Source: Bacteroidia bacterium (GTDB taxonomy: Bacteria; Bacteroidota; Bacteroidia; B-17B0; Aurantibacillaceae). From it: a stretch of DNA of 64,000 nucleotides. The notes under the pieces are model-generated. The model had not been told where the DNA came from. It did no database searches and saw nothing but the letters and a program-made list of their open reading frames with translations. This document shows positions 1-64,000 of the stretch, in pieces. Within the stretch, counting starts at the first letter, position 1. Each line of letters starts with the position of its first letter. The DNA is taken from contig JAEUTN010000001.1 of assembly GCA_016787895.1 (NCBI GenBank), forward strand, positions 62,001 to 126,000. Direction: 5' to 3'. The position numbers and the translations under genes were made by a program.

Positions 1-1387
1 TGATTACCAGGCTGACCGGCAAGGGTGACACCAGGATTTGAACCGTTGTTTGACTCATGCCACAAGAGTTGAATCCATCGATTGTGTAGGTAGAGCTCAC
101 ACTGGGTGAAAACGGCACCTGGTTTTGAACTCCACCAGATATTGTATAGAAATTAGCACCACTTGCTGAAATACTCACGCTTGCCCCCAGACACACAGAA
201 CCTGAGGGAAGTACCGCAACGCTGAGCGAAGGTACAGCAGTCTCTATATAAACGGAAGCCGTGGTGTACATCAAACATCCCAACGAATGTGTAGCCACCA
301 GGGTATAATTGGCACTGGTGTTTGGCGTAAAGGTGACCAGGGGATTGTTGGAGCCTGAAAAATTTCCTGAGGGCAACCAGGTATAGGTGTTCGCACCCGC
401 TCCGGAAAGAGTAATGCTGCTACCCAAACAAATCGTATCCGATGGTAGTACGTTAATTGTGAGTGGAAGTGAATTCGTGGAATAAGAAAAACTTACGCTT
501 CCTGCCAGGGAATTAAAAGCATAAAACCAGGGGTTGCTGAAGTAATTCAAATCAATATAACTCGAGCCCCCTCCGCCCCCTCCACTTTGGGTCTGTACTA
601 AGCTTGATGTAGCCCCTGCCATGCCTCCTGCCCCACCATAATACCCGCCACCGCCACCTCCTGCTCCATAAACACCACCCGTTCCGCCGCCACTTCCTCC
701 TTGTCCTAAACTACCGGCACTCCCGTTTGCGCCATTACCGTTTCCTGAGACCAATCCTCCGGAATTTGTTCCAGCACCTGAACCACCGGTGCCGTATGCA
801 TTTGCAGTACCCGGAGCACAGGAACCCAGTCCGCCTAATGCAGCACCTGTACCTCCTTCACCTCCGTAGCCATATGGGTTGACACACAAGGTGCCAAAAG
901 CACCACCACCCATTCCACCATATGGATTATTCCAATTTCCCGAACCGGCACCGCCGCCGCCGCCCGCCACCATAACCCTATTTGCGAGCCCATTTCCCCC
1001 AATTCGAATATCTGTTGCGCCTCCTCCACCTGCACCAATGGTCAAAGCTCCGGTTCCGCCGGATCCTCCTCCATTATAACCACCATTTAATAATGTACCC
1101 TGTCCGCCAACTGTGATGTAAATTAGTTGTCCCGGCGTGGTGGTTAAAACTCCCCGAACTCTCCCTCCATCACCACCTCCCACAATGATTGATCCGCCTT
1201 TTGCTCCGTTTGCCTGAACAGTTATGATTCCCACACAAGGCGGAACCACAAAGGTTTGAGTTGAGCCTGTATATGTAAACGTTTGAACTGTTACGCTTTG
1301 TGAAAATAAAGACTGCTGTATTCCAAATAGCAGAACAATGCAATGAAGTAATGAAAACAGAGGAATTTTTTGATTGGTTGTCTTCAT
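1..1387 (-). CDS. Secreted glycine-rich protein with Ig-like repeats (C-terminus cut by window edge)
   Basis: Reading leftwards from the ATG at 1387 the frame stays open to base 1, giving 462 codons; the C-terminus lies outside the window. An N-terminal signal peptide (about residues 1-30, ending near LFSQS) is followed by a beta-rich stretch and then a very glycine-rich region (about residues 60-270, many GGGGG and GGxGG runs) that resembles the glycine-rich domain of ALK/LTK-type and bacterial Gly_rich families. From about residue 300 come Ig/PKD-like repeats with the signature ICLGSSITLSGAGANTYTW, the same type as in the T9SS cargo proteins at 21.7-39 kb. I infer a secreted or surface protein whose missing C-terminus would carry a T9SS sorting domain. 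A -7-like TAAATTTG lies 18 bases upstream. Existence of the gene is clear; function is not. Confidence 0.85.
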   Translation of the reverse strand, partial: MKTTNQKIPLFSLLHCIVLLFGIQQSLFSQSVTVQTFTYTGSTQTFVVPPCVGIITVQANGAKGGSIIVGGGDGGRVRGVLTTTPGQLIYITVGGQGTLLNGGYNGGGSGGTGALTIGAGGGGATDIRIGGNGLANRVMVAGGGGGAGSGNWNNPYGGMGGGAFGTLCVNPYGYGGEGGTGAALGGLGSCAPGTANAYGTGGSGAGTNSGGLVSGNGNGANGSAGSLGQGGSGGGTGGVYGAGGGGGGYYGGAGGMAGATSSLVQTQSGGGGGGSSYIDLNYFSNPWFYAFNSLAGSVSFSYSTNSLPLTINVLPSDTICLGSSITLSGAGANTYTWLPSGNFSGSNNPLVTFTPNTSANYTLVATHSLGCLMYTTASVYIETAVPSLSVAVLPSGSVCLGASVSISASGANFYTISGGVQNQVPFSPSVSSTYTIDGFNSCGMSQTTVQILVSPLPVSLVI

Positions 1388-1405
1388 GACAAATAAGGAC
1401 TCAAA

Positions 1406-1413
1406 CAAATTTA
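1406..1413 (-). promoter_or_regulatory. Candidate -7 element TAAATTTG for the glycine-rich protein gene
   Basis: On the minus strand this octamer matches the Bacteroidota -7 consensus TAnnTTTG and lies 18 bases before the ATG at 1387. No TTG is found at the usual 19-bp distance, so it is only half a promoter. Confidence 0.35.
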
Positions 1414-1750
1414 ATACAATTTTTCAATGACATAAACCCTTGTTCACGCTTTGCAATTGACACAAATAATTCATTGCTTTTAATACCCTTGAAACAATTG
1501 AATATTTTTCAAACCGCAGATCCTAACGCTCCGCCATATAAGCCCTCTCTTTTAATGATCCAGCATACGTGTGATTACAAGATATGGATAAACCTGATTT
1601 GTTGAGCGCCAGATAAAAACCAGACTCAGAAATCCACATCTAAAACTTAACCACTTATTGGCTTGATTTGGTTTAAGCTCTTCATTCCACTTTCAACACA
1701 AGCCATATTTGTTATTTCTTCCAAAATCTTTTTTATTGGCTGCGGTTTTA

Positions 1751-1758
1751 TACTTTTG
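1751..1758 (+). promoter_or_regulatory. Candidate -7 element TACTTTTG for the CoA-transferase gene
   Basis: Exact match to TAnnTTTG, 16 bases before the ATG at 1775. The expected -33 TTTG at about 19 bp spacing is not clear (a T-rich run is there instead). Confidence 0.45.
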
Positions 1759-1774
1759 AATAAACTAATCCTTT

Positions 1775-3040
1775 ATGCCCTACGTCTCCGTTGAACAAGC
1801 CCTCTCTTTTATACAATCCGGCATGCGTGTGTTTTTGCACGGCAGTGCTGCCACACCCATCCATTTAATCAAACACCTTATTGCGCAAAAAGCACGTTAC
1901 AATAATGTTGAGCTGGTGAGTATTTCACAAAAAGGGGTTGACCTTAACGATCATTCCCTGAAGGACCATTTTTATATCAATTCACTTTTTGTTTCGGAGG
2001 CCAACCGCGAATCGGTGAACTCAGGCATGGGCGATTATGTGCCTGTTTTTCTGAGTGAAATTCCCCTGCTTTTTAAACGCAACTTTCTGCCACTGGATGT
2101 GGCCATCCTTCATGTGTCTCCTCCCGATAAACACGGGTACTGTTCATTGGGAACTTCGGTGGATGTGGCCCGGGCTGCGGTTCAATGCGCCAGGTATGTG
2201 ATTGCTCAGGTGAATCCCAAAATGCCACGCACACACGGGGATGCGTTTGTGCCCTTCTCCCGTTTTGACGCGGCCGTTTGGGTGGAAGACGATTTGCCGG
2301 AAGTGTCGTACGCCAGCGGCAACGATGCCATTCATGAAAAAATAGGCAAGGAAGTGGCGAGTCTTGTTGAAGACGGGGCCACCCTGCAACTGGGCATTGG
2401 CACTATTCCTGATTCGGTTCTCAGAAACCTAAGCCATCTTAAAAATCTGGGTCTGCATACCGAGATGTGTTCGGATGGAGTCATCCCCCTGATAAAAAAC
2501 GGCATTATCAATAACAGCGCAAAAAGAAAAATGAACGGGTATTCGGTCACTTCCTTTTTGATGGGCACCCGGGCCTTGTATGATTTTGTGGATGACAATC
2601 CCGGGGTAAAAGTGCTTGATGTGAGTTATGTGAACGACCCCCGCATCATTTGTTTAAATAATAAAGTTACGGCCATTAACAGCGCGGTGGAAATCGACAT
2701 TACCGGACAAGTGTGCTCCGATTCCATTGGCACCTATCAGTACTCGGGCATTGGGGGACAAATGGATTTTATCCGCGGAGCAGCTTTATCCGAAGGTGGC
2801 AAACCCATTATTGCCCTGCCCTCGGTAACACACAAAGGGGAATCGCGCATTGTTTCTTTTTTAAAACCCGGCGCGGGGGTGGTAACCACACGTGGGCACA
2901 TTCACTGGGTGGTGACGGAATACGGGAAAGTGAATTTATTTGGCATGAACATGGAACAGAGGGCCAAAGCTCTGATTAAGATTGCACATCCTATGCACCG
3001 TGAGGCTTTGGAAAAGGAATGGGTGAAACGCTTTGCATAG
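1775..3040 (+). CDS. Acetyl-CoA hydrolase/transferase family protein (4-hydroxybutyrate CoA-transferase-like)
   Basis: The 421-residue length and overall pattern fit the cytoplasmic acetyl-CoA hydrolase/CoA-transferase family that moves CoA between acyl-CoA and a free carboxylate. The N-terminal half contains HVSPPDKHGYCSLGTSVD (about 113-130). The C-terminal half contains the oxyanion/CoA loop LGIGTIPDSVL (206-216) and LHTEMCSDG (227-235), whose Glu230 aligns with the glutamate that forms the thioester in the family. GAGVVTTRGHIHWVVTEYG near the C-terminus is also typical. The ATG at 1775 follows a TACTTTTG -7 element by 16 bases. The exact acyl substrate (4-hydroxybutyrate, acetate, propionate) cannot be read from sequence. 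No partner pathway gene is adjacent, so it appears monocistronic or paired only with the small gene that follows. Confidence 0.9.
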   Translation: MPYVSVEQALSFIQSGMRVFLHGSAATPIHLIKHLIAQKARYNNVELVSISQKGVDLNDHSLKDHFYINSLFVSEANRESVNSGMGDYVPVFLSEIPLLFKRNFLPLDVAILHVSPPDKHGYCSLGTSVDVARAAVQCARYVIAQVNPKMPRTHGDAFVPFSRFDAAVWVEDDLPEVSYASGNDAIHEKIGKEVASLVEDGATLQLGIGTIPDSVLRNLSHLKNLGLHTEMCSDGVIPLIKNGIINNSAKRKMNGYSVTSFLMGTRALYDFVDDNPGVKVLDVSYVNDPRIICLNNKVTAINSAVEIDITGQVCSDSIGTYQYSGIGGQMDFIRGAALSEGGKPIIALPSVTHKGESRIVSFLKPGAGVVTTRGHIHWVVTEYGKVNLFGMNMEQRAKALIKIAHPMHREALEKEWVKRFA

Positions 3041-3131
3041 TTTAGTAAACCTTTAACAAGTAACTCAACCTTTGCCTCATCATTTTTTTTCACCCAAGTA
3101 ATGTGTAATTTTATTTTAAAGGACAATTTAT

Positions 3132-3350
3132 ATGGCAACAAAAAAAACAAGTTTCAAAAAACAGGTGAAGCAGAAGCTATTGAATTTTCAAAAGAACGGT
3201 TGGCTGCAGTACGGCAAGTACCTGAAGGAGCAATTTAAACAAGCCTCCAAATCCAAACTCAAAAAAGCCTATAGTGCTTACCTCGAAAAAGAGATGGTAA
3301 AAACCGAGCTTAAACTGCATAAGCTGGAGGGGAAAATTAGGAAGGCATAG
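3132..3350 (+). CDS. Small lysine-rich hypothetical protein
   Basis: This 72-residue protein, starting MATKKTSFKKQVKQK, is strongly basic and predicted helical throughout; it has no signal peptide and no cysteine. It lies 91 bp downstream of the CoA-transferase gene on the same strand and ends before the AT-rich hydrolase gene. I do not recognise a family. The alternation of Lys with Leu, Tyr and Ala gives an amphipathic helix pattern compatible with nucleic-acid or ribosome binding, but this is inference. Codon use looks coding and the ATG is well placed, so I accept it as a gene with moderate confidence. Confidence 0.55.
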   Translation: MATKKTSFKKQVKQKLLNFQKNGWLQYGKYLKEQFKQASKSKLKKAYSAYLEKEMVKTELKLHKLEGKIRKA

Positions 3351-3465
3351 AACGTTAATGCATGTTTAAATGGTTACAACCTAACATAATGCTATTTTCC
3401 ATTAATTGGTGCTTTTTGAAATTGAACAAACGAAACATTATACAAAGATTAATTCAGTCAAAGAA

Positions 3466-5256
3466 ATGAAACTAATAACATTACTTCTTTTCTTTAAGAC
3501 ATTTTTTTTTACACAACTGCTAATTTTAAACGGACAAACCTTACCCAAATATTGGGGTAATTTGAAATGCGGGAAGTATACAGTTGGGTTCAAAAGTATT
3601 TGCGTGTTTGATACAACAAGAAAATATGTTCTATCCTGCGGAGATACGTCAATTGCCAAACAAAATAAAGAATCAGGAAGACCCATTCTAATAAATATGT
3701 GGTATCCAGCCATCAAGGCAAAAACATCAACTCTGAAAATAAAGGAATTTTTCGACTTCCCTTCATCTGAAGGTACTAATGTGTTTTTCAAAAAGCTGAA
3801 TAATTTCCAATTCAAAAATTCAAAACTTTATGCTGTTGACGAGAACATTAGAAAAAAAGACTTCGCTTCTACTGCAGACACTTCAATTGCTGAAAGGGAA
3901 AGAAAACGAAATTTGATTTTTGAAAAGTATCTCCATTCACCCACTATTTCACACAGAAATGCAGAGTTAATTGAAGGAATTTTTCCGATAATTATTTATC
4001 ATCAGGGTTTAGGCGGTACAATTGATGAAAATTATTTACTACTTGAATACCTTGCATCAAACGGATACATCGTTATAAATAGCGCCTTTCAAGTAACAGA
4101 CGGAAGCGGATATGATGTTGAATGGTATACAGGCGTAGGCGATTATGAAGCAACATTCTCAGATTTCACCTTCATTATTAACTATTGTAAGAAAAACAAT
4201 ATAACAAAAAGCAATCAAGTTTTGCTAACAGGCCATAGTTATGGCGCTAATTGTGCCTTGACCTACGTTGGACAAGGAGATCAAAATGTGCTGGGACTTA
4301 TACCATTAGATTCAGATTATGGCTATGCATTAAACAATTTCTTCCCAAATAAATTTAACCCATTTGTAAATGAAAAAATGAAATTTTATGATGAATTGCC
4401 AATGTTTTGTGTAGGAAGAGGAGAAGCACATTTCAGAATGTTAGACTCTCTTAAGAATTCGAAAAGATACTTTTTAACAATCTCTGAGATGACACACAAC
4501 GATTTTACAGCACAAGGAGCAATTGGAAGATATTTCTGCATGGATTACGTAGTAGAAAAAGAAAAATATGAACGTGTTAGATATAATTATTTAAACATGT
4601 GTAAAACAATATTGAAATTTGCTGATGCCTATACAAAAGACCGTAAAAACCTCAAGAAAAAGGATATAACCCTTTTTAAAGGATGGAAACTTGAGGTTAG
4701 TGTTAAAGGCGAAAAATCTAGTCTCAATGCTTCTTTTGACCCAACCAAAAATAATTGTCCAACAATTTCACAATATATCGACATAATTAACAACCGAGGA
4801 ATGGACAAAATGAAAGAGACCTATTCCATGTGTGAGGATACGACTGAGAAATCCAAGTTAGTTCCCGATATATTTGATTTTCTTTATGAAAATGCAGACT
4901 CCTTGAAGGTGTTTACCTACTTAGATTGGATGAATAATATCGGAGAGGCAGAAAAGAACCTTTACAACATTTACTATACTGTATTTTACTTATCATTTCT
5001 GGATTCTGGTAATGGATTTAATTACAAAAAAGCTAAGCCCGTTTATCAATGGTTAATTAATCATTTTCCTAATAAAAAGGAGGGTTATCTTGGAATGGCA
5101 CTTTACACTTTGGCAACGGGCGAAGGTGATACTGAGTATTTTTGTGAAAAAGTTTTAGAAACAGACCCAAATTATCTGAATGTAAAAAACTCCTCATTTT
5201 GGGATGAACATAATAAAGAGAAAATAAAAAATTACTTGCAAAAAACACATGAATAG
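3466..5256 (+). CDS. Secreted alpha/beta hydrolase with C-terminal helical region
   Basis: The ATG at 3466 is chosen over an upstream in-frame TTG (3406) because it starts directly with a signal peptide (MKLITLLLFFKTFFF...LNGQ), giving 596 residues. The core is an alpha/beta-hydrolase of the platelet-activating-factor-acetylhydrolase/dienelactone-hydrolase type: oxyanion-region strand FPIIIYHQGLGG (about 173-184), nucleophile elbow GHSYG with Ser258, a candidate acid in LDSDYG, and a candidate catalytic His in SEMTHND. The last 200 or so residues look helical and TPR-like (YQWLINHFPNKKEGYLGMAL). It is probably exported and acts on an ester or lipid, but the substrate is unknown. The gene and its flanks are visibly richer in A and T than the neighbours, a sign of possible transfer. 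Confidence 0.8.
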   Translation: MKLITLLLFFKTFFFTQLLILNGQTLPKYWGNLKCGKYTVGFKSICVFDTTRKYVLSCGDTSIAKQNKESGRPILINMWYPAIKAKTSTLKIKEFFDFPSSEGTNVFFKKLNNFQFKNSKLYAVDENIRKKDFASTADTSIAERERKRNLIFEKYLHSPTISHRNAELIEGIFPIIIYHQGLGGTIDENYLLLEYLASNGYIVINSAFQVTDGSGYDVEWYTGVGDYEATFSDFTFIINYCKKNNITKSNQVLLTGHSYGANCALTYVGQGDQNVLGLIPLDSDYGYALNNFFPNKFNPFVNEKMKFYDELPMFCVGRGEAHFRMLDSLKNSKRYFLTISEMTHNDFTAQGAIGRYFCMDYVVEKEKYERVRYNYLNMCKTILKFADAYTKDRKNLKKKDITLFKGWKLEVSVKGEKSSLNASFDPTKNNCPTISQYIDIINNRGMDKMKETYSMCEDTTEKSKLVPDIFDFLYENADSLKVFTYLDWMNNIGEAEKNLYNIYYTVFYLSFLDSGNGFNYKKAKPVYQWLINHFPNKKEGYLGMALYTLATGEGDTEYFCEKVLETDPNYLNVKNSSFWDEHNKEKIKNYLQKTHE

Positions 5257-5455
5257 AACTATTATGTATTATTATAAGTTTACGTTCATTAATTAGTTCA
5301 GATGAGAATAAGTTTTCCATCTTAAGTACACACAAAAACTATTTATACGAATTTTGTTGTCAGGCGGACTAAGCAGATAAATCCTTACCAACTATTTTAG
5401 CCCATTTCTAAAACATGAAACAATAACCTACAAGCTAAATAAAAACACACCCACC

Positions 5456-5893
5456 ATGCCAACCATCAATCCACACATTAATTTCAACGGCAACGCCGAA
5501 GAAGCTTTTCGTTTTTACAAATCGGTATTTGGGGGTGATTATGTGAAAGTCATACATTTTAAAGATCTTGCCGGTCCTGAGTTTCCGGTAGCGGAACACG
5601 AGGCCCATAAACTCATGCACATTGCTTTACAAATTGGCCCTAATGTTTTAACAGGGAATGATGTTCCAGAAATTTTGGGCCGAACCAATGAAAACGAAAA
5701 CAGAAGCAAAATTTCGATTAGTACAGAAAGTCGTGAAGAGGCCGACAAATTATTCAATGGCCTTTCAGCCGGAGGACAAATAGAAATGCCCATAGAAGAC
5801 AGTCCCTGGTCCACCTATTTTGGTATGTTCAGAGATAAATACGGTATTGAATGGATAGTGGAGTATGATCCGAAAACGAATGTGAAAAATTAA
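5456..5893 (+). CDS. VOC family (PhnB-like glyoxalase fold) protein
   Basis: The 145-residue protein matches the PhnB-like branch of the vicinal-oxygen-chelate superfamily. It starts with the repeat-like module INPHINFNGNAEEAFRFYKSVFGG (given here in outline; residues 4-26), followed by MHIALQIGPNVLTGND and the second module ending in PWSTYFGMFRDKYGIEWIV. Members of this branch are small cytoplasmic proteins, mostly of unknown substrate, some annotated as 3-demethylubiquinone methyltransferase-like without evidence. It stands alone after a 200-bp gap and is followed 39 bp later by a secreted small protein gene. Family call is firm; the reaction is unknown. Confidence 0.88.
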   Translation: MPTINPHINFNGNAEEAFRFYKSVFGGDYVKVIHFKDLAGPEFPVAEHEAHKLMHIALQIGPNVLTGNDVPEILGRTNENENRSKISISTESREEADKLFNGLSAGGQIEMPIEDSPWSTYFGMFRDKYGIEWIVEYDPKTNVKN

Positions 5894-5932
5894 TCAAGTT
5901 AAAAATAAAATAACCCTTAAAAACAAATTGTT

Positions 5933-6340
5933 ATGAACCTCAAACTTTTTTCATTTGCACTCCCCTTATTTGTATGCGGCAAACTGCTCGCCCAAAACGC
6001 CACCATTACCATCAAAAACAAATCGAACCGTTACATGTACGTTAAACTAATGCAGGGTCCTGAACGCAAAGCCGTGCTTTACAAAACCGACAGCATTGCT
6101 CCCAAAAGTACCAGCGTGATTGACGTTACCCAAACCGGCATGTACTTTATGAAAACCAGGGCCATTTTGTTTGATGAAAACGATCCCGAGAAAAACGACA
6201 CCATTTACAGTAAGGACAAACCCATGCAATTGATTTCCGACAATCGCCGGGGCCATAGCAACATCACCATAGAATTTAAGGTAAAAGAAGCCAAAAATCC
6301 GGGCACCATAGCCATTACCCGCAAAGAATACGACAATTAG
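5933..6340 (+). CDS. Small secreted hypothetical protein
   Basis: A 135-residue protein with a clear signal peptide (MNLKLFSFALPLFVCGKLLA, cleavage probably before QN). The mature part looks like one beta-sandwich domain (NATITIKNKSNRYMYVKLM), and phrases such as KTDSIAPKSTSVIDVTQTGMY resemble the extracellular surface-protein domains common in Bacteroidota. No catalytic motif or lipobox is visible. It lies between the VOC gene and a TonB-C-like gene on the same strand. I do not recognise a named family. Confidence 0.72.
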   Translation: MNLKLFSFALPLFVCGKLLAQNATITIKNKSNRYMYVKLMQGPERKAVLYKTDSIAPKSTSVIDVTQTGMYFMKTRAILFDENDPEKNDTIYSKDKPMQLISDNRRGHSNITIEFKVKEAKNPGTIAITRKEYDN

Positions 6341-6467
6341 GTACTTCAGAATGGGAGGACCAACCTGAGGGCATTTCTGTTAAAGTATATTAGATAATGT
6401 TAAAAATGAAGGCGGGCTGTTTCATGCTACTCTCAATTGTTCTACCTTCAATTTAAAATTCCCTCCC

Positions 6468-7163
6468 ATGAAAAAAAGTTTGCTAAGTTTCGGTTTCCTT
6501 CTGCTTTTAATAAGTGGATACGCACAAGAACTCAAATTTAATGTACACGGCAAATACACACGCCCGGTGCACAAACAAACCCTGAGTTCGGCCAAAACCC
6601 TGGTAGACCTTGTTTCAGGCTATCCCTCGAGCTGGATCGACGAATATACTTCAGTTGAAATTACCGGTACCTGCGGAGGAAAAACAATCAAGGCCGGGGG
6701 AAAAAACGAGACCTTAAACGCCGAACAGCAAAAAGTGCTGAACACTCTTGATCTTTGCTCCGATGTGGTGATTCATGTAAAGTACCGCTCAAAAAGCAGC
6801 AGCGGACTTATGGAGGACAAGAAAATTAACGTGCGACTTACCTTGATTCCCGATGTTGAAGCCGAGTACCTTGGTGGGACGGAAGAACTCAATAAATTCA
6901 TTAAAGAAAATGCCATCAATAAAATACCGGAAGCCACTTCAAAAAAAATTACCGGAGCCATTGTGAAATTTACCGTGAATGAAAACGGGCAAGTGGGCGA
7001 TTTGCAAATGACCAGAACAACGGGCGATACCAGTATTGACCAGCTGCTGATGCAAACCCTGAGCAACATGCCAAACTGGAAACCGGCACAAAACGCCGAT
7101 GGCACCAAGGTAAAGCAAGACTTTGAATTCAGCCTGAACGACGCCAAAAGCGGAGGCTGTTAG
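6468..7163 (+). CDS. Secreted protein with TonB C-terminal-like domain
   Basis: 231 residues with signal peptide MKKSLLSFGFLLLLISGYAQ. The C-terminal 90 residues resemble the TonB C-terminal domain found in Bacteroidota energy-transducer-like proteins: VKFTVNENGQVGDLQMTRTT, then SIDQLLMQTLSNMPNWKPA and a closing strand VKQDFEFSLN. Unlike a true TonB there is no N-terminal membrane anchor that would remain after cleavage and no proline-rich linker, so coupling to ExbB/ExbD is unlikely; a free periplasmic role is inferred. It ends in Gly-Gly-Cys. Four cysteines occur in total, which could form disulfides. Neighbour genes give no functional clue. Confidence 0.75.
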   Translation: MKKSLLSFGFLLLLISGYAQELKFNVHGKYTRPVHKQTLSSAKTLVDLVSGYPSSWIDEYTSVEITGTCGGKTIKAGGKNETLNAEQQKVLNTLDLCSDVVIHVKYRSKSSSGLMEDKKINVRLTLIPDVEAEYLGGTEELNKFIKENAINKIPEATSKKITGAIVKFTVNENGQVGDLQMTRTTGDTSIDQLLMQTLSNMPNWKPAQNADGTKVKQDFEFSLNDAKSGGC

Positions 7164-7272
7164 GCATATTCCGTTCTTAAGACCCTGCCATTTTGTATGT
7201 TTTAAAATTGGTTAATTGAATTTTAGCCCTCATTTGTTTTTGTGTTAATCAATTCTCATATTTACCTTCCGC

Positions 7273-7704
7273 ATGCAAGACCTTAGTTATGAAAACCACC
7301 TGGTCAACGTCACCTTCAGGGCCGATGGCATCATGCACATCCATTACCTTACCGAGGATCTGAATCTTGAAAAAAGCAAGGAGGTTTTTGCTTTTACCCG
7401 GCAGCATACTCCCTGGAAATTGGCGCCTTTGTTGATTTCAGGATCGGATTTTATGAGCGACAATAAAGAATCCAGGGCCTATAACAGCAGTCCTGAGGTA
7501 TTACAGCATTGTTCTGCCATCGCTTTTTTATCGGACAGCATTGCCAAAAAATTACTGGCCAATTTTTTTATTAACCTGAACAAGGGTAAAATTCCCATGC
7601 GTTTTTTCAGCACCGAAGCCGACGCGTTAAAATGGCTCTCCGGCTTCCCTACCCTGCCCCTCGCCGAAACATCCAATCAAAGCACATCCGCAAGCTCCTT
7701 CTGA
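7273..7704 (+). CDS. STAS/SpoIIAA-like small cytoplasmic protein
   Basis: 143 residues, no signal peptide. The layout (short strands VNVTFRADGIMHIHYL, a helix, strand LAPLLISGSDF, then FLSDSIAKKLLANFFINLNKG and IPMRFFSTEADALKWL) is that of the SpoIIAA/STAS-like proteins common in Bacteroidota; the last segment with a Ser/Thr-Glu-x-x-Ala-x-x-Trp-Leu helix is particularly typical. The role is probably structural or regulatory; none is known. The gene is single, 110 bp after the previous one and followed by the MBL hydrolase gene. The serine-rich tail STSASSF looks unstructured. Confidence 0.65.
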   Translation: MQDLSYENHLVNVTFRADGIMHIHYLTEDLNLEKSKEVFAFTRQHTPWKLAPLLISGSDFMSDNKESRAYNSSPEVLQHCSAIAFLSDSIAKKLLANFFINLNKGKIPMRFFSTEADALKWLSGFPTLPLAETSNQSTSASSF

Positions 7705-7769
7705 TTTTTTCTTTCTTGTCAGGCTTGGAGAATTCAACCTAAAATTTGGTTGGATTTGTTTACATTCGA

Positions 7770-8840
7770 ATGGCTTTTCACACCATGCGTTTATTCACTT
7801 TATTCGGACAAGCTCAATTTGGCAAACTGCCTTCAGGCGAGCGGTTGAAGCGCATTCAAAACTCTCCCCAATACAAAAACGGGGCTTTTCAAAATTTGAG
7901 TCACACGCCCGACCTTACCGATGGGGCTACGTATTTTTCGGTGAGCAAAGATTTTTTCTTTGGTAAACACGAACGCCGTTATCCCGAAAAGCTCATTCCC
8001 TCCGTTAAAACCAACCTGCACCACATGACAAAACAGGAGAACGTGTTGGTTTGGTTCGGGCATTCCTCCTATTATATGCAGATAGAGGGAAAACGAATTT
8101 TGGTAGATCCGGTTTTAAGTGGTAACGCCTCCCCTTTTCGCTTTACCACAAAAGCATTTAAAGGCAGCGATGTATACAAAACTGAGGACTTGCCGGAGAT
8201 TGACTATTTGTTTTTAAGCCACGATCATTATGATCACCTGGATTATAACACCCTGGTTAAAATAAGGACTAAAGTCAGAACAGTGATTTGCTCTTTGGGC
8301 ACGGGTTCACATCTGGAATACTGGGGGTATGAACCAAACAGGTTGAAAGAATTGGATTGGCATGAACATATTGATTTGGAGGATGGATTTAAAGTGCACA
8401 GTGTTCCGGCCCGGCATTTTTCAGGCAGGGGTTTTAAACGCAATCAAACTTTGTGGTCCTCCTTTGTTTTAAAAACACCCGCTCAGCAAATTTTTATTGG
8501 TGGCGACAGCGGCTACGATACACACTTCGCTGAAATAGGCCGAAGCTTCGGAGGATTTGATCTGGCTATATTGGAGAACGGGCAATACAACAAAAACTGG
8601 AAACACATTCATTTAATGCCAAACGAAATTTTACAGGCAGCCAGGGATCTTCAGGCCAAACGCCTGTTTCCGGTGCATTCCTCCAAATTTGCTTTGGGCA
8701 CCCATGCCTGGGATGAACCTTTGAACTTAATCAGCAAAAACAACGCCCTTGAAAAACTGAATATCATCACGCCCATGATAGGAGAAAAAGTTGAACTGCA
8801 AAACCCGGAGCAGGTATTTTCGGAGTGGTGGAAAATGTAA
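7770..8840 (+). CDS. MBL-fold metal-dependent hydrolase (NAPE-PLD/UlaG-like)
   Basis: About 356 residues from the ATG at 7770 (a second ATG at 7785 is equally possible; an in-frame TTG at 7746 is less likely). The core holds the metallo-beta-lactamase signature SHDHYDHLDY (about 149-158) as well as WFGHSSYYMQIEGKRILVDPV, IFIGGDSGYDTHF and LFPVHSSKFALGTHAWDEP, which together identify the branch containing N-acyl-phosphatidylethanolamine phospholipase D and the L-ascorbate-6-phosphate lactonase UlaG. The two His-x-Asp-His pairs and later Asp and His residues would bind two zinc ions. There is no signal peptide; presumably cytoplasmic or membrane-associated. Substrate is unknown; lipid phosphodiester hydrolysis is one possibility. 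Confidence 0.88.
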   Translation: MAFHTMRLFTLFGQAQFGKLPSGERLKRIQNSPQYKNGAFQNLSHTPDLTDGATYFSVSKDFFFGKHERRYPEKLIPSVKTNLHHMTKQENVLVWFGHSSYYMQIEGKRILVDPVLSGNASPFRFTTKAFKGSDVYKTEDLPEIDYLFLSHDHYDHLDYNTLVKIRTKVRTVICSLGTGSHLEYWGYEPNRLKELDWHEHIDLEDGFKVHSVPARHFSGRGFKRNQTLWSSFVLKTPAQQIFIGGDSGYDTHFAEIGRSFGGFDLAILENGQYNKNWKHIHLMPNEILQAARDLQAKRLFPVHSSKFALGTHAWDEPLNLISKNNALEKLNIITPMIGEKVELQNPEQVFSEWWKM

Positions 8841-8865
8841 AACAACCTGAACCTTGACACGGCGT

Positions 8866-10500
8866 ATGAAAATAGTTTCAGCTTATTTGTTTTGGCAGGG
8901 GCTCTTTTTCTTTCACCTTGCCGTTATGTTCGGCCAATACCAAGCCAAAGAACATCTTCAAATGCAGGGAAGTACGGATTCCTTATGCAAGTGCAAGGCC
9001 CTATTGCATGAATACAAAGGTCAATTTGTGCCATCTCTGGGGAATTTTGCCACCTATGAAAAGTATAGACAATTATGCGCCTGGGAGCCGGTGGGAGGAG
9101 CAGAGTACTTTAAAAAAGTGTACGTCGACAAGATGATATTCAATGTGGGCCATACAGAAACCTTTTATCAATTTTCGCTGGTCAGTTATCCTCCTGTTCG
9201 TTTACATCACCCAAAAGACGCCTACACCTTAAATCTTAACCCTTGTGAGCCCGGGAGCAAAGTACATGAATTGCCTGTTGCCTTGAACGTTACACAGGCC
9301 CTCACCGCGCACATGCCTCAATTCGAAGAAGGCCGGTTTGATTCTACCGCCGAAGCTTATTTCGATGTGTTAGCCTACGTGAGTGGACAATACGAGGAAT
9401 CTCTGCTCGAAACCCAGCTTACAGCGATGCTGAACATTGATCAGGCGGAAGATTACAGCAGGCTTAACCAATTCATCTCTAAGCTTGACTCAAACTATAA
9501 AATCGAATTGCATGCGGTAAGAGCTGAAAACTACACGGAAAATACGATTCCTGATCTGTTAACCCAATTAAAAAATGCCGAAACAGATCTCAAGACCATT
9601 CTCCTGGATGAATTCGTAAAAGAAAAGAAAGATCGTCACACTATCACCCGCCTTGAAAAGAGCAGATTGCAAGATCTGTTTTCGGGGTATTTTAATCACC
9701 TCAATTTAGACGAAATGGAGCAGGACTTTCTCAAAGCCCAATACCGACTGGTATTGCCTGAAACCAAATTTGTTGGCATTGAAATTGAATCTCGTTTACT
9801 CAGACAATGGGATTCGGAGAAAAAAACAGCGCTTGTGGATTCCAATGGTCATAGTGTGAATGCCTCCGTTCTGTTATTTGTGAATGAACCACAATATAAT
9901 TCTAAAACAGATCAGTGGACCATAGAAGCTTCGCATGCCTGCCTTCAACCTTCAGAAATTGGAACCAGCGGCTTTTTGCTCGATTTTTCAAAGGCCCATT
10001 TGATTTCACCGCAATCCAATGCCATTATGACGGGATTTAGCAACAGCAATTATCCCATGTTCATTAGAGACACCACAGAAAACACCGGCTTTTGGGGAGA
10101 GCCAAAAACCAATTTATACGTTTTCGATACCCTTATCACCGCATTTGAAGGACTTTACGCGCCTGAAGCCCATTTGAATCTGGAGCTTGGAAAAAAGAAG
10201 ATGGATCTAAAACTCAAAGAGCTTCTTCTAAACAATTATCTCCTTTGTGGTCAGTTGGAATTACAGGTGGAGAAAAAAAGTAAAGCAAGTCGTGTAAACA
10301 TCATTCACTTAGGTCAAACCATTTCAATCGAACTCAACAAACTTAGCAGCACCTTAAGCAAAGCCGGATTTGAACTGGGCGCCTGGCAATGGGTTCCCAA
10401 TCCAACACAAAACGAAACGCATACAAAAAGCACAGAGCATACAAAAAAGAAACAGAAACAAGTATGGACAGTGAGCTGTGATTTCAGGAAACGGACATAA
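8866..10500 (+). CDS. Secreted hypothetical protein, 544 residues
   Basis: Start at the ATG 8866 (an in-frame TTG at 8854 is less likely), giving a signal peptide MKIVSAYLFWQGLFFFHLAV. I do not recognise a family. Visible features: a short CKCKALL motif just after the signal, a charged helical middle (DLLTQLKNAETDLKTILLDE, KEKKDRHTITRLEKSRLQDL) and beta-rich C-terminal segments. The end is a basic Thr/Lys-rich stretch followed by QVWTVSCDFRKRT. No T9SS sorting domain is present. It lies 25 bp after the MBL-hydrolase gene on the same strand and may be co-transcribed. Confidence 0.75.
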   Translation: MKIVSAYLFWQGLFFFHLAVMFGQYQAKEHLQMQGSTDSLCKCKALLHEYKGQFVPSLGNFATYEKYRQLCAWEPVGGAEYFKKVYVDKMIFNVGHTETFYQFSLVSYPPVRLHHPKDAYTLNLNPCEPGSKVHELPVALNVTQALTAHMPQFEEGRFDSTAEAYFDVLAYVSGQYEESLLETQLTAMLNIDQAEDYSRLNQFISKLDSNYKIELHAVRAENYTENTIPDLLTQLKNAETDLKTILLDEFVKEKKDRHTITRLEKSRLQDLFSGYFNHLNLDEMEQDFLKAQYRLVLPETKFVGIEIESRLLRQWDSEKKTALVDSNGHSVNASVLLFVNEPQYNSKTDQWTIEASHACLQPSEIGTSGFLLDFSKAHLISPQSNAIMTGFSNSNYPMFIRDTTENTGFWGEPKTNLYVFDTLITAFEGLYAPEAHLNLELGKKKMDLKLKELLLNNYLLCGQLELQVEKKSKASRVNIIHLGQTISIELNKLSSTLSKAGFELGAWQWVPNPTQNETHTKSTEHTKKKQKQVWTVSCDFRKRT

Positions 10501-10567
10501 GGCATTCGCTTTTGCAGAAAACATACATCAAATCCATTTTGTATCTTCACTTATCTAATTTATTACC

Positions 10568-10975
10568 ATGAATCCAATTTTAAGAAACATCCTGGCCGTG
10601 ATCGCGGGAGCCATCATCGGCAGCATCGTTAACATGGCCCTGGTAAATGCAGGTCCCATGCTGATTCAGCCACCTGAAGGTGTTGACATCACTTCCTTTG
10701 AAGGACTAAAAGCGAGTATGCATCTCTTCCAGCCCAAACATTTTCTTTTTCCCTGGCTGGCGCATGCAATGGGCACACTGGTGGGAGCTTTTCTTGCTGC
10801 AAAAATCGCGGGCTCACACCAAAGAACCCTGGCTTTAGTAGTGGGCGTTTTGTTTTTGATTGGAGGTATACTGAATGTGGTTATGCTTCCATCTCCACTT
10901 TGGTTCACACTGGTGGATGTGTTACTGGCCTATTTGCCTATGGCCTGGCTGGGCGCCAAACTGGCCAAACATTAA
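10568..10975 (+). CDS. Four-helix integral membrane protein
   Basis: 135 residues with four predicted membrane helices: about 5-27 (ILAVIAGAIIGSIVNMALV), 60-80 (FPWLAHAMGTLVGAFLAA), 86-106 (LALVVGVLFLIGGILNVVM) and 110-131 (LWFTLVDVLLAYLPMAWLGA). Small conserved membrane proteins of this pattern are frequent in Bacteroidota; none has a known function that I can name. It precedes the sugar-dehydrogenase gene by about 70 bp. Confidence 0.75.
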   Translation: MNPILRNILAVIAGAIIGSIVNMALVNAGPMLIQPPEGVDITSFEGLKASMHLFQPKHFLFPWLAHAMGTLVGAFLAAKIAGSHQRTLALVVGVLFLIGGILNVVMLPSPLWFTLVDVLLAYLPMAWLGAKLAKH

Positions 10976-11045
10976 AACGGAAAAGCCCTGTGGTGTAAAA
11001 GGAGTGGGATTATTCCCTATCTTTAATTTAACCAAAGCTTGTTCC

Positions 11046-12989
11046 ATGCGTATCTCTATTCTTCTCTTTTTTGTTTTTCTTTTTCTTTCGTCTCTGAGTA
11101 AGGCCCAGGCGGTGAAAATCGAGACCCTGGCTCAGGGTTTGCTTTACCCCGTGTGCATACAAAACTCAGGTTTGCAAAACGACGACCGTTTGTTTGTGCT
11201 CGAAAAAAGAGGACGAATAAAAATTGTGAACCGCAACACCGGAGTGGTGAACCCGGTTCCCTTTCTTGATATTTATAACAAGGTGTACCCCATCACCACG
11301 CAATTTGATGAGCGCGGTTTATTGGGTTTGGCCTTTCACCCCAATTACGCCAGCAACGGGTATTTTTATGTAAATTACATTACTCCCGGAGGACGAACCA
11401 TTATTTCCCGCTTTCAGGTGAGCGCTTTTGCTGATACGGCCTTAAGTACCAGTGAACAAATTATTTTGAACATTCGCCAACCCTTCAACAACCACAACGG
11501 GGGCAACCTCATGTTTGGTCCTCATGATGGTTACCTCTACATTGCCCTTGGAGATGGAGGCAGTAGCGGAGATCCGGGCAACCGGGCACAAAATGTGGAT
11601 TCATTATTGGGAAAAACCTTGCGCATTGATGTGAACAACCCTAACCCACCCTATTATTTTTCTGCACCGGAAAATCCTTTTTATGGTGCAACGCCGGGTC
11701 GTGATGAAATTTTTGACTGGGGTTTGAGAAACCCCTGGCGTTGCAGCTTCGACCGCATAACTTACGATTTATGGAGCGCAGATGTTGGACAAAGTGTAGA
11801 AGAAGAAATTAATTTCCGCCCGCGCTGCGATACTGTGGGTCACAATTACGGTTGGCGCTGTTACGAGGGCAGCGTACCTTATAACACAGCCGGTTGCCAG
11901 CCTCAAAGCAATTATGTTTCTCCTGTTTTTTCATACTCGCATAATTTAGGCTGTTCTGTTACCGGGGGCTATGTTTACCGCGGGGCTTTGGAAGGAAGTT
12001 TGTTTGGCAAATACCTGTTCACCGATTATTGCCAGGGGCGGATTTGGGCAACAGAACCCAATGGTTTGGGAGGATGGAGCACCAATCAGTTGCCTCAAAC
12101 TACAGCTCAGATCAACAACAATTTCAGTTCGTTTGGAGAGGACATTTATGGTGAACTTTATTTAGCGGGCATTGGCAGCGGGAGAATTTATACTTTAAAA
12201 GACACGGCCTGCCAACCCATGGCCCACATCGTTGCACCCGATACCATTTACCGCTGCGGAGGAAATATTGTAACGCTTCCTGCCATTTACAATCCCGCTC
12301 TCACCTACACCTGGAGCCTTCTGGGCGCAGGCAACTGGTCGATTGTTCAGGGACAAGGCACCGCCACCATGATAGCCGCCATTGATTTAAACAGCAATGC
12401 CAAATTTGCGCTCAGCGTGTCGAATGGCACCTGCATTGCCAATTCCAAAACCATCACCGTTATTACCAGCGCCAGCATCAGTGGTTTAGACTCTCTGTAT
12501 TGCGATAACATGAATCCGGTTACACTGAGCGGAACCCCGGCAGGAGGCCTTTTTAGCGGCCCAGGAGTTGTTGGCAATCAATTCAGTCCCTCAGCCGCAG
12601 GACCCGGAACCCACAGCATAAGTTATACACTTTACGATACTCTTTCGACCTGTGTGGAGCCCGCGAGCGGTTGTAGCATTGTAAGCACAAAAACGGTGTT
12701 GGTGAGCGAATGTGTGGGTCGTGCTGAGATGAGTTTGTTCCAAAACGTTTCCATTTATCCGAATCCAGGACAAGGGGAGTTTGTACTCAGTTTAGAGTCC
12801 ATGAAGGCGATTGAATTTCACCTGGAGGTGAAGGATTTGAGCGGACGAGTACTATATGTTGCGGAAGAAGAAGTTCATCAGGGCAGGCAGGACATTAACA
12901 TAAAGCTCGATCACTTATCCAGAGGTGTTTACTTTTTAGAATTGAACGCGGAAGGCCTTGCACAGGTAAAAAAGCTCATCCTTCAATAA
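11046..12989 (+). CDS. PQQ-dependent sugar dehydrogenase-like protein with T9SS type A sorting domain
   Basis: The ATG at 11046 gives a signal peptide (MRISILLFFVFLFLSSLSKAQ) and 647 residues; a much longer upstream extension of the frame overlaps the preceding gene and is rejected. Residues about 25-390 form the six-bladed propeller of the glucose/sorbosone dehydrogenase family: ERGLLGLAFHPNYASNGYFY, YIALGDGGSSGDPGNRAQ, LLGKTLRIDVN, DWGLRNPWRCSFD and GGYVYRG. Known members oxidise sugars with PQQ in the periplasm or outside the cell. A PKD/Ig-like region follows (about 400-560) and the C-terminus (about 565-647, IYPNPGQGEFVLSLES ... LSRGVYFLEL ... KKLILQ) is a T9SS type A sorting domain. I infer secretion across the outer membrane; the substrate sugar is unknown. 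Confidence 0.9.
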   Translation: MRISILLFFVFLFLSSLSKAQAVKIETLAQGLLYPVCIQNSGLQNDDRLFVLEKRGRIKIVNRNTGVVNPVPFLDIYNKVYPITTQFDERGLLGLAFHPNYASNGYFYVNYITPGGRTIISRFQVSAFADTALSTSEQIILNIRQPFNNHNGGNLMFGPHDGYLYIALGDGGSSGDPGNRAQNVDSLLGKTLRIDVNNPNPPYYFSAPENPFYGATPGRDEIFDWGLRNPWRCSFDRITYDLWSADVGQSVEEEINFRPRCDTVGHNYGWRCYEGSVPYNTAGCQPQSNYVSPVFSYSHNLGCSVTGGYVYRGALEGSLFGKYLFTDYCQGRIWATEPNGLGGWSTNQLPQTTAQINNNFSSFGEDIYGELYLAGIGSGRIYTLKDTACQPMAHIVAPDTIYRCGGNIVTLPAIYNPALTYTWSLLGAGNWSIVQGQGTATMIAAIDLNSNAKFALSVSNGTCIANSKTITVITSASISGLDSLYCDNMNPVTLSGTPAGGLFSGPGVVGNQFSPSAAGPGTHSISYTLYDTLSTCVEPASGCSIVSTKTVLVSECVGRAEMSLFQNVSIYPNPGQGEFVLSLESMKAIEFHLEVKDLSGRVLYVAEEEVHQGRQDINIKLDHLSRGVYFLELNAEGLAQVKKLILQ

Positions 12990-12996
12990 CATCAAT

Positions 12997-13443
12997 ATGA
13001 CCCAACAACTATTGCAACTTTTTAGAATGGGAAGAACCCGTTTAAGCAATCAATTTCCCAACATTCAGGAGAAGGACCTGTCTAAAAAACTCCATCCCGA
13101 TTCCAACTCTATAGGTTTTCTTTTGCGGCACATATCCGATGTAGAATACCTGTTTGCTAAAAACGTGTTCGGTTTGGATGTGAAAGTAAAAACCTTCACC
13201 GTTGGAATAGGACTACACGACAGTGGAAAATTTACTGTGCTTGAAGAAGAAATCAAGGCCCTGAGTGCTTCGGCGGCCACTTTGGAGCAGGCCATTTTAA
13301 TGCAAAAAGAGGAAGACTGGGAAAAGTCAATCACCACTGCTCAATTTGGAACCATCACTAAAACAGAAGCCCTGGCTCGTATTGTTTCGCACACCGCTTA
13401 TCACGCGGGACAAATTGGATTGATATTAAAATACGGGGCTTAA
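12997..13443 (+). CDS. DinB-family protein
   Basis: 148 residues with the DinB four-helix pattern. Candidate metal-binding histidines are in LLRHISDVEYLF (about residue 45) and VSHTAYHAGQIG (about 130-140), the usual His triad of the family. Members are cytoplasmic and often of unknown activity; several are thiol-dependent S-transferases. The gene starts 7 bp after the sugar dehydrogenase stop codon, so the two are probably co-transcribed although their functions look unrelated. Confidence 0.85.
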   Translation: MTQQLLQLFRMGRTRLSNQFPNIQEKDLSKKLHPDSNSIGFLLRHISDVEYLFAKNVFGLDVKVKTFTVGIGLHDSGKFTVLEEEIKALSASAATLEQAILMQKEEDWEKSITTAQFGTITKTEALARIVSHTAYHAGQIGLILKYGA

Positions 13444-13478
13444 TAGGATAAGGATACTTGCAAAAGCCATTCCTGAAA

Positions 13479-13784
13479 ATGAAAAGAACTGAATATCAAA
13501 CCCGCTTGTTGTGCATTTTATTTCTGTTGTTAAGTAGTATTCAACCCATAAAGGCACAAGGCTCTGAAAATGCCATTGCGGCAGGTATTTACCTTAGCCT
13601 GATTGTTGGCTTTTTTGTTGTGTTTGGCGGCACTTTTCTTCTTTTTGTGATTTTAGGATTTCTTTTTGCTTCGGGTCCTGATAATGCCTTACGAAAAAAA
13701 GTAATTAAAAACTCCGCTTTGTACAGCTTTCTTACTACCCTCTTTTTACTGCTGCTGACTATGATTGTCATTGGTATGTTCTGA
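13479..13784 (+). CDS. Small membrane protein with signal peptide
   Basis: The ATG at 13479 gives 101 residues. A signal peptide (LLCILFLLLSSIQPIKAQ) is followed by two membrane helices (about 42-68, IYLSLIVGFFVVFGGTFLLFVILGFLF in outline, and 82-100, SFLTTLFLLLLTMIVIGMF). No conserved motif is recognised. It lies between the DinB gene and a small soluble gene on the same strand. Confidence 0.65.
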   Translation: MKRTEYQTRLLCILFLLLSSIQPIKAQGSENAIAAGIYLSLIVGFFVVFGGTFLLFVILGFLFASGPDNALRKKVIKNSALYSFLTTLFLLLLTMIVIGMF

Positions 13785-13818
13785 ACCGAAAACAAATTCC
13801 ACCTTACCATCCAAAAAC

Positions 13819-14088
13819 ATGAATTTAAAACGACCCAATAAAAAACTGGAATCGGCCATAAAAAAGGAAGTCGGGGCCCTGCAATGTCCGATTCACCGGC
13901 TAAAGGCGGAAGTATCCATGGATGACGAAAACACGGCCGTAGAAGTAAAAGCCTGTTGTCCGTTTTTTAAAAACGACGTGTTTATTGTAGCAGAGCGCAT
14001 GCGCAAAGAGTTTATTTACAAAGCCGAAAAAACCCGGGAACGCATTGAACGCGAACGCCTCAAGGGTTTAAGGAATGAGCGGGAATAA
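13819..14088 (+). CDS. Small conserved-looking cytoplasmic protein with cysteine cluster
   Basis: 89 residues from the ATG at 13819; a longer frame upstream overlaps the previous gene and is rejected. Residues about 22-60 hold Cys-Pro-Ile-His and Cys-Cys-Pro-Phe-Phe motifs, which could bind a metal. The C-terminus is a charged helix (EKTRERIERERLKGLRNERE). I do not recognise a named family. The gene is 34 bp after the small membrane protein gene. Confidence 0.65.
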   Translation: MNLKRPNKKLESAIKKEVGALQCPIHRLKAEVSMDDENTAVEVKACCPFFKNDVFIVAERMRKEFIYKAEKTRERIERERLKGLRNERE

Positions 14089-14210
14089 AATTACCTTGGT
14101 ATTTCATTCCAATTTGGTCTGAATCAACCACTCGGCACTGCTTTTTTGCAGTTCATGGAGTAAATGGGAATTCAAGCGTTTAAGACCTTACTTTTATTCT
14201 TATTCCAATT

Positions 14211-15173
14211 ATGAAAGCCGCAGTGTATAAAAAATATGGTCCGCCCGAGGTGGTGGAGGTAGTTGACCTGCCCAAACCCATTCCCGGTGACAAAGAAATT
14301 CTTTTAAAAGTACACGCCAGTACAGTGAACCGAACCGATTGTGGTTTCAGAAGTGCTGAATATTTTATTTCCAGATTCTTTTCCGGATTGTTTCGTCCCA
14401 AGCTAAACGTATTGGGCTGTGAGTTTGCCGGTGAGGTGGAATCCGTTGGTAAATTGGTGAACCGATTTAAACCCGGGGATAAACTTTTTGGGTTTAACGA
14501 TGCCCGGTTTGGAGGGCATGCCGAGTATATGCTGCTGAAAGACACCGACGTTTTAGCTTTGATTCCGGAAGGCATGAGTTATTCAGAAGCGGTGGCCATT
14601 ACGGAGGGCGGGCATTACGCCTTGTGTGATATATATGCTATGAATGTCCAGGCGGGGCAACACATCCTGGTGAACGGGGCCACAGGGGCTATAGGTTCGG
14701 CAGCGGTTCAATTGCTTAAACATTTTGGTGTTAAGGTCACGGCCGTGTGTTCATCTACCCATGCCGACAAGGTAAAACAGCTGGGCGCCGATGTGGTGAT
14801 TGAATTTCAGAAAGAAGATTTTACTAAAGGGAATGTGCAATACGATGCCGTGTTTGATGCCGTGGGCAAAAGCTCTTTTGGGAAATGCAAACCCATTTTA
14901 AAAGACAAGGGTTTGTATGTATCAACTGAATTAGGCAACAATTCAGAAAACGTATGGAGGGCCATACTGGGCAAATTCTCTGGTGGAAAACGCATCCTCT
15001 TCCCTATTCCTTTCACCAAACAGCAAGACATTGATTTGCTTAAAGAACTGGTAGAGACCGGTAAATTTAAACCACTAATTGATCGTAGTTATTCGCTTGA
15101 GGACATAGTAAGCGCTTATAAATACGTTGAAACCGGACAGAAGGTGGGGAATGTGGTTTTGACGATTGATTGA
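14211..15173 (+). CDS. Zinc-independent MDR family NAD(P)H oxidoreductase (quinone reductase-like)
   Basis: 320 residues of the medium-chain dehydrogenase/reductase superfamily. The start MKAAVYKKYGPPEVVEVVDL and LKVHASTVNRTDCGFRS, CEFAGEVESVGKLVNRFKPGD and the Rossmann motif GATGAIGSAAVQLLKHFG (about 157-174) are diagnostic. The structural zinc cysteines of alcohol dehydrogenases are absent, pointing to the quinone oxidoreductase branch, which uses NADPH to reduce quinones or enones in the cytoplasm. It stands alone before a convergent lipoprotein gene. Confidence 0.88.
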   Translation: MKAAVYKKYGPPEVVEVVDLPKPIPGDKEILLKVHASTVNRTDCGFRSAEYFISRFFSGLFRPKLNVLGCEFAGEVESVGKLVNRFKPGDKLFGFNDARFGGHAEYMLLKDTDVLALIPEGMSYSEAVAITEGGHYALCDIYAMNVQAGQHILVNGATGAIGSAAVQLLKHFGVKVTAVCSSTHADKVKQLGADVVIEFQKEDFTKGNVQYDAVFDAVGKSSFGKCKPILKDKGLYVSTELGNNSENVWRAILGKFSGGKRILFPIPFTKQQDIDLLKELVETGKFKPLIDRSYSLEDIVSAYKYVETGQKVGNVVLTID

Positions 15174-15219
15174 AAAAATTATCGACTCGCTGAGTAGTTG
15201 GTCCAATCTTTCTCATATT

Positions 15220-15843
15220 TTATTGCTTTACATCATAGCGTATCAGTTCCCAGGAACCTAGAGAGGAATGACCACTTTGAACCATTTTAACAATGCCAAT
15301 GTGTGGTTTCCAAAACACTTCAAAGGTATGATCAAAATGAGTTTGTGAAGCGGCATGGTAATTTAGGGTCTTAAACTTTATTCTGCGGCAAGTGCCGTAA
15401 TTTTGGTTTTGCACTAAAAGAGGGCCAACCGAGCTATTTTCTGAAACACCAATTTCTGTAGGGTTTACCAAATATGTTGAATCTAACCTAAGCAGGGGGA
15501 GGCCGTCAACCAAAATCTCTTCTCTCTTATCGTTGTTACCCAATACAAACGTTTTGAAAGGATTGTAATATTGAGGCAACGTATCATTCATACCAAATTT
15601 AATCTGAAGATTTTCACCGGAGATGGGCAATAAACCCACAGCAGTTACATAAATGGAGTCAATGGAATTATCGCTTGTGTTCTTATAGATCCAGTAGGTG
15701 CCGGGCTGAAATAAACCATAACTTTTTAACTCTTCAGAAAGCACAATCGGTTCTGCCGGCGTTGGAGTTGGCTGTTCATCCTTGTCCTTTTTACAGGAAA
15801 CGCTAAGGGTCAAAAAAGCCAAACAAACGAAGTAAAAAAACAA
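15220..15843 (-). CDS. Lipoprotein, possibly disabled by an amber codon at codon 3
   Basis: The open frame (207 residues) begins at a TTG at 15843, but the natural start appears to be the ATG at 15852: ATG-AAA-TAG-TTG-TTT. Changing TAG to AAG would restore MKKLFFYFVCLAFLTLSVSC, a textbook lipoprotein signal with lipobox LSVSC followed by KKDKDEQPTPTP. Starting at TTG leaves the signal without its positive charges. So either the gene is a pseudogene by one base change, translation restarts at the adjacent TTG, or the base is a sequence error. The remaining protein is intact, with beta-rich phrases such as LFQPGTYWIYKN typical of Bacteroidota envelope lipoproteins. Function unknown. It is divergent from the ABC permease gene. 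Confidence 0.7.
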   Translation of the reverse strand: MFFYFVCLAFLTLSVSCKKDKDEQPTPTPAEPIVLSEELKSYGLFQPGTYWIYKNTSDNSIDSIYVTAVGLLPISGENLQIKFGMNDTLPQYYNPFKTFVLGNNDKREEILVDGLPLLRLDSTYLVNPTEIGVSENSSVGPLLVQNQNYGTCRRIKFKTLNYHAASQTHFDHTFEVFWKPHIGIVKMVQSGHSSLGSWELIRYDVKQ

Positions 15844-15895
15844 CTATTTCATACTAGCAGTTTATTGAAAAACGTGATTCACTCTTGATTATTGT

Positions 15896-17239
15896 TTGCT
15901 TTTAAGTGCACTCGAAGGCAACAGTTACCATTTATTCATCATTTTAACAGTTGGTGTAATTTATCAAATACATCGGCCAGGTTTCTCTACCTTTGAGCTT
16001 ATAAAGTTTCTCCGCGAAAATATTTCCATAGCTTTAAATTCCATTAAAGCCAACCGTTTGAGGGCGATTATCACCATGCTCATCATCAGCATTGGCATTA
16101 CCGCTCTGGTGGGCATACTTTCAGCCATTGACGCGATAAAAAACGGTATCAACGAAAACTTTTCGGGCATGGGGGCTAATACCTTTACCCTTCAAAACGG
16201 AGACGCTAACGTGAGAATAGGCCATCGCGGGCGAAAATCAAAAGCCAGAAAAGAAATTACCTATCAGGAGGCCCTTCGGTTTAAGGACAATTACCGGTTT
16301 CCTGTAGTTTCAGCGGTTTCAACCGAGGCCAGTTTTTCGGCCCGCTTAAAATACGGCAACAAAAAAACCAATCCCAACATTGAGGTCACCGGAGCCGATG
16401 AAAATTACCTGCTTACGGCAGGCTATGAATTGGAAAAGGGCAGAAATTTTAACGCCAACGAAATCAGAGGAGGAAGCGCTCTGGTGCTGATTGGTAAAGA
16501 CGTTGAGAAAGCCTTGTTCGACAGTAAAACCGATGCCCTGGATAAATTTGTAAAAATTGGGGGCATGCGGTATAAGGTGGTTGGGGTTTTAAAATCCAAA
16601 GGCAACAGCGGGGGATTCAGCGGGGACAAACTCTGTATTATCCCCCTGGGCACCGCGCGCATGTATTTTTCTAAACCCAATATGAATTATACCATTCATG
16701 TGCTATGTAAAGATTATTCCAAACTCAATACCTTTCTTGAAGAGGCCAAGGGGGTATTCAGAAAAGTGAGAAAAATTCCTCCCGGGGAGGAAAATGACTT
16801 TGAAGTGGTGCGCTCGGATAATTTAGCCTCTATGTTATTAAAAGACATTTCCATGGTCACCACTGGAGCTACCGTTATTGGTTTGATTACCTTGCTTGGA
16901 GCAGCCATTGGCTTAATGAACATCATGCTGGTAAGTGTTACTGAACGTACCCGCGAAATAGGCATACGCAAAGCCATGGGCGCTACTCAAAACATCATTA
17001 AATACCAGTTTTTAATTGAAAGTACTGTTATCTGTGTGATTGGTGGATTGTTCGGCATTTTGTTCGGCATTATTATCGGCAACCTCATCAGTTTGGCACT
17101 CGACACCGGTTTTTTTATTCCCTGGTTCTGGATTATTTCAGGGGTAATCATTTGTATTTCGGTTGGATTGCTCAGCGGTTACCTTCCTGCACGCAGAGCC
17201 TCCCGCCTCGACCCGATTGATAGTTTGAGGTTTGAGTGA
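15896..17239 (+). CDS. ABC transporter permease, MacB/FtsX type (start uncertain)
   Basis: The C-terminal 400 residues are a clear MacB-like permease: a first membrane helix (ITMLIISIGITALVGILSA), a periplasmic MacB core domain (about 85-290), and three C-terminal helices of the FtsX domain with the conserved loop VTERTREIGIRKAMGATQ. Such permeases pair with an ATPase subunit in export or mechanotransmission across the inner membrane; no ATPase gene is adjacent. The start is a problem. No in-frame ATG exists before 16076, inside helix 1. The family-like sequence begins near 16001 (IKFLRENISIALNSIKANRL). Options are TTG 15896, a non-standard ATA at 16001, TTG 16058 or ATG 16076. A consensus-like -7 element (15988-15995) sits just before the family-like part. 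Confidence 0.82.
   Translation: MLLSALEGNSYHLFIILTVGVIYQIHRPGFSTFELIKFLRENISIALNSIKANRLRAIITMLIISIGITALVGILSAIDAIKNGINENFSGMGANTFTLQNGDANVRIGHRGRKSKARKEITYQEALRFKDNYRFPVVSAVSTEASFSARLKYGNKKTNPNIEVTGADENYLLTAGYELEKGRNFNANEIRGGSALVLIGKDVEKALFDSKTDALDKFVKIGGMRYKVVGVLKSKGNSGGFSGDKLCIIPLGTARMYFSKPNMNYTIHVLCKDYSKLNTFLEEAKGVFRKVRKIPPGEENDFEVVRSDNLASMLLKDISMVTTGATVIGLITLLGAAIGLMNIMLVSVTERTREIGIRKAMGATQNIIKYQFLIESTVICVIGGLFGILFGIIIGNLISLALDTGFFIPWFWIISGVIICISVGLLSGYLPARRASRLDPIDSLRFE
15988..15995 (+). promoter_or_regulatory. TACCTTTG, candidate -7 element inside the 5' part of the ABC permease frame
   Basis: Exact match to TAnnTTTG located just before the codons where sequence resembling the permease family begins. 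If used, transcription would start near 16002 and the permease would need a start codon downstream of it. No -33 TTG at 19 bp is visible. Confidence 0.35.
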
Positions 17240-17246
17240 AGGGTTT

Positions 17247-17333
17247 ACGATGGTTCAAGATTGTTCAAGGGTTCAGGATGGTTCAAGGCTGTTCAAAATG
17301 GTTGAATTTTGAATCTTGAATTTTGAATCTTAA
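17247..17333. repeat. Degenerate short repeats GGTTCAAG / TTGAATCTT
   Basis: The gap between two convergent genes is filled by imperfect direct copies of GATGGTTCAAG-like units followed by three copies of TTGAATCTT-like units. A related but weaker series (CCTTGAACC-like) occurs at about 40190-40250. These look like slippage-prone low-complexity spacers; no hairpin with a T-run is seen. Confidence 0.6.
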
Positions 17334-17335
17334 AT

Positions 17336-19273
17336 CTATTCCCCAAAGCTCACCGCAATGATCTGAATTTTTCTTTCGGATGCCGCAAACGGACTGTAAA
17401 CGGAATTTCTTTTGTCCTTAAAATCATCGCTTGTTTTGCTGCCCGGCAATTCCCCTATGTCCTCTTCCACAAATTCCAATTGTGGCACTTGTCCTGCTGC
17501 AGCTTGTGTGAAAGATTTAAAATACCCCTCCCGTGTTTGTTCAAAGTAATTTCTTAAACTGTTTATTCTTCGTTTGGCCAGTTTTTGGTTGTAATTGGTG
17601 CTGGCTAAAGGACTGCAATAGCCTTTTAAGGTAATCCTTACGCGTTCTCCGTTTTTAAGCACCTGCACCAGTAAGTCTGAAAATTTTTCAAGGTTTTCAA
17701 ATCCGGCATCCAGACTATCGCTGAAAAAACTTTCAATTTTCTCCAGGGCTTTTTCCTTTTCCTCGCCTTTGTAGCCTGAGGTAAAGGACTGCTGGTATTT
17801 AGGATAAAGTGTTTTGTAAGCCGAGTAGGTTTCAGGATAGGTTTTTGTAGTTACGAGCAATTCGGTTCTTGGTTCGGGCTCATCGTTGTGAAAGTAAAGG
17901 GTCAGCGGTACCAGGAGTTTCATTTTCTCTTTCTGTAGAAGCACAGAATCAATCTTTACCGGTTCTTTCTCTTTTTCAATCGTGTAAGTATACAAATCGT
18001 TGCAACACGAACTGTTGTTTTCATTATTGGACCCCTTGCGGTTGCTTGACAACCAGGCTTGAGTTGCTTCGCGGTTTTTAACGTAATACACTTCGTTGTA
18101 ACCGCTGTTGATGGGGTATCCTGCATTTTTTACTTCGGTAAATTCTCCTTCTTTGAATGCACTTTTAAAAACATCAAACGCTCCAAAATTTTTATGTGCC
18201 GTGCTGCTGAAATACAAGACCTGTTCGCCCGAATCAAAATAAGGTGTAATTTCATTTTCATTGGTATTAATGAATTGGCCACTGTGTTTAATGTTCGAAA
18301 AACTGCCGTCCTGATTTGCCTCGGCGTACCAAATGTCCATGCCCCCCTGCCCGCCTTTTCGATTAGAAGAAAAAAACAAAACCTCTTTCCCATTTAAATT
18401 GGAAAAGGAAGGATGAGTTGAGGATACGCCCTTCAGGTTGATACTGTCTCCAAGTTTTGTGGCCATTTGCCACTTGTTGTTTTCGAACCGGGATTGGTAC
18501 AATTCGCAGGTGTAGTCAGTAGCATTGATGTTTTTGCAACGGGAAAAGACCATGCGTTTGCCGCTTTGATCAAAACTTGCATTGGCGTTGTGAAGGTAAG
18601 TGGCATTTACTGCGGTGTCCAAAGCATAAGGCTTTGGCTTTTTGGAGTTGCTCTTTTCAAAAAGATAAATCTTACTCAAGGACACTTCGTTCTCCTGAGT
18701 TTTGGCCCCGGTTCGGAGGCTTGAAAAATAAAATCCTTTTTCGCCCTGCCCTGGCGCGTATTCACTGTAACGGGTGTTGATGCTGGTGTCGAGTTTTTCT
18801 ACCTGAATGGGCAAAGGGTTTTTCATCCAGATGGCGGCCAGATCGCAGACTTCCATTTCCATCCTGGCTTTTTGTTTGTATTCGGGCAAATCCTTTTTCA
18901 GTTTGAGCCGGTAAAATTTAGCGAACCATTTTCCGGCCTCCTTGTAATTCATTTGCTGCTTGTAAAGTTGTCCCATCCAATACACCCCCATCGGGTATTT
19001 TTTTCCTCTTTGGTTCAGCACCTTTTGGTACAAATACAAAGCGGTTTCGGTTTCCATGTTCAGGCGAGCAGCTTCGGCATAAGCGTAACACACCTTCAGG
19101 TTGCTGCTGTCGCGACGGTAGAGTTTACGGTACTGGTGCACGGCCTCCTCATAATTCTTTTCACGCAAAGCCTCTGTCCCCATTTTATTGAGTTTGTAAT
19201 TGCCCTGTGCGTTCAAACCGGAATGCAGGCAACCATACAAAAATACAATGCTAATAACAAGGACTTTTTTCAT
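17336..19273 (-). CDS. PorE-like TPR / beta-propeller / OmpA-family protein
   Basis: The ATG at 19273 (signal peptide MKKVLVISIVFLYGCLHS) gives 645 residues. Domains in order: TPR-like helices (about 25-165, NYEEAVHQYRKLYRRDSSNL), a PD40/WD40-like propeller (about 170-430, with repeats such as SGKRMVFSRC, NGKEVLFFSSNRKGGQGG and SGEQVLYFSST), a linker, and a C-terminal OmpA peptidoglycan-binding domain (about 540-645, VRITLKGYCSPLASTNYNQK ... LAKRRINSLRNYFEQ). This order matches PorE, a T9SS envelope component that links the machine to peptidoglycan. The ATG lies one base after the stop codon of the upstream PorP/SprF-like gene, so the two are almost certainly translated from one mRNA. It could also be one of several paralogues serving a particular substrate. 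Confidence 0.88.
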   Translation of the reverse strand: MKKVLVISIVFLYGCLHSGLNAQGNYKLNKMGTEALREKNYEEAVHQYRKLYRRDSSNLKVCYAYAEAARLNMETETALYLYQKVLNQRGKKYPMGVYWMGQLYKQQMNYKEAGKWFAKFYRLKLKKDLPEYKQKARMEMEVCDLAAIWMKNPLPIQVEKLDTSINTRYSEYAPGQGEKGFYFSSLRTGAKTQENEVSLSKIYLFEKSNSKKPKPYALDTAVNATYLHNANASFDQSGKRMVFSRCKNINATDYTCELYQSRFENNKWQMATKLGDSINLKGVSSTHPSFSNLNGKEVLFFSSNRKGGQGGMDIWYAEANQDGSFSNIKHSGQFINTNENEITPYFDSGEQVLYFSSTAHKNFGAFDVFKSAFKEGEFTEVKNAGYPINSGYNEVYYVKNREATQAWLSSNRKGSNNENNSSCCNDLYTYTIEKEKEPVKIDSVLLQKEKMKLLVPLTLYFHNDEPEPRTELLVTTKTYPETYSAYKTLYPKYQQSFTSGYKGEEKEKALEKIESFFSDSLDAGFENLEKFSDLLVQVLKNGERVRITLKGYCSPLASTNYNQKLAKRRINSLRNYFEQTREGYFKSFTQAAAGQVPQLEFVEEDIGELPGSKTSDDFKDKRNSVYSPFAASERKIQIIAVSFGE

Positions 19274-19274
19274 C

Positions 19275-20291
19275 TTACATAAACACAGGGCATATTCTTC
19301 TTCTTGAGGCATACGGCTTAGAAGAGGAAATGGTTTGGTTGATAAAAATTTCGAAAGCCCCCCGGCGGTTGGTGGCCGCTGTAAATTGACTTACGTTGAT
19401 GTCGTAGGCGATGCCGCTGTGAAACAGTTTATAGTGGTAGCCCATGCGCAGAATAATGGCGTCTTTGGCGCGATAACACAATCCCCCTGAGATGGCCTGA
19501 TCGTAATCTTCATTGAGCATGTATTTTAATGAGAGCTGAGGCACCAGTTCCAGGTTTTTGCCCTGAGCCGAAAACAAAGCTTCAGTCGTTAAATGGGTTC
19601 GGTAACTTATTTTTGAAGTGTAGCTGATCAGATTGGAGTATTTAAAATCAAGCTGGCTCAAATCATTGCCCTGATATGAAATTTTTGGTGTGGTGATGTG
19701 GTGCAATCCAAAACCAAAACTGAGTTTTTTGGTTTCTGTGAACGTGTATTGCAGCAAGGCACCAAGGTTCATGTCGAAATAACCGGCATTGGTTTGAGTG
19801 AACTGTTCTCCATTATAGGCACCCGGTACCAATTGCACTCCATCGTATTGGGCATCAAAAGTCATTTTTGTAAGATCAAAACCCACACGGTTCAAACCCA
19901 GGTTTACACCAAAACTCATCAGCAGTTCAGGCTTGGCTTTGGGATAAAGAATATAAGAACCGGAGGCATAAAACTGGGTAATCCCATACCTGGCATCGCC
20001 TGCCTTATCGTTGTAAAAAGAAACGCCAAGCCCCAATTTGTCTCTTTTAAGAAAAAGCGGTTTTAAAGCTGCTTCTGCGTTCATGTTAAAAGTGCTGTAA
20101 CCCACAGGCACAGCCTGCCACTGGGTGCGGTAAATGGCACTAAAACGGTACTCGCCTTCAAAAACACCGGTATAAGCGGGACTAATGTTTAACAGGGCCC
20201 CATCGAACTGCGAAAAGTGAATATCCTGACCAACTAACGGAACGCAGCTCAGAGAAAGCAATGTAAGGGCTATGACAGGAAATCGTTTCAA
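19275..20291 (-). CDS. PorP/SprF family T9SS outer-membrane protein
   Basis: 338 residues with signal peptide and the family hallmark near the N-terminus, QDIHFSQFDGALLNISPAYTG, followed by alternating beta strands of a predicted outer-membrane barrel (YRFSAIYRTQWQAVPVGYST, KLGLGVSFYNDKAGDARYG). PorP/SprF proteins are needed for T9SS function and, in the SprF branch, for delivery of proteins with type B sorting domains such as SprB. The gene forms an operon with the PorE-like gene downstream. A type B cargo gene lies only 1.4 kb upstream (21716-26911), which suggests a dedicated pairing. A TATATTTG -7 candidate lies 14 bases before the ATG. Confidence 0.92.
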   Translation of the reverse strand: MKRFPVIALTLLSLSCVPLVGQDIHFSQFDGALLNISPAYTGVFEGEYRFSAIYRTQWQAVPVGYSTFNMNAEAALKPLFLKRDKLGLGVSFYNDKAGDARYGITQFYASGSYILYPKAKPELLMSFGVNLGLNRVGFDLTKMTFDAQYDGVQLVPGAYNGEQFTQTNAGYFDMNLGALLQYTFTETKKLSFGFGLHHITTPKISYQGNDLSQLDFKYSNLISYTSKISYRTHLTTEALFSAQGKNLELVPQLSLKYMLNEDYDQAISGGLCYRAKDAIILRMGYHYKLFHSGIAYDINVSQFTAATNRRGAFEIFINQTISSSKPYASRRRICPVFM

Positions 20292-20305
20292 CGAAAGGTC
20301 TTAAA

Positions 20306-20313
20306 CAAATATA
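20306..20313 (-). promoter_or_regulatory. Candidate -7 element TATATTTG for the porP-porE operon
   Basis: Matches TAnnTTTG on the minus strand, 14 bases before the ATG at 20291. A convincing -33 element at the standard spacing was not found. Confidence 0.35.
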
Positions 20314-20423
20314 CTTAATTGATGGCAAATTTCTTCTTTTTGGTATCCTTCTCTCCTGTTCAGTACCCTGTGAAATTTGTAAAATTCTATTCCCTGCAAG
20401 GCCGTATTAGAAGCCTAAATGCT

Positions 20424-20431
20424 TAAATTTG
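20424..20431 (+). promoter_or_regulatory. Candidate -7 element TAAATTTG for the acyl-CoA dehydrogenase gene
   Basis: Exact TAnnTTTG match 17 bases before the ATG at 20449. It overlaps an upstream in-frame ATG (20419), which argues for 20449 as the true start. Confidence 0.45.
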
Positions 20432-20448
20432 CCACACATCTTAATTCT

Positions 20449-21627
20449 ATGGCAAGCGATAATTTTCAGGCACACGATTATTACCTGATGGATGAACTCC
20501 TCAGTGATGAACACAAATTGATACGTGAAACAGCCCGTGCATGGGTTAAAAAAGAGGTATCCCCCATTATTGAGGACGCCTGTCAAAACGCAAAGTTTCC
20601 TAAACAGTGGATCAAGGGTCTTGCTGAAATAGGCGCCTTCGGGCCTTACATCCCTGCTGAATATGGCGGTCCGGGTTTGGACCAGATTTCTTACGGTTTG
20701 CTGATGCAGGAATTGGAGCGGGGCGACAGCGGACTGCGTTCCACTGCATCGGTGCAAAGTTCGTTGGTGATGTACCCCATTTATACATTTGGCAGCGAAG
20801 CACAAAAACGCAAATACCTTCCAAAACTCGCGACCGGTGAGCTCATGGGTTGTTTCGGGCTCACGGAACCTGACCACGGCAGCAATCCTGCAGGTATGCT
20901 CACCAACATCAAAGACAAGGGCGATCATTATTTGCTGAACGGCGCTAAAATGTGGATCAGCAATTCACCCTTCGCGGATATTGCGGTGGTATGGGCGAAG
21001 GACGAGGCCGGCGATATACGCGGAATTATTGTAGAACGCGGATACGAAGGTTTTACAACCCCCGAAACCCATGGTAAATGGAGCTTAAGAGCCAGCGCCA
21101 CCGGCGAATTGGTGTTTGATAATGTAAAAGTACCCAAGGAAAATATTTTCCCGAATGTAAAAGGATTAAAAGGCCCTTTGAGTTGTTTAAACAGCGCGCG
21201 CTTTGGAATCGCCTGGGGTGCCATTGGAGCAGCCATGGATTGCTACGATAGCGCATTACGATACAGCAAAGAGAGAATCCAGTTTGGCAAACCAATAGGC
21301 GGATTTCAGCTCACCCAGAAAAAACTGGCGGAGATGATCACCGAAATTACCAAAGCCCAGTTGTTAACCTGGCGTTTGGGTGTATTAAAGAATGAAAACC
21401 GTGCTACTCCCGCGCAAATCAGTATGGCGAAACGCAACAACGTACACATGGCTTTGACGATTGCACGTGAAGCCCGTCAGATACACGGTGGAATGGGCAT
21501 TACCGGAGAATACCCGATTATGCGCCACATGATGAATTTAGAGAGTGTAATTACTTACGAAGGCACGCACGACATCCACTTGTTAATAACCGGAATGGAT
21601 GTTACAGGATTCAACGCTTTCAACTAA
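20449..21627 (+). CDS. Acyl-CoA dehydrogenase, glutaryl-CoA dehydrogenase-like
   Basis: 392 residues from the ATG at 20449; an ATG at 20419 adds ten residues but sits before the -7 element. The fold is that of FAD acyl-CoA dehydrogenases: ELERGDSGLRSTASVQSSL, FGLTEPDHGSNP, GAKMWISNSP, and the C-terminal RQIHGGMGITGEYPIMRHM. The catalytic base is Glu371 in YEGTHDIH. That motif with the following LLITGMDVTGFNAF and the GDSGLRS loop is typical of glutaryl-CoA dehydrogenases, which oxidise and decarboxylate glutaryl-CoA to crotonyl-CoA in lysine and tryptophan breakdown. No other gene of that pathway is nearby, so the exact substrate remains inferred. Confidence 0.88.
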   Translation: MASDNFQAHDYYLMDELLSDEHKLIRETARAWVKKEVSPIIEDACQNAKFPKQWIKGLAEIGAFGPYIPAEYGGPGLDQISYGLLMQELERGDSGLRSTASVQSSLVMYPIYTFGSEAQKRKYLPKLATGELMGCFGLTEPDHGSNPAGMLTNIKDKGDHYLLNGAKMWISNSPFADIAVVWAKDEAGDIRGIIVERGYEGFTTPETHGKWSLRASATGELVFDNVKVPKENIFPNVKGLKGPLSCLNSARFGIAWGAIGAAMDCYDSALRYSKERIQFGKPIGGFQLTQKKLAEMITEITKAQLLTWRLGVLKNENRATPAQISMAKRNNVHMALTIAREARQIHGGMGITGEYPIMRHMMNLESVITYEGTHDIHLLITGMDVTGFNAFN

Positions 21628-21647
21628 ACCTGAAAGATTATTATAGT

Positions 21648-21675
21648 AAAGGGGAACCAAATGGCTCCCCTTTTT
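21648..21675 (+). terminator. Rho-independent terminator after the acyl-CoA dehydrogenase gene
   Basis: Stem AAAGGGGAACC / GGCTCCCCTTT with a 4-base loop and one mismatch, followed by T-rich sequence. It lies between two convergent genes and could act in both directions. Confidence 0.75.
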
Positions 21676-21715
21676 ACTTTAAGTACATTGCTGATTATTG
21701 AAAACTATCAGTAGA

Positions 21716-24700
21716 TTAATTCATCAACACTTCCACCCAGCCTTTTTCCACTTCAGTGCCATCCCCTCTGTCAATAAGGTAATAATAGGTTCCTGATACC
21801 AGTTTATCGAGGTCGTTAGCGCTCGGCCAGACTTTATCGGTGTTGTTGTATCCCTGCACATCGGCCACCTTGGCGCCCCAGCGGTTGAAGATGCTCACCT
21901 TATTGCTTTGAAACGAATGAATGTTTTCAATGTAAAAAATATCGTTTATACCATCGTTGTTTGCGGTGATGCCATTGTAAACCGTTAAAGGACATGGAGG
22001 ATTAAGATCATCAACGTTTATTGCAAGATCAAGGGTATCTATTTTTGAATAGGTCGGGCTCAGGGTGTATTCAACCCTCACACGAACTGCATACACACCT
22101 GATTTCAGTTTCTTCACAGACGAACAGGTGCTGTCGGCACACAGTTCAGGCGAAGCCCAGAAATAATACAGTTTATGCTGAGGATAAGTGATATTACTGT
22201 TTAACACAATCTCCCCGTCGTCTCTGTTTTTACAGGTGACATTGCTCACCTGTGGCAGCACTTCTACAATGCCGGCGCAGGGATCCACCATTTGGGTATA
22301 CGTACCGCTGTTTACACAGGTGTTGGCATCGGTGCCACTCACCGTAAAATTAGCGCTTGCATTTAATGTAATCTGGAGGGTTGAAGTTTGTGCTCCGGTA
22401 TTCCAGGTAAAGGTGTTAGCCCCAGTTGCGGTTAAGGTGGTGGTTTCTCCACTGCAGGAAAGCGGGTTTGAGCTGTTTACTGACAATACCGGCAAAGGAT
22501 GAACCGTTACTGAACTGATTGCTGTGTTTTGACAGGCGTTCAAATCAGTGCCGGTAACCGTATAACTTGCTGTGGTGCTGGGTGTGAAAGGAGTGTTGTT
22601 CCCTACTCCTCCTGTCCAGGTATAGGTGTTCGCGCCTCCACCGCTGAGCATGGTACTGTACCCAAAACAAATCACGGGATTGCTCACACTGCCGGTTACT
22701 ACAGGCAAAGGATTTACGAGTACAAACTGACTCGCCGCATTGGTACTTGTACAACCGGTGAGCGTGTTGGTGCCAATCACACTATAGGTTGCGCTTGCAG
22801 CCGGTGTAAATGATACGGCATTGGTAATGGAAGGCGTCCAGGTATAGGAATCAGCTCCTGAGCCACTCATGGTGAGCGGGCTTCCAAAACACAGTACAGT
22901 TTGTGAAGCGATAGCCGAAACGGTAGGCAAAGCATATACTGTGATGCCCTGCACAGCACTATTGGTGCAGGATAAGGCGGAGGTACCGATAACGGTGTAT
23001 TGCGCTGTAGCCGTTGGACTGAAGGCTACGCCGTTTAATACACCACCGGTCCATGTGTAAGTCACTGCTCCTCCACCAAACAAAGTGGCGCTGAAGTTCA
23101 TACAAACTGCAGCTGTGCTTGTGCTGGCTGTAACGTTTGGTAATGGATTTACAGTGATGCTTTGCACTGCCGAATTGGTGCTGGTGCAACCTGTAAGTGT
23201 ATTGGTGCCGTTTACGGTATAGGCCATGCTGGCCAGAGGCGCAAAAGGAACACCGTTAGTAGCTCCACCGCTCCAGGTATAGGTGTCAGCCCCTGAACCC
23301 AGTAAGGTTAGGGAATTGCCCAAACAAACTACCATAGGAGAAGCGCTTGCACCAACTACAGGAAGAGAATTCACTGTAATGGTTTGAACCGCAAGATTGG
23401 TATTGGTGCAATTGGCTGCACTGGTTCCTAATAGTGTATAGGATGTAGTGGCGGAAGGTGTAACCGTAAAATTTTGTCCAACAAATCCACCGGGATTCCA
23501 GGTATAGGTGGCAGCGTTATTTCCGCTAAGACTAGCGCTTTGTCCGAAACAAAGTACCTGTGAGTTGCTGGTAATCGCCACCACCGGTAAAGGATTTACC
23601 GTAACCGTTAAGGTAGCAAAGGTATTACTCGAGCAACCGGTTAAGGTATTTGTACCCGATAAGGAATACGTTGTGTTTGATGAAGGACTGAGGGTAAAAC
23701 TGGCTCCGTTTAAATTGCCGGGGTTTAAAACATAGGTGTTCGCTCCGGTAGCTGTAAGCGTGGTGCTATTGCCAAAACAAATCACACTTTGTGTAGCGCT
23801 GAGGTTGATGTTGGGCAAGGGGTTAATGGTAACGGTGCTGACAAGCGTATTGGAACTTAAACACCCGAACGCGCTTCGGCCACTTACCGTATAAGCGGTT
23901 GACACCGGCGGAGAAACAACAATGCCGGATCCGTTAAGATTACCGGGATTCCAGGTATAGGTTGAAGCACCGGTAACACTCAGACTCGCATTTGCTCCCA
24001 AACATACGGCAGTGCTTGGCGTGCCCGTACTCAATACAGGTAAACTGTAAACGGTGATGGCTTGTGTGGGCGCGTTGGTGCTGGTACAGCCTGCAGTGCT
24101 TGTTCCTGCGAGGGTATAAGTTGTTGTAATCGTAGGAGAAACTGCAAACACCGTTGGGGTTAAACCACCCGGACTCCAGGTATAAGTGGCCGCGTTGCTA
24201 GCTGTTAAATTCACGGAGCCACCAAAACAAAGCGCGTTGGAAGAGGTACTGATGGCCACTGCCGGCAAAGCGTAAACCGTTACATCTGCAACGGCAGAAT
24301 TACCGGAGATACAACCATCCATTGAAGTGCCGTTTACCGAATAACTTGTAGAAATGACAGGATTCACAACAAAGGAACCACCTGTAATGGTATAAGTGGA
24401 TGCCCCGTTTGGTGTAAGGGTAATAGATTGTCCGGCGCAAATGCTTCCGCTGCTAATGCCTACAGTAGGCGTTGTAAACACAGTCACCGTAGATACAGCA
24501 GGAAAGGCGGATACACAACCGGCCGTTGACGTTCCGCTTATAGAATAAGAAGTGGTACTAAGTGGATTCACCAGCGCTGAGCCGCCGGAATAGGTATAGC
24601 TCAGAGCACCGGAAGGCACTAAACTGACACTGTTTCCTGTACACAGTGTGTAGTTCGGCACCGAGATCACAGGAAGGGCATACACCGTAACCTGAATTGC

Positions 24701-26911
24701 TGCATTGTTAGTGCCGGTACAACCTGTTAAAGTGTTGGTGCCGTTTACGGAGTAAGATGCGCTTGCGGCAGGTGTAAACGTAACCGCATTGCTGATACCT
24801 CCGGACCAGGTGTAGGTGTCGGCACCGTTACCACTTAGAGTAATCCCGCCTCCGCTGCAGGTAGCAGCAGTTGCTGTGGTAATGGACACAATCGGTAAGG
24901 GGTTCACAGACACTGTGGAAACCGCCGTATTAGTGGATAAACAGCCATCAGCACTTTCTCCAATTACTGAATAAGTGCTGCTACTTGTTGGTGTGACTAC
25001 ACTTGCGCCAGTTAAAAACGTGTAATTCAAAGCCCCCGAAGGGCTAATGGTAAAGGAATCACCAAAACAAATGGTTCCACTGTTCACCGCTACTGTTGGT
25101 GTGGTATACACCGTAACATTCGACACCACCGGGAGTGAAACACAAGCCATCGCATCTGATCCTGTAACAGTATAGGAGGTGCTTGAAGATGGGGAAACCG
25201 TATTGGACCCCGAGGAGTAGGTATAAGTAATTGCTCCCGAAGGACTCATTGTAAAGACATTCCCTGAACACAGGCTTCCGCTGTTAACGCTGACAACAGG
25301 CAGAGTTCCTACCGTTAGTGCAACTGAAGCTGTATGGGAACATCCCGAGGTATTGGTGGCAATGGCGGTATAGTTTGTACTCACCGTAGGTGCAACAACT
25401 GCGCTTGCTGTGGTGGCACCGGAGGTCCAGGAATACGAGCTGATAGCTCCGCTGGTGTTCATGCTCAATGTTAGCGCTGAGCCCACGCATAAAAATGTTC
25501 CTCCCGTAATGGAAGTTATGGTAGGAGCCGGAATGGCATTTACCTGAACGGTGTTGGAACTTGCGCAACCATATACCAAACCGGTAACGGTATAGTTTTG
25601 GGAAGCATTCACCACAAAGGGAACCCCGTTGGTAACACCACCCGACCAGGTGTAAGAATTGGCTCCGTAACCGTTCAAAACGGTGGTACTGTTCTGACAC
25701 ACAACAATGGGCGCTGAATTAATCAGATTGTAACGCACCGTAAGCGATATGTTTGAAATAAAACCCTGCCAGCCCGGCCAGCCCGCGAAATAAAACGAGA
25801 AGGTGTTTACTCCTCCATAGTTATAATATGGAAAAGGTTTGGTGGTGCTCATGTTAAAGGTTTGCAGGGAATGTAAAAAAACAGAGCTTCCAATAAATTC
25901 TCCTGCCGCATAAAATGGCGCGTTATGCCCTGTTCCGCCCCAGCCCTGATCTACCCCATTCAATTGAAGATTCATTCCAGTAACGATTGCTCCACCCGGA
26001 AGAGGATCGGCAAAGGTTGTTACCCAGGGGGTCCAGTCGCTGACATTCGTTTGACCGTTTGGTAAAGCGATGGTCACTGAATATTCCTGCCCGCTGGTGA
26101 CTGTAGGGGTTGGCGCAGGCGTTGAAAATCCATTGGAAAAAGGACCAGGCGCCAGCCAATTGGAAGTGCCAAAGTTGAGTGTAAAATTATTCAGAAGACC
26201 AGTGTTTAAGTTACCACTGGCATCGGTTAACAGCGTAGCCAAAATATTATTACCCCCTGATATGCCCTGATTAAAATGGTAATTGCCCAATAATCCGGCT
26301 GAAGCACCGGGAATTTCACAACCTTTGTACGTGTAGATCTGGCACTGGGTACGCGCATAGTTCCATATCCTTACCTCATCCATCTGGCCCTGAAAATAAA
26401 ATCCCGGCTCAGGAACAACTGCACCTGCAGTATGCGATTCTGCGCCCAGTAAGGTAGCATTAGCAATGTAAGTAATGGGATACACAGCGCCGGCATCGTC
26501 GGTTGAAACTAAAACAGCATCAAGGTACAAGTTGGTAAATTGCCCGTCGTAAGTTAGTGCCAGATGGTGCCATCCGGCCGAAATCGAAGTCACCGGAACA
26601 CTTACAATGCCATAGGTGCCATTTCGTCGAACAATGCCTCTGAGGTCGCCGGCCTGTATGTACAGTGCATAACCTGAAGCTTGTGTATTGCCCAAAAACG
26701 TGGGCGATCCACCCCAGGTGCTCATGTTAATCCAAGCCTCAGCCGTTAAACCTGTTGTGGGTTTTAAAGCTATAGTGCCGAGATTCACGTAATCGTTAGT
26801 CCCGTCAAAATCAAGCACAGCGCCTACCTGAGCCTTTCCTGAAAAATTAAAGGAAACAAGTGTTGCCACAAAAACAACAAAACTAAAAATGGAAGAGAAA
26901 ATCGGTTTCAT
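21716..26911 (-). CDS. Giant secreted adhesin-like protein: LamG + 16 Ig-like repeats + T9SS type B sorting domain
   Basis: 1731 residues. After a signal peptide (ending GKAQ, about 28) comes a LamG/concanavalin-like domain (about 30-215, DFDGTNDYVNLGTI ... WHHLALTYDGQ ... MDEVRIWNYARTQ), then a beta domain containing a proprotein-like WTPWVTTFADPLPGG segment (about 270-395). From about 400 to 1545 there are 16 Ig/PKD-like repeats of 65-76 residues, each with a Cys near ICFGNS, a GANTYTW-like strand, a Cys near GC/SC and a PLP or ALP linker. The C-terminus (NDGINDIFYIENI ... SIFNRWGAKV ... SGTYYYLID) is the gliding-motility-associated type B sorting domain. I infer T9SS export and surface attachment, possibly through the nearby PorP/SprF-like protein. 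Ligand unknown. Confidence 0.93.
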   Translation of the reverse strand: MKPIFSSIFSFVVFVATLVSFNFSGKAQVGAVLDFDGTNDYVNLGTIALKPTTGLTAEAWINMSTWGGSPTFLGNTQASGYALYIQAGDLRGIVRRNGTYGIVSVPVTSISAGWHHLALTYDGQFTNLYLDAVLVSTDDAGAVYPITYIANATLLGAESHTAGAVVPEPGFYFQGQMDEVRIWNYARTQCQIYTYKGCEIPGASAGLLGNYHFNQGISGGNNILATLLTDASGNLNTGLLNNFTLNFGTSNWLAPGPFSNGFSTPAPTPTVTSGQEYSVTIALPNGQTNVSDWTPWVTTFADPLPGGAIVTGMNLQLNGVDQGWGGTGHNAPFYAAGEFIGSSVFLHSLQTFNMSTTKPFPYYNYGGVNTFSFYFAGWPGWQGFISNISLTVRYNLINSAPIVVCQNSTTVLNGYGANSYTWSGGVTNGVPFVVNASQNYTVTGLVYGCASSNTVQVNAIPAPTITSITGGTFLCVGSALTLSMNTSGAISSYSWTSGATTASAVVAPTVSTNYTAIATNTSGCSHTASVALTVGTLPVVSVNSGSLCSGNVFTMSPSGAITYTYSSGSNTVSPSSSTSYTVTGSDAMACVSLPVVSNVTVYTTPTVAVNSGTICFGDSFTISPSGALNYTFLTGASVVTPTSSSTYSVIGESADGCLSTNTAVSTVSVNPLPIVSITTATAATCSGGGITLSGNGADTYTWSGGISNAVTFTPAASASYSVNGTNTLTGCTGTNNAAIQVTVYALPVISVPNYTLCTGNSVSLVPSGALSYTYSGGSALVNPLSTTSYSISGTSTAGCVSAFPAVSTVTVFTTPTVGISSGSICAGQSITLTPNGASTYTITGGSFVVNPVISTSYSVNGTSMDGCISGNSAVADVTVYALPAVAISTSSNALCFGGSVNLTASNAATYTWSPGGLTPTVFAVSPTITTTYTLAGTSTAGCTSTNAPTQAITVYSLPVLSTGTPSTAVCLGANASLSVTGASTYTWNPGNLNGSGIVVSPPVSTAYTVSGRSAFGCLSSNTLVSTVTINPLPNINLSATQSVICFGNSTTLTATGANTYVLNPGNLNGASFTLSPSSNTTYSLSGTNTLTGCSSNTFATLTVTVNPLPVVAITSNSQVLCFGQSASLSGNNAATYTWNPGGFVGQNFTVTPSATTSYTLLGTSAANCTNTNLAVQTITVNSLPVVGASASPMVVCLGNSLTLLGSGADTYTWSGGATNGVPFAPLASMAYTVNGTNTLTGCTSTNSAVQSITVNPLPNVTASTSTAAVCMNFSATLFGGGAVTYTWTGGVLNGVAFSPTATAQYTVIGTSALSCTNSAVQGITVYALPTVSAIASQTVLCFGSPLTMSGSGADSYTWTPSITNAVSFTPAASATYSVIGTNTLTGCTSTNAASQFVLVNPLPVVTGSVSNPVICFGYSTMLSGGGANTYTWTGGVGNNTPFTPSTTASYTVTGTDLNACQNTAISSVTVHPLPVLSVNSSNPLSCSGETTTLTATGANTFTWNTGAQTSTLQITLNASANFTVSGTDANTCVNSGTYTQMVDPCAGIVEVLPQVSNVTCKNRDDGEIVLNSNITYPQHKLYYFWASPELCADSTCSSVKKLKSGVYAVRVRVEYTLSPTYSKIDTLDLAINVDDLNPPCPLTVYNGITANNDGINDIFYIENIHSFQSNKVSIFNRWGAKVADVQGYNNTDKVWPSANDLDKLVSGTYYYLIDRGDGTEVEKGWVEVLMN
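22275..25715 (-). repeat. 16 tandem Ig-like repeats encoded in the type B adhesin gene
   Basis: Units of about 195-230 bp encode repeats ending in NPLP, YALP or similar linkers. They are divergent at DNA level but some neighbours share long identical phrases (for example GTNTLTGCT occurs in five units), showing internal duplication. Confidence 0.85.
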
Positions 26912-26947
26912 GCAAACTAATATAACATCCTTTAATTGCTTGAAAGA

Positions 26948-27286
26948 TTATTCGTAGAAGCCTTCTTGTTTTACTTCATCAAGGTCCTTTTTCCTCACCT
27001 TCATTTTTATCCGCTTGCCGGTTTTACAGGTACAGTCAAGACAGGTGTCTGCCGTTCCATTAGCGAAAATCTCAATATCATATACTTCAATTCCTTTGGA
27101 GTCGAAGTACTCCGTTATTTTAATCTTAAGATCTTCATTGTTTGTGTAAGCGCCCCATTTATCCGCACACTGTGTTTGATTGTAATACACCCAATACACC
27201 TTGCCTGTTTTGGCACAGTTAGAAAACACAAGCACAAGCCCGATCAGAATGATGAATACATGCAGATTTTTTTTCACTTGTAACAT
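26948..27286 (-). CDS. Small lipoprotein
   Basis: 112 residues. Signal peptide with lipobox VFSNC (Cys about residue 24), so the mature protein is likely lipid-anchored. The mature part contains further cysteines, including the compact CLDCTCKTG motif near the middle, which could bind a metal or form disulfides. The C-terminus is lysine-rich (KRIKMKVRKKDLDEVKQE). I do not recognise a family. Single gene between the adhesin gene and sod. Confidence 0.72.
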   Translation of the reverse strand: MLQVKKNLHVFIILIGLVLVFSNCAKTGKVYWVYYNQTQCADKWGAYTNNEDLKIKITEYFDSKGIEVYDIEIFANGTADTCLDCTCKTGKRIKMKVRKKDLDEVKQEGFYE

Positions 27287-27433
27287 ACCAAACTAAAGTT
27301 CAAATTCTCCTCAGGCGAAGACAACAGCCCTCACTAAGGTGATATTAACCAGCCCAAATTAAGGAATTTCCCTGAAATACGAATACGCCCAGTTAAAATA
27401 AATGGGTTAAAACTGCCGAATAAAAGCCCTGAC

Positions 27434-28048
27434 TTATTGCTTTTTGTACTTGAGGTAAAGTTCGTTCACCTTTTTCCAGTTAATCACATTAAAAAAGGCA
27501 TTCATGTAATCGGGTCTGCGGTTTTGGTAATTCAAATAGTAAGCGTGTTCCCACACATCCATGCCCAGTATGGGTTGCCCTTTGCAATCGGCTATGTCCA
27601 TGAGGGGATTGTCCTGATTTGGAGTACTGCATACGGCAAGCGTACCGTTAGAAGTAACACATAACCAGGCCCAGCCACTGCCAAAACGGGTGGCACCGGC
27701 CTGTATAAAGTCTGCTTTAAACTTATCAAAACCGCCTAATTCTTTTTCAATAGCAGCAGCCACTTCACCACCTGGGCGGGGATCAGCACCCGGCATCATA
27801 ATCTCCCAAAAGAGACTGTGGTTGTAATGCCCTCCTCCATTGTTTCTTACGGCTGCAGGATGTTTGGAAATCCCGGCCATAAGCTGCTCGAGAGATTGTT
27901 TTTCCATTTCCGTGCCGTTCACAGCGTTGTTGAGATTGGTGACATACGCCTGATGGTGCTTTGTGTGATGGATTTCCATGGTGCGCGCATCAATGTGCGG
28001 TTCAAGGGCATTATAAGCGTAGCTGAGTTTAGGTAATTCGAAAGCCAT
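27434..28048 (-). CDS. Superoxide dismutase, Mn/Fe family (Mn-type signature)
   Basis: 204 residues, the normal length of the cytoplasmic family that converts superoxide to peroxide and oxygen. Metal ligands are visible as His27 (EIHHTKHH), His77 ([11 protein letters not shown]), Asp164 and His168 ([18 protein letters not shown]). The glutamine in TPNQDNPLM (about 145) is the active-site Gln position used by manganese and cambialistic enzymes, rather than the N-terminal Gln of iron enzymes. No signal peptide is present. A TATTTTTG -7 candidate precedes the ATG. Single gene. Confidence 0.95.
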
Positions 28049-28070
28049 GATTTTGAGTTATTGTGAAGTA

Positions 28071-28078
28071 CAAAAATA
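28071..28078 (-). promoter_or_regulatory. Candidate -7 element TATTTTTG for the superoxide dismutase gene
   Basis: Matches TAnnTTTG on the minus strand, 22 bases before the ATG at 28048. No clear -33 TTG. Confidence 0.35.
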
Positions 28079-28102
28079 GTGTTTATGGTCTTTAAATAAA
28101 AT

Positions 28103-28135
28103 AAAAAACCCCCCTTAAATCAAGGAGGGTTTTTT
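28103..28135 (-). terminator. Terminator after the T9SS cargo gene at 28152-30506
   Basis: Stem AAACCCTCCTTG... pairing with the ...AAGGGGGGTTT side on the minus strand, with one mismatch, a 5-base loop and a strong T-run (TTTTTTATTTTATTT). Confidence 0.85.
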
Positions 28136-28151
28136 AGGAAAGAGGGGTTGT

Positions 28152-30506
28152 TTATTGTTTTACAATTTTAATCACTTCCTGTTGTTTATCGGAGCTTACT
28201 TTCACGTAGTACACACCATTTGCAAAGGAACTCAGATCCACACTGATTTTATCCTGATTGGAAGAAGTGGAATACAACAATCTTCCGCTCAAATCACTTA
28301 CTTCAATAGCGTGCACCATTTTATCCTGAATTTCAATAATAAATTCACCCTTGCTTGGGTTAGGGTACAATTTGATACCGCTTGCTGTAGTAGAAACATC
28401 TTTCAAACCTACGCATTCTGTTACATTTAACTGGTAGGTAGAAGTACCTTGACAACCGTTGGCATCAGTACCAACCAAAGTGTAGGTAGCAGAGGTGTTT
28501 GGAGATACCAGCGCGGGATTACCGTAGGTGAGTGATGTTGGAGAGCTCCATTGATAAGTAATTGCGCCTGTTCCGGTAAGTTCAGTTTCATCTTCGGCAC
28601 ATACTAAATTGCCTTGTGCCGATGAATTGATGGTTACAACAGGAAGTGGGTTTACACTCACTGTTACAACAGCACTACCGCTGCAACCAAAATTATTGGT
28701 TCCAATTACGGTGTAATTGGTTGTGCTTACTGGGGTAACAGAAACACTTGAACCGCTGGCATTGTTGCTCCACAAATACGTGTTTGCGCCAAAAGCATTA
28801 ACATTAGTGGTTTTACCGGCACAAATGGAAGCATCATTGGCAATAGCGGATACAATCGGTGTAGGGTTAACTTCAATGTATTGGGTAGCCATTGCAGTAC
28901 ATCCACTGATGGCGTTAGTGCCCACTACTGTGTAAGTAGTTGAAACTTGTGGGTTCAAAGTGATTGGACCTGAAGTGGCTCCTGTATTCCATAAATAGGT
29001 GTCAGCACCGGTAGCTGTTAAGTTTACTGGTTGACCGGCACAAATTGTTGAAGAGTTAACGTTTACTACCAATGGAACCGGATTTAACTGGCAAGGTACC
29101 GAAATTTCAAGGTCATCCCAGCTTAAGTAATATCCACAGCAAACGGCGTTACTGATGGCGTTGATACCAACATGGTAATAGCCGGATGTAGGCACAGAAA
29201 AGGTATTGGAAAGCGATTTGTAAGAAGGACTGGCAGCAGAACCTGAACCACCGGATGATACTATGGTAGTTGAACCGGCTGCAGTTTGGCTTGTATTAAG
29301 CAAAATATTTAATTGCCAGGTCGGATAGGTGTAATATTCCGTTTGATACCACATGCTTGCCGAATAGGTTAAACCGGCCTCTAACCAAATGCCATTGGTC
29401 CAAAACGAGTTGTTGTTAGCAGGCGAATAATAGAAAGACGCAAAACTGGTTCCGGTTCGCGGAATGCGGTTTTGATTCTGTACGCTAGTGTAAGTTAAAC
29501 AGGTTGATCCGGGATGAGAAGAAGCCCATGAACAATTCGGCAGTTTATTGCTCTGACCTATCCCTTCAAAGCCCTCAAAATAAGGAGCTGTATTGGTAGT
29601 AATTGATTGAACGTTCACTGTTCCTGCAGTTGCCGTTACCGAACCATTTCCATTGGTACAGGTAATAATGGCTTGGTAATAGGTTGGAATAGTTAAAGAA
29701 GGGGTATTGATAGAAGGTAAAGTAGCATTTGGTACAGCGGACCAAGGACCCACCGCTGAAACGGTTGAAGATTGCCATACATAGGTAATGCCTCCAACAG
29801 TATAAGAGTTAGCCAAACCAATGCTCGCCACCGAGTTCGGGCAAATGCCTGCAGTTGGGGTAACCACTGAATTTGGTCCGGGGGTACCTGCACAAGGGGT
29901 TGTTGGTACTACATCGATACCGAAATCTACCTGATTGGTGCCAGCTCCTGTAATGGTTACAGCCTGGTAATTCGACCATTGGCGCCCGTTGCCCGGACCC
30001 GGAATCACATTCGTTTGGTATACATAACCCCCCACGCTTGTTGTGGCATCGTGTTCTACTTCAACAATCAAAGGCAAAGCAGGATTATAGGGCCAAGGTG
30101 TAGCAAGCTGAAATGAATACCAGGTTCCTGCCGTGGTGGTCATTACAAAGTTGGTGTTTTGATATACAACTGTAAGTCCGGTTTCACAAGGCTGGCCTGC
30201 ACCGTTCACTAAACCGGTACCGGTACCGTTTTTCAGTTTGATATTGATGTTTGGAAAAGTGTTTGTTGTGGTGTTGCTAAATTTAAACCACACTTTGGTG
30301 ATCGCATTACCCCCCAATACCGGTGTTGGATTAACCATACTATTGGCTGGAATAAACCAGGTTACTTTACGGGATGTACTTGCGTTTGCGAAAGGAAAGG
30401 TGTTGGCTCCCCCGGTACCATTCACGTTGTAGTACTGCGGAAGCTGCGCGAATCCAATAAAGGCCACGCTCATCAGTAGAATGAAAAAATGTAATTTTCT
30501 TTTCAT
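28152..30506 (-). CDS. Modular T9SS type A cargo protein (paralogue 1)
   Basis: 784 residues with signal peptide (MKRKLHFFILLMSVAFIGFA). The N-terminal 200 residues (KVTWFIPANSMVNPTPVL, VWFKFSNTTTNTFPNINIKL) are a beta-sandwich-like domain not shared with the next three genes. The rest is shared: an Ig-like module with YVWQSSTVSAVGPW, a jelly-roll-like module starting PYFEGFEGIGQSNKLPNCSW and ending CCGYYLSWDDLEISVPC (about 310-480), Ig-like repeats with ICAGQPVNLTATGADTYLW, a module with CAEDETELTGTGAITYQW, and a type A sorting domain (KLYPNPSKGEFIIEIQD ... GVYYVKV ... IKIVKQ). Likely a secreted adhesin or glycan-binding protein exported by the T9SS. Function of the modules is inferred from fold-like patterns only. 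Confidence 0.88.
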   Translation of the reverse strand: MKRKLHFFILLMSVAFIGFAQLPQYYNVNGTGGANTFPFANASTSRKVTWFIPANSMVNPTPVLGGNAITKVWFKFSNTTTNTFPNINIKLKNGTGTGLVNGAGQPCETGLTVVYQNTNFVMTTTAGTWYSFQLATPWPYNPALPLIVEVEHDATTSVGGYVYQTNVIPGPGNGRQWSNYQAVTITGAGTNQVDFGIDVVPTTPCAGTPGPNSVVTPTAGICPNSVASIGLANSYTVGGITYVWQSSTVSAVGPWSAVPNATLPSINTPSLTIPTYYQAIITCTNGNGSVTATAGTVNVQSITTNTAPYFEGFEGIGQSNKLPNCSWASSHPGSTCLTYTSVQNQNRIPRTGTSFASFYYSPANNNSFWTNGIWLEAGLTYSASMWYQTEYYTYPTWQLNILLNTSQTAAGSTTIVSSGGSGSAASPSYKSLSNTFSVPTSGYYHVGINAISNAVCCGYYLSWDDLEISVPCQLNPVPLVVNVNSSTICAGQPVNLTATGADTYLWNTGATSGPITLNPQVSTTYTVVGTNAISGCTAMATQYIEVNPTPIVSAIANDASICAGKTTNVNAFGANTYLWSNNASGSSVSVTPVSTTNYTVIGTNNFGCSGSAVVTVSVNPLPVVTINSSAQGNLVCAEDETELTGTGAITYQWSSPTSLTYGNPALVSPNTSATYTLVGTDANGCQGTSTYQLNVTECVGLKDVSTTASGIKLYPNPSKGEFIIEIQDKMVHAIEVSDLSGRLLYSTSSNQDKISVDLSSFANGVYYVKVSSDKQQEVIKIVKQ

Positions 30507-30672
30507 AGTTAGTTGGTTTTGTGTGTTTGCCTACTCTGTTCACCGATTTTTGGCACCCTCGGTTAGTGTTTGATCACTATGGGTAAATATAATAAAAAAA
30601 CATAATTATTCCAAGTAGTCGAAAAATATTTATATGTCATGCCAATTCTATCTAGGGGTAAAACACATAAAA

Positions 30673-30704
30673 AAAAGTCCCCCACTTTAGGTGGAGGACT
30701 TTTT
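30673..30704 (-). terminator. Terminator after the T9SS cargo gene at 30724-33018
   Basis: On the minus strand AAAAGTCCTCCAC / GTGGGGGACTTTT pairs with one mismatch and a 5-base loop, followed by further T residues. Confidence 0.85.
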
Positions 30705-30723
30705 AGAATTGAAGAGGTTAAAA

Positions 30724-33018
30724 TTATTGCTTCACTACTTTAATCACCTCTGTGTTAATTTTTACGTAATATACACCGTTTGAGTAATTGCTCAGGTCGA
30801 TGCTGATTTTTTCATTACGGGATGAAGTGTTCACCAATACACGGCCGGTAAGATCAGTTACTATCACTGTGTTTTCGGCTTTGTTGTTGATCTCAATTAC
30901 AAACTCACCTTTGTTAGGATTTGGATATAATTTAATACCACTCGCAGTTGTACTCACATCTTTTAACCCAACACACTCGGTTACATTCAATTGGTAGGTG
31001 GTGCTGCCTTTGCAACCGTTAGCGTCGGTTCCAATTAATGTATAGGTGGTTGAAGAATTTGGCGATACATTTACCGGACTACCTATCAACAAAGCTGATG
31101 GTGAATTCCACTGATAGCTGATTGCTCCAGTTCCGGTAAGTTCAGTAACATCTTCCATACAAGCCAGGTTGTTAAGGTTAGAAGAATTAACATTGACAAC
31201 AGGCAATGGATTCACTACAATGGAAACAACCGCGTTACCGGTACATCCAAACGAGTTAGCACCAATAACGGTATAGCTGGTAGATGAAGAAGGTGAAACA
31301 GTAATCACCGGAGTGTTGGCGTTGTTGCTCCAAATGTATGTGTCGGCACTAAAAGCAGTGATGTTGGTAGATTCACCGGCACAGATAGTTGGTTTGGAAG
31401 CAACAGCTGAAACAATTGGAGAAGGGTTCACCTGAATGGCCTGGCTTGCAGTTGCAGTACATCCGCTGGCAGCACTGGTACCTGTTACATAATATGTACC
31501 CGATACCTGAGGGTTAACAGAGATGGCGTTGCTTGTTGCTCCATTGTTCCAAACATAGGTGTCAGCACCTGTGGCTGTTAAGTTAACCGATTGTCCGGCA
31601 CAAATGGTTTGTGAGTTGGCAGTTACTGCAACTTGCGGAGTGTTTAACTGACATGGCACAGTAATGGCCAAATCATCAAAACTGAGATAATACCCGCAGC
31701 AGGCTCCGTTACTCTGTGCATTAATGCCAATGTAATACAGACCTGAAGTTGCTACTGTAAAGGTGTTTGACAAGGATTTGTAAGCCGGACTTGCAGCAGG
31801 AAGGTTTTGTGCGATAATATTCGCATTAACGGTAGACTGGTTTGGTCCAACATACATTCTCAGGTTCCAGTTGGTGTAACCATAGTATTCTGTAACATAC
31901 CACAAGCTTGCTGAATAGGTAACTCCCGCTTCTAACTGAATTCCATTAGAGTACATGAAGTTATTGGCTGCAGGGGTATAATAGAAGGAAGCAAAACTGG
32001 TTCCGGTTCTTGGAAAACGGGTTTGGTTTTGTGCTGAGGTATAGGTTTGACAGGTTTGCGGTAAGTTACTGGCTTGCCATGAGCAGTTAGGCAGTTTGTT
32101 TGGCTGGCCAATACCTTCAAAACCTTCGAAATACGGAACACTGTTGGTTGTGGTTGGCTGTACCTGAACACTGGCTGAAGTTGCGGTAATGGAACCGTTA
32201 CCATTGGTGCAGGTAATGATGGCACTAAAGAAAGTTGGAGTAGTTAAACTTGGAGATGTTACAGTAGCTAAAGTTCCTGCAATTGGTGTCCAGGGGCCTA
32301 CAGCAGAAACTGTAGAGGATTGCCATTGGTAAGTAATACCACCTACAGTGTAAGAGTTTGCTAAAGAAAGTGGAGTAGCACTGTTAGGGCAAATGGCAGC
32401 TGTAGTAGCAACCACCGCGTTGGCGGCGGGTAAACCGGAACAAGGAGTGCCTGCTCCAATAAACACATTGTAATCCTCTGTTTCACCCCATGTATACGAT
32501 CCGCAATCGGAAGGAATAGTGGATTCGGCGGCTGCAACACGCATGCGGGTTTGTCCTGGAGTTGCTGTTAACGGGATTGTAATGCCTCCGGGAATTGCCA
32601 AAATAGATCCGGCTACAGCAAAGGTGTTTAATCCTGAAGTGTACAACAATTCACCCGGATCAGCGAATGAAAAGTTCTGATTGAAGTCAATCCAAACACG
32701 GAAATATCCTGAATAGGCAAAACCACTGCATTGACCTACAGTAACAGACATAGGATAGTTTTGTCCAACAACCAATACCGGAGCCGCCACTGCAGGAGTA
32801 GCATTGGTATAATCCGAATAACGATTCAGAATGGAACCAGGACCACCGGTGGTGGCACAACTGCTGGTATTGTTAAGCGTTCCTACTGTGACATTGAAAA
32901 TTTCATCATCCGCAGTCGAACTTGCTCCGGAAGAACAGTACGCTTGAGCTTTTGAATTCAGACTCATCAGAGTCATGGCTCCAAAAAGCAAACTTGTTAG
33001 TTTGTATTTGTTTTTCAT
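30724..33018 (-). CDS. GEVED-domain T9SS type A cargo protein (paralogue 2)
   Basis: 764 residues. A signal peptide is followed by a GEVED domain (about 60-190): VWIDFNQNFSFADPGELLY, IPLTATPGQTRMRVA and the name-giving YTWGETEDYNVFI. The remaining modules match paralogue 1 in order: Ig-like with YQWQSSTVSAVGPW, jelly-roll-like PYFEGFEGIGQPNKLPNCSW to SFDDLAITVPC, Ig-like repeats, the CMEDVTELTGTGAISYQW module, and a type A sorting domain (KLYPNPNKGEFVIEINN ... KVVKQ). GEVED domains occur on secreted Bacteroidota enzymes and adhesins and have no settled function. The protein is probably surface-attached after T9SS export. It is closely related to the next gene upstream (33507-35807), pointing to recent duplication. 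Confidence 0.9.
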   Translation of the reverse strand: MKNKYKLTSLLFGAMTLMSLNSKAQAYCSSGASSTADDEIFNVTVGTLNNTSSCATTGGPGSILNRYSDYTNATPAVAAPVLVVGQNYPMSVTVGQCSGFAYSGYFRVWIDFNQNFSFADPGELLYTSGLNTFAVAGSILAIPGGITIPLTATPGQTRMRVAAAESTIPSDCGSYTWGETEDYNVFIGAGTPCSGLPAANAVVATTAAICPNSATPLSLANSYTVGGITYQWQSSTVSAVGPWTPIAGTLATVTSPSLTTPTFFSAIITCTNGNGSITATSASVQVQPTTTNSVPYFEGFEGIGQPNKLPNCSWQASNLPQTCQTYTSAQNQTRFPRTGTSFASFYYTPAANNFMYSNGIQLEAGVTYSASLWYVTEYYGYTNWNLRMYVGPNQSTVNANIIAQNLPAASPAYKSLSNTFTVATSGLYYIGINAQSNGACCGYYLSFDDLAITVPCQLNTPQVAVTANSQTICAGQSVNLTATGADTYVWNNGATSNAISVNPQVSGTYYVTGTSAASGCTATASQAIQVNPSPIVSAVASKPTICAGESTNITAFSADTYIWSNNANTPVITVSPSSSTSYTVIGANSFGCTGNAVVSIVVNPLPVVNVNSSNLNNLACMEDVTELTGTGAISYQWNSPSALLIGSPVNVSPNSSTTYTLIGTDANGCKGSTTYQLNVTECVGLKDVSTTASGIKLYPNPNKGEFVIEINNKAENTVIVTDLTGRVLVNTSSRNEKISIDLSNYSNGVYYVKINTEVIKVVKQ

Positions 33019-33506
33019 GGTTTTTTGTTTTTGTTTATAGGTTTGTGTTTGTGATATGTTTTGTTTTGCGTTTGTTTAATTTATAATTCCAATGAAAGGG
33101 CTGAATGCTCAATAAAATACTTCAAGCCGGATTGGAAGAACCATTTTTTGAATTTTAATTGTTTTTTGTACGCCCATTCTCAGTGTTGTATCAGCAACCC
33201 GATTGTTATCGATATGTGTAAATGTATTAAAAAAAAACTTAGGTCAACCGTAATCAGATAAAATTTTTTATGAAAAAAGTCATTTTTTATCTTCCTGGCA
33301 AATTCCTGAAAAATGCAATTCCATAGCCTGCCGGTTACATTGTTTGCCTTTTGAAAATTCCCTTTTTGAGAATAGAACTGTAGAGAAGCTTTTTAAAATT
33401 TAGACCGGACCTGGCAGGGGACTATTCAGACAAAGGCTCCTCTGTCCCCAATAAAAAAAAGCCCCCCATCGTTTTGATGGAGGGCTTTACATTTAAGAAC
33501 TGAATG
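33019..33506. other. Intergenic region between two T9SS cargo genes
   Basis: 488 bp without a supportable gene. It holds the terminator of the upstream gene (33458-33488) and presumably the promoter of the gene ending at 30724. A 66-codon frame on the plus strand (33061-33261) has poor codon use and no family features and is not accepted. The sequence is AT-rich near the start codon. Confidence 0.6.
33458..33488 (-). terminator. Terminator after the T9SS cargo gene at 33507-35807
   Basis: Minus strand AAAGCCCTCCATC / GATGGGGGGCTTT with one mismatch and a 5-base loop, followed by TTTTTATT. Confidence 0.85.
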
Positions 33507-35807
33507 TTATTGTTTTACAACTTTGATCACTTCAGTGTTGATTTTCACATAATACACACCGCTTGAGTAGTTGCTCAAATTGATGGTGGTTTTTTCATTT
33601 TGTGAAGTGGTGTTTAACAACTCACGGCCGGTGATATCAGTTACCACCACTGTGTTTGCTGCTTTGTTGTTTACCTCAATTACAAACTCTCCGTTGTTAG
33701 GGTTTGGATACAATTTGATGCCGCTAGCTGTCATACTCACGTCTTTCAAACCTACACACTCTGTAACGTTCAACTGGTAAGTGGTGCTGTTTTTGCAACC
33801 GTTGGCATCTGTACCAACAACAGTATACGTAGTTGACGCGTCAGGAGAAATGTAAACCGGGCTGCCAATCAGGAAGCTGCTTTGTGAGTTCCATTGATAA
33901 GATACTGCACCGGTACCGGTAAGTTCTGTTACATCTTCAGGACAAGCCAGATTGTTGGCATTTGTTGAAGTAACACCAACGTTTGGCAGCGGGTTAACCA
34001 CCACTGAAACAACTGCGTTAGAAGTACAACCAAACGAATTGGCACCGATTACGGTATAGCTGGCATTGGCTGAAGGAGATACGCTAATGATAGCTGTATT
34101 GGCGTTGTTGCTCCATACATAGGTGTTTGCTCCAAAGGCTGTAAGGATAGTGGTTTCGCCGGCGCAAATAGTAGGCTGGCTGGCAACTGCAGAAACAAAA
34201 GGAGATGGGTTCACATTGATCATCTGGCTAACAGCGGCGGTACATCCGCTGGCCGCGTTGGTTCCTACTACGTTGTAGCTGGTAGACACCATTGGGCTCA
34301 CAGAAATGGCATTGCTGGTTGCACCATTGCTCCAAACATAGGTATCAGCTCCGGTTGCGGTTAAGTTAACCGATTGTCCGGCACAAATGGTTTGGGAATT
34401 GGCAGTAACTGCCACCTGTGGTGTATTAAGGTTACAAGGAACAGTGATGGCTAAATCATCAAAACTCATGTAATACCCGCAGCAGGCACCGGTACTTTGA
34501 CCGTTGATGCCCACGTAGTAAATACCTGTTGTGGCAACAGTGAAGGTGTTAGACAGTGATTTGTAGGAAGGACTTACCGCAGGAGCGTCTTGCGCAATCA
34601 TGTTAGCGTTAACGGTAGACTGGTTAGGCCCTATCCACATTCTGGCAGTCCAGTTGGTGTAACCATAATATTCTGTTACATACCATACAGAAGCAGAATA
34701 AGTAACCCCGGCTTCCAACAAAATTCCGTTAGAGAAGAAATAGTTGTTGTTTGCAGGAGAATAATAGAAGGCTCCAAAGCTGGTTCCGGTTCTTGGGAAA
34801 CGGGTCTGGTTTTGTGCGCTTGTGTAAGTTTGGCAGGTTTGCGGTAGATTGCTGGCTTGCCATGAGCAGTTCGGTAATTTATTGGTTTGACCAATACCTT
34901 CAAAGCCTTCGAAATAAGGAACTGTGTTGGTAGTGGTGGGTTGTACCGAAACGCTGGCAGAAGTAGCAGTAATGGAACCATTGCCATTTGTACAGGTAAT
35001 GATAGCGCTAAAGTAAGTTGGCAGGGTTAAGCTGGGAGAAGTTACAGTTGCTAAAGTTGCGCCAGCTACCGGAGTCCATGGTCCAACCGGTGATACGGTA
35101 GAAGACTGCCATTGGTAAGTAATACCTCCTAAGGTATAAGAAGTAGACAGAGACAGTGGTGCAGTAGTGTTAGGGCAAATAGAAGCCGTTGTGGTTACAA
35201 CCGAGTTAGCCGCTGGTGTTCCTGAACAAGGTGTTCCTGAGCCAATGTTAACGTTGTAATCTTCCACTTCTCCCCAGGTTGGGTTACTGCAAGGACCAGG
35301 GATTCCACCTTCCTGCGCGGAAATACGCATGCGGGTGATACCAGGAGTTGCAGTCAAAGGAATGGTGATGCCACCGGGAATTGCCATAAGGGTTCCAGCA
35401 ACTGCCCAGGTATTATAACCTGAGGTATATACTGTTTCACCCGGATCGGTGAACACGCCGTTTTGATTGTAATCAATCCAAACTACCCAATATCCTCCAT
35501 AAGCATAACCGTTGCACTGTCCGACAGTAACTGACATAGGGTAGTTTTGACCTACAACCAGCACCGGAGCAGCAACAGCAGGTGTAGCGTTGGTGTAATT
35601 GGAGTAACGGTTCAAAATAGAACCGGGGCCACCTGTTGTAGCACAGCTACTGGTGTTGTTGAGGGTTCCTACGGTAACGTTGAAAATTTCATCGTCAAAG
35701 GTTGAGCTTGCGGCTGCAGAGCAATAGACAAGCTGAGCAGACATGTTAAGACTGAAAAGGCTTAACGCGCCGGCCAGCAAACTGGTTAATTTGTACTTGT
35801 TTTTCAT
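33507..35807 (-). CDS. GEVED-domain T9SS type A cargo protein (paralogue 3)
   Basis: 766 residues from ATG 35807, chosen because the close paralogue starts with the same MKNKYKLTS; an ATG six bases earlier (35813) is possible. Layout is as in paralogue 2: signal peptide, GEVED domain (VWIDYNQNGVFTDPGETVY ... PTWGEVEDYNVNI), Ig-like module with YQWQSSTVSPVGPW, jelly-roll-like PYFEGFEGIGQTNKLPNCSW to SFDDLAITVPC, Ig-like repeats, the CPEDVTELTGTGAVSYQW module and a type A sorting domain (KLYPNPNNGEFVIEVNN ... KVVKQ). The two GEVED paralogues are nearly collinear, with differences concentrated in loops. Probably secreted and surface-bound; ligand unknown. Confidence 0.9.
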   Translation of the reverse strand: MKNKYKLTSLLAGALSLFSLNMSAQLVYCSAAASSTFDDEIFNVTVGTLNNTSSCATTGGPGSILNRYSNYTNATPAVAAPVLVVGQNYPMSVTVGQCNGYAYGGYWVVWIDYNQNGVFTDPGETVYTSGYNTWAVAGTLMAIPGGITIPLTATPGITRMRISAQEGGIPGPCSNPTWGEVEDYNVNIGSGTPCSGTPAANSVVTTTASICPNTTAPLSLSTSYTLGGITYQWQSSTVSPVGPWTPVAGATLATVTSPSLTLPTYFSAIITCTNGNGSITATSASVSVQPTTTNTVPYFEGFEGIGQTNKLPNCSWQASNLPQTCQTYTSAQNQTRFPRTGTSFGAFYYSPANNNYFFSNGILLEAGVTYSASVWYVTEYYGYTNWTARMWIGPNQSTVNANMIAQDAPAVSPSYKSLSNTFTVATTGIYYVGINGQSTGACCGYYMSFDDLAITVPCNLNTPQVAVTANSQTICAGQSVNLTATGADTYVWSNGATSNAISVSPMVSTSYNVVGTNAASGCTAAVSQMINVNPSPFVSAVASQPTICAGETTILTAFGANTYVWSNNANTAIISVSPSANASYTVIGANSFGCTSNAVVSVVVNPLPNVGVTSTNANNLACPEDVTELTGTGAVSYQWNSQSSFLIGSPVYISPDASTTYTVVGTDANGCKNSTTYQLNVTECVGLKDVSMTASGIKLYPNPNNGEFVIEVNNKAANTVVVTDITGRELLNTTSQNEKTTINLSNYSSGVYYVKINTEVIKVVKQ

Positions 35808-35854
35808 GGTCATGGTTCGATATTGGTTTATGTTTGGTTTGGTTACAGAATAAA

Positions 35855-35887
35855 ACTGTCAAACCCCTTCATCAGGGGTTTGACAGT
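35855..35887 (-). terminator. Terminator after the T9SS cargo gene at 35896-39111
   Basis: A perfect 14-bp stem, ACTGTCAAACCCCT pairing with AGGGGTTTGACAGT around a 5-base loop. The downstream T-run on the minus strand is short (TTTTATT), so it is less canonical than the other three. Confidence 0.75.
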
Positions 35888-35895
35888 AAAAGGTA

Positions 35896-38800
35896 TTATT
35901 GTTTTACAACACGTATGATTTCAGTTACTCCGTTTGATTTTACTTTCACAAAATAAACACCATTAGAGTAACCTGTAAGGTCAATGTTTAATACATTCAA
36001 TTCTGAACTTGCAGTATACACCACACGTCCGCTTACATCGCTTACTGTTGCTGTTTTGGCCAATCCGTTGTTCCACTCAAGGCTAAACACACCGTTGTTT
36101 GGATTTGGGAACACTTTAATTCGATTGGCAGAAGCGGCGTTTTGTTGTAAACCAACACATTCTGTAACGTAAAGGTCATAAGTGGCCTGGTTGGTACAGC
36201 CTTGCGCGCTGGTTGCAACTAAGGTATACGATGTGGTCATTTGCGGGTTCACGTTCACAGGGTTGCCGTTTACAGCACCGTTTACTGAAATCCATTGGAA
36301 ACTCACACCACCGTTACCGGAGTAACTCAGTTCGGTGAAGTCTTCCATACAGGCCAAATCACCCACAGCAGCGCTGGTAACAGATACGGTTGGAGGTGTA
36401 TTTACAGTTATCGCCTGAACCATTTGGGCGGTACAGCCAAAAGAGTTGCTGCCAATAACTGTGTAGGTAGTATTAGCAGTAGGCGACACGGTGATAATGT
36501 TTGAAGTGGCACCATTGCTCCAGGCAAATGAATTCGCTCCAAAAGCGGTGAGGATTACTGAACTGCCCAAACATACCGAAGTGTTTGGCGCGAAAATACC
36601 AACCGGAGGAGCAGGATTCACATTGATGTACTGTGAAGCAGAAGCGGTACAGCCGGATGCGGCATTTGTACCTACTACCACGTAGTTGGTTGGAACAGAC
36701 GGAGACACGTTAATTACGTTGGTGGTAGCACCATTGCTCCACTGATAGGAAGTTGCGCCACCGGTAGCGGTTAAGTTTACGTTTTGTCCGGCACAAATGG
36801 TTTGCGCGTTGCTGTTAATCACCAATGGGAAGGTATTCAGATGACAAGGAGCGGTAATTTCCAAAGCATCCCAGCTGAGGTAATAACCGCAGCAAGTACC
36901 ATTACTGTTACCATTAATACCCACATAATAAAACCCGGTTGTTGCAACAGTATAAGTATTGCTTAACAATTTACAAGCGGGGCTGGCTGCAGAACCAGAA
37001 CCGCCTGATGTGGCAACTACGTTTGCGTTAACAGTAGATTGGTTAGGACCAACCCAAAGGTTCAATTGCCAGGTTGGATACGTGTAGTATTCTGTTAAGT
37101 ACAGAATATTAATGGAATAAGTAACGCCAGCTTCCATCCAGATACCATTGCTCCAGAAAAAGTTATTGGCCGTAGGTGTGTAATAGAAGGAAGCAAATTT
37201 AGAACCTTCACATGGTACACGACTTTGGTTTTGTGGCGCAGTGTAGGTAAAGCAAGTACTATTCATGTTGCTCGCGGTCCATGAACAGTTTGGAAGTTTA
37301 CCAGGTCCTGAAATGCCTTCAAATCCTTCGAAGTAAGGTACGCTGTTGGTAGTGGTACCGGCCACGTTCACGGAACCTGCGGTGGCTGTAATATTATTGC
37401 CCCCATTGGTACAAGTTACAATCGCGCTATAATAAATAGGTACTGACCCTACTGTAGTGTTGAAAGAGGCGTTTGTGCCGGTTCCTGCAGTAACCCATGG
37501 GCCCACTGGAGATACCGTTGAAGATTGCCATTGGTAGGTAATACCACTGGTTGTATAAGATGGAGAAAGGTACATGTTCACTCCGGAGTTAGGACAAACA
37601 ACAAGAGTAGGCGTAATAGCTGTAGCTAAAGCCGGGCTTCCGGAACAAGGTGTATTAAAATACTCGTAAGCACCCGGATCAGGGGTAGCCATGCTGCGTG
37701 ATGCACCATTGATATCATTGGAAACACCAAGAGCCAATCCTCCATTATTCATTACATAAGAAGCAGGCATGTAATCGTTACCGGCAGGATTGATGAACAA
37801 AGGATCGGTGCTGAAAGAGTTGGCATCAAAACCATTAACCCCTTGCCAGGCTGGCAGAGTAGCACCCAAAGTACCAATATAATAACCAATGTAATTGGTT
37901 GCGCTTGCAGCATTAACATAAATGTTATTGCCATTGGAGTTACCATTTCCCCATGTGGAGTTAAAGTACAAACCATAACGGGTACCTGAACCCATATCGG
38001 AAATGGAGATGTTGTTATTTCTTAGGAACAAGTTAGTTCCGTAACCATAAACACCATAAACGGTTTTGCTGCCACTGATGTTTTTATCGTCGATAGAAAC
38101 CGTGTTGTGGAAACAGTTGGTGTAACCGGCGTTGTTTAGGTATATACCATATACAGTACCGGTTGTTTGTTTGTCAACTTCAACCAGGTTATTTCTCATA
38201 ATGTTTTCGAAACCCAATGCGGCTGGAACACCAATAAACAAACCGTATACGGTGGCTGCTGTACCAGGGCTGGAATCAAACAAATTTTGAATGCGGTTGC
38301 CTTCAATGGTTGATTGATACGTACCGGTAGTCATTACTATACCATAAGTAGTGGTTAAAGTAGTGCGATTTGCACGACGAACCACATTGTTTCTGTAAAC
38401 CAGTTGTCTTTGGTAAAGGTTATAACAACCGTATACATAAAAATCTTCAACAGTACAGCCCAACACCTGGTTGTTGGTGTTATAAGGCGCGCCGCTTAAA
38501 CCATACATGGAAATGCCAAAATAGCCCCAACGCATGGTGCAACCGGTAGCCACGTTATTGTCTCCTGTATTTCCGGTAGTAGCATAAGAAGATACCGATC
38601 CTGAAAGAGAATAAGGAATTTGACTGGTGCTGGTGCTGTTCACAGGAGCATTCATCTGACAGTTGTTAAAAGTGTTGTTGTCAGAATCATTCCAGATATG
38701 AACCACCAAGGCGTAGGTTCCATCCCCATTTATTATGAGGTTATTAAAGGTGAAAAAGTCACCCCCACTCATAGCAATGGTATGTGGCAATAAACTATTG

Positions 38801-39111
38801 CTGGAATTAAAGGATATGGTATTTCCGTTACCGTTAATGATAACCGGATTCAGAGCGCTTGTGCCAGCGATTTGAGGAAAATCTACTTGCTCAACGTATG
38901 GACCACTGTTGGCCACAACGTTAACTGTAACACCACCACTCACCCCCAGTAAAAGGGCTGTTCTAAACGCATTAAAACTCTGGAAGTTACTTCCCGCAGT
39001 TGGTGAGGCACTGTTGATGGTATATACACCACCCAGCTGAGCGCTCATGATGCCCACCGTCATTGCAAACGCGACAGCAAACATCTTCATTCTCGTGTAA
39101 TTTTTTTTCAT
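35896..39111 (-). CDS. Parallel beta-helix T9SS type A cargo protein (paralogue 4)
   Basis: 1071 residues, the largest of the four. After the signal peptide, residues about 30-480 look like a right-handed parallel beta-helix (repeated short strands with Asn ladders, such as FNNLIINGDGTYALVVHI, NNQVLGCTVEDFYVYGCYNL, IMRNNLVEVDKQTTGTVYGI), a fold of polysaccharide lyases and surface proteins. The common modules follow: Ig-like with YQWQSSTVSPVGPW, jelly-roll-like PYFEGFEGISGPGKLPNCSW to SWDALEITAPC, two Ig-like repeats, the CMEDFTELSYSG module and a type A sorting domain (KVFPNPNNGVFSLEWNN ... RVVKQ). I see no obvious lyase catalytic set, so a binding role is as likely as an enzymatic one. Confidence 0.88.
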   Translation of the reverse strand: MKKNYTRMKMFAVAFAMTVGIMSAQLGGVYTINSASPTAGSNFQSFNAFRTALLLGVSGGVTVNVVANSGPYVEQVDFPQIAGTSALNPVIINGNGNTISFNSSNSLLPHTIAMSGGDFFTFNNLIINGDGTYALVVHIWNDSDNNTFNNCQMNAPVNSTSTSQIPYSLSGSVSSYATTGNTGDNNVATGCTMRWGYFGISMYGLSGAPYNTNNQVLGCTVEDFYVYGCYNLYQRQLVYRNNVVRRANRTTLTTTYGIVMTTGTYQSTIEGNRIQNLFDSSPGTAATVYGLFIGVPAALGFENIMRNNLVEVDKQTTGTVYGIYLNNAGYTNCFHNTVSIDDKNISGSKTVYGVYGYGTNLFLRNNNISISDMGSGTRYGLYFNSTWGNGNSNGNNIYVNAASATNYIGYYIGTLGATLPAWQGVNGFDANSFSTDPLFINPAGNDYMPASYVMNNGGLALGVSNDINGASRSMATPDPGAYEYFNTPCSGSPALATAITPTLVVCPNSGVNMYLSPSYTTSGITYQWQSSTVSPVGPWVTAGTGTNASFNTTVGSVPIYYSAIVTCTNGGNNITATAGSVNVAGTTTNSVPYFEGFEGISGPGKLPNCSWTASNMNSTCFTYTAPQNQSRVPCEGSKFASFYYTPTANNFFWSNGIWMEAGVTYSINILYLTEYYTYPTWQLNLWVGPNQSTVNANVVATSGGSGSAASPACKLLSNTYTVATTGFYYVGINGNSNGTCCGYYLSWDALEITAPCHLNTFPLVINSNAQTICAGQNVNLTATGGATSYQWSNGATTNVINVSPSVPTNYVVVGTNAASGCTASASQYINVNPAPPVGIFAPNTSVCLGSSVILTAFGANSFAWSNGATSNIITVSPTANTTYTVIGSNSFGCTAQMVQAITVNTPPTVSVTSAAVGDLACMEDFTELSYSGNGGVSFQWISVNGAVNGNPVNVNPQMTTSYTLVATSAQGCTNQATYDLYVTECVGLQQNAASANRIKVFPNPNNGVFSLEWNNGLAKTATVSDVSGRVVYTASSELNVLNIDLTGYSNGVYFVKVKSNGVTEIIRVVKQ

Positions 39112-39397
39112 GTTTGATTAGATTAGTTTGGGGCAAGTTAGTGAGATTTAGTTAAACTTTTACAAAAATTTATTATTCTCCTAAAGTTTTAACAAAAATC
39201 TCTCATTTTCAAGCAGGTAAATATACCGTAAACTTAACGTCAAGCATTACACCATTCTCTTTCTTTTGTCTTCATAGAGCAATCCCCCCTGTGTTTTTTG
39301 CTATAAAGAGTCAGAGTAACAGAGAGCCGATTGATGAAAATAAAAGCTCAGGTTGTGGTAAATGGTAGAATTTAAGCCTGTAAGAAGGATACGGGGA

Positions 39398-40081
39398 TTA
39401 TTGTCCGGCTTTATTTGGCAGCAAGGGCACAAAGCGAAAGGAGCCCAGGGTTTTTTTATCAAACTGAGTGGGCCCTGTTTTTTTCAGAAGCACCATCTCC
39501 TGCACCTCACCCTCACCTAAAGGAATAATCATCAGCCCACCGGTTTTCAATTGTTCCAGCAAATCGTTGGGGATGTATGGTGCCGCGGCCGTTACTATAA
39601 TCTTATCAAATGGCGCGTGCCTGGGTAATCCCTTATAGCCATCGCCAAATACCAGGCGGGCCCCGGTATAACCAATGTATGGCAAAAACAACTTGGTTTT
39701 ATCAAAGAGGAGTTTCTGGCGTTCGATGCTGAATACTTTAGCCCCCATTTCGAGGAGCACAGCTGTTTGGTAACCGCAACCCGTTCCAATTTCAAGCACT
39801 TTTTCGCCGGGCTGTATGTTCAGCATTTCGGTTTGAAACGCAACGGTGTAAGGCTGAGAAATGGTTTGACCGGCTCCAATGGGTAATGCTTTATCGCTGT
39901 AAGCATGATCTAACAAAGCCGGCCGGCTTGCCGAAGCATCAAAAAACAAATGTCGGGGAATTTTACTGATGGCCTCCAGAACTTTGGAATCGTTGATCCC
40001 CTTGGTTTTTAGTATTTCCACCAAACGTTTGCGTTTGCCCTGATATAAATAATCGTCTTCTTTGGATACAGCCTTTAGCAT
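39398..40081 (-). CDS. pcm: Protein-L-isoaspartate O-methyltransferase
   Basis: 227 residues with the family's SAM-binding motif VLEIGTGCGYQTAVLLEMG (about 95-113), the preceding GQTISQPYTVAFQTEML and FDKIIVTAAAPYIPNDLLEQL. The enzyme methylates abnormal L-isoaspartyl residues in aged proteins to start their repair, in the cytoplasm using S-adenosylmethionine. Length and motif order are normal. It is a single gene with a 354-bp gap upstream. Confidence 0.93.
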   Translation of the reverse strand: MLKAVSKEDDYLYQGKRKRLVEILKTKGINDSKVLEAISKIPRHLFFDASASRPALLDHAYSDKALPIGAGQTISQPYTVAFQTEMLNIQPGEKVLEIGTGCGYQTAVLLEMGAKVFSIERQKLLFDKTKLFLPYIGYTGARLVFGDGYKGLPRHAPFDKIIVTAAAPYIPNDLLEQLKTGGLMIIPLGEGEVQEMVLLKKTGPTQFDKKTLGSFRFVPLLPNKAGQ

Positions 40082-40435
40082 GAAACAGAAACCACAAAGC
40101 TAATGGAGACAGAGGATTTTTTTAAGAACCTTCTTAAGCTATTTGCTAACATTAATTATCTTATAAAGTCAGCGTGTGGATAAATGGCTTTTAACCTTAT
40201 AAACCTTGAACCATTCATCCATTGAACCACCTTGAACTAACTTAAACCAAATTCATCTAATTCAAAGCGCTGAAAACATTTTTTAAGTACACAATACTAT
40301 TTTTAAACATTCGTCGTTAGATAGGAAATTGCCTGAAGCTTTTGATTGAAACCTACCGCGCCTGCATCTTTCTGAAACCTCCTGTTTAACAAAAAAGGGC
40401 CTCAAGCAAGAATATTTTCTAAATTTGATGGCGAA
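40082..40435. other. Intergenic region, no gene
   Basis: 354 bp between divergent pcm and lipoprotein genes. It contains a series of imperfect CCTTGAACC-like units (about 40190-40250) and a TAAATTTG -7 candidate close to its right end. No ORF, tRNA or strong hairpin is seen. Confidence 0.6.
40420..40427 (+). promoter_or_regulatory. Candidate -7 element TAAATTTG for the lipoprotein-sugar transferase operon
   Basis: Exact TAnnTTTG match 11 bases before ATG 40439 and 23 before ATG 40451. No convincing -33 TTG at 19 bp. Confidence 0.45.
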
Positions 40436-40438
40436 TTG

Positions 40439-41299
40439 ATGAGGAGAAAAATGAAAGTTGCCTTACGGCTTTTTATAGTGTTTGCCCTTGTTCCGGCCTG
40501 GTTCTTCCTCTCCTGTAAAAAAAACAAAGAAACGGAGGCAACCTTTTTTTTAAAAGCCGACCCCGTTAAAGTGAACCCCACCGCCGCTCAGGGAAGCAGC
40601 AGCCATAACATCACCGATCTCTGGCTCTATGTCGACGGGCAGTTTCAGGGCGCTTACCCCATTGGCAAATTAATGCCCATTGTTACTAAAAACGAAAGTG
40701 TACGCATTGAAGCTTTTGCCGGCATAAAAAACAATGGCATTTCCGATACCCGCATTCCCTGGTACTTCTACCAAAAACTCCAGTACGATACCTTAATTTC
40801 CACAGGTCAGCACATCATCCGGCCGTTTACTTTCAATTACAATGCCAGCACCACTTTTTCCTGGATAGAAGATTTTGAAGGAAATGCCGGTGTAACCCTG
40901 GTTAAATCGCCGATTTCAGAGGTTGGGTACACAATCAGCTCCCCTGAAAACAGTTTTGAAGGCAAGTCCATTGAAATGGAATTAAATTCCAGCCAGATTA
41001 TCGCTCAGCTCGAATCTGCTAAATCCTATACTTTGCCTTTCGCCAACAGCAATGTGTACCTTGAGATGAATTACAAATGCAACACCGAATTTCAAGTAGG
41101 TGTGTTTGGCACAGGCACCTCAGAAAAGCCGGCCATGACTGTTACACCAAAGCAAGATTGGAATAAAATTTATATACAATTGGCCGGTGTGGTGAACAGC
41201 GAACCCAAGGCTTCAACCTATAAAGTGTATTTCAGATTCCTGGGTAATGGCGGAAACCCGAAAATACAACTCGATAACATTAAACTTCTGTATTTATGA
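40439..41299 (+). CDS. Lipoprotein of a polysaccharide locus
   Basis: 286 residues from ATG 40439 (an ATG at 40451 is equally good). The signal peptide ends in lipobox FFLSC followed by KKNKE, so it is a lipoprotein. Two beta-rich parts follow: about 30-140 with LYVDGQFQGAYPIGKLMP, and a C-terminal jelly-roll-like part about 150-286 with EDFEGNAGVTLVKSP and FLGNGGNPKIQLDNIKLLYL. Its stop codon overlaps the ATG of the sugar-transferase gene (ATGA), so translation is coupled. The link to polysaccharide work is inferred from that coupling; I know no characterised homologue. Confidence 0.8.
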   Translation: MRRKMKVALRLFIVFALVPAWFFLSCKKNKETEATFFLKADPVKVNPTAAQGSSSHNITDLWLYVDGQFQGAYPIGKLMPIVTKNESVRIEAFAGIKNNGISDTRIPWYFYQKLQYDTLISTGQHIIRPFTFNYNASTTFSWIEDFEGNAGVTLVKSPISEVGYTISSPENSFEGKSIEMELNSSQIIAQLESAKSYTLPFANSNVYLEMNYKCNTEFQVGVFGTGTSEKPAMTVTPKQDWNKIYIQLAGVVNSEPKASTYKVYFRFLGNGGNPKIQLDNIKLLYL

Positions 41300-42720
41300 T
41301 CAGCAGAAGATTAACCACTATTTTTTACATCCTCGCTGATTTTTTTGCGGCAGGTTTAGCCTGGACCATCCTGAACTATTACCGTAAAACCAAAGTGGAT
41401 GCTTTGAAATTTGGTTTTATCAGCGACGAAATTTTCGACCGTCAGTATTTCTTCAGCATCATCCTCCTGCCCTCGGTTTGGGTGCTGGTGTATTACCTCT
41501 CCGGTTCTTACAACCACGTCTTACGGAAATCGCGCATCAACGAATTTGTTCAAACCCTGGCCACCTCTATTATTGGGGTAACCGTGTTGTTTTTTGTGCT
41601 TTTACTCGACGACTCGGTAGTGTCTTATCGTTTTTATTACAAGCTCTATTTTGTGCTCTTTATCTCGCACTTCACACTGACCGCCCTGTTCAGGCTTTTG
41701 CTCTCAACAAATACCAATTCAAAAATTCACAACCGTAAGTTTGGTTTTAATACCCTCATCATTGGCAGCAACGAACGCGCTTTAAAAATGTACCGGGAAG
41801 TGAACGCGCTTAAATACGGCACCGGCAACCGTTTTGTGGGCTTTTTGCACGTGGAAGGCAAAAACGGTTACTCAGAAGATTTAAAGAAAGAAATCCCTCA
41901 TCTTGGCGAATACCATCAGATGCGCCAGGTGATTGAAGATTACAAAATCGAAGAGGTAATCATCGCGCTTGAAAGTTCAGAACACGAGTACATCAAAAAT
42001 ATTGTAAACGATTTGAGCGATATGGGATTGATCATTAAAGTAATTCCCGATATGTATGACATACTCAGTGGGCATGTGAAAATGACAAGCATATTGGGCA
42101 CTCCGCTTATTGAGATCAAAAGCCGGATTATTCCTGAGTGGCAAATTGCTGTAAAACGATTCCTGGATGTGTGTTTATCGCTATTTGTTATAGTGGCCTT
42201 CAGTTGGTTGTATGTCATCATTGCCATTGCCGTAAAACTGAGTTCAAAAGGCCCTATCCTTTTTCGTCAGGAAAGAATTGGTGTACACGGGCGCCCCTTT
42301 AACATTTACAAATTCCGAACCATGTACCGGGATGCTGAAAAAGCCGGTCCTGCCCTCTCCAGCAGCAACGACCCCAGGGTAACACCCATCGGGCGATTTT
42401 TAAGAAAAGTGCGTCTTGACGAAATTCCTCAGTTTTTTAATGTACTGATGGGCGACATGAGTATTGTGGGCCCCCGCCCTGAGCGCAAATACTACATCGA
42501 CCAGATTGTGCAGAAGGCGCCACATTACAAACACCTTCAGAAAATACGTCCCGGCATTACCAGTTGGGGGCAGGTAAAGTACGGGTATGCTGAAAATGTA
42601 GATCAAATGATTGATCGTTTGAAATTTGATATTCTCTACATCGAAAACATGAGCCTATTGCTCGATTTTAAAATTTTGGTGCATACTGTACTTATCGTGA
42701 TTCAGGGTCGCGGCAAATAA
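41296..42720 (+). CDS. Polyprenyl-phosphate sugar phosphotransferase (exopolysaccharide initiation)
   Basis: 474 residues. Four or five N-terminal membrane helices (about 1-140), a CoA-binding-like/NAD-like middle domain (about 145-275, FNTLIIGSNERALKMYRE) and the C-terminal bacterial sugar transferase domain (about 285-474) with KRFLDVCLSLFVIVAFSW, GPILFRQERIGVHGRPFNIY, YKFRTMYRDAE, RVTPIGRFLRKVRLDEIPQF and GDMSIVGPRPE. Such WcaJ/PglC-like enzymes transfer a sugar-1-phosphate from a nucleotide sugar to undecaprenyl phosphate in the inner membrane, the first step of exopolysaccharide or O-antigen synthesis. The gene starts inside the stop codon of the lipoprotein gene. No other glycosyltransferase gene is adjacent. 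Confidence 0.93.
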   Translation: MISRRLTTIFYILADFFAAGLAWTILNYYRKTKVDALKFGFISDEIFDRQYFFSIILLPSVWVLVYYLSGSYNHVLRKSRINEFVQTLATSIIGVTVLFFVLLLDDSVVSYRFYYKLYFVLFISHFTLTALFRLLLSTNTNSKIHNRKFGFNTLIIGSNERALKMYREVNALKYGTGNRFVGFLHVEGKNGYSEDLKKEIPHLGEYHQMRQVIEDYKIEEVIIALESSEHEYIKNIVNDLSDMGLIIKVIPDMYDILSGHVKMTSILGTPLIEIKSRIIPEWQIAVKRFLDVCLSLFVIVAFSWLYVIIAIAVKLSSKGPILFRQERIGVHGRPFNIYKFRTMYRDAEKAGPALSSSNDPRVTPIGRFLRKVRLDEIPQFFNVLMGDMSIVGPRPERKYYIDQIVQKAPHYKHLQKIRPGITSWGQVKYGYAENVDQMIDRLKFDILYIENMSLLLDFKILVHTVLIVIQGRGK

Positions 42721-42739
42721 TTTCAGCACCTTCTGCTCA

Positions 42740-43600
42740 ATGTTAAACACCATCAATAAATACCTTTCTTTAATCAAATTTTCGCACACCATTTTTGCTC
42801 TGCCTTTCGCTTTAATTGGTTTTGCAATGGGCGTTTATTCCGGCAAAGCAGTATTTACATTTGAAAAACTAATTCTGGTAGTACTGTGTATGGTATTTGC
42901 ACGCAGCGCCGCCATGGCCTTTAACCGCTATATCGACCGCCGGTTTGATGCCAGTAACCCAAGAACGGCAAGCCGTGAAATTCCGGCCGGTTTAATTTCA
43001 CCCACCGCTGCCTTAGCCCTTGTTATCATCAGCGCATCGGCCTTCGTGGTTTGTGCTTTCCTGATAAACCGTTTGTGTTTTTACTTATCACCCATTGCCT
43101 TACTGGTAATTTTAGGTTACAGTTACACCAAACGCTTTACCCCCTTGTGCCATTTGGTGCTTGGCGCTGGATTGGCCCTGGCGCCCATTGGAGCCTATCT
43201 TGCGCTTACCGAAAGTTTTGATTGGCCACCAATGCTTTTAAGTTTTGCCGTGTTTTTTTGGGTCAGCGGCTTTGATATTATCTATGCTTTGCAGGACGAT
43301 GACTTCGACAAAAGTCAATCCCTGAAGTCCATTCCTGTGGTGTTGGGAAGAAACAATGCCCTTCGTTTGTCGCGCCTGTTCCACTTGTTTTGTGCAGTGT
43401 TGCTGATAGCACTTTTTTTTACAGGAGGCTTTGGTTTTTTATACCTTCTGGGATTAGCCGCCTTTGTTGTGTTGTTGGTTTACCAGCACCGTCTGGTAAA
43501 ACCAAACGATTTGAGTAAGGTGAATCTGGCCTTTGGCACTACGAACGGCATTGCCAGTGTAGTGTTTTGTGTTTTTGTATGTTCAGATCTGTTTTTCTGA
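42740..43600 (+). CDS. UbiA-family prenyltransferase (4-hydroxybenzoate/MqnP-type)
   Basis: 286 residues with about eight membrane helices. The two aspartate motifs that bind Mg-diphosphate are visible: NRYIDRRFDASNPRTASR (about 62-79) and IIYALQDDDFDKSQSLKS (about 184-201). The N-terminal KFSHTIFALPFALIG is typical of the UbiA-like subgroup found in menaquinone (futalosine pathway, MqnP) bacteria, where it attaches the prenyl chain to an aromatic acid in the inner membrane. Bacteroidota normally make menaquinone, so MqnP-type activity is the more likely role; I cannot rule out another aromatic acceptor. It starts 19 bp after the sugar-transferase stop. Confidence 0.88.
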   Translation: MLNTINKYLSLIKFSHTIFALPFALIGFAMGVYSGKAVFTFEKLILVVLCMVFARSAAMAFNRYIDRRFDASNPRTASREIPAGLISPTAALALVIISASAFVVCAFLINRLCFYLSPIALLVILGYSYTKRFTPLCHLVLGAGLALAPIGAYLALTESFDWPPMLLSFAVFFWVSGFDIIYALQDDDFDKSQSLKSIPVVLGRNNALRLSRLFHLFCAVLLIALFFTGGFGFLYLLGLAAFVVLLVYQHRLVKPNDLSKVNLAFGTTNGIASVVFCVFVCSDLFF

Positions 43601-43618
43601 GACAGGCTCTGATGCCAA

Positions 43619-44440
43619 TCAGGTTCCGAATTTAAAACCGATAGTTGCCGTTACCTGAGCAGCGTAAAAATGATGGCTGGCCTTTCCATTTCCTTTGCCC
43701 AGCACAAAGGCATTCACATAATTGGCATAGGACCCCTTTGTGACCAATTCAAACATACCGTATTTCAAAAATTCCAGGCGTAAACCGGTTTCTACTCCGA
43801 CAATATACCCCGCCACTTTCCAGTCGTTGTTCAGATGCGATCCAAACAAAGTTACATCTGTTCGGGGTATTACAATGCCGGCACCGGGTTTCAGCACCCA
43901 TGACATTTGAAAGCGGGCTGAGGGCTGGTACAAATTCCATTTTCGCACCGCATTCAGCATTAAAAAGTTCGCGCCATCGGTGTGTTCGAAGTGAAAAAAA
44001 TTCACCGGATCCAGGGTGGTGTCTTTGTCCATCCAGGTACCGTCAATCTGGCCCTTGATGTGCACTCTCTGGTAATCGTCCACCACATATTTGGTATGGT
44101 CGTAGTTTAATTCAAGCGCCCATTTTTCATTGAAGTAATACCCTGCCCTGCACACAAACTGTGGAATGCTGAGGTTCGACAAGTCGGTAAGTTTATTCAT
44201 ATCCGGCCGGTCGTGTGCAGTAGCGTTCAGTAAAGTAAAATCATAAAAGTCCTTACCACCGGTATGGTCTCCGGCTGAACCCTTCAGGTTTTGCATGTGA
44301 ATGCTGCTTTGCGAATAAACGGCTTTGGTGTAGCCCCAGGAAACATACCAATGAGACCCTGGATTTGGGTTTGACTTGGTTTGGGAACGGGACGTTGAGA
44401 AAAGAAGTAGGAAAAAACAAAGTACTGCTATTAAACGCAT
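43619..44440 (-). CDS. Predicted outer-membrane beta-barrel protein
   Basis: 273 residues with signal peptide MRLIAVLCFFLLLFSTSRSQ. Mature part shows alternating hydrophobic-polar strands (HWYVSWGYTKAVYSQSSI, FVCRAGYYFNEKWALELNYD, LRLEFLKYGMFELVTKGSYA) and ends AAQVTATIGFKFGT with a C-terminal aromatic strand, the pattern of porin-fold or lipid A deacylase-like barrels. No specific family is recognised. It ends 18 bp from the convergent prenyltransferase gene and starts 2 bp from the end of tsaE on the same strand, so it may be the last gene of the porX-tsaE unit. Confidence 0.75.
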   Translation of the reverse strand: MRLIAVLCFFLLLFSTSRSQTKSNPNPGSHWYVSWGYTKAVYSQSSIHMQNLKGSAGDHTGGKDFYDFTLLNATAHDRPDMNKLTDLSNLSIPQFVCRAGYYFNEKWALELNYDHTKYVVDDYQRVHIKGQIDGTWMDKDTTLDPVNFFHFEHTDGANFLMLNAVRKWNLYQPSARFQMSWVLKPGAGIVIPRTDVTLFGSHLNNDWKVAGYIVGVETGLRLEFLKYGMFELVTKGSYANYVNAFVLGKGNGKASHHFYAAQVTATIGFKFGT

Positions 44441-44442
44441 GT

Positions 44443-44868
44443 TTAAATTTTTTGCCCACGAAAGTAACGACTATTTTTTATAGTAGTAATACTTACTTTA
44501 ATAGCGGGTACTTTTACCATATCCTTTACCCATTCAGGCCATTCAACAAAACAATAGGCGCCTGAATCAAGGTACTCTTCAATGCCCAGATCATACAATT
44601 CCTCAAGGTGCCTGATGCGGTAAAAGTCAAAATGAAAGAGTTTGCCCTTAGGTGAGCTGTACTCGTTGATGATGGAGAAGCTGGGGCTGCTGAAGTTATC
44701 GGTACTGCCGAGGGTTTTGCACAGCTGTTTGATGAAGGTGGTTTTACCGGCCCCCATTTGAGCATCAAACAAAAATACCTTAAGGTTTCCGGCAAACCGA
44801 AGCAGGTTTTCGGCAATTTCAGGAAGGGATTCCTCCGACTCAGCAACCGCGTTAATTTCCTGTTCCAT
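44443..44868 (-). CDS. tsaE: TsaE, ATPase of the tRNA threonylcarbamoyl-adenosine (t6A) complex
   Basis: 141 residues from the ATG at 44868; a 20-residue upstream extension overlaps porX and is rejected. The Walker A motif MGAGKTTFIKQL (about 38-49) and the typical block STDNFSSPSFSIINEYSS, HFDFYRIRHLEELYDLGIEEYLD and FVEWPEW identify TsaE, which with TsaB and TsaD makes the t6A37 modification on tRNAs reading ANN codons in the cytoplasm. Walker A is QMGAGKTT rather than the frequent DLGAGKTT, a minor change. It starts 4 bp after the porX stop codon, so translational coupling is likely. Confidence 0.93.
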   Translation of the reverse strand: MEQEINAVAESEESLPEIAENLLRFAGNLKVFLFDAQMGAGKTTFIKQLCKTLGSTDNFSSPSFSIINEYSSPKGKLFHFDFYRIRHLEELYDLGIEEYLDSGAYCFVEWPEWVKDMVKVPAIKVSITTIKNSRYFRGQKI

Positions 44869-44872
44869 CGGT

Positions 44873-46429
44873 TTATTTTGGAAGCAACACGATATAAGGA
44901 ATGATGATCTCTTCCAAACTAACCCCACCGTGCTGAAAGGTGTTTTTGTAATAACTCACATAGTGGTTAAAGTTATTGGGATAGGCAAAAAACCGATCTT
45001 CTCTGGCAAACACAAAGCGTGAACTGGGGTGTTGAACCGGTAAAAACGCATCGCCCGGGTTTTTAATTTCAAACACTTCACGGGGGTTGTAATCCAGAGC
45101 CTTGCCTTGTTTGTAACGCAGGTTGGTATTTACGTTGCGGTCGCCTAAAATTTTGGTGGGCTCTTTTACGTGCACCGTACCATGGTCGGTGGTAATAACG
45201 AGTTTGATTTTTTTACCGGCCAGTTGTTTCAAAATATCAAATAAAGGCGAGTGTTCAAACCAACTGTAGGTGATGCCTCTGTAGGCGGCTTCGTTTTCGG
45301 CCAATTCACGTATCACTTCCATTTCGGTACGGGCATGGCTCAGCATGTCAACAAAATTGTATACAATCACATTCAGTTTGTTCTGCAACAGATTACTGAT
45401 GTTATCGGCTAATTTTTTACCGGCCTGAAAATTGGTGATTTTGGTATAGGACATTTTAAAATCCTTACCCAAACGTTTCATCTGAGCCTGCATAAAAAAC
45501 TCCTCGTTCATATTTTTTCCCCCCTCCTCTTCATCGTCCAGCCATTTGTCGGGAAAACGCTTGGCGATTTCACCGGGCATTAAACCGCTGAAAATAGCGT
45601 TGCGGGCGTATTGTGTGGCGGTTGGCAAAATACTGAAATAGGTTTCCTCCGTCTCCGTGCGATAGTATTCCTGTAACAGGGGTTGAATGATTTTCCATTG
45701 ATCATAACGCAAATTATCAATCAACACAAAAAATACCGTTTCATCCGAGTCCAGCTCCTTCATGAATTTATTTTTCACCAGAGTATGGCTCATGGTAGGC
45801 GGATTCGGGTTTTTGCCATTCAGCCAGGAGATGTAATTTTTTTCGATGAACTTAAAAAACTGATTATTGGCGTCCGACTTTTGCATGTGTAACACTTCCA
45901 GCATGCTTTTGTCCTGCAACTGATCCATTTCGAGTTCCCAGTAGATAATCTTTTTATAGATTTCGGCCCACTCTTCCCAGTTGGGATTACCGTTGATGCT
46001 CATGCCAATGTTCCCAAACTCTTTGCGGTAATCGGTATTGGTTTTTTCACTTACCAAACGGCGGTTATCGAGGGCTTTTTTAAGGGCAAGCAAAATCTGG
46101 CTGGGGTTCACCGGTTTGATGAGGTAGTCGGCAATTTTTCCGCCAATGGCATCATCCATAATATGTTCTTCCTCACTTTTGGTGATCATAATCACCGGAA
46201 GATCGTTGTTTACTTGTTTGATTTTCAGTAAAGCATCCAATCCACTGATACCCGGCATGTTTTCGTCGAGCAACACCGCGCTTAAACCATTGTTTTCTTT
46301 CACCACATCCACAGCTTCGTCCCCGCTTCTTGCGGTAAGCACCTCGTAGCCCTTTCCTTCCAGAAAAAGAATATGGGGTTTCAGCAATTCAATCTCATCG
46401 TCGGTCCAGAGTATTTTAATTTTGTCCAT
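44873..46429 (-). CDS. porX: PorX-type response regulator with PglZ/alkaline phosphatase-like domain
   Basis: 518 residues from ATG 46429; an in-frame TTG at 46447 is less likely. Residues 1-120 are a receiver domain (KIKILWTDDEIELL, phosphorylation Asp55 in VLLDENMPG, Lys in YLIKPVNP). Residues about 200-518 form a PglZ domain of the alkaline phosphatase superfamily: VFFVLIDNLRYDQWKIIQ, candidate nucleophile Thr in ILPTATQYARNAIFSG, and metal ligands in VITTDHGTVHV. This fusion is PorX, which with the histidine kinase PorY controls T9SS gene expression and binds zinc; its phosphatase domain acts on oligonucleotides in other species. No porY or sigP is in the window. The gene is followed directly by tsaE and is divergent from the HD gene. 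Confidence 0.93.
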   Translation of the reverse strand: MDKIKILWTDDEIELLKPHILFLEGKGYEVLTARSGDEAVDVVKENNGLSAVLLDENMPGISGLDALLKIKQVNNDLPVIMITKSEEEHIMDDAIGGKIADYLIKPVNPSQILLALKKALDNRRLVSEKTNTDYRKEFGNIGMSINGNPNWEEWAEIYKKIIYWELEMDQLQDKSMLEVLHMQKSDANNQFFKFIEKNYISWLNGKNPNPPTMSHTLVKNKFMKELDSDETVFFVLIDNLRYDQWKIIQPLLQEYYRTETEETYFSILPTATQYARNAIFSGLMPGEIAKRFPDKWLDDEEEGGKNMNEEFFMQAQMKRLGKDFKMSYTKITNFQAGKKLADNISNLLQNKLNVIVYNFVDMLSHARTEMEVIRELAENEAAYRGITYSWFEHSPLFDILKQLAGKKIKLVITTDHGTVHVKEPTKILGDRNVNTNLRYKQGKALDYNPREVFEIKNPGDAFLPVQHPSSRFVFAREDRFFAYPNNFNHYVSYYKNTFQHGGVSLEEIIIPYIVLLPK

Positions 46430-46500
46430 ATTTGAGGTGTTATTCAACGAATAACGGCTTAAATTTATAGCTATTGTTTTAATTAACGAATTTTAGGCAG

Positions 46501-47736
46501 ATGCCCACCAACAAACGAAAAATCATCAACGACCCCATCTACGGTTTTGTAAGCATTCCCAATGAACTCATATACGACCTCATCAATCACCCCTGGTTTC
46601 AACGCTTAAGGCGCATCAAACAACTGGGCCTCACCAACCTGGTGTATCCAGGAGCACTGCACACCCGTTTTCATCACGCCATTGGGGCCATGCACCTTAT
46701 GCAGGATGCTGTAAACACCTTAAAACAAAAGGAAGTTGATATTAACGAAAAGGAAGAAGAGGCCGTGCTGGTGGCTATTTTACTGCACGACATCGGGCAT
46801 GGTCCGTTTTCGCACGCGCTTGAACACAGCATTGTAAAGAGCATAAAACACGAAGAACTCAGCGAGTTGTTCATGGACCGGCTGAACGAGGAGTTCAACG
46901 GCAAACTGAGTCTGGCCATCACCATTTTTCAGAACCGTTACAAAAAAAAGTTCCTGCACCAATTGGTAAGTTCTCAGCTGGACATGGACCGGCTGGATTA
47001 CCTTAAACGCGATAGTTTTTTTACCGGCGTTGTGGAGGGGGTTATCAGCAGCGAACGCATCATCAAAATGCTGAACGTGAGTAAGGATAAACTGGTGGTG
47101 GAACACAAGGGCATTTACAGCATCGAAAAATTTTTAATCGCGAGGAGGCTGATGTACTGGCAGGTGTACCTGCACAAAACCGTGTTGAGTTCCGAAAATC
47201 TTTTGGTGAAAATTCTACAAAGGGCCAAGGAACTGTCGTCAAAAGGACGGGAGTTGTTTGCCACCCCGGCTTTTTCGGTGTTTCTTAAAAACAAATACAA
47301 ACACAAGGATTTTTTAAATACTAAAAGTTTGCTTGAGCAGTTTGCAAAACTCGACGACAATGATCTGGTGGCCTCTATCAAAGTGTGGGCTGATGACGAG
47401 GACCCCATACTCAGCCGTTTAAGCAACAACCTGCTCAACCGCAAATTGTACAAGGTGGAAATGGGCAATTCGGCCAGCCCACCGGCCTATATAAATGGTC
47501 TAAAAACCGCGGTTTGCAAGAAATACGGAATACGCGCTGATGAATCGGATTATTTTGTGTTCAGCGGAACCGTGAACAACAGTGCCTACAATGAAAAAAG
47601 CATTAACATCAACATTCTCATGAACGATGGCAGTTTGGTGGATGTAGCCACAGCCAGCGATTTACTGAACCTGAAAAGCCTGAGCAAAACCGTGAGCAAA
47701 CATTATTTGTGTTACCCTAAGGACCTCAAAAGCTGA
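46501..47736 (+). CDS. HD-domain phosphohydrolase (SAMHD1/dGTPase-like)
   Basis: 411 residues. The HD metal site is visible as RFHHAIGAMHLM (about 58-69) and AILLHDIGHGPFSHALEHS (about 92-110), with a later Asp in QLDMDRLDYLKRDSFFTG (about 160-177). The length and arrangement match bacterial relatives of SAMHD1, dNTP triphosphohydrolases that remove triphosphate from deoxynucleotides; cytoplasmic. The C-terminal third (from about 300) is family-specific and unannotated. It diverges from porX with 71 bp between the start codons. Confidence 0.9.
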   Translation: MPTNKRKIINDPIYGFVSIPNELIYDLINHPWFQRLRRIKQLGLTNLVYPGALHTRFHHAIGAMHLMQDAVNTLKQKEVDINEKEEEAVLVAILLHDIGHGPFSHALEHSIVKSIKHEELSELFMDRLNEEFNGKLSLAITIFQNRYKKKFLHQLVSSQLDMDRLDYLKRDSFFTGVVEGVISSERIIKMLNVSKDKLVVEHKGIYSIEKFLIARRLMYWQVYLHKTVLSSENLLVKILQRAKELSSKGRELFATPAFSVFLKNKYKHKDFLNTKSLLEQFAKLDDNDLVASIKVWADDEDPILSRLSNNLLNRKLYKVEMGNSASPPAYINGLKTAVCKKYGIRADESDYFVFSGTVNNSAYNEKSININILMNDGSLVDVATASDLLNLKSLSKTVSKHYLCYPKDLKS

Positions 47737-47784
47737 AGGTTTTGAAAACACCCGGATTAGCCTTAAACTTGAACTTTTAAACCC

Positions 47785-49857
47785 ATGAAACAACTTTTTA
47801 TCACCTTGAGTTTGGCCGCCCTCCTGGCCTCCTGCCATTCTAATTCCACTGAACAGGAAAACAAAGCTGCGAACAGCGCTGCAAATCAAGCGACTGAACC
47901 TTTTGAGCATGTTGCAGAACAATTTGCCGACCTTAGAGTACTGCGCTATCAGGTAAAGGATTTTGATGCACTCGACCTGAAAACCAAAACCTTATTGTAT
48001 TATCTCTACGAAGCCGCGCTTTGCGGAAGAGATATCAATTACGACCAGAATTACAAGTACAACCTGGCCGTACGCAAAACCCTGGAGGCCTTACTGAGCA
48101 CCAAAAGTCACGACAACGAATCAGAGGAGTTTAAACAATTGGAAACCTACGCCAAACGCGTGTGGTTCAGTAACGGCATCCACCATCATTACAATAATGA
48201 TAAATTTGTGCCTGAGTGTTCAAAGGAATTTTTTATTCATGCCCTCAGCCATGTTGATGAAAAATACCTGCCCTTGCAAAACGGACAAAACAAAGCGGCC
48301 TTTGTTTCTTTTATTGCCGATGTGATTTTCAATCCTGAAATCGCTCCTAAAAAAGTAAGCCTCGATTCCAAAAAAGACCTGATTTTATCTTCGGCCGTGA
48401 ATTTTTACGAAGGTGTGAACCAGGCGGAAGCCTCGGCCTTTTATTCAGCGCAGGTGGATAGTACAAGCGATGAACAACCCATGTATGGCTTGAACAGCAA
48501 GCTGGTAAAAGAAAATGGTAAACTCGTTGAAAAAGTGTACAAAGTGGGCGGCATGTACAGCTGGGCCATTGAGAAAATGGTGTTCTGGCTTGAAAAAGCC
48601 ATAGAAGTGAGTGAAAACGAACAACAGAAAAAAGCACTTCAGGCTCTTGTAACCTATTACAAAACCGGGCAATTAAAAGATTTTGATACATACAACATTG
48701 CCTGGGTGAATGATACGGCCAGTGTTGTTGACGTGGTGAACGGTTTTATTGAAGTGTATCAGGATCCTCTGGGTAAAAAAGGCTCGTTTGAATCGGTAGT
48801 GTCCATCAAAGATTTTGAAGCCAGTAAACGCATTGCTAAAATCGGAGCCAAGGCCCAATGGTTCGAGGACCAATCGCCAATTATGGCGGAACACAAAAAG
48901 AAAAAAGTAACCGGTATTTCCGCCAAAGTTATCAATGCTGTGGTAGAAAGCGGTGATGCGGCGCCCAGCACACCCATTGGCATCAATTTGCCCAACAACG
49001 AGTGGATTCGCGAAAAACACGGCAGCAAATCGGTTAATCTGGGCAATATTGTGGAAGCCTATGAACAGGCCGCCGGAGGCAGTGTGGTGGATGAATTTTA
49101 TTACAACGAAGAAATCAAAAAACGCGTGAAGGAATATGCCCCTCTGGCGGATAAATTACATACCGATATGCACGAGGTGATTGGTCATGCCAGTGGAAAA
49201 ATAGACACCCTGGTGGGGCAACCCCATGAAACGCTTAAAAATTATGCCAGCGCTTTGGAAGAAGGTCGCGCTGATTTGGTGGCTTTGTATTATCTGATGG
49301 ACCCCAAATTGGTGGAGCTTGGCGTGATGCCTTCTCTGGATTACGGAAAAGCCGCTTATGATGAATACATCACAAAAGGTTTAATTGTGCAATTATCACG
49401 CATTAAATTGGGCAATTCTCTTGAAGAAGCCCACATGCGCAACCGCCAAATGATTGCCAACTGGGCCTATGAAAAAGGCAAGGCCAAAAAGGTAATCGAG
49501 AAAAAGCAGGAGAATGGCAAAACCTATTTTGTGGTAAATGATTATGAGGCCCTCAGAACGCTTTTCGGCGACTTGCTGAGAGAAACCCAGCGTATAAAGT
49601 CGCAAGGCGATTATAAGGCAGGTAAAGCCTTAATAGAGGGGTATGGCGTAAAGATAGATCCCGTATTACACAAGGAGGTATTGGCCCGCTACGAAAAACT
49701 GAACATTGCCCCTTACGCCGGTTTTATTCAACCCAAATTGGTTCCGGTAATGGTGGACGGGAAAATTACTGATGTTAAAATTGAATACCCGAAAGACTTT
49801 AAGGCTCAAATGCTGGAGTACGGAAAAAATTACGCCCTATTGCCGAGCTACAATTGA
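47785..49857 (+). CDS. Dipeptidyl-peptidase III (M49), lipoprotein
   Basis: 690 residues. A lipoprotein signal (MKQLFITLSLAALLASCHSN, Cys about 17) places it in the envelope. The zinc site shows both M49 motifs: HEVIGH (about 463-468, the HExxGH motif) and EEGRAD (about 492-497). M49 enzymes remove dipeptides from the N-terminus of short peptides. Here the second motif has Gly where many relatives have Cys (EECRAD), a tolerated change. It follows the HD gene by 48 bp and ends in a terminator. Confidence 0.92.
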   Translation: MKQLFITLSLAALLASCHSNSTEQENKAANSAANQATEPFEHVAEQFADLRVLRYQVKDFDALDLKTKTLLYYLYEAALCGRDINYDQNYKYNLAVRKTLEALLSTKSHDNESEEFKQLETYAKRVWFSNGIHHHYNNDKFVPECSKEFFIHALSHVDEKYLPLQNGQNKAAFVSFIADVIFNPEIAPKKVSLDSKKDLILSSAVNFYEGVNQAEASAFYSAQVDSTSDEQPMYGLNSKLVKENGKLVEKVYKVGGMYSWAIEKMVFWLEKAIEVSENEQQKKALQALVTYYKTGQLKDFDTYNIAWVNDTASVVDVVNGFIEVYQDPLGKKGSFESVVSIKDFEASKRIAKIGAKAQWFEDQSPIMAEHKKKKVTGISAKVINAVVESGDAAPSTPIGINLPNNEWIREKHGSKSVNLGNIVEAYEQAAGGSVVDEFYYNEEIKKRVKEYAPLADKLHTDMHEVIGHASGKIDTLVGQPHETLKNYASALEEGRADLVALYYLMDPKLVELGVMPSLDYGKAAYDEYITKGLIVQLSRIKLGNSLEEAHMRNRQMIANWAYEKGKAKKVIEKKQENGKTYFVVNDYEALRTLFGDLLRETQRIKSQGDYKAGKALIEGYGVKIDPVLHKEVLARYEKLNIAPYAGFIQPKLVPVMVDGKITDVKIEYPKDFKAQMLEYGKNYALLPSYN

Positions 49858-49886
49858 TACTTAAAATACACTTGATTTAATACAAT

Positions 49887-49917
49887 GAAACCGGATTTAG
49901 TTCCGGTTTCTTTTTTT
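49887..49917 (+). terminator. Terminator after the dipeptidyl peptidase gene, overlapping the convergent gene
   Basis: Perfect 9-bp stem GAAACCGGA / TCCGGTTTC with a 6-base loop and a run of eight T on the plus strand. It covers the last codons of the convergent minus-strand gene, whose stop TAA lies inside the loop (49897-49899). Confidence 0.85.
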
Positions 49918-50325
49918 ATCGCAATTACCGCACTCGGGAAACCAAATCTCAATCGCATCCGGAAGTTCAGTGAGGTGACCTCCCTCCTCCTCCTCTGCTT
50001 TGATGTCGGTAAAAAAAAGTTTTGTGGAGCTGCTTAAACCTTTCAGGAAATTAAGCATTTCAGATGTGAGTTTGTTGGAGTGTCCTTCGAACACCTTGGT
50101 TTCGCGTTTTAATTTGATGTGTAAACGGTAGTAAAGGATGCGGCTTTCGGTTGGGTTGCCAAAACGATCCATCACGATGAGTTGGTCGCTGGTATTATCA
50201 AATACCGCTTTGGCCAGGTTGGAACTCTTCCTCACTTTGATGCTGGGTGGATCCTGGGCAAATAGTGAAACGCATGCATTCAGCATTCCCATCAGCAATA
50301 ACAGGTACTTTACAGAATTGAACAT
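49897..50325 (-). CDS. Secreted protein with GldM C-terminal-like beta domain
   Basis: 142 residues with signal peptide (MFNSVKYLLLLMGMLNACVSLFAQ). The mature part (YYRLHIKLKRETKVFEGHSN, LTSEMLNFLKGLSSSTKLFF, TDIKAEEEEGGHLTELPDAI) resembles the C-terminal beta domain of the T9SS motor protein GldM (a strand pattern with a conserved F-x-x-I-K-A segment). Detached single domains of this kind occur in Bacteroidota; the role here is inferred only. It ends CGNCDKKRNRN, with a C-x-x-C that could bind metal or form a disulfide. The final codons are shared with the terminator of the convergent gene. Confidence 0.68.
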   Translation of the reverse strand: MFNSVKYLLLLMGMLNACVSLFAQDPPSIKVRKSSNLAKAVFDNTSDQLIVMDRFGNPTESRILYYRLHIKLKRETKVFEGHSNKLTSEMLNFLKGLSSSTKLFFTDIKAEEEEGGHLTELPDAIEIWFPECGNCDKKRNRN

Positions 50326-50344
50326 GCTTTTAGGTGCAAGTAAA

Positions 50345-52813
50345 CTATTTCAGGAGCTCCATCGCTTCCTGAATCGGAATCTGTTCGTTTTTGAAAGTCG
50401 CAATGGTGAAGGCATCGGTAAAACCTTTTGCTTCTAACTCTTTGCGGTGTTTTTCCGCATCGCTGTAGCTGGCAAAACTTCCCGAGGTGTAACGAACACC
50501 GCCAACCGAAGTGGTTTGTTTTTCAATGTCGTTCAAATCCTTGATCTTTTCTTCCATTATGGCGATCAAACCCGGTTTTTTCAAAGGAGCGCCCAGCTGC
50601 ACTTTAAACGCTACAAGGCTTTTATCAACCGAAGAAAAGATTTTGTCTTCGTTCATGTCCTCTACATATTCCCTGTCAACCGTAGCTTTGGTTTGATTCA
50701 AAGGCACCCGCTTTCCTCCTTTATAAGCAGTAACGAAAGCGTCGCTATAACCCTGGATAACCAAATCAGCCCGCACAGAAGCGGCCTGCTCAATGGATTT
50801 GTATCCTTTGGTCACATAGCGGTAAATGTTCTCAGCGGTTTTTAATTCTAACACATTGGTAGAGGTGTTAAAAATGCTGGTTGAAATCCGGTTTCTGAAG
50901 GCACCCAATTGCACACGGTAAATTACGTCTTCAGGATTAAACGATTCCTCAGCCTCTGCCAGTTCTCGGTTGGCTTTAATTTCCTTGGCTTTGGTTTTCA
51001 TGCCCAGGGTACGCAAGCTGTCTTTCACTTCAGGTGTTGCATTGGTAAATTCATCGCCAAACAATCCGGCAAAATAATCATCGCCTTCCATTTGAGTACG
51101 AATGGTATCCCCGTCCTCACTGATCGTAATACTCATGAGATCCTCAAGCTCCTTTCTCAATAAAGCATCTATATCCTCTTCCTGTATCTTCTCAACTTTT
51201 TTGCCTGCTACTTTGGCTACCTTGGCCGTGGAGTTTCCGGAGAGCCTAAACTCTTCCTTTCGTTTCACCGCGTCGGCCAGATTATCGTATTTGCCGGTGG
51301 TATATACAACTGTTCCATCATCAAGTGTGGTGGAAATGATGTCGCCAATACTTAAAAGATAAGCCAGTTCGTCGGAAGGGATGGGACCGTTATACCTTAC
51401 GAGTTCAACCGTGTACTCGTCTTTTTGCTCATCTTTTTTGCTTTTCTTAGGTTTAGCGGCAAAAGCGTTGTACACCACCTGAATTTCACGGTCGGTGCTG
51501 AGGGTATCGTTCAGATAAGCTTCATAGTAGTCCTTCCAATAGGCGTCGGTTTGCGCAACGCCCCTGGCGTTCACAGGAAATCCGGCTGGGGTGTTCGGTT
51601 CATCATCGCGGTAATTCGGAATGCCATCGTTATCATCATCGCTTGGACAACCGTTCAAATCCACTTTGGCGCCGGCTACTGTTCCCAGACAATCGTCGTT
51701 CAGGTCAGGAATACTGTCCTTGTCCTCATCTGCATTATCAAAAGCCAGCCAGAACGCGTCGCTAAGCGTATCGGCATAGGTTTTGGATTTGGGTTTGGTA
51801 ATGAGATCGTATTGAAAAGCGAAAGAAGCGTAGGAAAAATTATCGTTTTTACTGTTTCCTTTTCTGGTGCCAAGGCTGTTTTCAGTAATGCCGTCGATGT
51901 AATCTGTTCCTGAAAAATAGTACTGCCAGTTGAGTTTCATGTTTACCCTGTCGTTCACCCGGGTAATGATACCAAAGCCAAAAGGAAAGGCAATGGAACG
52001 TTCGTTGTATTTACCAAACCCATCCAGATTTAACTCACGGATATCGGACTCGTAATTGTAATCTCTTACCAGGTCCTTGGCTTCCTGGGCTCCGGCGCTT
52101 CCTTCCGGTAAATCTTTAATGCTGCCGTCTTTCCAGTAATAATAGGTTTTACCACTGGCGTCTTTAATGTCTGTTTTACTGAGGTATTCAAATCCGCTGA
52201 CCCCAAAACTCACGTAAGGCCTTACCCGGTAACGTTGCGGAATAAAATTACCAAAGTCATAAACCAGGTTTAAACCTCCCGAACGAATTTCAGAAACCAT
52301 GTTTTCGTGGCGATCCGGTAAATTTTCACTGGCAGCCACCTTGCCGAACATAACGGTAAAATTCAATTCAAGGTAACGGAACAAACGTTGTGAAATATCG
52401 AGGTTAAATGCGGGTCTTCCTTTTAAGGTAGGTTGAAAATGTTTGGAATACAGGTCGCCGGTGTAGCCGAGTTTACCGAAACCCAAAGCTATTTTTGGTC
52501 TAAAATCGCTGATCTCAAGGGTACTGGTATCCTGCTCCATGCCCTCGTTTTGCATAAAATAATCGTAGCGGAAAAGGGGTTCAGCACCAACCGTGTCAGT
52601 GGGAATCACCTGATCATTCAATACCTTATACGTTGAATCCCCAAGTTCTACCGGACCTTTATAAAACTGAGGAGGTTCAGGTTCGTTGATGTAATATTGA
52701 AGTAATTGCTCATAAGACAAACTGTCGAGAGCCGCGTACTTAAGAGAATCCGGCTCCTGCGAACGGATGTTAAGCGATAAAAAAGTAAGAAGAAGGAGAG
52801 CAACTCTCTTCAT
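50345..52813 (-). CDS. Outer-membrane-associated protein with TSP3 calcium loops and SPOR-like tail
   Basis: 822 residues from ATG 52813; an extension further upstream overlaps the next gene and is rejected. After the signal peptide, residues about 70-375 look like an outer-membrane barrel or large beta domain (RPKIALGFGKLGYTGDLYS ... RVRPYVSFGVSGFEYLSK ... NMKLNWQYYFSGTDYIDG). Residues about 385-425 hold thrombospondin type 3-like calcium loops (DEDKDSIPDLNDDC, DDDNDGIPNYRDDE). The C-terminal half contains three SPOR-like segments, including VIYRVQLGAFRN and VAFKVQLGAP, ending AIATFKNEQIPIQEAMELLK-like. SPOR domains bind denuded peptidoglycan at division sites. The tail resembles that of the next gene upstream. 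Function unknown, envelope role likely. Confidence 0.82.
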   Translation of the reverse strand: MKRVALLLLTFLSLNIRSQEPDSLKYAALDSLSYEQLLQYYINEPEPPQFYKGPVELGDSTYKVLNDQVIPTDTVGAEPLFRYDYFMQNEGMEQDTSTLEISDFRPKIALGFGKLGYTGDLYSKHFQPTLKGRPAFNLDISQRLFRYLELNFTVMFGKVAASENLPDRHENMVSEIRSGGLNLVYDFGNFIPQRYRVRPYVSFGVSGFEYLSKTDIKDASGKTYYYWKDGSIKDLPEGSAGAQEAKDLVRDYNYESDIRELNLDGFGKYNERSIAFPFGFGIITRVNDRVNMKLNWQYYFSGTDYIDGITENSLGTRKGNSKNDNFSYASFAFQYDLITKPKSKTYADTLSDAFWLAFDNADEDKDSIPDLNDDCLGTVAGAKVDLNGCPSDDDNDGIPNYRDDEPNTPAGFPVNARGVAQTDAYWKDYYEAYLNDTLSTDREIQVVYNAFAAKPKKSKKDEQKDEYTVELVRYNGPIPSDELAYLLSIGDIISTTLDDGTVVYTTGKYDNLADAVKRKEEFRLSGNSTAKVAKVAGKKVEKIQEEDIDALLRKELEDLMSITISEDGDTIRTQMEGDDYFAGLFGDEFTNATPEVKDSLRTLGMKTKAKEIKANRELAEAEESFNPEDVIYRVQLGAFRNRISTSIFNTSTNVLELKTAENIYRYVTKGYKSIEQAASVRADLVIQGYSDAFVTAYKGGKRVPLNQTKATVDREYVEDMNEDKIFSSVDKSLVAFKVQLGAPLKKPGLIAIMEEKIKDLNDIEKQTTSVGGVRYTSGSFASYSDAEKHRKELEAKGFTDAFTIATFKNEQIPIQEAMELLK

Positions 52814-52848
52814 ATAGGTAGTTAATGGGGTAAAAATAATCAAATTTT

Positions 52849-54150
52849 TTATTTGAACCATTTTTGATTGAGTGTCATGAGTGCTTCCTGCACTGTAATT
52901 CGTTTTCCGTTGTTATACGCCACCACAAAGGCGCTTTTGATGCCGTTGTTGCGGATGGTTTGTTCCCTTTTCTCTCTGGCTGTTTTATAGGCGCCAAATG
53001 AGCCGTACATAAACTTCGAATACCCTTCCTGAAATTCACTGCGTATGTTTTCTTTTAGTTTAAACTTACGCTTCAGGCTTTGCGCGTTGACTTTTGCATT
53101 ATTGAAGGCGCCGATTTGAACAGCAAAAATAGTGGTGTTTTGCTGCTGTTTTGCCTGTTGCTCCAGTTTTTCCTGAGTTTTAGTTTCCTTTGTATTTTCA
53201 GCGTTGGTGGTTACGACAGTGTTTGATTTTGGGGCTTCCGTTTTCGTTTCCGCCTGAGCCGGCGCGGAGGTGTTATCAAAACGCAGGGTTTGTTCGGGGG
53301 CAAGCGTTTTTTTACTTTGATTATGTTCCAGGTAAGAGTATTCCCCTTTTAAAAGAAGGGACTCGCAATTCGATTCACACACTAAAACGTAACTCACTTT
53401 CAACTCTTCTTTTTCAGGAACACTTACCCATACAAATTTGATTTTACCATCGGCAATTGAAAACGAACTGCCGTCGGTTTTTAGCGCTTTGGCACTGAAG
53501 CCCGGCTCCAAATTATCGCTGTATCTTGCAAATCCTTTGGTGATGCCTTTTTTGATGGTTAATTCTATCTTTTTTTCATTATATGTTTTACCATCCTGCA
53601 CGTTTCTCAACACTTCAATAATTCCCGCGGGCTCTGAATGCGATGATTCTGCCACAGTACCGGTGGTTTGAGCAGGAGTATCAGTGGTTGTAGCCGACTC
53701 ACTCAAACCGGTTTCACCTTCATTAAGCACTATCATTTCTGTGGCCTGCAGGTCAACGCTTTTTTTGTCGTTGTTATCAATATAATAGAAGCTGGCTCCC
53801 ATCAGCTTTTTACCATGTGCAACCGAACCGGGTGTGATGCCAACACTCAAAATCAATTCCTCCTCCTCGGGCAATTCATTCCAAGTCCATACCATTTGGC
53901 CTTCCTTCACCGAAAAAGAAGCTTCAGCATTTTCAATTTCCCTGGGAACAAAACCATTTGGAAGGTCCATTTGAAAGGTAGCAAAACCGCTAAGTTGGGC
54001 TTTGGAGATTTTGATTTCAAGTACCGTCTCCTGATCAATTACCAAACTGGATGGGAAATTGGTGCTGATTTTTGGTTCTCCGTTCGGGGCAAGGAAAGGC
54101 AGGAGAAAAAACAGCATGCTGTTAAACAGAACAAGCAAGGGGTATATCAT
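52849..54150 (-). CDS. Envelope protein with SPOR-like C-terminal domain
   Basis: 433 residues. The N-terminal part has a signal peptide (MIYPLLVLFNSMLFFLLPFL) and two related beta domains (about 25-150 and 180-305) with paired phrases ATFQMDLPNGFVPREIENAE and FARYSDNLEPGFSAKALKTD, each followed by a WNELPEEEEL- or WVSVPEKEEL-like turn. A Thr/Ala/Gln-rich linker (about 310-345) leads to a SPOR-like domain (about 350-433, IFAVQIGAFNNAKVNAQSL ... GSFGAYKTAREKREQTI). The same tail closes the downstream gene. I do not recognise a named family. The pair is probably one operon (35 bp between stop and start). Confidence 0.8.
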   Translation of the reverse strand: MIYPLLVLFNSMLFFLLPFLAPNGEPKISTNFPSSLVIDQETVLEIKISKAQLSGFATFQMDLPNGFVPREIENAEASFSVKEGQMVWTWNELPEEEELILSVGITPGSVAHGKKLMGASFYYIDNNDKKSVDLQATEMIVLNEGETGLSESATTTDTPAQTTGTVAESSHSEPAGIIEVLRNVQDGKTYNEKKIELTIKKGITKGFARYSDNLEPGFSAKALKTDGSSFSIADGKIKFVWVSVPEKEELKVSYVLVCESNCESLLLKGEYSYLEHNQSKKTLAPEQTLRFDNTSAPAQAETKTEAPKSNTVVTTNAENTKETKTQEKLEQQAKQQQNTTIFAVQIGAFNNAKVNAQSLKRKFKLKENIRSEFQEGYSKFMYGSFGAYKTAREKREQTIRNNGIKSAFVVAYNNGKRITVQEALMTLNQKWFK

Positions 54151-54224
54151 GCCTCTAAAATAGTGGCATTACCGCCCGCTAAAGCCCGGGCAGTCTTTCA
54201 TTTAGTAACAGCATTCTGTTAACA

Positions 54225-55013
54225 TTACAAACTGGAGGTTCGGCCACCATCCACCGGCAAATTAATGCCTGTGATATAAGCTGCGGCGGGACTGGCCAGG
54301 AAAGCGACCGCGTTCGCAATTTCAGCAGCTTCGGCAAAGCGTTTCATAGGAATTTCATGAAGCATTTCGTGTTTTACCGCATCGGTACTGGTGTTGTTTT
54401 TTTGCGCTTTGTTTTCAAGTATAGCGCTTAATCGCTGGGTAGCTGTAGCACCGGGTAACACGTTGTTCACCGTTATGCCAAATTCGGCCAGTTCATTTGC
54501 CATGGTTTTGGCCCAGTTACCAACGGCCGCCCGTATGGTGTTGCTCACCCCCAAATTGGGCAAAGCTTGTTTCACAGAGGTGGAAATCACGTTGATGATA
54601 CGTCCGTACCCTGTGTTTTTCATGCCTTCAATACAGGCTTGCGCTAAAATATGGTTGCAAATAAGATGATTGCTGAAAGCCGTTACAAACTCTTCGGTGC
54701 GCGCTTTTACAATCGGGCCAGCAGGTGGCCCCCCGGTATTGTTCACCAAAATGTGCACGGGACCATTCCTGCGCACAAAGGCGTTCACCAATTCTTCGAG
54801 TTGTTTGGGGTTCGAAAAATCAGCGCAGAGGTATGAGTGCAGTTGAGAACCGTTATTGGGCAATTCGGCTTTTACCTTTTTAAGACTGTCCTCGTTTCGG
54901 GCCAGTAAAGTAACATTGGCGCCAAGTTTGGCCAACTCCATGGCAGAAGCTTTTCCTATGCCTTGTGTGCTGCCGCATACCAGGGCGTTTTTGGTTTTCA
55001 GATCAAGATTCAT
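54225..55013 (-). CDS. SDR-family oxidoreductase, catalytic Tyr/Lys apparently missing
   Basis: 262 residues of the short-chain dehydrogenase family: TGxxxGxG-like start VCGSTQGIGKASAMELAKLG (about 11-30), the strand motif NNTGGPPAG (about 91-99) and PGATATQRLSAI. At the active site, where the classical family has Ser ... Tyr-x-x-x-Lys, the sequence reads ISTSVKQALPNLGVSNTIRA; Tyr is replaced by Ser and Lys by Arg. The family that includes cd05344-type 3-oxoacyl-ACP reductase-like proteins shows this same loss, so it is not a broken copy but a subfamily trait. It overlaps recX by 11 bp at its start. Cytoplasmic; substrate unknown. Confidence 0.85.
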   Translation of the reverse strand: MNLDLKTKNALVCGSTQGIGKASAMELAKLGANVTLLARNEDSLKKVKAELPNNGSQLHSYLCADFSNPKQLEELVNAFVRRNGPVHILVNNTGGPPAGPIVKARTEEFVTAFSNHLICNHILAQACIEGMKNTGYGRIINVISTSVKQALPNLGVSNTIRAAVGNWAKTMANELAEFGITVNNVLPGATATQRLSAILENKAQKNNTSTDAVKHEMLHEIPMKRFAEAAEIANAVAFLASPAAAYITGINLPVDGGRTSSL

Positions 55014-55497
55014 GTTCGTTAAAATTACGGTTTATTTGTTCCATCACGGCCTCGGGCTCAAAGCCTTTGCTCAGCAAATACCGGTACACTGAAGCCTTTA
55101 CACGCAGTGTTGGCCGGCTGCCGGAGGTTTTTATTCTTTTAAGGGTGAGTTCGCGCAAAGTGGTCTGGTAGTCTTTTTCATCCAGACTTTCCAAAGCCTT
55201 TTGAATGTTGGGTGCTGAGACCCTGTGTTTTTTTAATTCGGTTTTGATTTTAACGCGGCCCCAGTGTTTCATCCTGAACTTTCCGCCGGCAAAGGCCTTT
55301 GCGAAACGTTCTTCGTTGAGGTAGTTGTCTGAAATGAGTTCTGAAAGAATTTGGGCAATTTCGTTTTCTTTAAGGCCGGCCTTTTGTAACTTCAGTCGAA
55401 CCTCGTAATGCGAACGCTCCTGATAGGCGCACCAGAGTTTAATTTTCTCGAGTTCCTGTTTTGGAGAGCTGTTTAATTGCCTTTCTTTGTAATCCAC
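55003..55497 (-). CDS. recX: Regulatory protein RecX
   Basis: 164 residues, all-helical three-repeat pattern of the RecX family: IKLWCAYQERSHYEVRLKLQ, LISDNYLNEERFAKAFAGGK, GRVKIKTELKKHRVSAPNIQ and VKASVYRYLLSKGFEPEAVM. RecX binds RecA filaments and limits or modulates homologous recombination in the cytoplasm. recA is not in the window. Its 3' end overlaps the start of the SDR gene, suggesting co-transcription, and it is divergent from the methyltransferase gene. Confidence 0.9.
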   Translation of the reverse strand: MDYKERQLNSSPKQELEKIKLWCAYQERSHYEVRLKLQKAGLKENEIAQILSELISDNYLNEERFAKAFAGGKFRMKHWGRVKIKTELKKHRVSAPNIQKALESLDEKDYQTTLRELTLKRIKTSGSRPTLRVKASVYRYLLSKGFEPEAVMEQINRNFNEHES

Positions 55498-55533
55498 AAA
55501 ATTCTGAACAAAGAAACTGTTTAATTCCTTAAG

Positions 55534-56868
55534 ATGCCACGCCTGTCACCACAATTTTTAAACAGTCTGAAACAGCTTGAACTGCCCGATGTGGACGGTT
55601 TTGTGGAGGTTCATGCTTCAGGAGAACAAATCACTTCCATTCGATACAATCCGTTTAAACCCTGTGTTCCTGAATTCGATACGGGAGACAGAATTCCCTG
55701 GACCCAGGGGGGTTTTTATCTCTCCGGGCGCCCATCTTTTACCCGCGACCCGCTGTTTCAGGCGGGCTGTTATTATGTTCAGGAAGCCGGCAGTATGTTT
55801 TTGGAATATGCTCTCAGCCAAACGCTCGATTTAAGTCAGGATGTGAACATCCTCGACCTTTGCGCGGCCCCCGGAGGAAAAAGCACCATACTGAACTCCA
55901 TCATGAGTAAGGAAAGTTTGCTGGTTTCAAATGAACTCATTCAAAACCGCTCCCAAACCCTGGCTTATAACCTCAGTAAATGGGGACAAGCCAATACTTT
56001 GGTGACCAACAACGCGCCTGAACAATTTGAACTCTTGCCGGGCTTTTTTGATGTTTTGGTTGTAGACGCGCCTTGCAGTGGCAGCGGTTTGTTTCGAAAA
56101 CAAGAGGAGGCCATGGAGGAATGGAGCCCTGAGCACGTGAACGCCTGCTCCGTAAGGCAAAAAAATATTTTGGATTCAGCCTTAAAGAGCCTTAAAGAGG
56201 GTGGGCTTTTGTTTTACAGCACCTGTTCGTATTCCAAAGAGGAAAATGAAGACATTGTTGACTGGATGGTACAGGAGATGGGCATGGAGGTAAAAACCCT
56301 GAAAGTGGACCCCAACTGGGGCATCGTGCAAAACGAGAAAGGCTTGAGGTTTTACCCGCATTTACTGAGAAGTGAAGGCTTTTTTTGTTCCGTTTTGATT
56401 AAACAGGCACCATCACCGCAAAAAAAACAGGGCTATAAACTGAAAAACACGGTTTCAGAACAGGAAAAAAAAGTGCTTAGCACCTATGCCAAAACCGAGG
56501 GGCTGGAATTGCTTAAAAAAAATGAAAAGTTTTACCTTTTGAACAAGGCCTGTTTTGCGTTTTTGCAAGTACCGGTTCAGGGATTTTATTTCAGAAAAGC
56601 GGGGGTGTGTTTAGGTGAGTTGAAACATCAGGACCTTATTCCCGAACAGGAGCTGGCCTTGTCGTCCTATATTTCCGCTCAGGTTCAAAAGGCCGAATTG
56701 ACAAAGGATGCAGCCCTGGCCTATCTGAAAAAAGAAGTGTTTTCTTTATCCGGCGAACACAAAGGCCTGCTGTGTTTTACTTACCAAAATCATGGTATAG
56801 GATGGGGAAAAGTTCTACCCAACCGTATTAACAATTACCTGCCTCCTCAGCTCAGGATTTTAAAATAA
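55534..56868 (+). CDS. RsmF-like RNA (cytosine-5-)-methyltransferase with C-terminal PUA-like region
   Basis: 444 residues. The NOL1/NOP2/Sun catalytic core is clear: SAM-binding LDLCAAPGGKSTILNSI (about 107-123), VVDAPCSGSGLFRKQ (about 174-188) containing one catalytic Cys, and YSTCSYSKEENEDIV (about 229-243) containing the second. The C-terminal quarter (from about 320) resembles the extra domains of RsmF/YebU-type rRNA methyltransferases that modify 16S rRNA. Cytoplasmic. The exact target cytosine cannot be read from sequence. It is divergent from recX and precedes the tRNA operon. Confidence 0.9.
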   Translation: MPRLSPQFLNSLKQLELPDVDGFVEVHASGEQITSIRYNPFKPCVPEFDTGDRIPWTQGGFYLSGRPSFTRDPLFQAGCYYVQEAGSMFLEYALSQTLDLSQDVNILDLCAAPGGKSTILNSIMSKESLLVSNELIQNRSQTLAYNLSKWGQANTLVTNNAPEQFELLPGFFDVLVVDAPCSGSGLFRKQEEAMEEWSPEHVNACSVRQKNILDSALKSLKEGGLLFYSTCSYSKEENEDIVDWMVQEMGMEVKTLKVDPNWGIVQNEKGLRFYPHLLRSEGFFCSVLIKQAPSPQKKQGYKLKNTVSEQEKKVLSTYAKTEGLELLKKNEKFYLLNKACFAFLQVPVQGFYFRKAGVCLGELKHQDLIPEQELALSSYISAQVQKAELTKDAALAYLKKEVFSLSGEHKGLLCFTYQNHGIGWGKVLPNRINNYLPPQLRILK

Positions 56869-56919
56869 ATTCCATCTCCGGATTTTTGATAAGAATTCGA
56901 AATAATTTGGCACGATTAT

Positions 56920-56950
56920 TTTGTGCAAATGAAAAGTATTGTTACCTTTG
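56920..56950 (+). promoter_or_regulatory. Full Bacteroidota promoter for the tRNA-tuf operon
   Basis: TTTG at 56920-56923, a 19-bp spacer, then TACCTTTG at 56943-56950 match the -33/-7 consensus of the major sigma factor of Bacteroidota exactly. Transcription should start near 56957, about 36 bases before tRNA-Thr. It probably drives the four tRNAs and possibly tuf. Confidence 0.8.
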
Positions 56951-56992
56951 CCATCCCTTTAAAAGGGGTAGTTCTTTCAAATCAGGTAAAAT

Positions 56993-57065
56993 GCCGAAGT
57001 AGCTCAGCTGGTAGAGCAGCTGATTTGTAATCAGCTGGTCGGGGGTTCGAGTCCCTTCTTCGGCT
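56993..57065 (+). tRNA. tRNA-Thr (anticodon UGU)
   Basis: Folds into a normal cloverleaf: acceptor GCCGAAG / CTTCGGC, D-arm AGCTCAGCTGGTAGAGC, anticodon stem GCTGA / TCAGC with loop TTTGTAA (anticodon TGT), and T-arm GGGGTTCGAGTCCC. CCA is not encoded. First tRNA of the operon. Confidence 0.95.
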
Positions 57066-57075
57066 CTTTTAGCAA

Positions 57076-57156
57076 GGGGATATACCAGAGTGGCCAAATG
57101 GGACAGACTGTAAATCTGTTGTTTCGACTTCGGAGGTTCGAATCCTCCTGTCCCCA
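57076..57156 (+). tRNA. tRNA-Tyr (anticodon GUA)
   Basis: 81 bases with a long variable arm (class II). Acceptor GGGGATA / TGTCCCC, anticodon stem ACAGA / TCTGT with loop CTGTAAA (anticodon GTA), T-arm GGAGGTTCGAATCCTCC. Discriminator A. Confidence 0.95.
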
Positions 57157-57160
57157 CATG

Positions 57161-57201
57161 GGTCGCCTGCACCGATAGTCGTCGGGATGGCCAAAGCGAC
57201 C
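57161..57201 (+). repeat. Palindrome-containing fragment, possibly tRNA-Tyr-derived
   Basis: Outer inverted repeat GGTCGC / GCGACC encloses a degenerate copy of the palindrome (CACCGATAGTCGTCGGGA) followed by TGGCCAAA, the same 8-mer as in the D-loop of the adjacent tRNA-Tyr. The match to tRNA-Tyr is short, so this is the weakest of the set. Confidence 0.4.
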
Positions 57202-57257
57202 GGAGAATAGAGCTTCATTGTCCTTTTTTGCTTTATGCTTAAAAGAGGATGATAAAA

Positions 57258-57330
57258 GCGGAAGTAGCTCAATTGGTAGAGCTCCAGCCTTCCAAGCTGG
57301 AGGTTGCGGGTTCGAGACCCGTCTTCCGCT
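57258..57330 (+). tRNA. tRNA-Gly (anticodon UCC)
   Basis: Acceptor GCGGAAG / CTTCCGC, anticodon stem CCAGC / GCTGG with loop CTTCCAA (anticodon TCC), T-arm CGGGTTCGAGACCCG. 73 bases, no encoded CCA. Confidence 0.95.
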
Positions 57331-57343
57331 CAAATGACCGAAT

Positions 57344-57396
57344 GACGGGTCGAGAAGTTTATCCCGACGCATGTCGGGAAGACCCGTCTTCCGCTC
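57344..57396 (+). repeat. Broken tRNA-Gly 3' copy with palindrome in the T-loop
   Basis: GACGGGTCGAGA, then TCCCGACGCATGTCGGGA (57362-57379), then AGACCCGTCTTCCGCTC, which repeats the 3' end of the tRNA-Gly just upstream. The outer 8-bp stem GACGGGTC / GACCCGTC corresponds to the T-stem. The palindrome has replaced or entered the T-loop. Confidence 0.7.
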
Positions 57397-57634
57397 GATA
57401 AGTAAAATCACAAATAGAGGATTTGTGATGAAATTGTGAAGTTGAAACGTGCGTTCATACGCCTGGCTGTGAAAACAGGAGAGGCGGCAAAAACATGAGG
57501 ATTTGCAGACGCGATCCAAGGGTTTTTGAAAAGTCCCAAACTGAGGGACTTTTGGCGTGTGGAGAGGGCTGTTCTTTGTTAAAATGAGATTTTTGAGCAG
57601 ATAAGGCCTTAATAAGCCAAGTCGGACAAAAAGA
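57397..57634. other. Spacer of the tRNA operon with two perfect hairpins
   Basis: No gene is seen. Hairpins: ATCACAAAT-agagg-ATTTGTGAT (57407-57429) and AAAAGTCCC-aaactga-GGGACTTTT (57529-57553, 9-bp stem). The second resembles a terminator stem; both may be RNA-processing sites if the operon is one transcript. Confidence 0.55.
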
Positions 57635-57692
57635 ATAAGCTGTTGTAGCTCTCCCGATAGCTATCGGGAGGTAGAGCACTTCAGCGAACAAC
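57635..57692 (+). repeat. tRNA-Thr-like fragment with palindrome in the D-loop, copy 1
   Basis: 58 bp: GCTGTTGTAGCTC (acceptor and D-stem 5' side of tRNA-Thr(GGU)), the 18-bp palindrome TCCCGATAGCTATCGGGA, GGTAGAGCACTTC, then CAGCGAACAAC. It repeats in tandem directly before the true tRNA gene. The normal gene has AGT in place of the palindrome. Confidence 0.8.
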
Positions 57693-57750
57693 ATAAGCTG
57701 TTGTAGCTCTCCCGATAGCTATCGGGAGGTAGAGCACTTCAGCAAACAAC
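57693..57750 (+). repeat. tRNA-Thr-like fragment with palindrome in the D-loop, copy 2
   Basis: Identical to copy 1 except one base (CAGCA instead of CAGCG). It abuts the true tRNA-Thr gene at 57755. The 5' GTTGT and 3' ACAAC ends can pair, so a minimal acceptor-plus-D-arm structure with the palindrome as an extra hairpin is possible. Confidence 0.8.
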
Positions 57751-57754
57751 ATAA

Positions 57755-57826
<72 letters not shown>

Positions 57827-57882
57827 CAATTAGGCGTAAGGCTAATTAAATAATAAAATATACAATTAAATAAAAAACAACT

Positions 57883-59070
57883 ATGGCAAAAGAAAAATTC
57901 GACCGTTCCAAACCACACGTAAACATTGGAACTATTGGTCACGTAGATCACGGGAAAACCACTTTGACCGCTGCTATCACTACTGTGTTAGCCAGCAAAG
58001 GTCTTGCTGAAGTGCGTGATTTCTCCTCAATTGACAACGCTCCTGAAGAAAAAGAGCGTGGTATTACCATCAATACTTCACACGTGGAGTACCAAACAGA
58101 AAAACGTCACTACGCGCACGTTGACTGCCCGGGCCACGCTGACTATGTAAAAAACATGGTTACCGGTGCTGCGCAGATGGACGGTGCTATCCTTGTAGTA
58201 GCCGCAACTGACGGACCTATGCCACAAACCCGCGAGCACATCCTTTTGGCTCGTCAGGTAGGTGTACCTCGTATCGTTGTGTTCATGAACAAAGTGGACA
58301 TGGTAGAAGATGCTGAGTTATTGGATCTGGTTGAAATGGAAATCCGCGAATTGCTTACTTTCTACAAGTTCGACGGTGACAATACCCCTATCATCCGTGG
58401 TTCTGCTTTGGGTGGTTTGAACAACGACGCTAAATGGGTTCCAAAAATTATGGAATTGATGGATGCAGTAGATACTTATATTCCATTGCCTCCACGCGAT
58501 AAGGAAAAACCTTTCCTGATGCCTGTTGAGGACGTGTTCACCATTACCGGTCGTGGTACTGTAGCTACAGGACGTATCGAAACCGGTGTGATCAACACTG
58601 CTGATAACGTTGAAATCATTGGTATGGGTGCTGAGAAATTAACCTCAACCGTTACCGGTGTGGAAATGTTCCGTAAGATTCTTGACTACGGTGAGGCTGG
58701 AGATAACGTAGGTTTATTGCTTCGTGGTGTTGAGAAAAAAGACATCAAACGTGGAATGGTAATCTGCAAACCAGGTTCAGTAAAACCACACACCAAGTTC
58801 AAAGCTGAGGTGTATATCCTGAAAAAAGAGGAAGGTGGACGTCACACTCCATTCCAAAACAAATACCGTCCTCAGTTCTACTTCCGTACAACTGACGTGA
58901 CAGGAGAGATCAGCCTGGAAGCCGGTCGCGAAATGGTGTTACCTGGAGATAACGTAACCATTGAAGTGAATCTGATTAACGCTATCGCCATGGATAAAGG
59001 TTTACGTTTCGCTATCCGCGAAGGTGGACGTACCGTTGGTGCTGGTCAGGTGACTGAAATTTTAGACTAA
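57883..59070 (+). CDS. tuf: Elongation factor Tu
   Basis: 395 residues, normal EF-Tu length. G-motifs: GHVDHGKTT (19-27), DCPGH (81-85) and NKVD (136-139); domain 2/3 phrases [13 protein letters not shown] and [19 protein letters not shown] are typical. It delivers aminoacyl-tRNA to the ribosome with GTP. The gene follows tRNA-Thr(GGU) as in many bacteria, and is followed by a strong hairpin. The ATG at 57883 begins [20 protein letters not shown]. Confidence 0.99.
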
Positions 59071-59088
59071 GCCATAGTCATAAATATA

Positions 59089-59125
59089 GGCGAAATGGCT
59101 CTCAAACCTGAGAAGCCATTTTGCC
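59089..59125 (+). terminator. Strong hairpin after tuf (terminator or attenuator)
   Basis: 16-bp stem with one bulge and a 4-base loop, starting GGCGAAATGGC and ending GCCATTTTGCC. No T-run follows directly, so it may be a processing or Rho-linked site rather than an intrinsic terminator. Confidence 0.6.
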
Positions 59126-59200
59126 ATTTATAGATGGTTGTGTTTTTAGTTAATATTTCATAAAAGATAGAGAAGCGGATCAAAGATCAACTTCCTACAA

Positions 59201-59271
59201 ACGGGCGTAGTTCAAGGGTAGAATTACGGTCTCCAAAACCGCAGATGGGAGTTCGAATCTCTCCGCCCGTG
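59201..59271 (+). tRNA. tRNA-Trp (anticodon CCA)
   Basis: Acceptor ACGGGCG / CGCCCGT, D-arm GTTCAAGGGTAGAAT, anticodon stem ACGGT / ACCGC with loop CTCCAAA (anticodon CCA), T-arm GGGAGTTCGAATCTCTC. It lies between tuf and secE, a common arrangement. Confidence 0.95.
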
Positions 59272-59302
59272 CGGATTAAAATTGGGAGGAGCAAGGAAGA
59301 TA

Positions 59303-59349
59303 GCAGATGGGAGTTCATCCCGATAGCTATCGGGACTCTCCACCCATGC
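59303..59349 (+). repeat. Broken tRNA-Trp 3' copy with palindrome in the T-loop
   Basis: GCAGATGGGAGTTC (identical to tRNA-Trp), the palindrome TCCCGATAGCTATCGGGA (59318-59335), then CTCTCCACCCATGC versus CTCTCCGCCCGTGC in the true gene. The palindrome replaces the GAAT of the T-loop. The copy lies 32 bp after tRNA-Trp. Confidence 0.8.
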
Positions 59350-59432
59350 ATGTTTAAAGTTTTGATTTTCAAAACATTAAATTGAACTGATTAAATAAAG
59401 AATAGAAGGATAACACCTCAGAAAATAGTAAC

Positions 59433-59627
59433 ATGAGCAAAATTGGCACCTACCTTTCAGAAACAAAAAACGAACTGGTTAACAAAGTAAGCTGGCCCAC
59501 CTGGCCCGAATTGCAAAGCAGCGCAATTGTTGTGATGGTTTCATCCGTGATTATTGCATTGCTGGTATTTGGAATGGACCAGATTTTTGACATTCTAATG
59601 AGACAAGCCTACGATATTCTTAAGTAA
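59433..59627 (+). CDS. secE: Preprotein translocase subunit SecE
   Basis: 64 residues: an N-terminal amphipathic helix (YLSETKNELVNKVSWPTW) and one membrane helix (about 29-53, SAIVVMVSSVIIALLVFG). This is the short single-helix SecE of most non-proteobacterial species, part of the SecYEG protein-export channel. It precedes nusG as in most bacteria. Confidence 0.95.
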   Translation: MSKIGTYLSETKNELVNKVSWPTWPELQSSAIVVMVSSVIIALLVFGMDQIFDILMRQAYDILK

Positions 59628-59647
59628 GATTTAAAACCGTGCAGCAA

Positions 59648-60214
59648 ATGACCGAACCAATAAAAGCCGATACGATCTCAAAAAAATGGTATGTCGTGCG
59701 TGCCATCAGTGGGCAGGAAAAAAAGGTGAAACAGTACATCGAGATGGAAATTTCACGCCTGAAACTGACCGATTACGTTTCGCAGGTATTAATCCCTACT
59801 GAAAAAGTAATTCAAATCCGCAACGGTAAAAAAACCACCAAAGAACGTTCTTTTTATCCGGGATATGTATTGATTGAAGCCGTATTGGCCGGTGAAATTC
59901 CTCACCTGATCAAAAACATCACCGGAGTGATTGGTTTTTTGGGCGAAAGCAAGGGCGGCAACCCCGTTCCCATGCGTTTGAGTGAGGTGAACCGGATTCT
60001 GGGTAAAGTGGACGAACTTGTTGAAAGTGAAGGCACTATGATGAATAATTACACGGTTGGTGAATCCGTGAAAGTGATCAATGGTCCATTCAATGGCTTT
60101 AACGGCGTAATTGAAGAGGTGATGGAGGACAAAAAGAAAATTAAAGTTACCGTTAAGATTTTCGGCCGTAAAACACCGGTTGAATTGAATTTCGGAGAAG
60201 TAGAACTGGAATAA
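59648..60214 (+). CDS. nusG: Transcription termination/antitermination factor NusG
   Basis: 188 residues from ATG 59648 (a GTG at 59639 is also in frame). NGN domain WYVVRAISGQEKKVKQYIEM, FYPGYVLIEAVL and a C-terminal KOW domain ESVKVINGPFNGFNGVIEEV. NusG binds RNA polymerase to suppress pausing and link Rho or the ribosome. Compared with E. coli NusG there is an insertion between the domains (EAVLAGEIPHLIKNITGVIG), common in Bacteroidota. It is 20 bp after secE. Confidence 0.95.
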   Translation: MTEPIKADTISKKWYVVRAISGQEKKVKQYIEMEISRLKLTDYVSQVLIPTEKVIQIRNGKKTTKERSFYPGYVLIEAVLAGEIPHLIKNITGVIGFLGESKGGNPVPMRLSEVNRILGKVDELVESEGTMMNNYTVGESVKVINGPFNGFNGVIEEVMEDKKKIKVTVKIFGRKTPVELNFGEVELE

Positions 60215-60376
60215 GGCTTCAAGTCCGCTCAGCCTGACCTTAGGGTGAAACGCAGCGGAAAAAAATAGAATTAACGCATTGAAGGTAGAGGGGGATGAAG
60301 AGGTGCTTTGCTGCTTCCAACTCAAAGCTCGGAACCCGAATACCAACAATAACAACAAATAAATAAAACATAAACA
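60215..60376 (+). promoter_or_regulatory. Leader of the rplK operon
   Basis: 162 bp upstream of rplK with an imperfect inverted repeat CCGCT ... AGCGG (about 60227-60259). In other bacteria ribosomal protein L1 binds a structured leader before rplK-rplA to repress translation; this region is where such a site would lie, but I cannot confirm a match to the L1 site by eye. Confidence 0.25.
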
Positions 60377-60814
60377 ATGGCAAAAGAGTTATCAGCAATT
60401 GTAAAGTTGCAAATCAAAGGTGGAGCTGCTAACCCCTCGCCTCCCATTGGACCAGCCTTAGGCGCCAAAGGTGTAAACATCATGGAGTTCTGCAAACAGT
60501 TTAATGCAAGAACCCAGGAACAAGCCGGTAAAGTATTGCCGGTGATCATCAATGTTTATACCGACAAGTCGTTTGATTTTGTGATCAAACGTCCGCCTGT
60601 GGCCATTCAAATTATGGAGGCTGCTAAAATTAAAGCGGGATCCGCAACCAGCAATCGTAAGAAAGTGGGCTCACTCAACTGGGAACAAGTTCGTAAGATC
60701 GCTGAGGACAAAATTGTTGACATGAACTGTTTTACAATTGAGTCGGCCATGAACATGGTAGCAGGAACCGCCCGCAGCATGGGGGTAACAGTAACCGGTG
60801 AGAAACCTCACTAA
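60377..60814 (+). CDS. rplK: 50S ribosomal protein L11
   Basis: 145 residues. N-terminal [20 protein letters not shown] and the rRNA-binding C-terminal domain with TVTGEKPH are typical. L11 forms the GTPase-associated centre with 23S rRNA and is needed for RelA-type stringent sensing. First gene of the rplK-rplA pair. Confidence 0.98.
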
Positions 60815-60882
60815 TTCAATCAATTAACCAAGGCGGCTTAAACCCCGTTTTAACAAACAAACAAAAAAAACAACACTTACAA

Positions 60883-61575
60883 ATGGCAACGTTGACTAAA
60901 AAAAGAAAGACTGCAGTATCGAAATTCGATGCCAGCAAGTCTTACTCAGTTGCAGATGCCTCAAAAATTGTGAAGGACATTACCAGCACAAAATTTGACG
61001 CTTCTGTGGATCTTGCGATCCGTTTAGGAGTTGATCCACGTAAGGCGAACCAAATGGTGCGCGGAACGGTAACCTTACCACACGGTACAGGTAAAACCTT
61101 ACGCGTTCTGGCCCTGGTTACTCCTGATAAGGAGGCCGAAGCCAAAGCCGCAGGCGCTGATTACGTAGGATTGGACGAGTATATCGAAAAAATCAAAGGC
61201 GGATGGACCGATGTGGATGTGATCATCACCATGCCATCCGTTATGGGTAAAGTAGGCGCTTTAGGCCGTGTGTTAGGTCCCCGTGGCCTTATGCCGAATC
61301 CTAAAACCGGTACCGTAACCATGGATGTAGCGAAAGCCGTTCAGGACTCCAAAGGCGGAAAAATTGATTTTAAGGTAGACAAAGCGGGTATTATTCACGC
61401 CGCAATCGGAAAAGTATCGTTCGACGCGAACAAAATTTCTGAAAACGCGAGTGAATTGCTGCAAACTATCCTCAAATTAAAACCTTCCAGCGCAAAAGGT
61501 ACCTATGTAAAATCGGTAACAATGAGCAGCACCATGAGTCCCGGTGTAGCCATTGACGCCAAATTATTCACCTAA
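60883..61575 (+). CDS. rplA: 50S ribosomal protein L1
   Basis: 230 residues with the L1 signature [18 protein letters not shown] near residue 130 and [20 protein letters not shown]. It forms the L1 stalk that helps release E-site tRNA and is the likely autoregulator of the rplK-rplA unit. It follows rplK by 68 bp and precedes rplJ by 14 bp. Confidence 0.98.
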
Positions 61576-61589
61576 AAACCTGCTAAACA

Positions 61590-62090
61590 ATGAACAAAAC
61601 CGAAAAGACACAGGTCATTGAGGAGTTGGTAGAGAAATTAAACGCCAACGACAAGATCTATTTAGCAGATTGTTCGACTTTAACCGTTGAAAAAGTGAAC
61701 TTGTTCCGCAAACAGTGCTTCGAGAAAAAAGTATCGGTAACTGTTGTAAAGAACACTTTACTTAAAAAAGCTATTGAGCGCGCAAACGACAGCAAACTGG
61801 CTGAGTTGATTCCTGCATTAAAAGGAGAAACCGCTTTGATTTTCACCGAAACCTCAAACGTTCCGGCCAAGATCATTAAGGATTTCCGCAAAGGAAACAG
61901 CAAACCAACATTAAAAGCTGCCTATGTAGAACAAATGGTTTTTATTGGCGACGAGCAACTGGATGCCTTAGCTGCCCTTAAATCGAAAAACGAACTCATC
62001 GCCGACGTGATTATGCTGTTGCAGTCACCAATCAAACGCGTATTGGGTGGTTTGGAGAACAAAGGCGGAGAAGACAAAACTGCTGCTTAA
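61590..62090 (+). CDS. rplJ: 50S ribosomal protein L10
   Basis: 166 residues. L10 anchors the L7/L12 stalk; the N-terminal domain (EELVEKLNANDKIYLADCST, VTVVKNTLLKKAIER) binds rRNA and the C-terminal helix binds L7/L12 dimers. The very short upstream gap (14 bp) leaves no room for the L10-binding leader seen in other bacteria, so regulation probably acts through rplA or the rplL-rpoB spacer. Confidence 0.97.
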   Translation: MNKTEKTQVIEELVEKLNANDKIYLADCSTLTVEKVNLFRKQCFEKKVSVTVVKNTLLKKAIERANDSKLAELIPALKGETALIFTETSNVPAKIIKDFRKGNSKPTLKAAYVEQMVFIGDEQLDALAALKSKNELIADVIMLLQSPIKRVLGGLENKGGEDKTAA

Positions 62091-62156
62091 ACTGTTGAAA
62101 AACAATCAACTAAATCAAAACAATTAAATTAAAAATTACAATTAAAAATTAACAAA

Positions 62157-62528
62157 ATGGCTGATATTAAAGCAATAGCTGAACAATTAGTAAGCTTAAC
62201 AGTAAAAGAAGTACAGGACTTAGCAAAAGTTCTGAAAGACGAATATGGAATTGAACCGGCAGCTGCTGCAGTAGTGGTAGCAGGTGGTGGTGGTGGTGGA
62301 GAAGCCGCTGCTGCTAAAACTTCATTCGACGTAATGTTGCTTGAAGCTGGTGCTGCGAAATTAGGCGTGGTAAAAGTTGTAAAAGACCTTACCGGATTGG
62401 GCCTTAAAGAAGCGAAAGACCTTGTTGACGGTGCTCCAAAAGCCGTTAAAGAAGGCGTTGGCAAAGAAGAAGCTGAAGCCATTAAAAAGGCTTTGGAAGA
62501 AGCTGGTGCTAAAGCAGAGATTAAGTAA
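62157..62528 (+). CDS. rplL: 50S ribosomal protein L7/L12
   Basis: 123 residues with the Ala-rich hinge ([20 protein letters not shown], about 36-55) and the conserved factor-binding domain [40 protein letters not shown]. It is the mobile stalk that recruits translation GTPases. It ends 26 bp before a hairpin that separates it from rpoB. Confidence 0.98.
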
Positions 62529-62553
62529 TCCTGCACCAAACACCTTGAAAAAG

Positions 62554-62585
62554 GCCCTCTTCACTTTGGGAGAGGGCACTTTTTC
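62554..62585 (+). terminator. Hairpin between rplL and rpoB (attenuator)
   Basis: GCCCTCT / AGAGGGC, 7-bp stem with a 10-base loop, followed by ACTTTTT. In many bacteria partial termination here sets the ratio of L7/L12 to RNA polymerase; same position, so the same role is inferred. Confidence 0.7.
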
Positions 62586-62651
62586 CTGTTTTGAGACCAA
62601 AACAGTGTTCTTTAAAGTCAATATTGTATAAACCAACATATCCCGATACCC

Positions 62652-64000
62652 TTGGCTGCAAGTACAAAAATCCAAAAACGAGTGAACTTCTCGTCAAACA
62701 AGTTCCCTGTTGAATACCCAGATTTTCTGGATATCCAGGTAAAATCGTTCCAAGACTTTTTTCAACTCGAAACAACACCTGAAAACCGTAAAAAAGAAGG
62801 GTTATTCAAAGTGTTCGCCGAGAACTTCCCCATCTCCGACGCACGCAACAACTTTGTGCTCGAATTCAAGGATTATTACATCGATCCGCCCCGCTACTCT
62901 CTCGACGAGTGTATTGAGCGCGGTCTCACCTATTCCGTACCTCTGAAGGCCAAGTTGTACCTTTATTGTACCGACCCTGAACACGAAGATTTTGAACCCA
63001 TCATGCAGGACGTGTACCTGGGAACCATCCCGTACATGACCCCAAAAGGTTCATTCATCATAAACGGCGCTGAACGTGTTATTGTATCGCAGCTCCACCG
63101 CTCACCCGGTGTGTTTTTCGGACAAAGCCGCCACGCCAACGGAACCAAACTATACAGCGCCCGCGTTATTCCATTCAAAGGCAGCTGGATTGAGTTTGCT
63201 ACCGACATCAACAACGTGATGTACGCTTACATCGACCGTAAGAAAAAATTACCGGTAACTACCCTGCTCCGTGCCATTGGTTTCGAAAGCGATAAACAAA
63301 TCCTCGAGATTTTTGGATTGGCCGACGAAATTAAAGTGAGCAAAGCCGGCTTAAAGCGCGAAGTGGGCCGCAAACTGGCCGCACGTGTGCTCAAAACCTG
63401 GCTGGAAGACTTCGTTGACGAAGATACCGGAGAGGTTGTTTCCATTGAGCGTAACGAGGTGATCCTCGACCGCGAAACCATACTCGAAGACGATCACATT
63501 GATACCATCGTTGACGCCGGCGTGAAATCCATCATCCTGCACAAACAGGACGTTAATACCGCCGATTTCGCCATTATTTACAACACCCTTCAAAAAGACT
63601 CCACCAATTCGGAAAAAGAAGCGATTGAGTTCATCTACCGTTTGCTGCGTAATGCAGAACCACCGGATGAGGAAACCGCTCGCGGGGTGATTGACAAATT
63701 GTTCTTCTCTGATAAGCGGTATGACTTAGGAGAAGTAGGACGTTACCGCATCAACAAAAAATTAGGATTAAACATTCCTCCTGAAATTCGTGTATTAACG
63801 AAAGAGGACATGATCCTCATCATTAAATACCTCATCGAACTCATCAACTCTAAAACGGATGTGGACGATATCGACCACTTGTCTAACCGTCGTGTTAGAA
63901 CCGTGGGTGAGCAATTGTACTCTCAGTTCGGTGTTGGATTGGCCCGTATGGCCCGAACCATCCGTGAGCGTATGAACGTTCGCGACAACGAGGTGTTTAC
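62652..64000 (+). CDS. rpoB: DNA-directed RNA polymerase subunit beta (C-terminus cut by window edge)
   Basis: The first 449 codons are visible. Start is TTG at 62652 ([15 protein letters not shown]); no in-frame ATG lies upstream in the spacer, and the next in-frame ATG is far inside conserved sequence. The protein shows the normal N-terminal features: YPDFLDVQLQSFQDFFQ-like region, [57 protein letters not shown] and [20 protein letters not shown]. It is the catalytic beta subunit. The TTG start agrees with the family pattern MA-x-x-x-x-IQ-x-RVNF. Confidence 0.97.

Follow-up and report, generated by a model that had tools for sequence, protein, structure and literature searches.

Short palindromes dispersed between genes are known from bacteria as REP or BIME sequences together with RAYT (Y1) transposases, and repeats containing part of a tRNA are known from the tyrT operon of E. 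coli, where the rtT repeats are located downstream of the tRNA gene. The rtT repeats resemble the units analyzed here in being part-tRNA repeats next to a tRNA gene, but they are longer and are not known to have a palindrome replacing a loop or a GIY-YIG gene. REP sequences share with the palindromes described below their short, dispersed and intergenic character, whereas our palindromes are located in the loops of copies of the neighboring tRNA and are linked to GIY-YIG genes. Nuclease genes near tRNAs have been described for T-even phages with their free-standing GIY-YIG homing endonucleases. The GIY-YIG enzyme SegB of phage T6 is encoded beside phage tRNA genes and makes breaks, and a segment with a tRNA is amplified in tandem, in cis as well as in trans, only if SegB with its active site is available (PMC13096335); in phage T4, segB is located between tRNA genes (PMC2988022). 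The small nuclease gene beside tRNAs and the nuclease-dependent tandem amplification seen in the phage make SegB comparable with the elements described here. However, SegB belongs to a phage tRNA cluster and the reported T6 repeat unit holds a full-length tRNA plus segB, whereas our elements reside in bacterial chromosomes and contain a partial copy of the tRNA with a hairpin in it. The unit in the DNA under study has no ORF. Fungal mitochondrial genomes with many GIY-YIG and LAGLIDADG ORFs contain truncated gene copies beside intact genes; there, protein genes are copied, and the passages considered show no systematic replacement of tRNA loops by hairpins (PMC4162613).

In this study, we analyzed a window of 64,000 nucleotides, i.e. 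the whole stretch of DNA presented above, in which two tandem 58-bp units precede tRNA-Thr(GGU). These units probably belong to a family of small elements occupying tRNA genes, in which they would be ORF-less, i.e. miniature or decayed, forms. The coordinates of all features are given in Table 1. As an earlier note had described, the two units are alike except for one base and lead into the tRNA gene, and in both of them AGT of the D-loop is exchanged for a palindrome while the D-stem GCTC/GAGC is retained. They are 98% identical with a single G/A difference, match the tRNA from its first base onward, and run on the same strand as the adjacent intact gene, from which the second unit is separated by ATAA and after which tuf follows. 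On the left side of the 18-bp palindrome 17 nt are identical to the intact gene and on its right side 13 nt, which would be sufficient for short-homology repair and short for RecA. The hairpin arm in the Thr copy has a length of 10 compared to a mean of 4.4 after shuffling, and 0 of 200 shuffles reached it. An Rfam search at this locus returned intact tRNAs only. The GTTGT/ACAAC pairing named as possible in the earlier note does not close the unit in the predicted RNA fold, which is closed by GCUG/CAGC instead; its z value of about −4 is due to the perfect palindrome, as expected of any perfect palindrome.

Table 1. Thr, Gly and Trp units of the window with their palindromes and neighboring intact tRNA genes.
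Feature	Position	Strand	Composition	Sister species
Intact tRNA-Gly(UCC) next to Gly unit	57258–57331	+		
Gly unit, ORF-less, downstream of tRNA-Gly(UCC)	57332–57397	+	Palindrome (57362–57379), then repeat of the tRNA 3′ 17 nt (57380–57396)	Present
Thr unit 1, 5′ part of tRNA-Thr as far as the anticodon stem (5′ strand)	57635–57692	+	D-loop AGT replaced by palindrome TCCCGATAGCTATCGGGA, then AGCGAACAAC	Absent
Palindrome TCCCGATAGCTATCGGGA, D-loop position of Thr unit 1	57652–57669	.		
Thr unit 2	57693–57750	+	Tandem copy of unit 1, one base changed	Absent
Palindrome TCCCGATAGCTATCGGGA, D-loop position of Thr unit 2	57710–57727	.		
Intact tRNA-Thr(GGU), last tRNA ahead of tuf	57755–57827	+		
Intact tRNA-Trp next to Trp unit	59201–59272	+		
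Trp unit, ORF-less, downstream of tRNA-Trp, about 77 bp	59273–59349	+	3′ half copy (59303–59316 and 59336–59349), T-loop GAAT replaced by palindrome TCCCGATAGCTATCGGGA (59318–59335)	Absent

Comparison with the sister species (G013; over this stretch identical to JALOMJ010000021.1, Prado048) revealed a presence/absence polymorphism with clean empty sites for both the Thr pair and the Trp unit. The recent duplication suggested in the earlier note is supported by the clean lack of the 116-bp insertion in the sister species together with the near-identity of the two Thr units. Because most genus members are also without Thr units, their gain in this lineage appears to be the simpler reading compared to a precise loss between direct repeats. 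The tRNA-Gly gene and its unit (57258–57397) form a stretch of about 140 bp that is identical in the sister species, while the sequence right after it diverges; this identity may reflect constraint or gene conversion. At tRNA-Arg(CCG), relatives have neither the ORF nor the copy of the element found in this genome, with the exception of G009, which has ORF-less units. This case was not counted as a strict empty site, as the upstream flanks of the relatives are not clearly syntenic.

These comparisons also bear on the proposal of a tRNA-like mini-RNA binding tRNA enzymes or the synthetase, i.e. a functional small RNA whose D-arm hairpin would lure away RNase P, the synthetase or enzymes of tRNA modification. 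The stable predicted fold would be in line with such a role, as would the gene order, according to which the Thr unit is probably within the transcribed tRNA-tuf operon. However, the fold owes its stability to the palindrome, the unit is absent from the sister species and most of the genus, equivalent units of other tRNAs retain different parts, and there is no sequence conservation beyond the identity to the tRNA and the hairpin, so that we consider this role very unlikely. Comparable copies occur at many tRNAs; some of them retain the 5′ part and others the 3′ part, their hairpins vary, they are gained or lost between close species, and the longer ones enclose a GIY-YIG endonuclease gene. 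A conserved RNA is less compatible with these properties than are remains of mobile elements. An assembly error in a short repeat had been named as a possible refutation, and the assembly is indeed a multi-contig draft; since the units are identical neither to the tRNA nor to one another, and equivalents are found in unrelated assemblies including single-contig genomes, such an artefact is very unlikely as the cause. The copy number of two is that of the assembly.

The Trp unit is related to the Thr units and located 1.6 kb from them. With up to three mismatches the palindrome was found at 3 sites in the window compared to 0 in 100 shuffles, and with up to two mismatches at 40 sites in the 3.6-Mb genome compared to 0 for a reversed-pattern control. 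A family of short dispersed palindromes, one of the characteristics of REP/RAYT systems, is therefore present in this genome, and as some of its members are far from tRNAs, the palindrome also exists outside tRNA-linked elements. Mobilization by a RAYT was rejected: the sole Y1_Tnp gene found in the genome (C2:73142–73486) has no perfect palindrome of 14–24 bases in its locus. Palindromes of a like kind are also found in the loop of terminator-like hairpins (AAAAACCCGT-CCCGAAAGCTTTCGGG-ACGGGTTTTTT; L061 1039–1054, L048 2023–2038), and hence loop replacement extends beyond tRNA copies. Others are located within arrays of the repeat CACGAATTACACGA (L044, L049, L051, L055; G000:C24 at about 862 kb, C11 at about 56 kb, C21 at about 46 kb, C24 at about 331 kb), and at one of these clusters a small GIY-YIG ORF without an adjacent tRNA is located at a distance of about 0.5 kb. 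After tRNA-Tyr, a degenerate palindrome CACCGATAGTCGTCGGGA (57170–57187) lies inside a GGTCGC/GCGACC hairpin and is possibly an old unit. Elsewhere in the window, short tandem repeats with units of 28, 18, 10 and 14/7 bases are clustered at 17239–17337, and the minus strand at 30528–30563 matches the Rfam cis-regulatory RNA DUF805b barely above the gathering score.

Partial tRNA copies are not restricted to these three tRNAs. Local alignment in this genome, whose counts come from searches and from separate stretches, detected a clear sense-strand partial copy within 500 bp of about 14 of the 38 tRNA genes, compared to two or three comparable scores in the antisense control, one of which is due to a real copy in which the anticodon arm is inverted. 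Such an inversion was observed upstream of tRNA-Leu(UAA) (tRNA at 1824–1908 of L008, G000:C24), where the anticodon arm of two partial copies reads AGGATTTTAAGTCCT, which is the intact AGGACTTAAAATCCT in reverse complement and looks like a flipped hairpin. The copies show a polarity: most of those upstream of a tRNA correspond to its 5′ part, and most of those downstream to its 3′ part. Among the tuf-cluster loci of the genus, exact copies of at least 12 nt were found for 16 of 257 tRNAs and for none in antisense, a count from two overlapping collections in which some genomes were entered twice. Nearly all of these 16 copies are interrupted by a palindrome, and several distinct palindrome sequences are represented among them. 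In Pedobacter tuf clusters, copies were found at 0 of 191 tRNAs.

Longer versions of these structures connect the copies to nucleases, since a small GIY-YIG endonuclease ORF separates the broken copy from the intact tRNA. A full member thus has a disarmed or truncated tRNA copy and a small GIY-YIG gene on the tRNA's strand, beside the intact gene of the same tRNA, and in the disarmed copy one loop or arm is usually replaced by a hairpin or palindrome. In this genome, such ORFs are located downstream of tRNA-Leu(UAG) and tRNA-Leu(CAA) and upstream of tRNA-Ser(UGA) and tRNA-Arg(CCG), while the one at tRNA-Ala(GGC) is decayed. Altogether, the genome has 11 small GIY-YIG ORFs, 7 of them within 400 bp of a tRNA gene, and two long ones that by appearance we take to be UvrC-like and DnaQ-like. 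The four other small ORFs have no tRNA linkage and are presumably UPF0213-like, again by appearance; an Rfam search at their loci gave no match. Six aligned tRNA-linked ORFs all score above the cut-off for Pfam GIY-YIG and have the positions Y, Y-x-G, R and E in common. Their nearest solved relatives by sequence are UPF0213, SLX1 and I-TevI (structures 1ywl, 1zg2 and 7cq2 for UPF0213/SLX1). For the Leu-CAA element, the one ORF set tested, dN/dS values of 0.11–0.23 between related loci indicate purifying selection on the ORF. The 58-bp Thr units contain no ORF, and the GIY-YIG search of the genome gave no match on their contig (C11); likewise, no GIY-YIG-bearing form at tRNA-Thr(GGU) was found among the genus loci examined. 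Lacking an ORF, the Thr units are termed ORF-less relatives here and not full members or homing endonuclease genes, and their probable assignment to the GIY-YIG elements is based on the shared architecture and the palindrome.

To cover the class, a profile was built from the six tRNA-linked ORFs; it matches 188 of 295 genomes, and the best-scoring matches were taken as loci. In this set, the ORF is on the tRNA's strand in all 43 tRNA-linked examples, and 34 of them have a partial tRNA copy beyond the ORF, on its far side, compared to 2 with the reverse complement and 0 with a shuffled tRNA. In a second, phylum-wide set, 21 of 26 GIY-YIG genes are beside a tRNA, always on the same strand (21/21), with a far-side copy in 20 cases and none in antisense. 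Both sets together, which include a few near-duplicate loci (L217/L218, L225/L263, L237/L253), give 64/64 for the common strand and 54/64 for the far-side partial copy versus 2/64 for the antisense control. Hairpin arms of at least 7 were observed in 24 of 32 copy regions (2.2 expected), and the hairpins interrupting the copies sit in the D-loop, the anticodon arm or the T-loop; the T-loop TTCG/TTCA is the exact point at which the copy resumes in elements at Ser, His, Asp and Ala tRNAs. The window palindrome TCCCGATAGCTATCGGGA recurs in ORF-bearing elements of other families (L217–L219, L222, L224, L233, L237). Among these, L233 is an upstream form with the layout of the Thr unit and the same D-loop palindrome, plus an ORF. 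In other families, tRNAs for Gly, Leu and Phe are preceded by D-loop forms that have no ORF (L182, L189–L191).

Tandem arrays beside an intact tRNA, with units comprising both the ORF and the tRNA copy, were observed as well, namely 10 units of 457 bp at tRNA-Met (L246), 4 of 404 bp at tRNA-Asp (L248) and 4 of 322 bp at tRNA-Pro (L247), and L289 has ORF-less tandem 97-bp units upstream of tRNA-Arg with a GIY-YIG reading frame downstream. The 58-bp Thr pair is this tandem-array behavior at minimal size. With regard to these results, an ordinary tandem duplication of tRNAs, which is frequent and leaves one copy free to decay, has to be considered; in this case REP-like palindromes would insert into hairpin loops of that copy, and the nuclease genes would be unrelated neighbors. 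Short repeats duplicate easily in tandem, ORF-less copies are common, and the palindromes are dispersed and also present in terminator loops and other repeats, which speaks for such a process; however, it does not explain why nearly every tuf-cluster copy of the genus carries a palindrome, hairpin-free copies being nearly absent there, nor the far-side copy and the invariable common strand in the GIY-YIG/tRNA pairs, and random decay does not predict 5′ parts upstream and 3′ parts downstream. We therefore regard duplication and decay as an unlikely explanation. The downstream 3′ copies further look like attR duplications, as would be left by tyrosine-integrase elements using tRNA genes as attachment sites. 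Such remnants do not agree with 5′ copies upstream of the tRNA or with palindromes in place of a loop, the window units are surrounded by tuf, secE and nusG, the gene repeated in the arrays encodes GIY-YIG, and no integrase gene was recognized by eye among the ORFs at 54000–64000. Due to this anatomy and the nearby genes, attachment-site remnants were rejected as a highly improbable origin.

For the preferred reading, i.e. elements with GIY-YIG nucleases that occupy tRNA genes, the following course of events can be envisaged. The GIY-YIG nuclease would cut an unoccupied tRNA gene within a hairpin loop, and repair from the occupied allele or a neighboring unit would install the element and restore a single intact tRNA. 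In the copy left behind, the hairpin would mark the cut site and probably destroy it. Out-of-register repair between repeated tRNA pieces could multiply the units in tandem, and the Thr pair and other units without an ORF would either be deletion forms or be moved in trans by other GIY-YIG enzymes of the genome. With SegB of phage T6 as experimental precedent, we infer cleavage, protection by the hairpin, homing and mobility in trans for these elements. Against this reading stands the observation that an intact tRNA stays beside the element, and its escape from cutting is not accounted for. A more far-reaching proposal, for and against which we see equal weight, is that Bacteroidota harbor phylum-wide parasites of tRNA genes with a minimal GIY-YIG nuclease cutting at hairpin loops, in which the hairpin-disarmed copy serves both as immune scar and as repair template rebuilding the intact tRNA, the 58-bp unit being the smallest non-autonomous form, moved in trans.

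In the openly accessible literature, no description of the palindrome or of a link between GIY-YIG genes and tRNAs was found for Bacteroidetes, Flavobacterium or Bacteroidota. The tRNA-linked GIY-YIG elements are widespread in Bacteroidota and, as a provisional statement, apparently undescribed, while the wider kind to which we assign them, elements linked to homing endonucleases, is already known. If the interpretation is true, the tiny GIY-YIG ORFs, the dispersed short palindromes and the broken tRNA copies of Bacteroidota genomes would belong to one system, which would be a bacterial counterpart of phage SegB. It would also account for tandem repeats beside tRNA genes and for some odd tRNA-like predictions, and it would open to experiment the question of how a nuclease persists in essential targets of multiple isotypes without death of the host.
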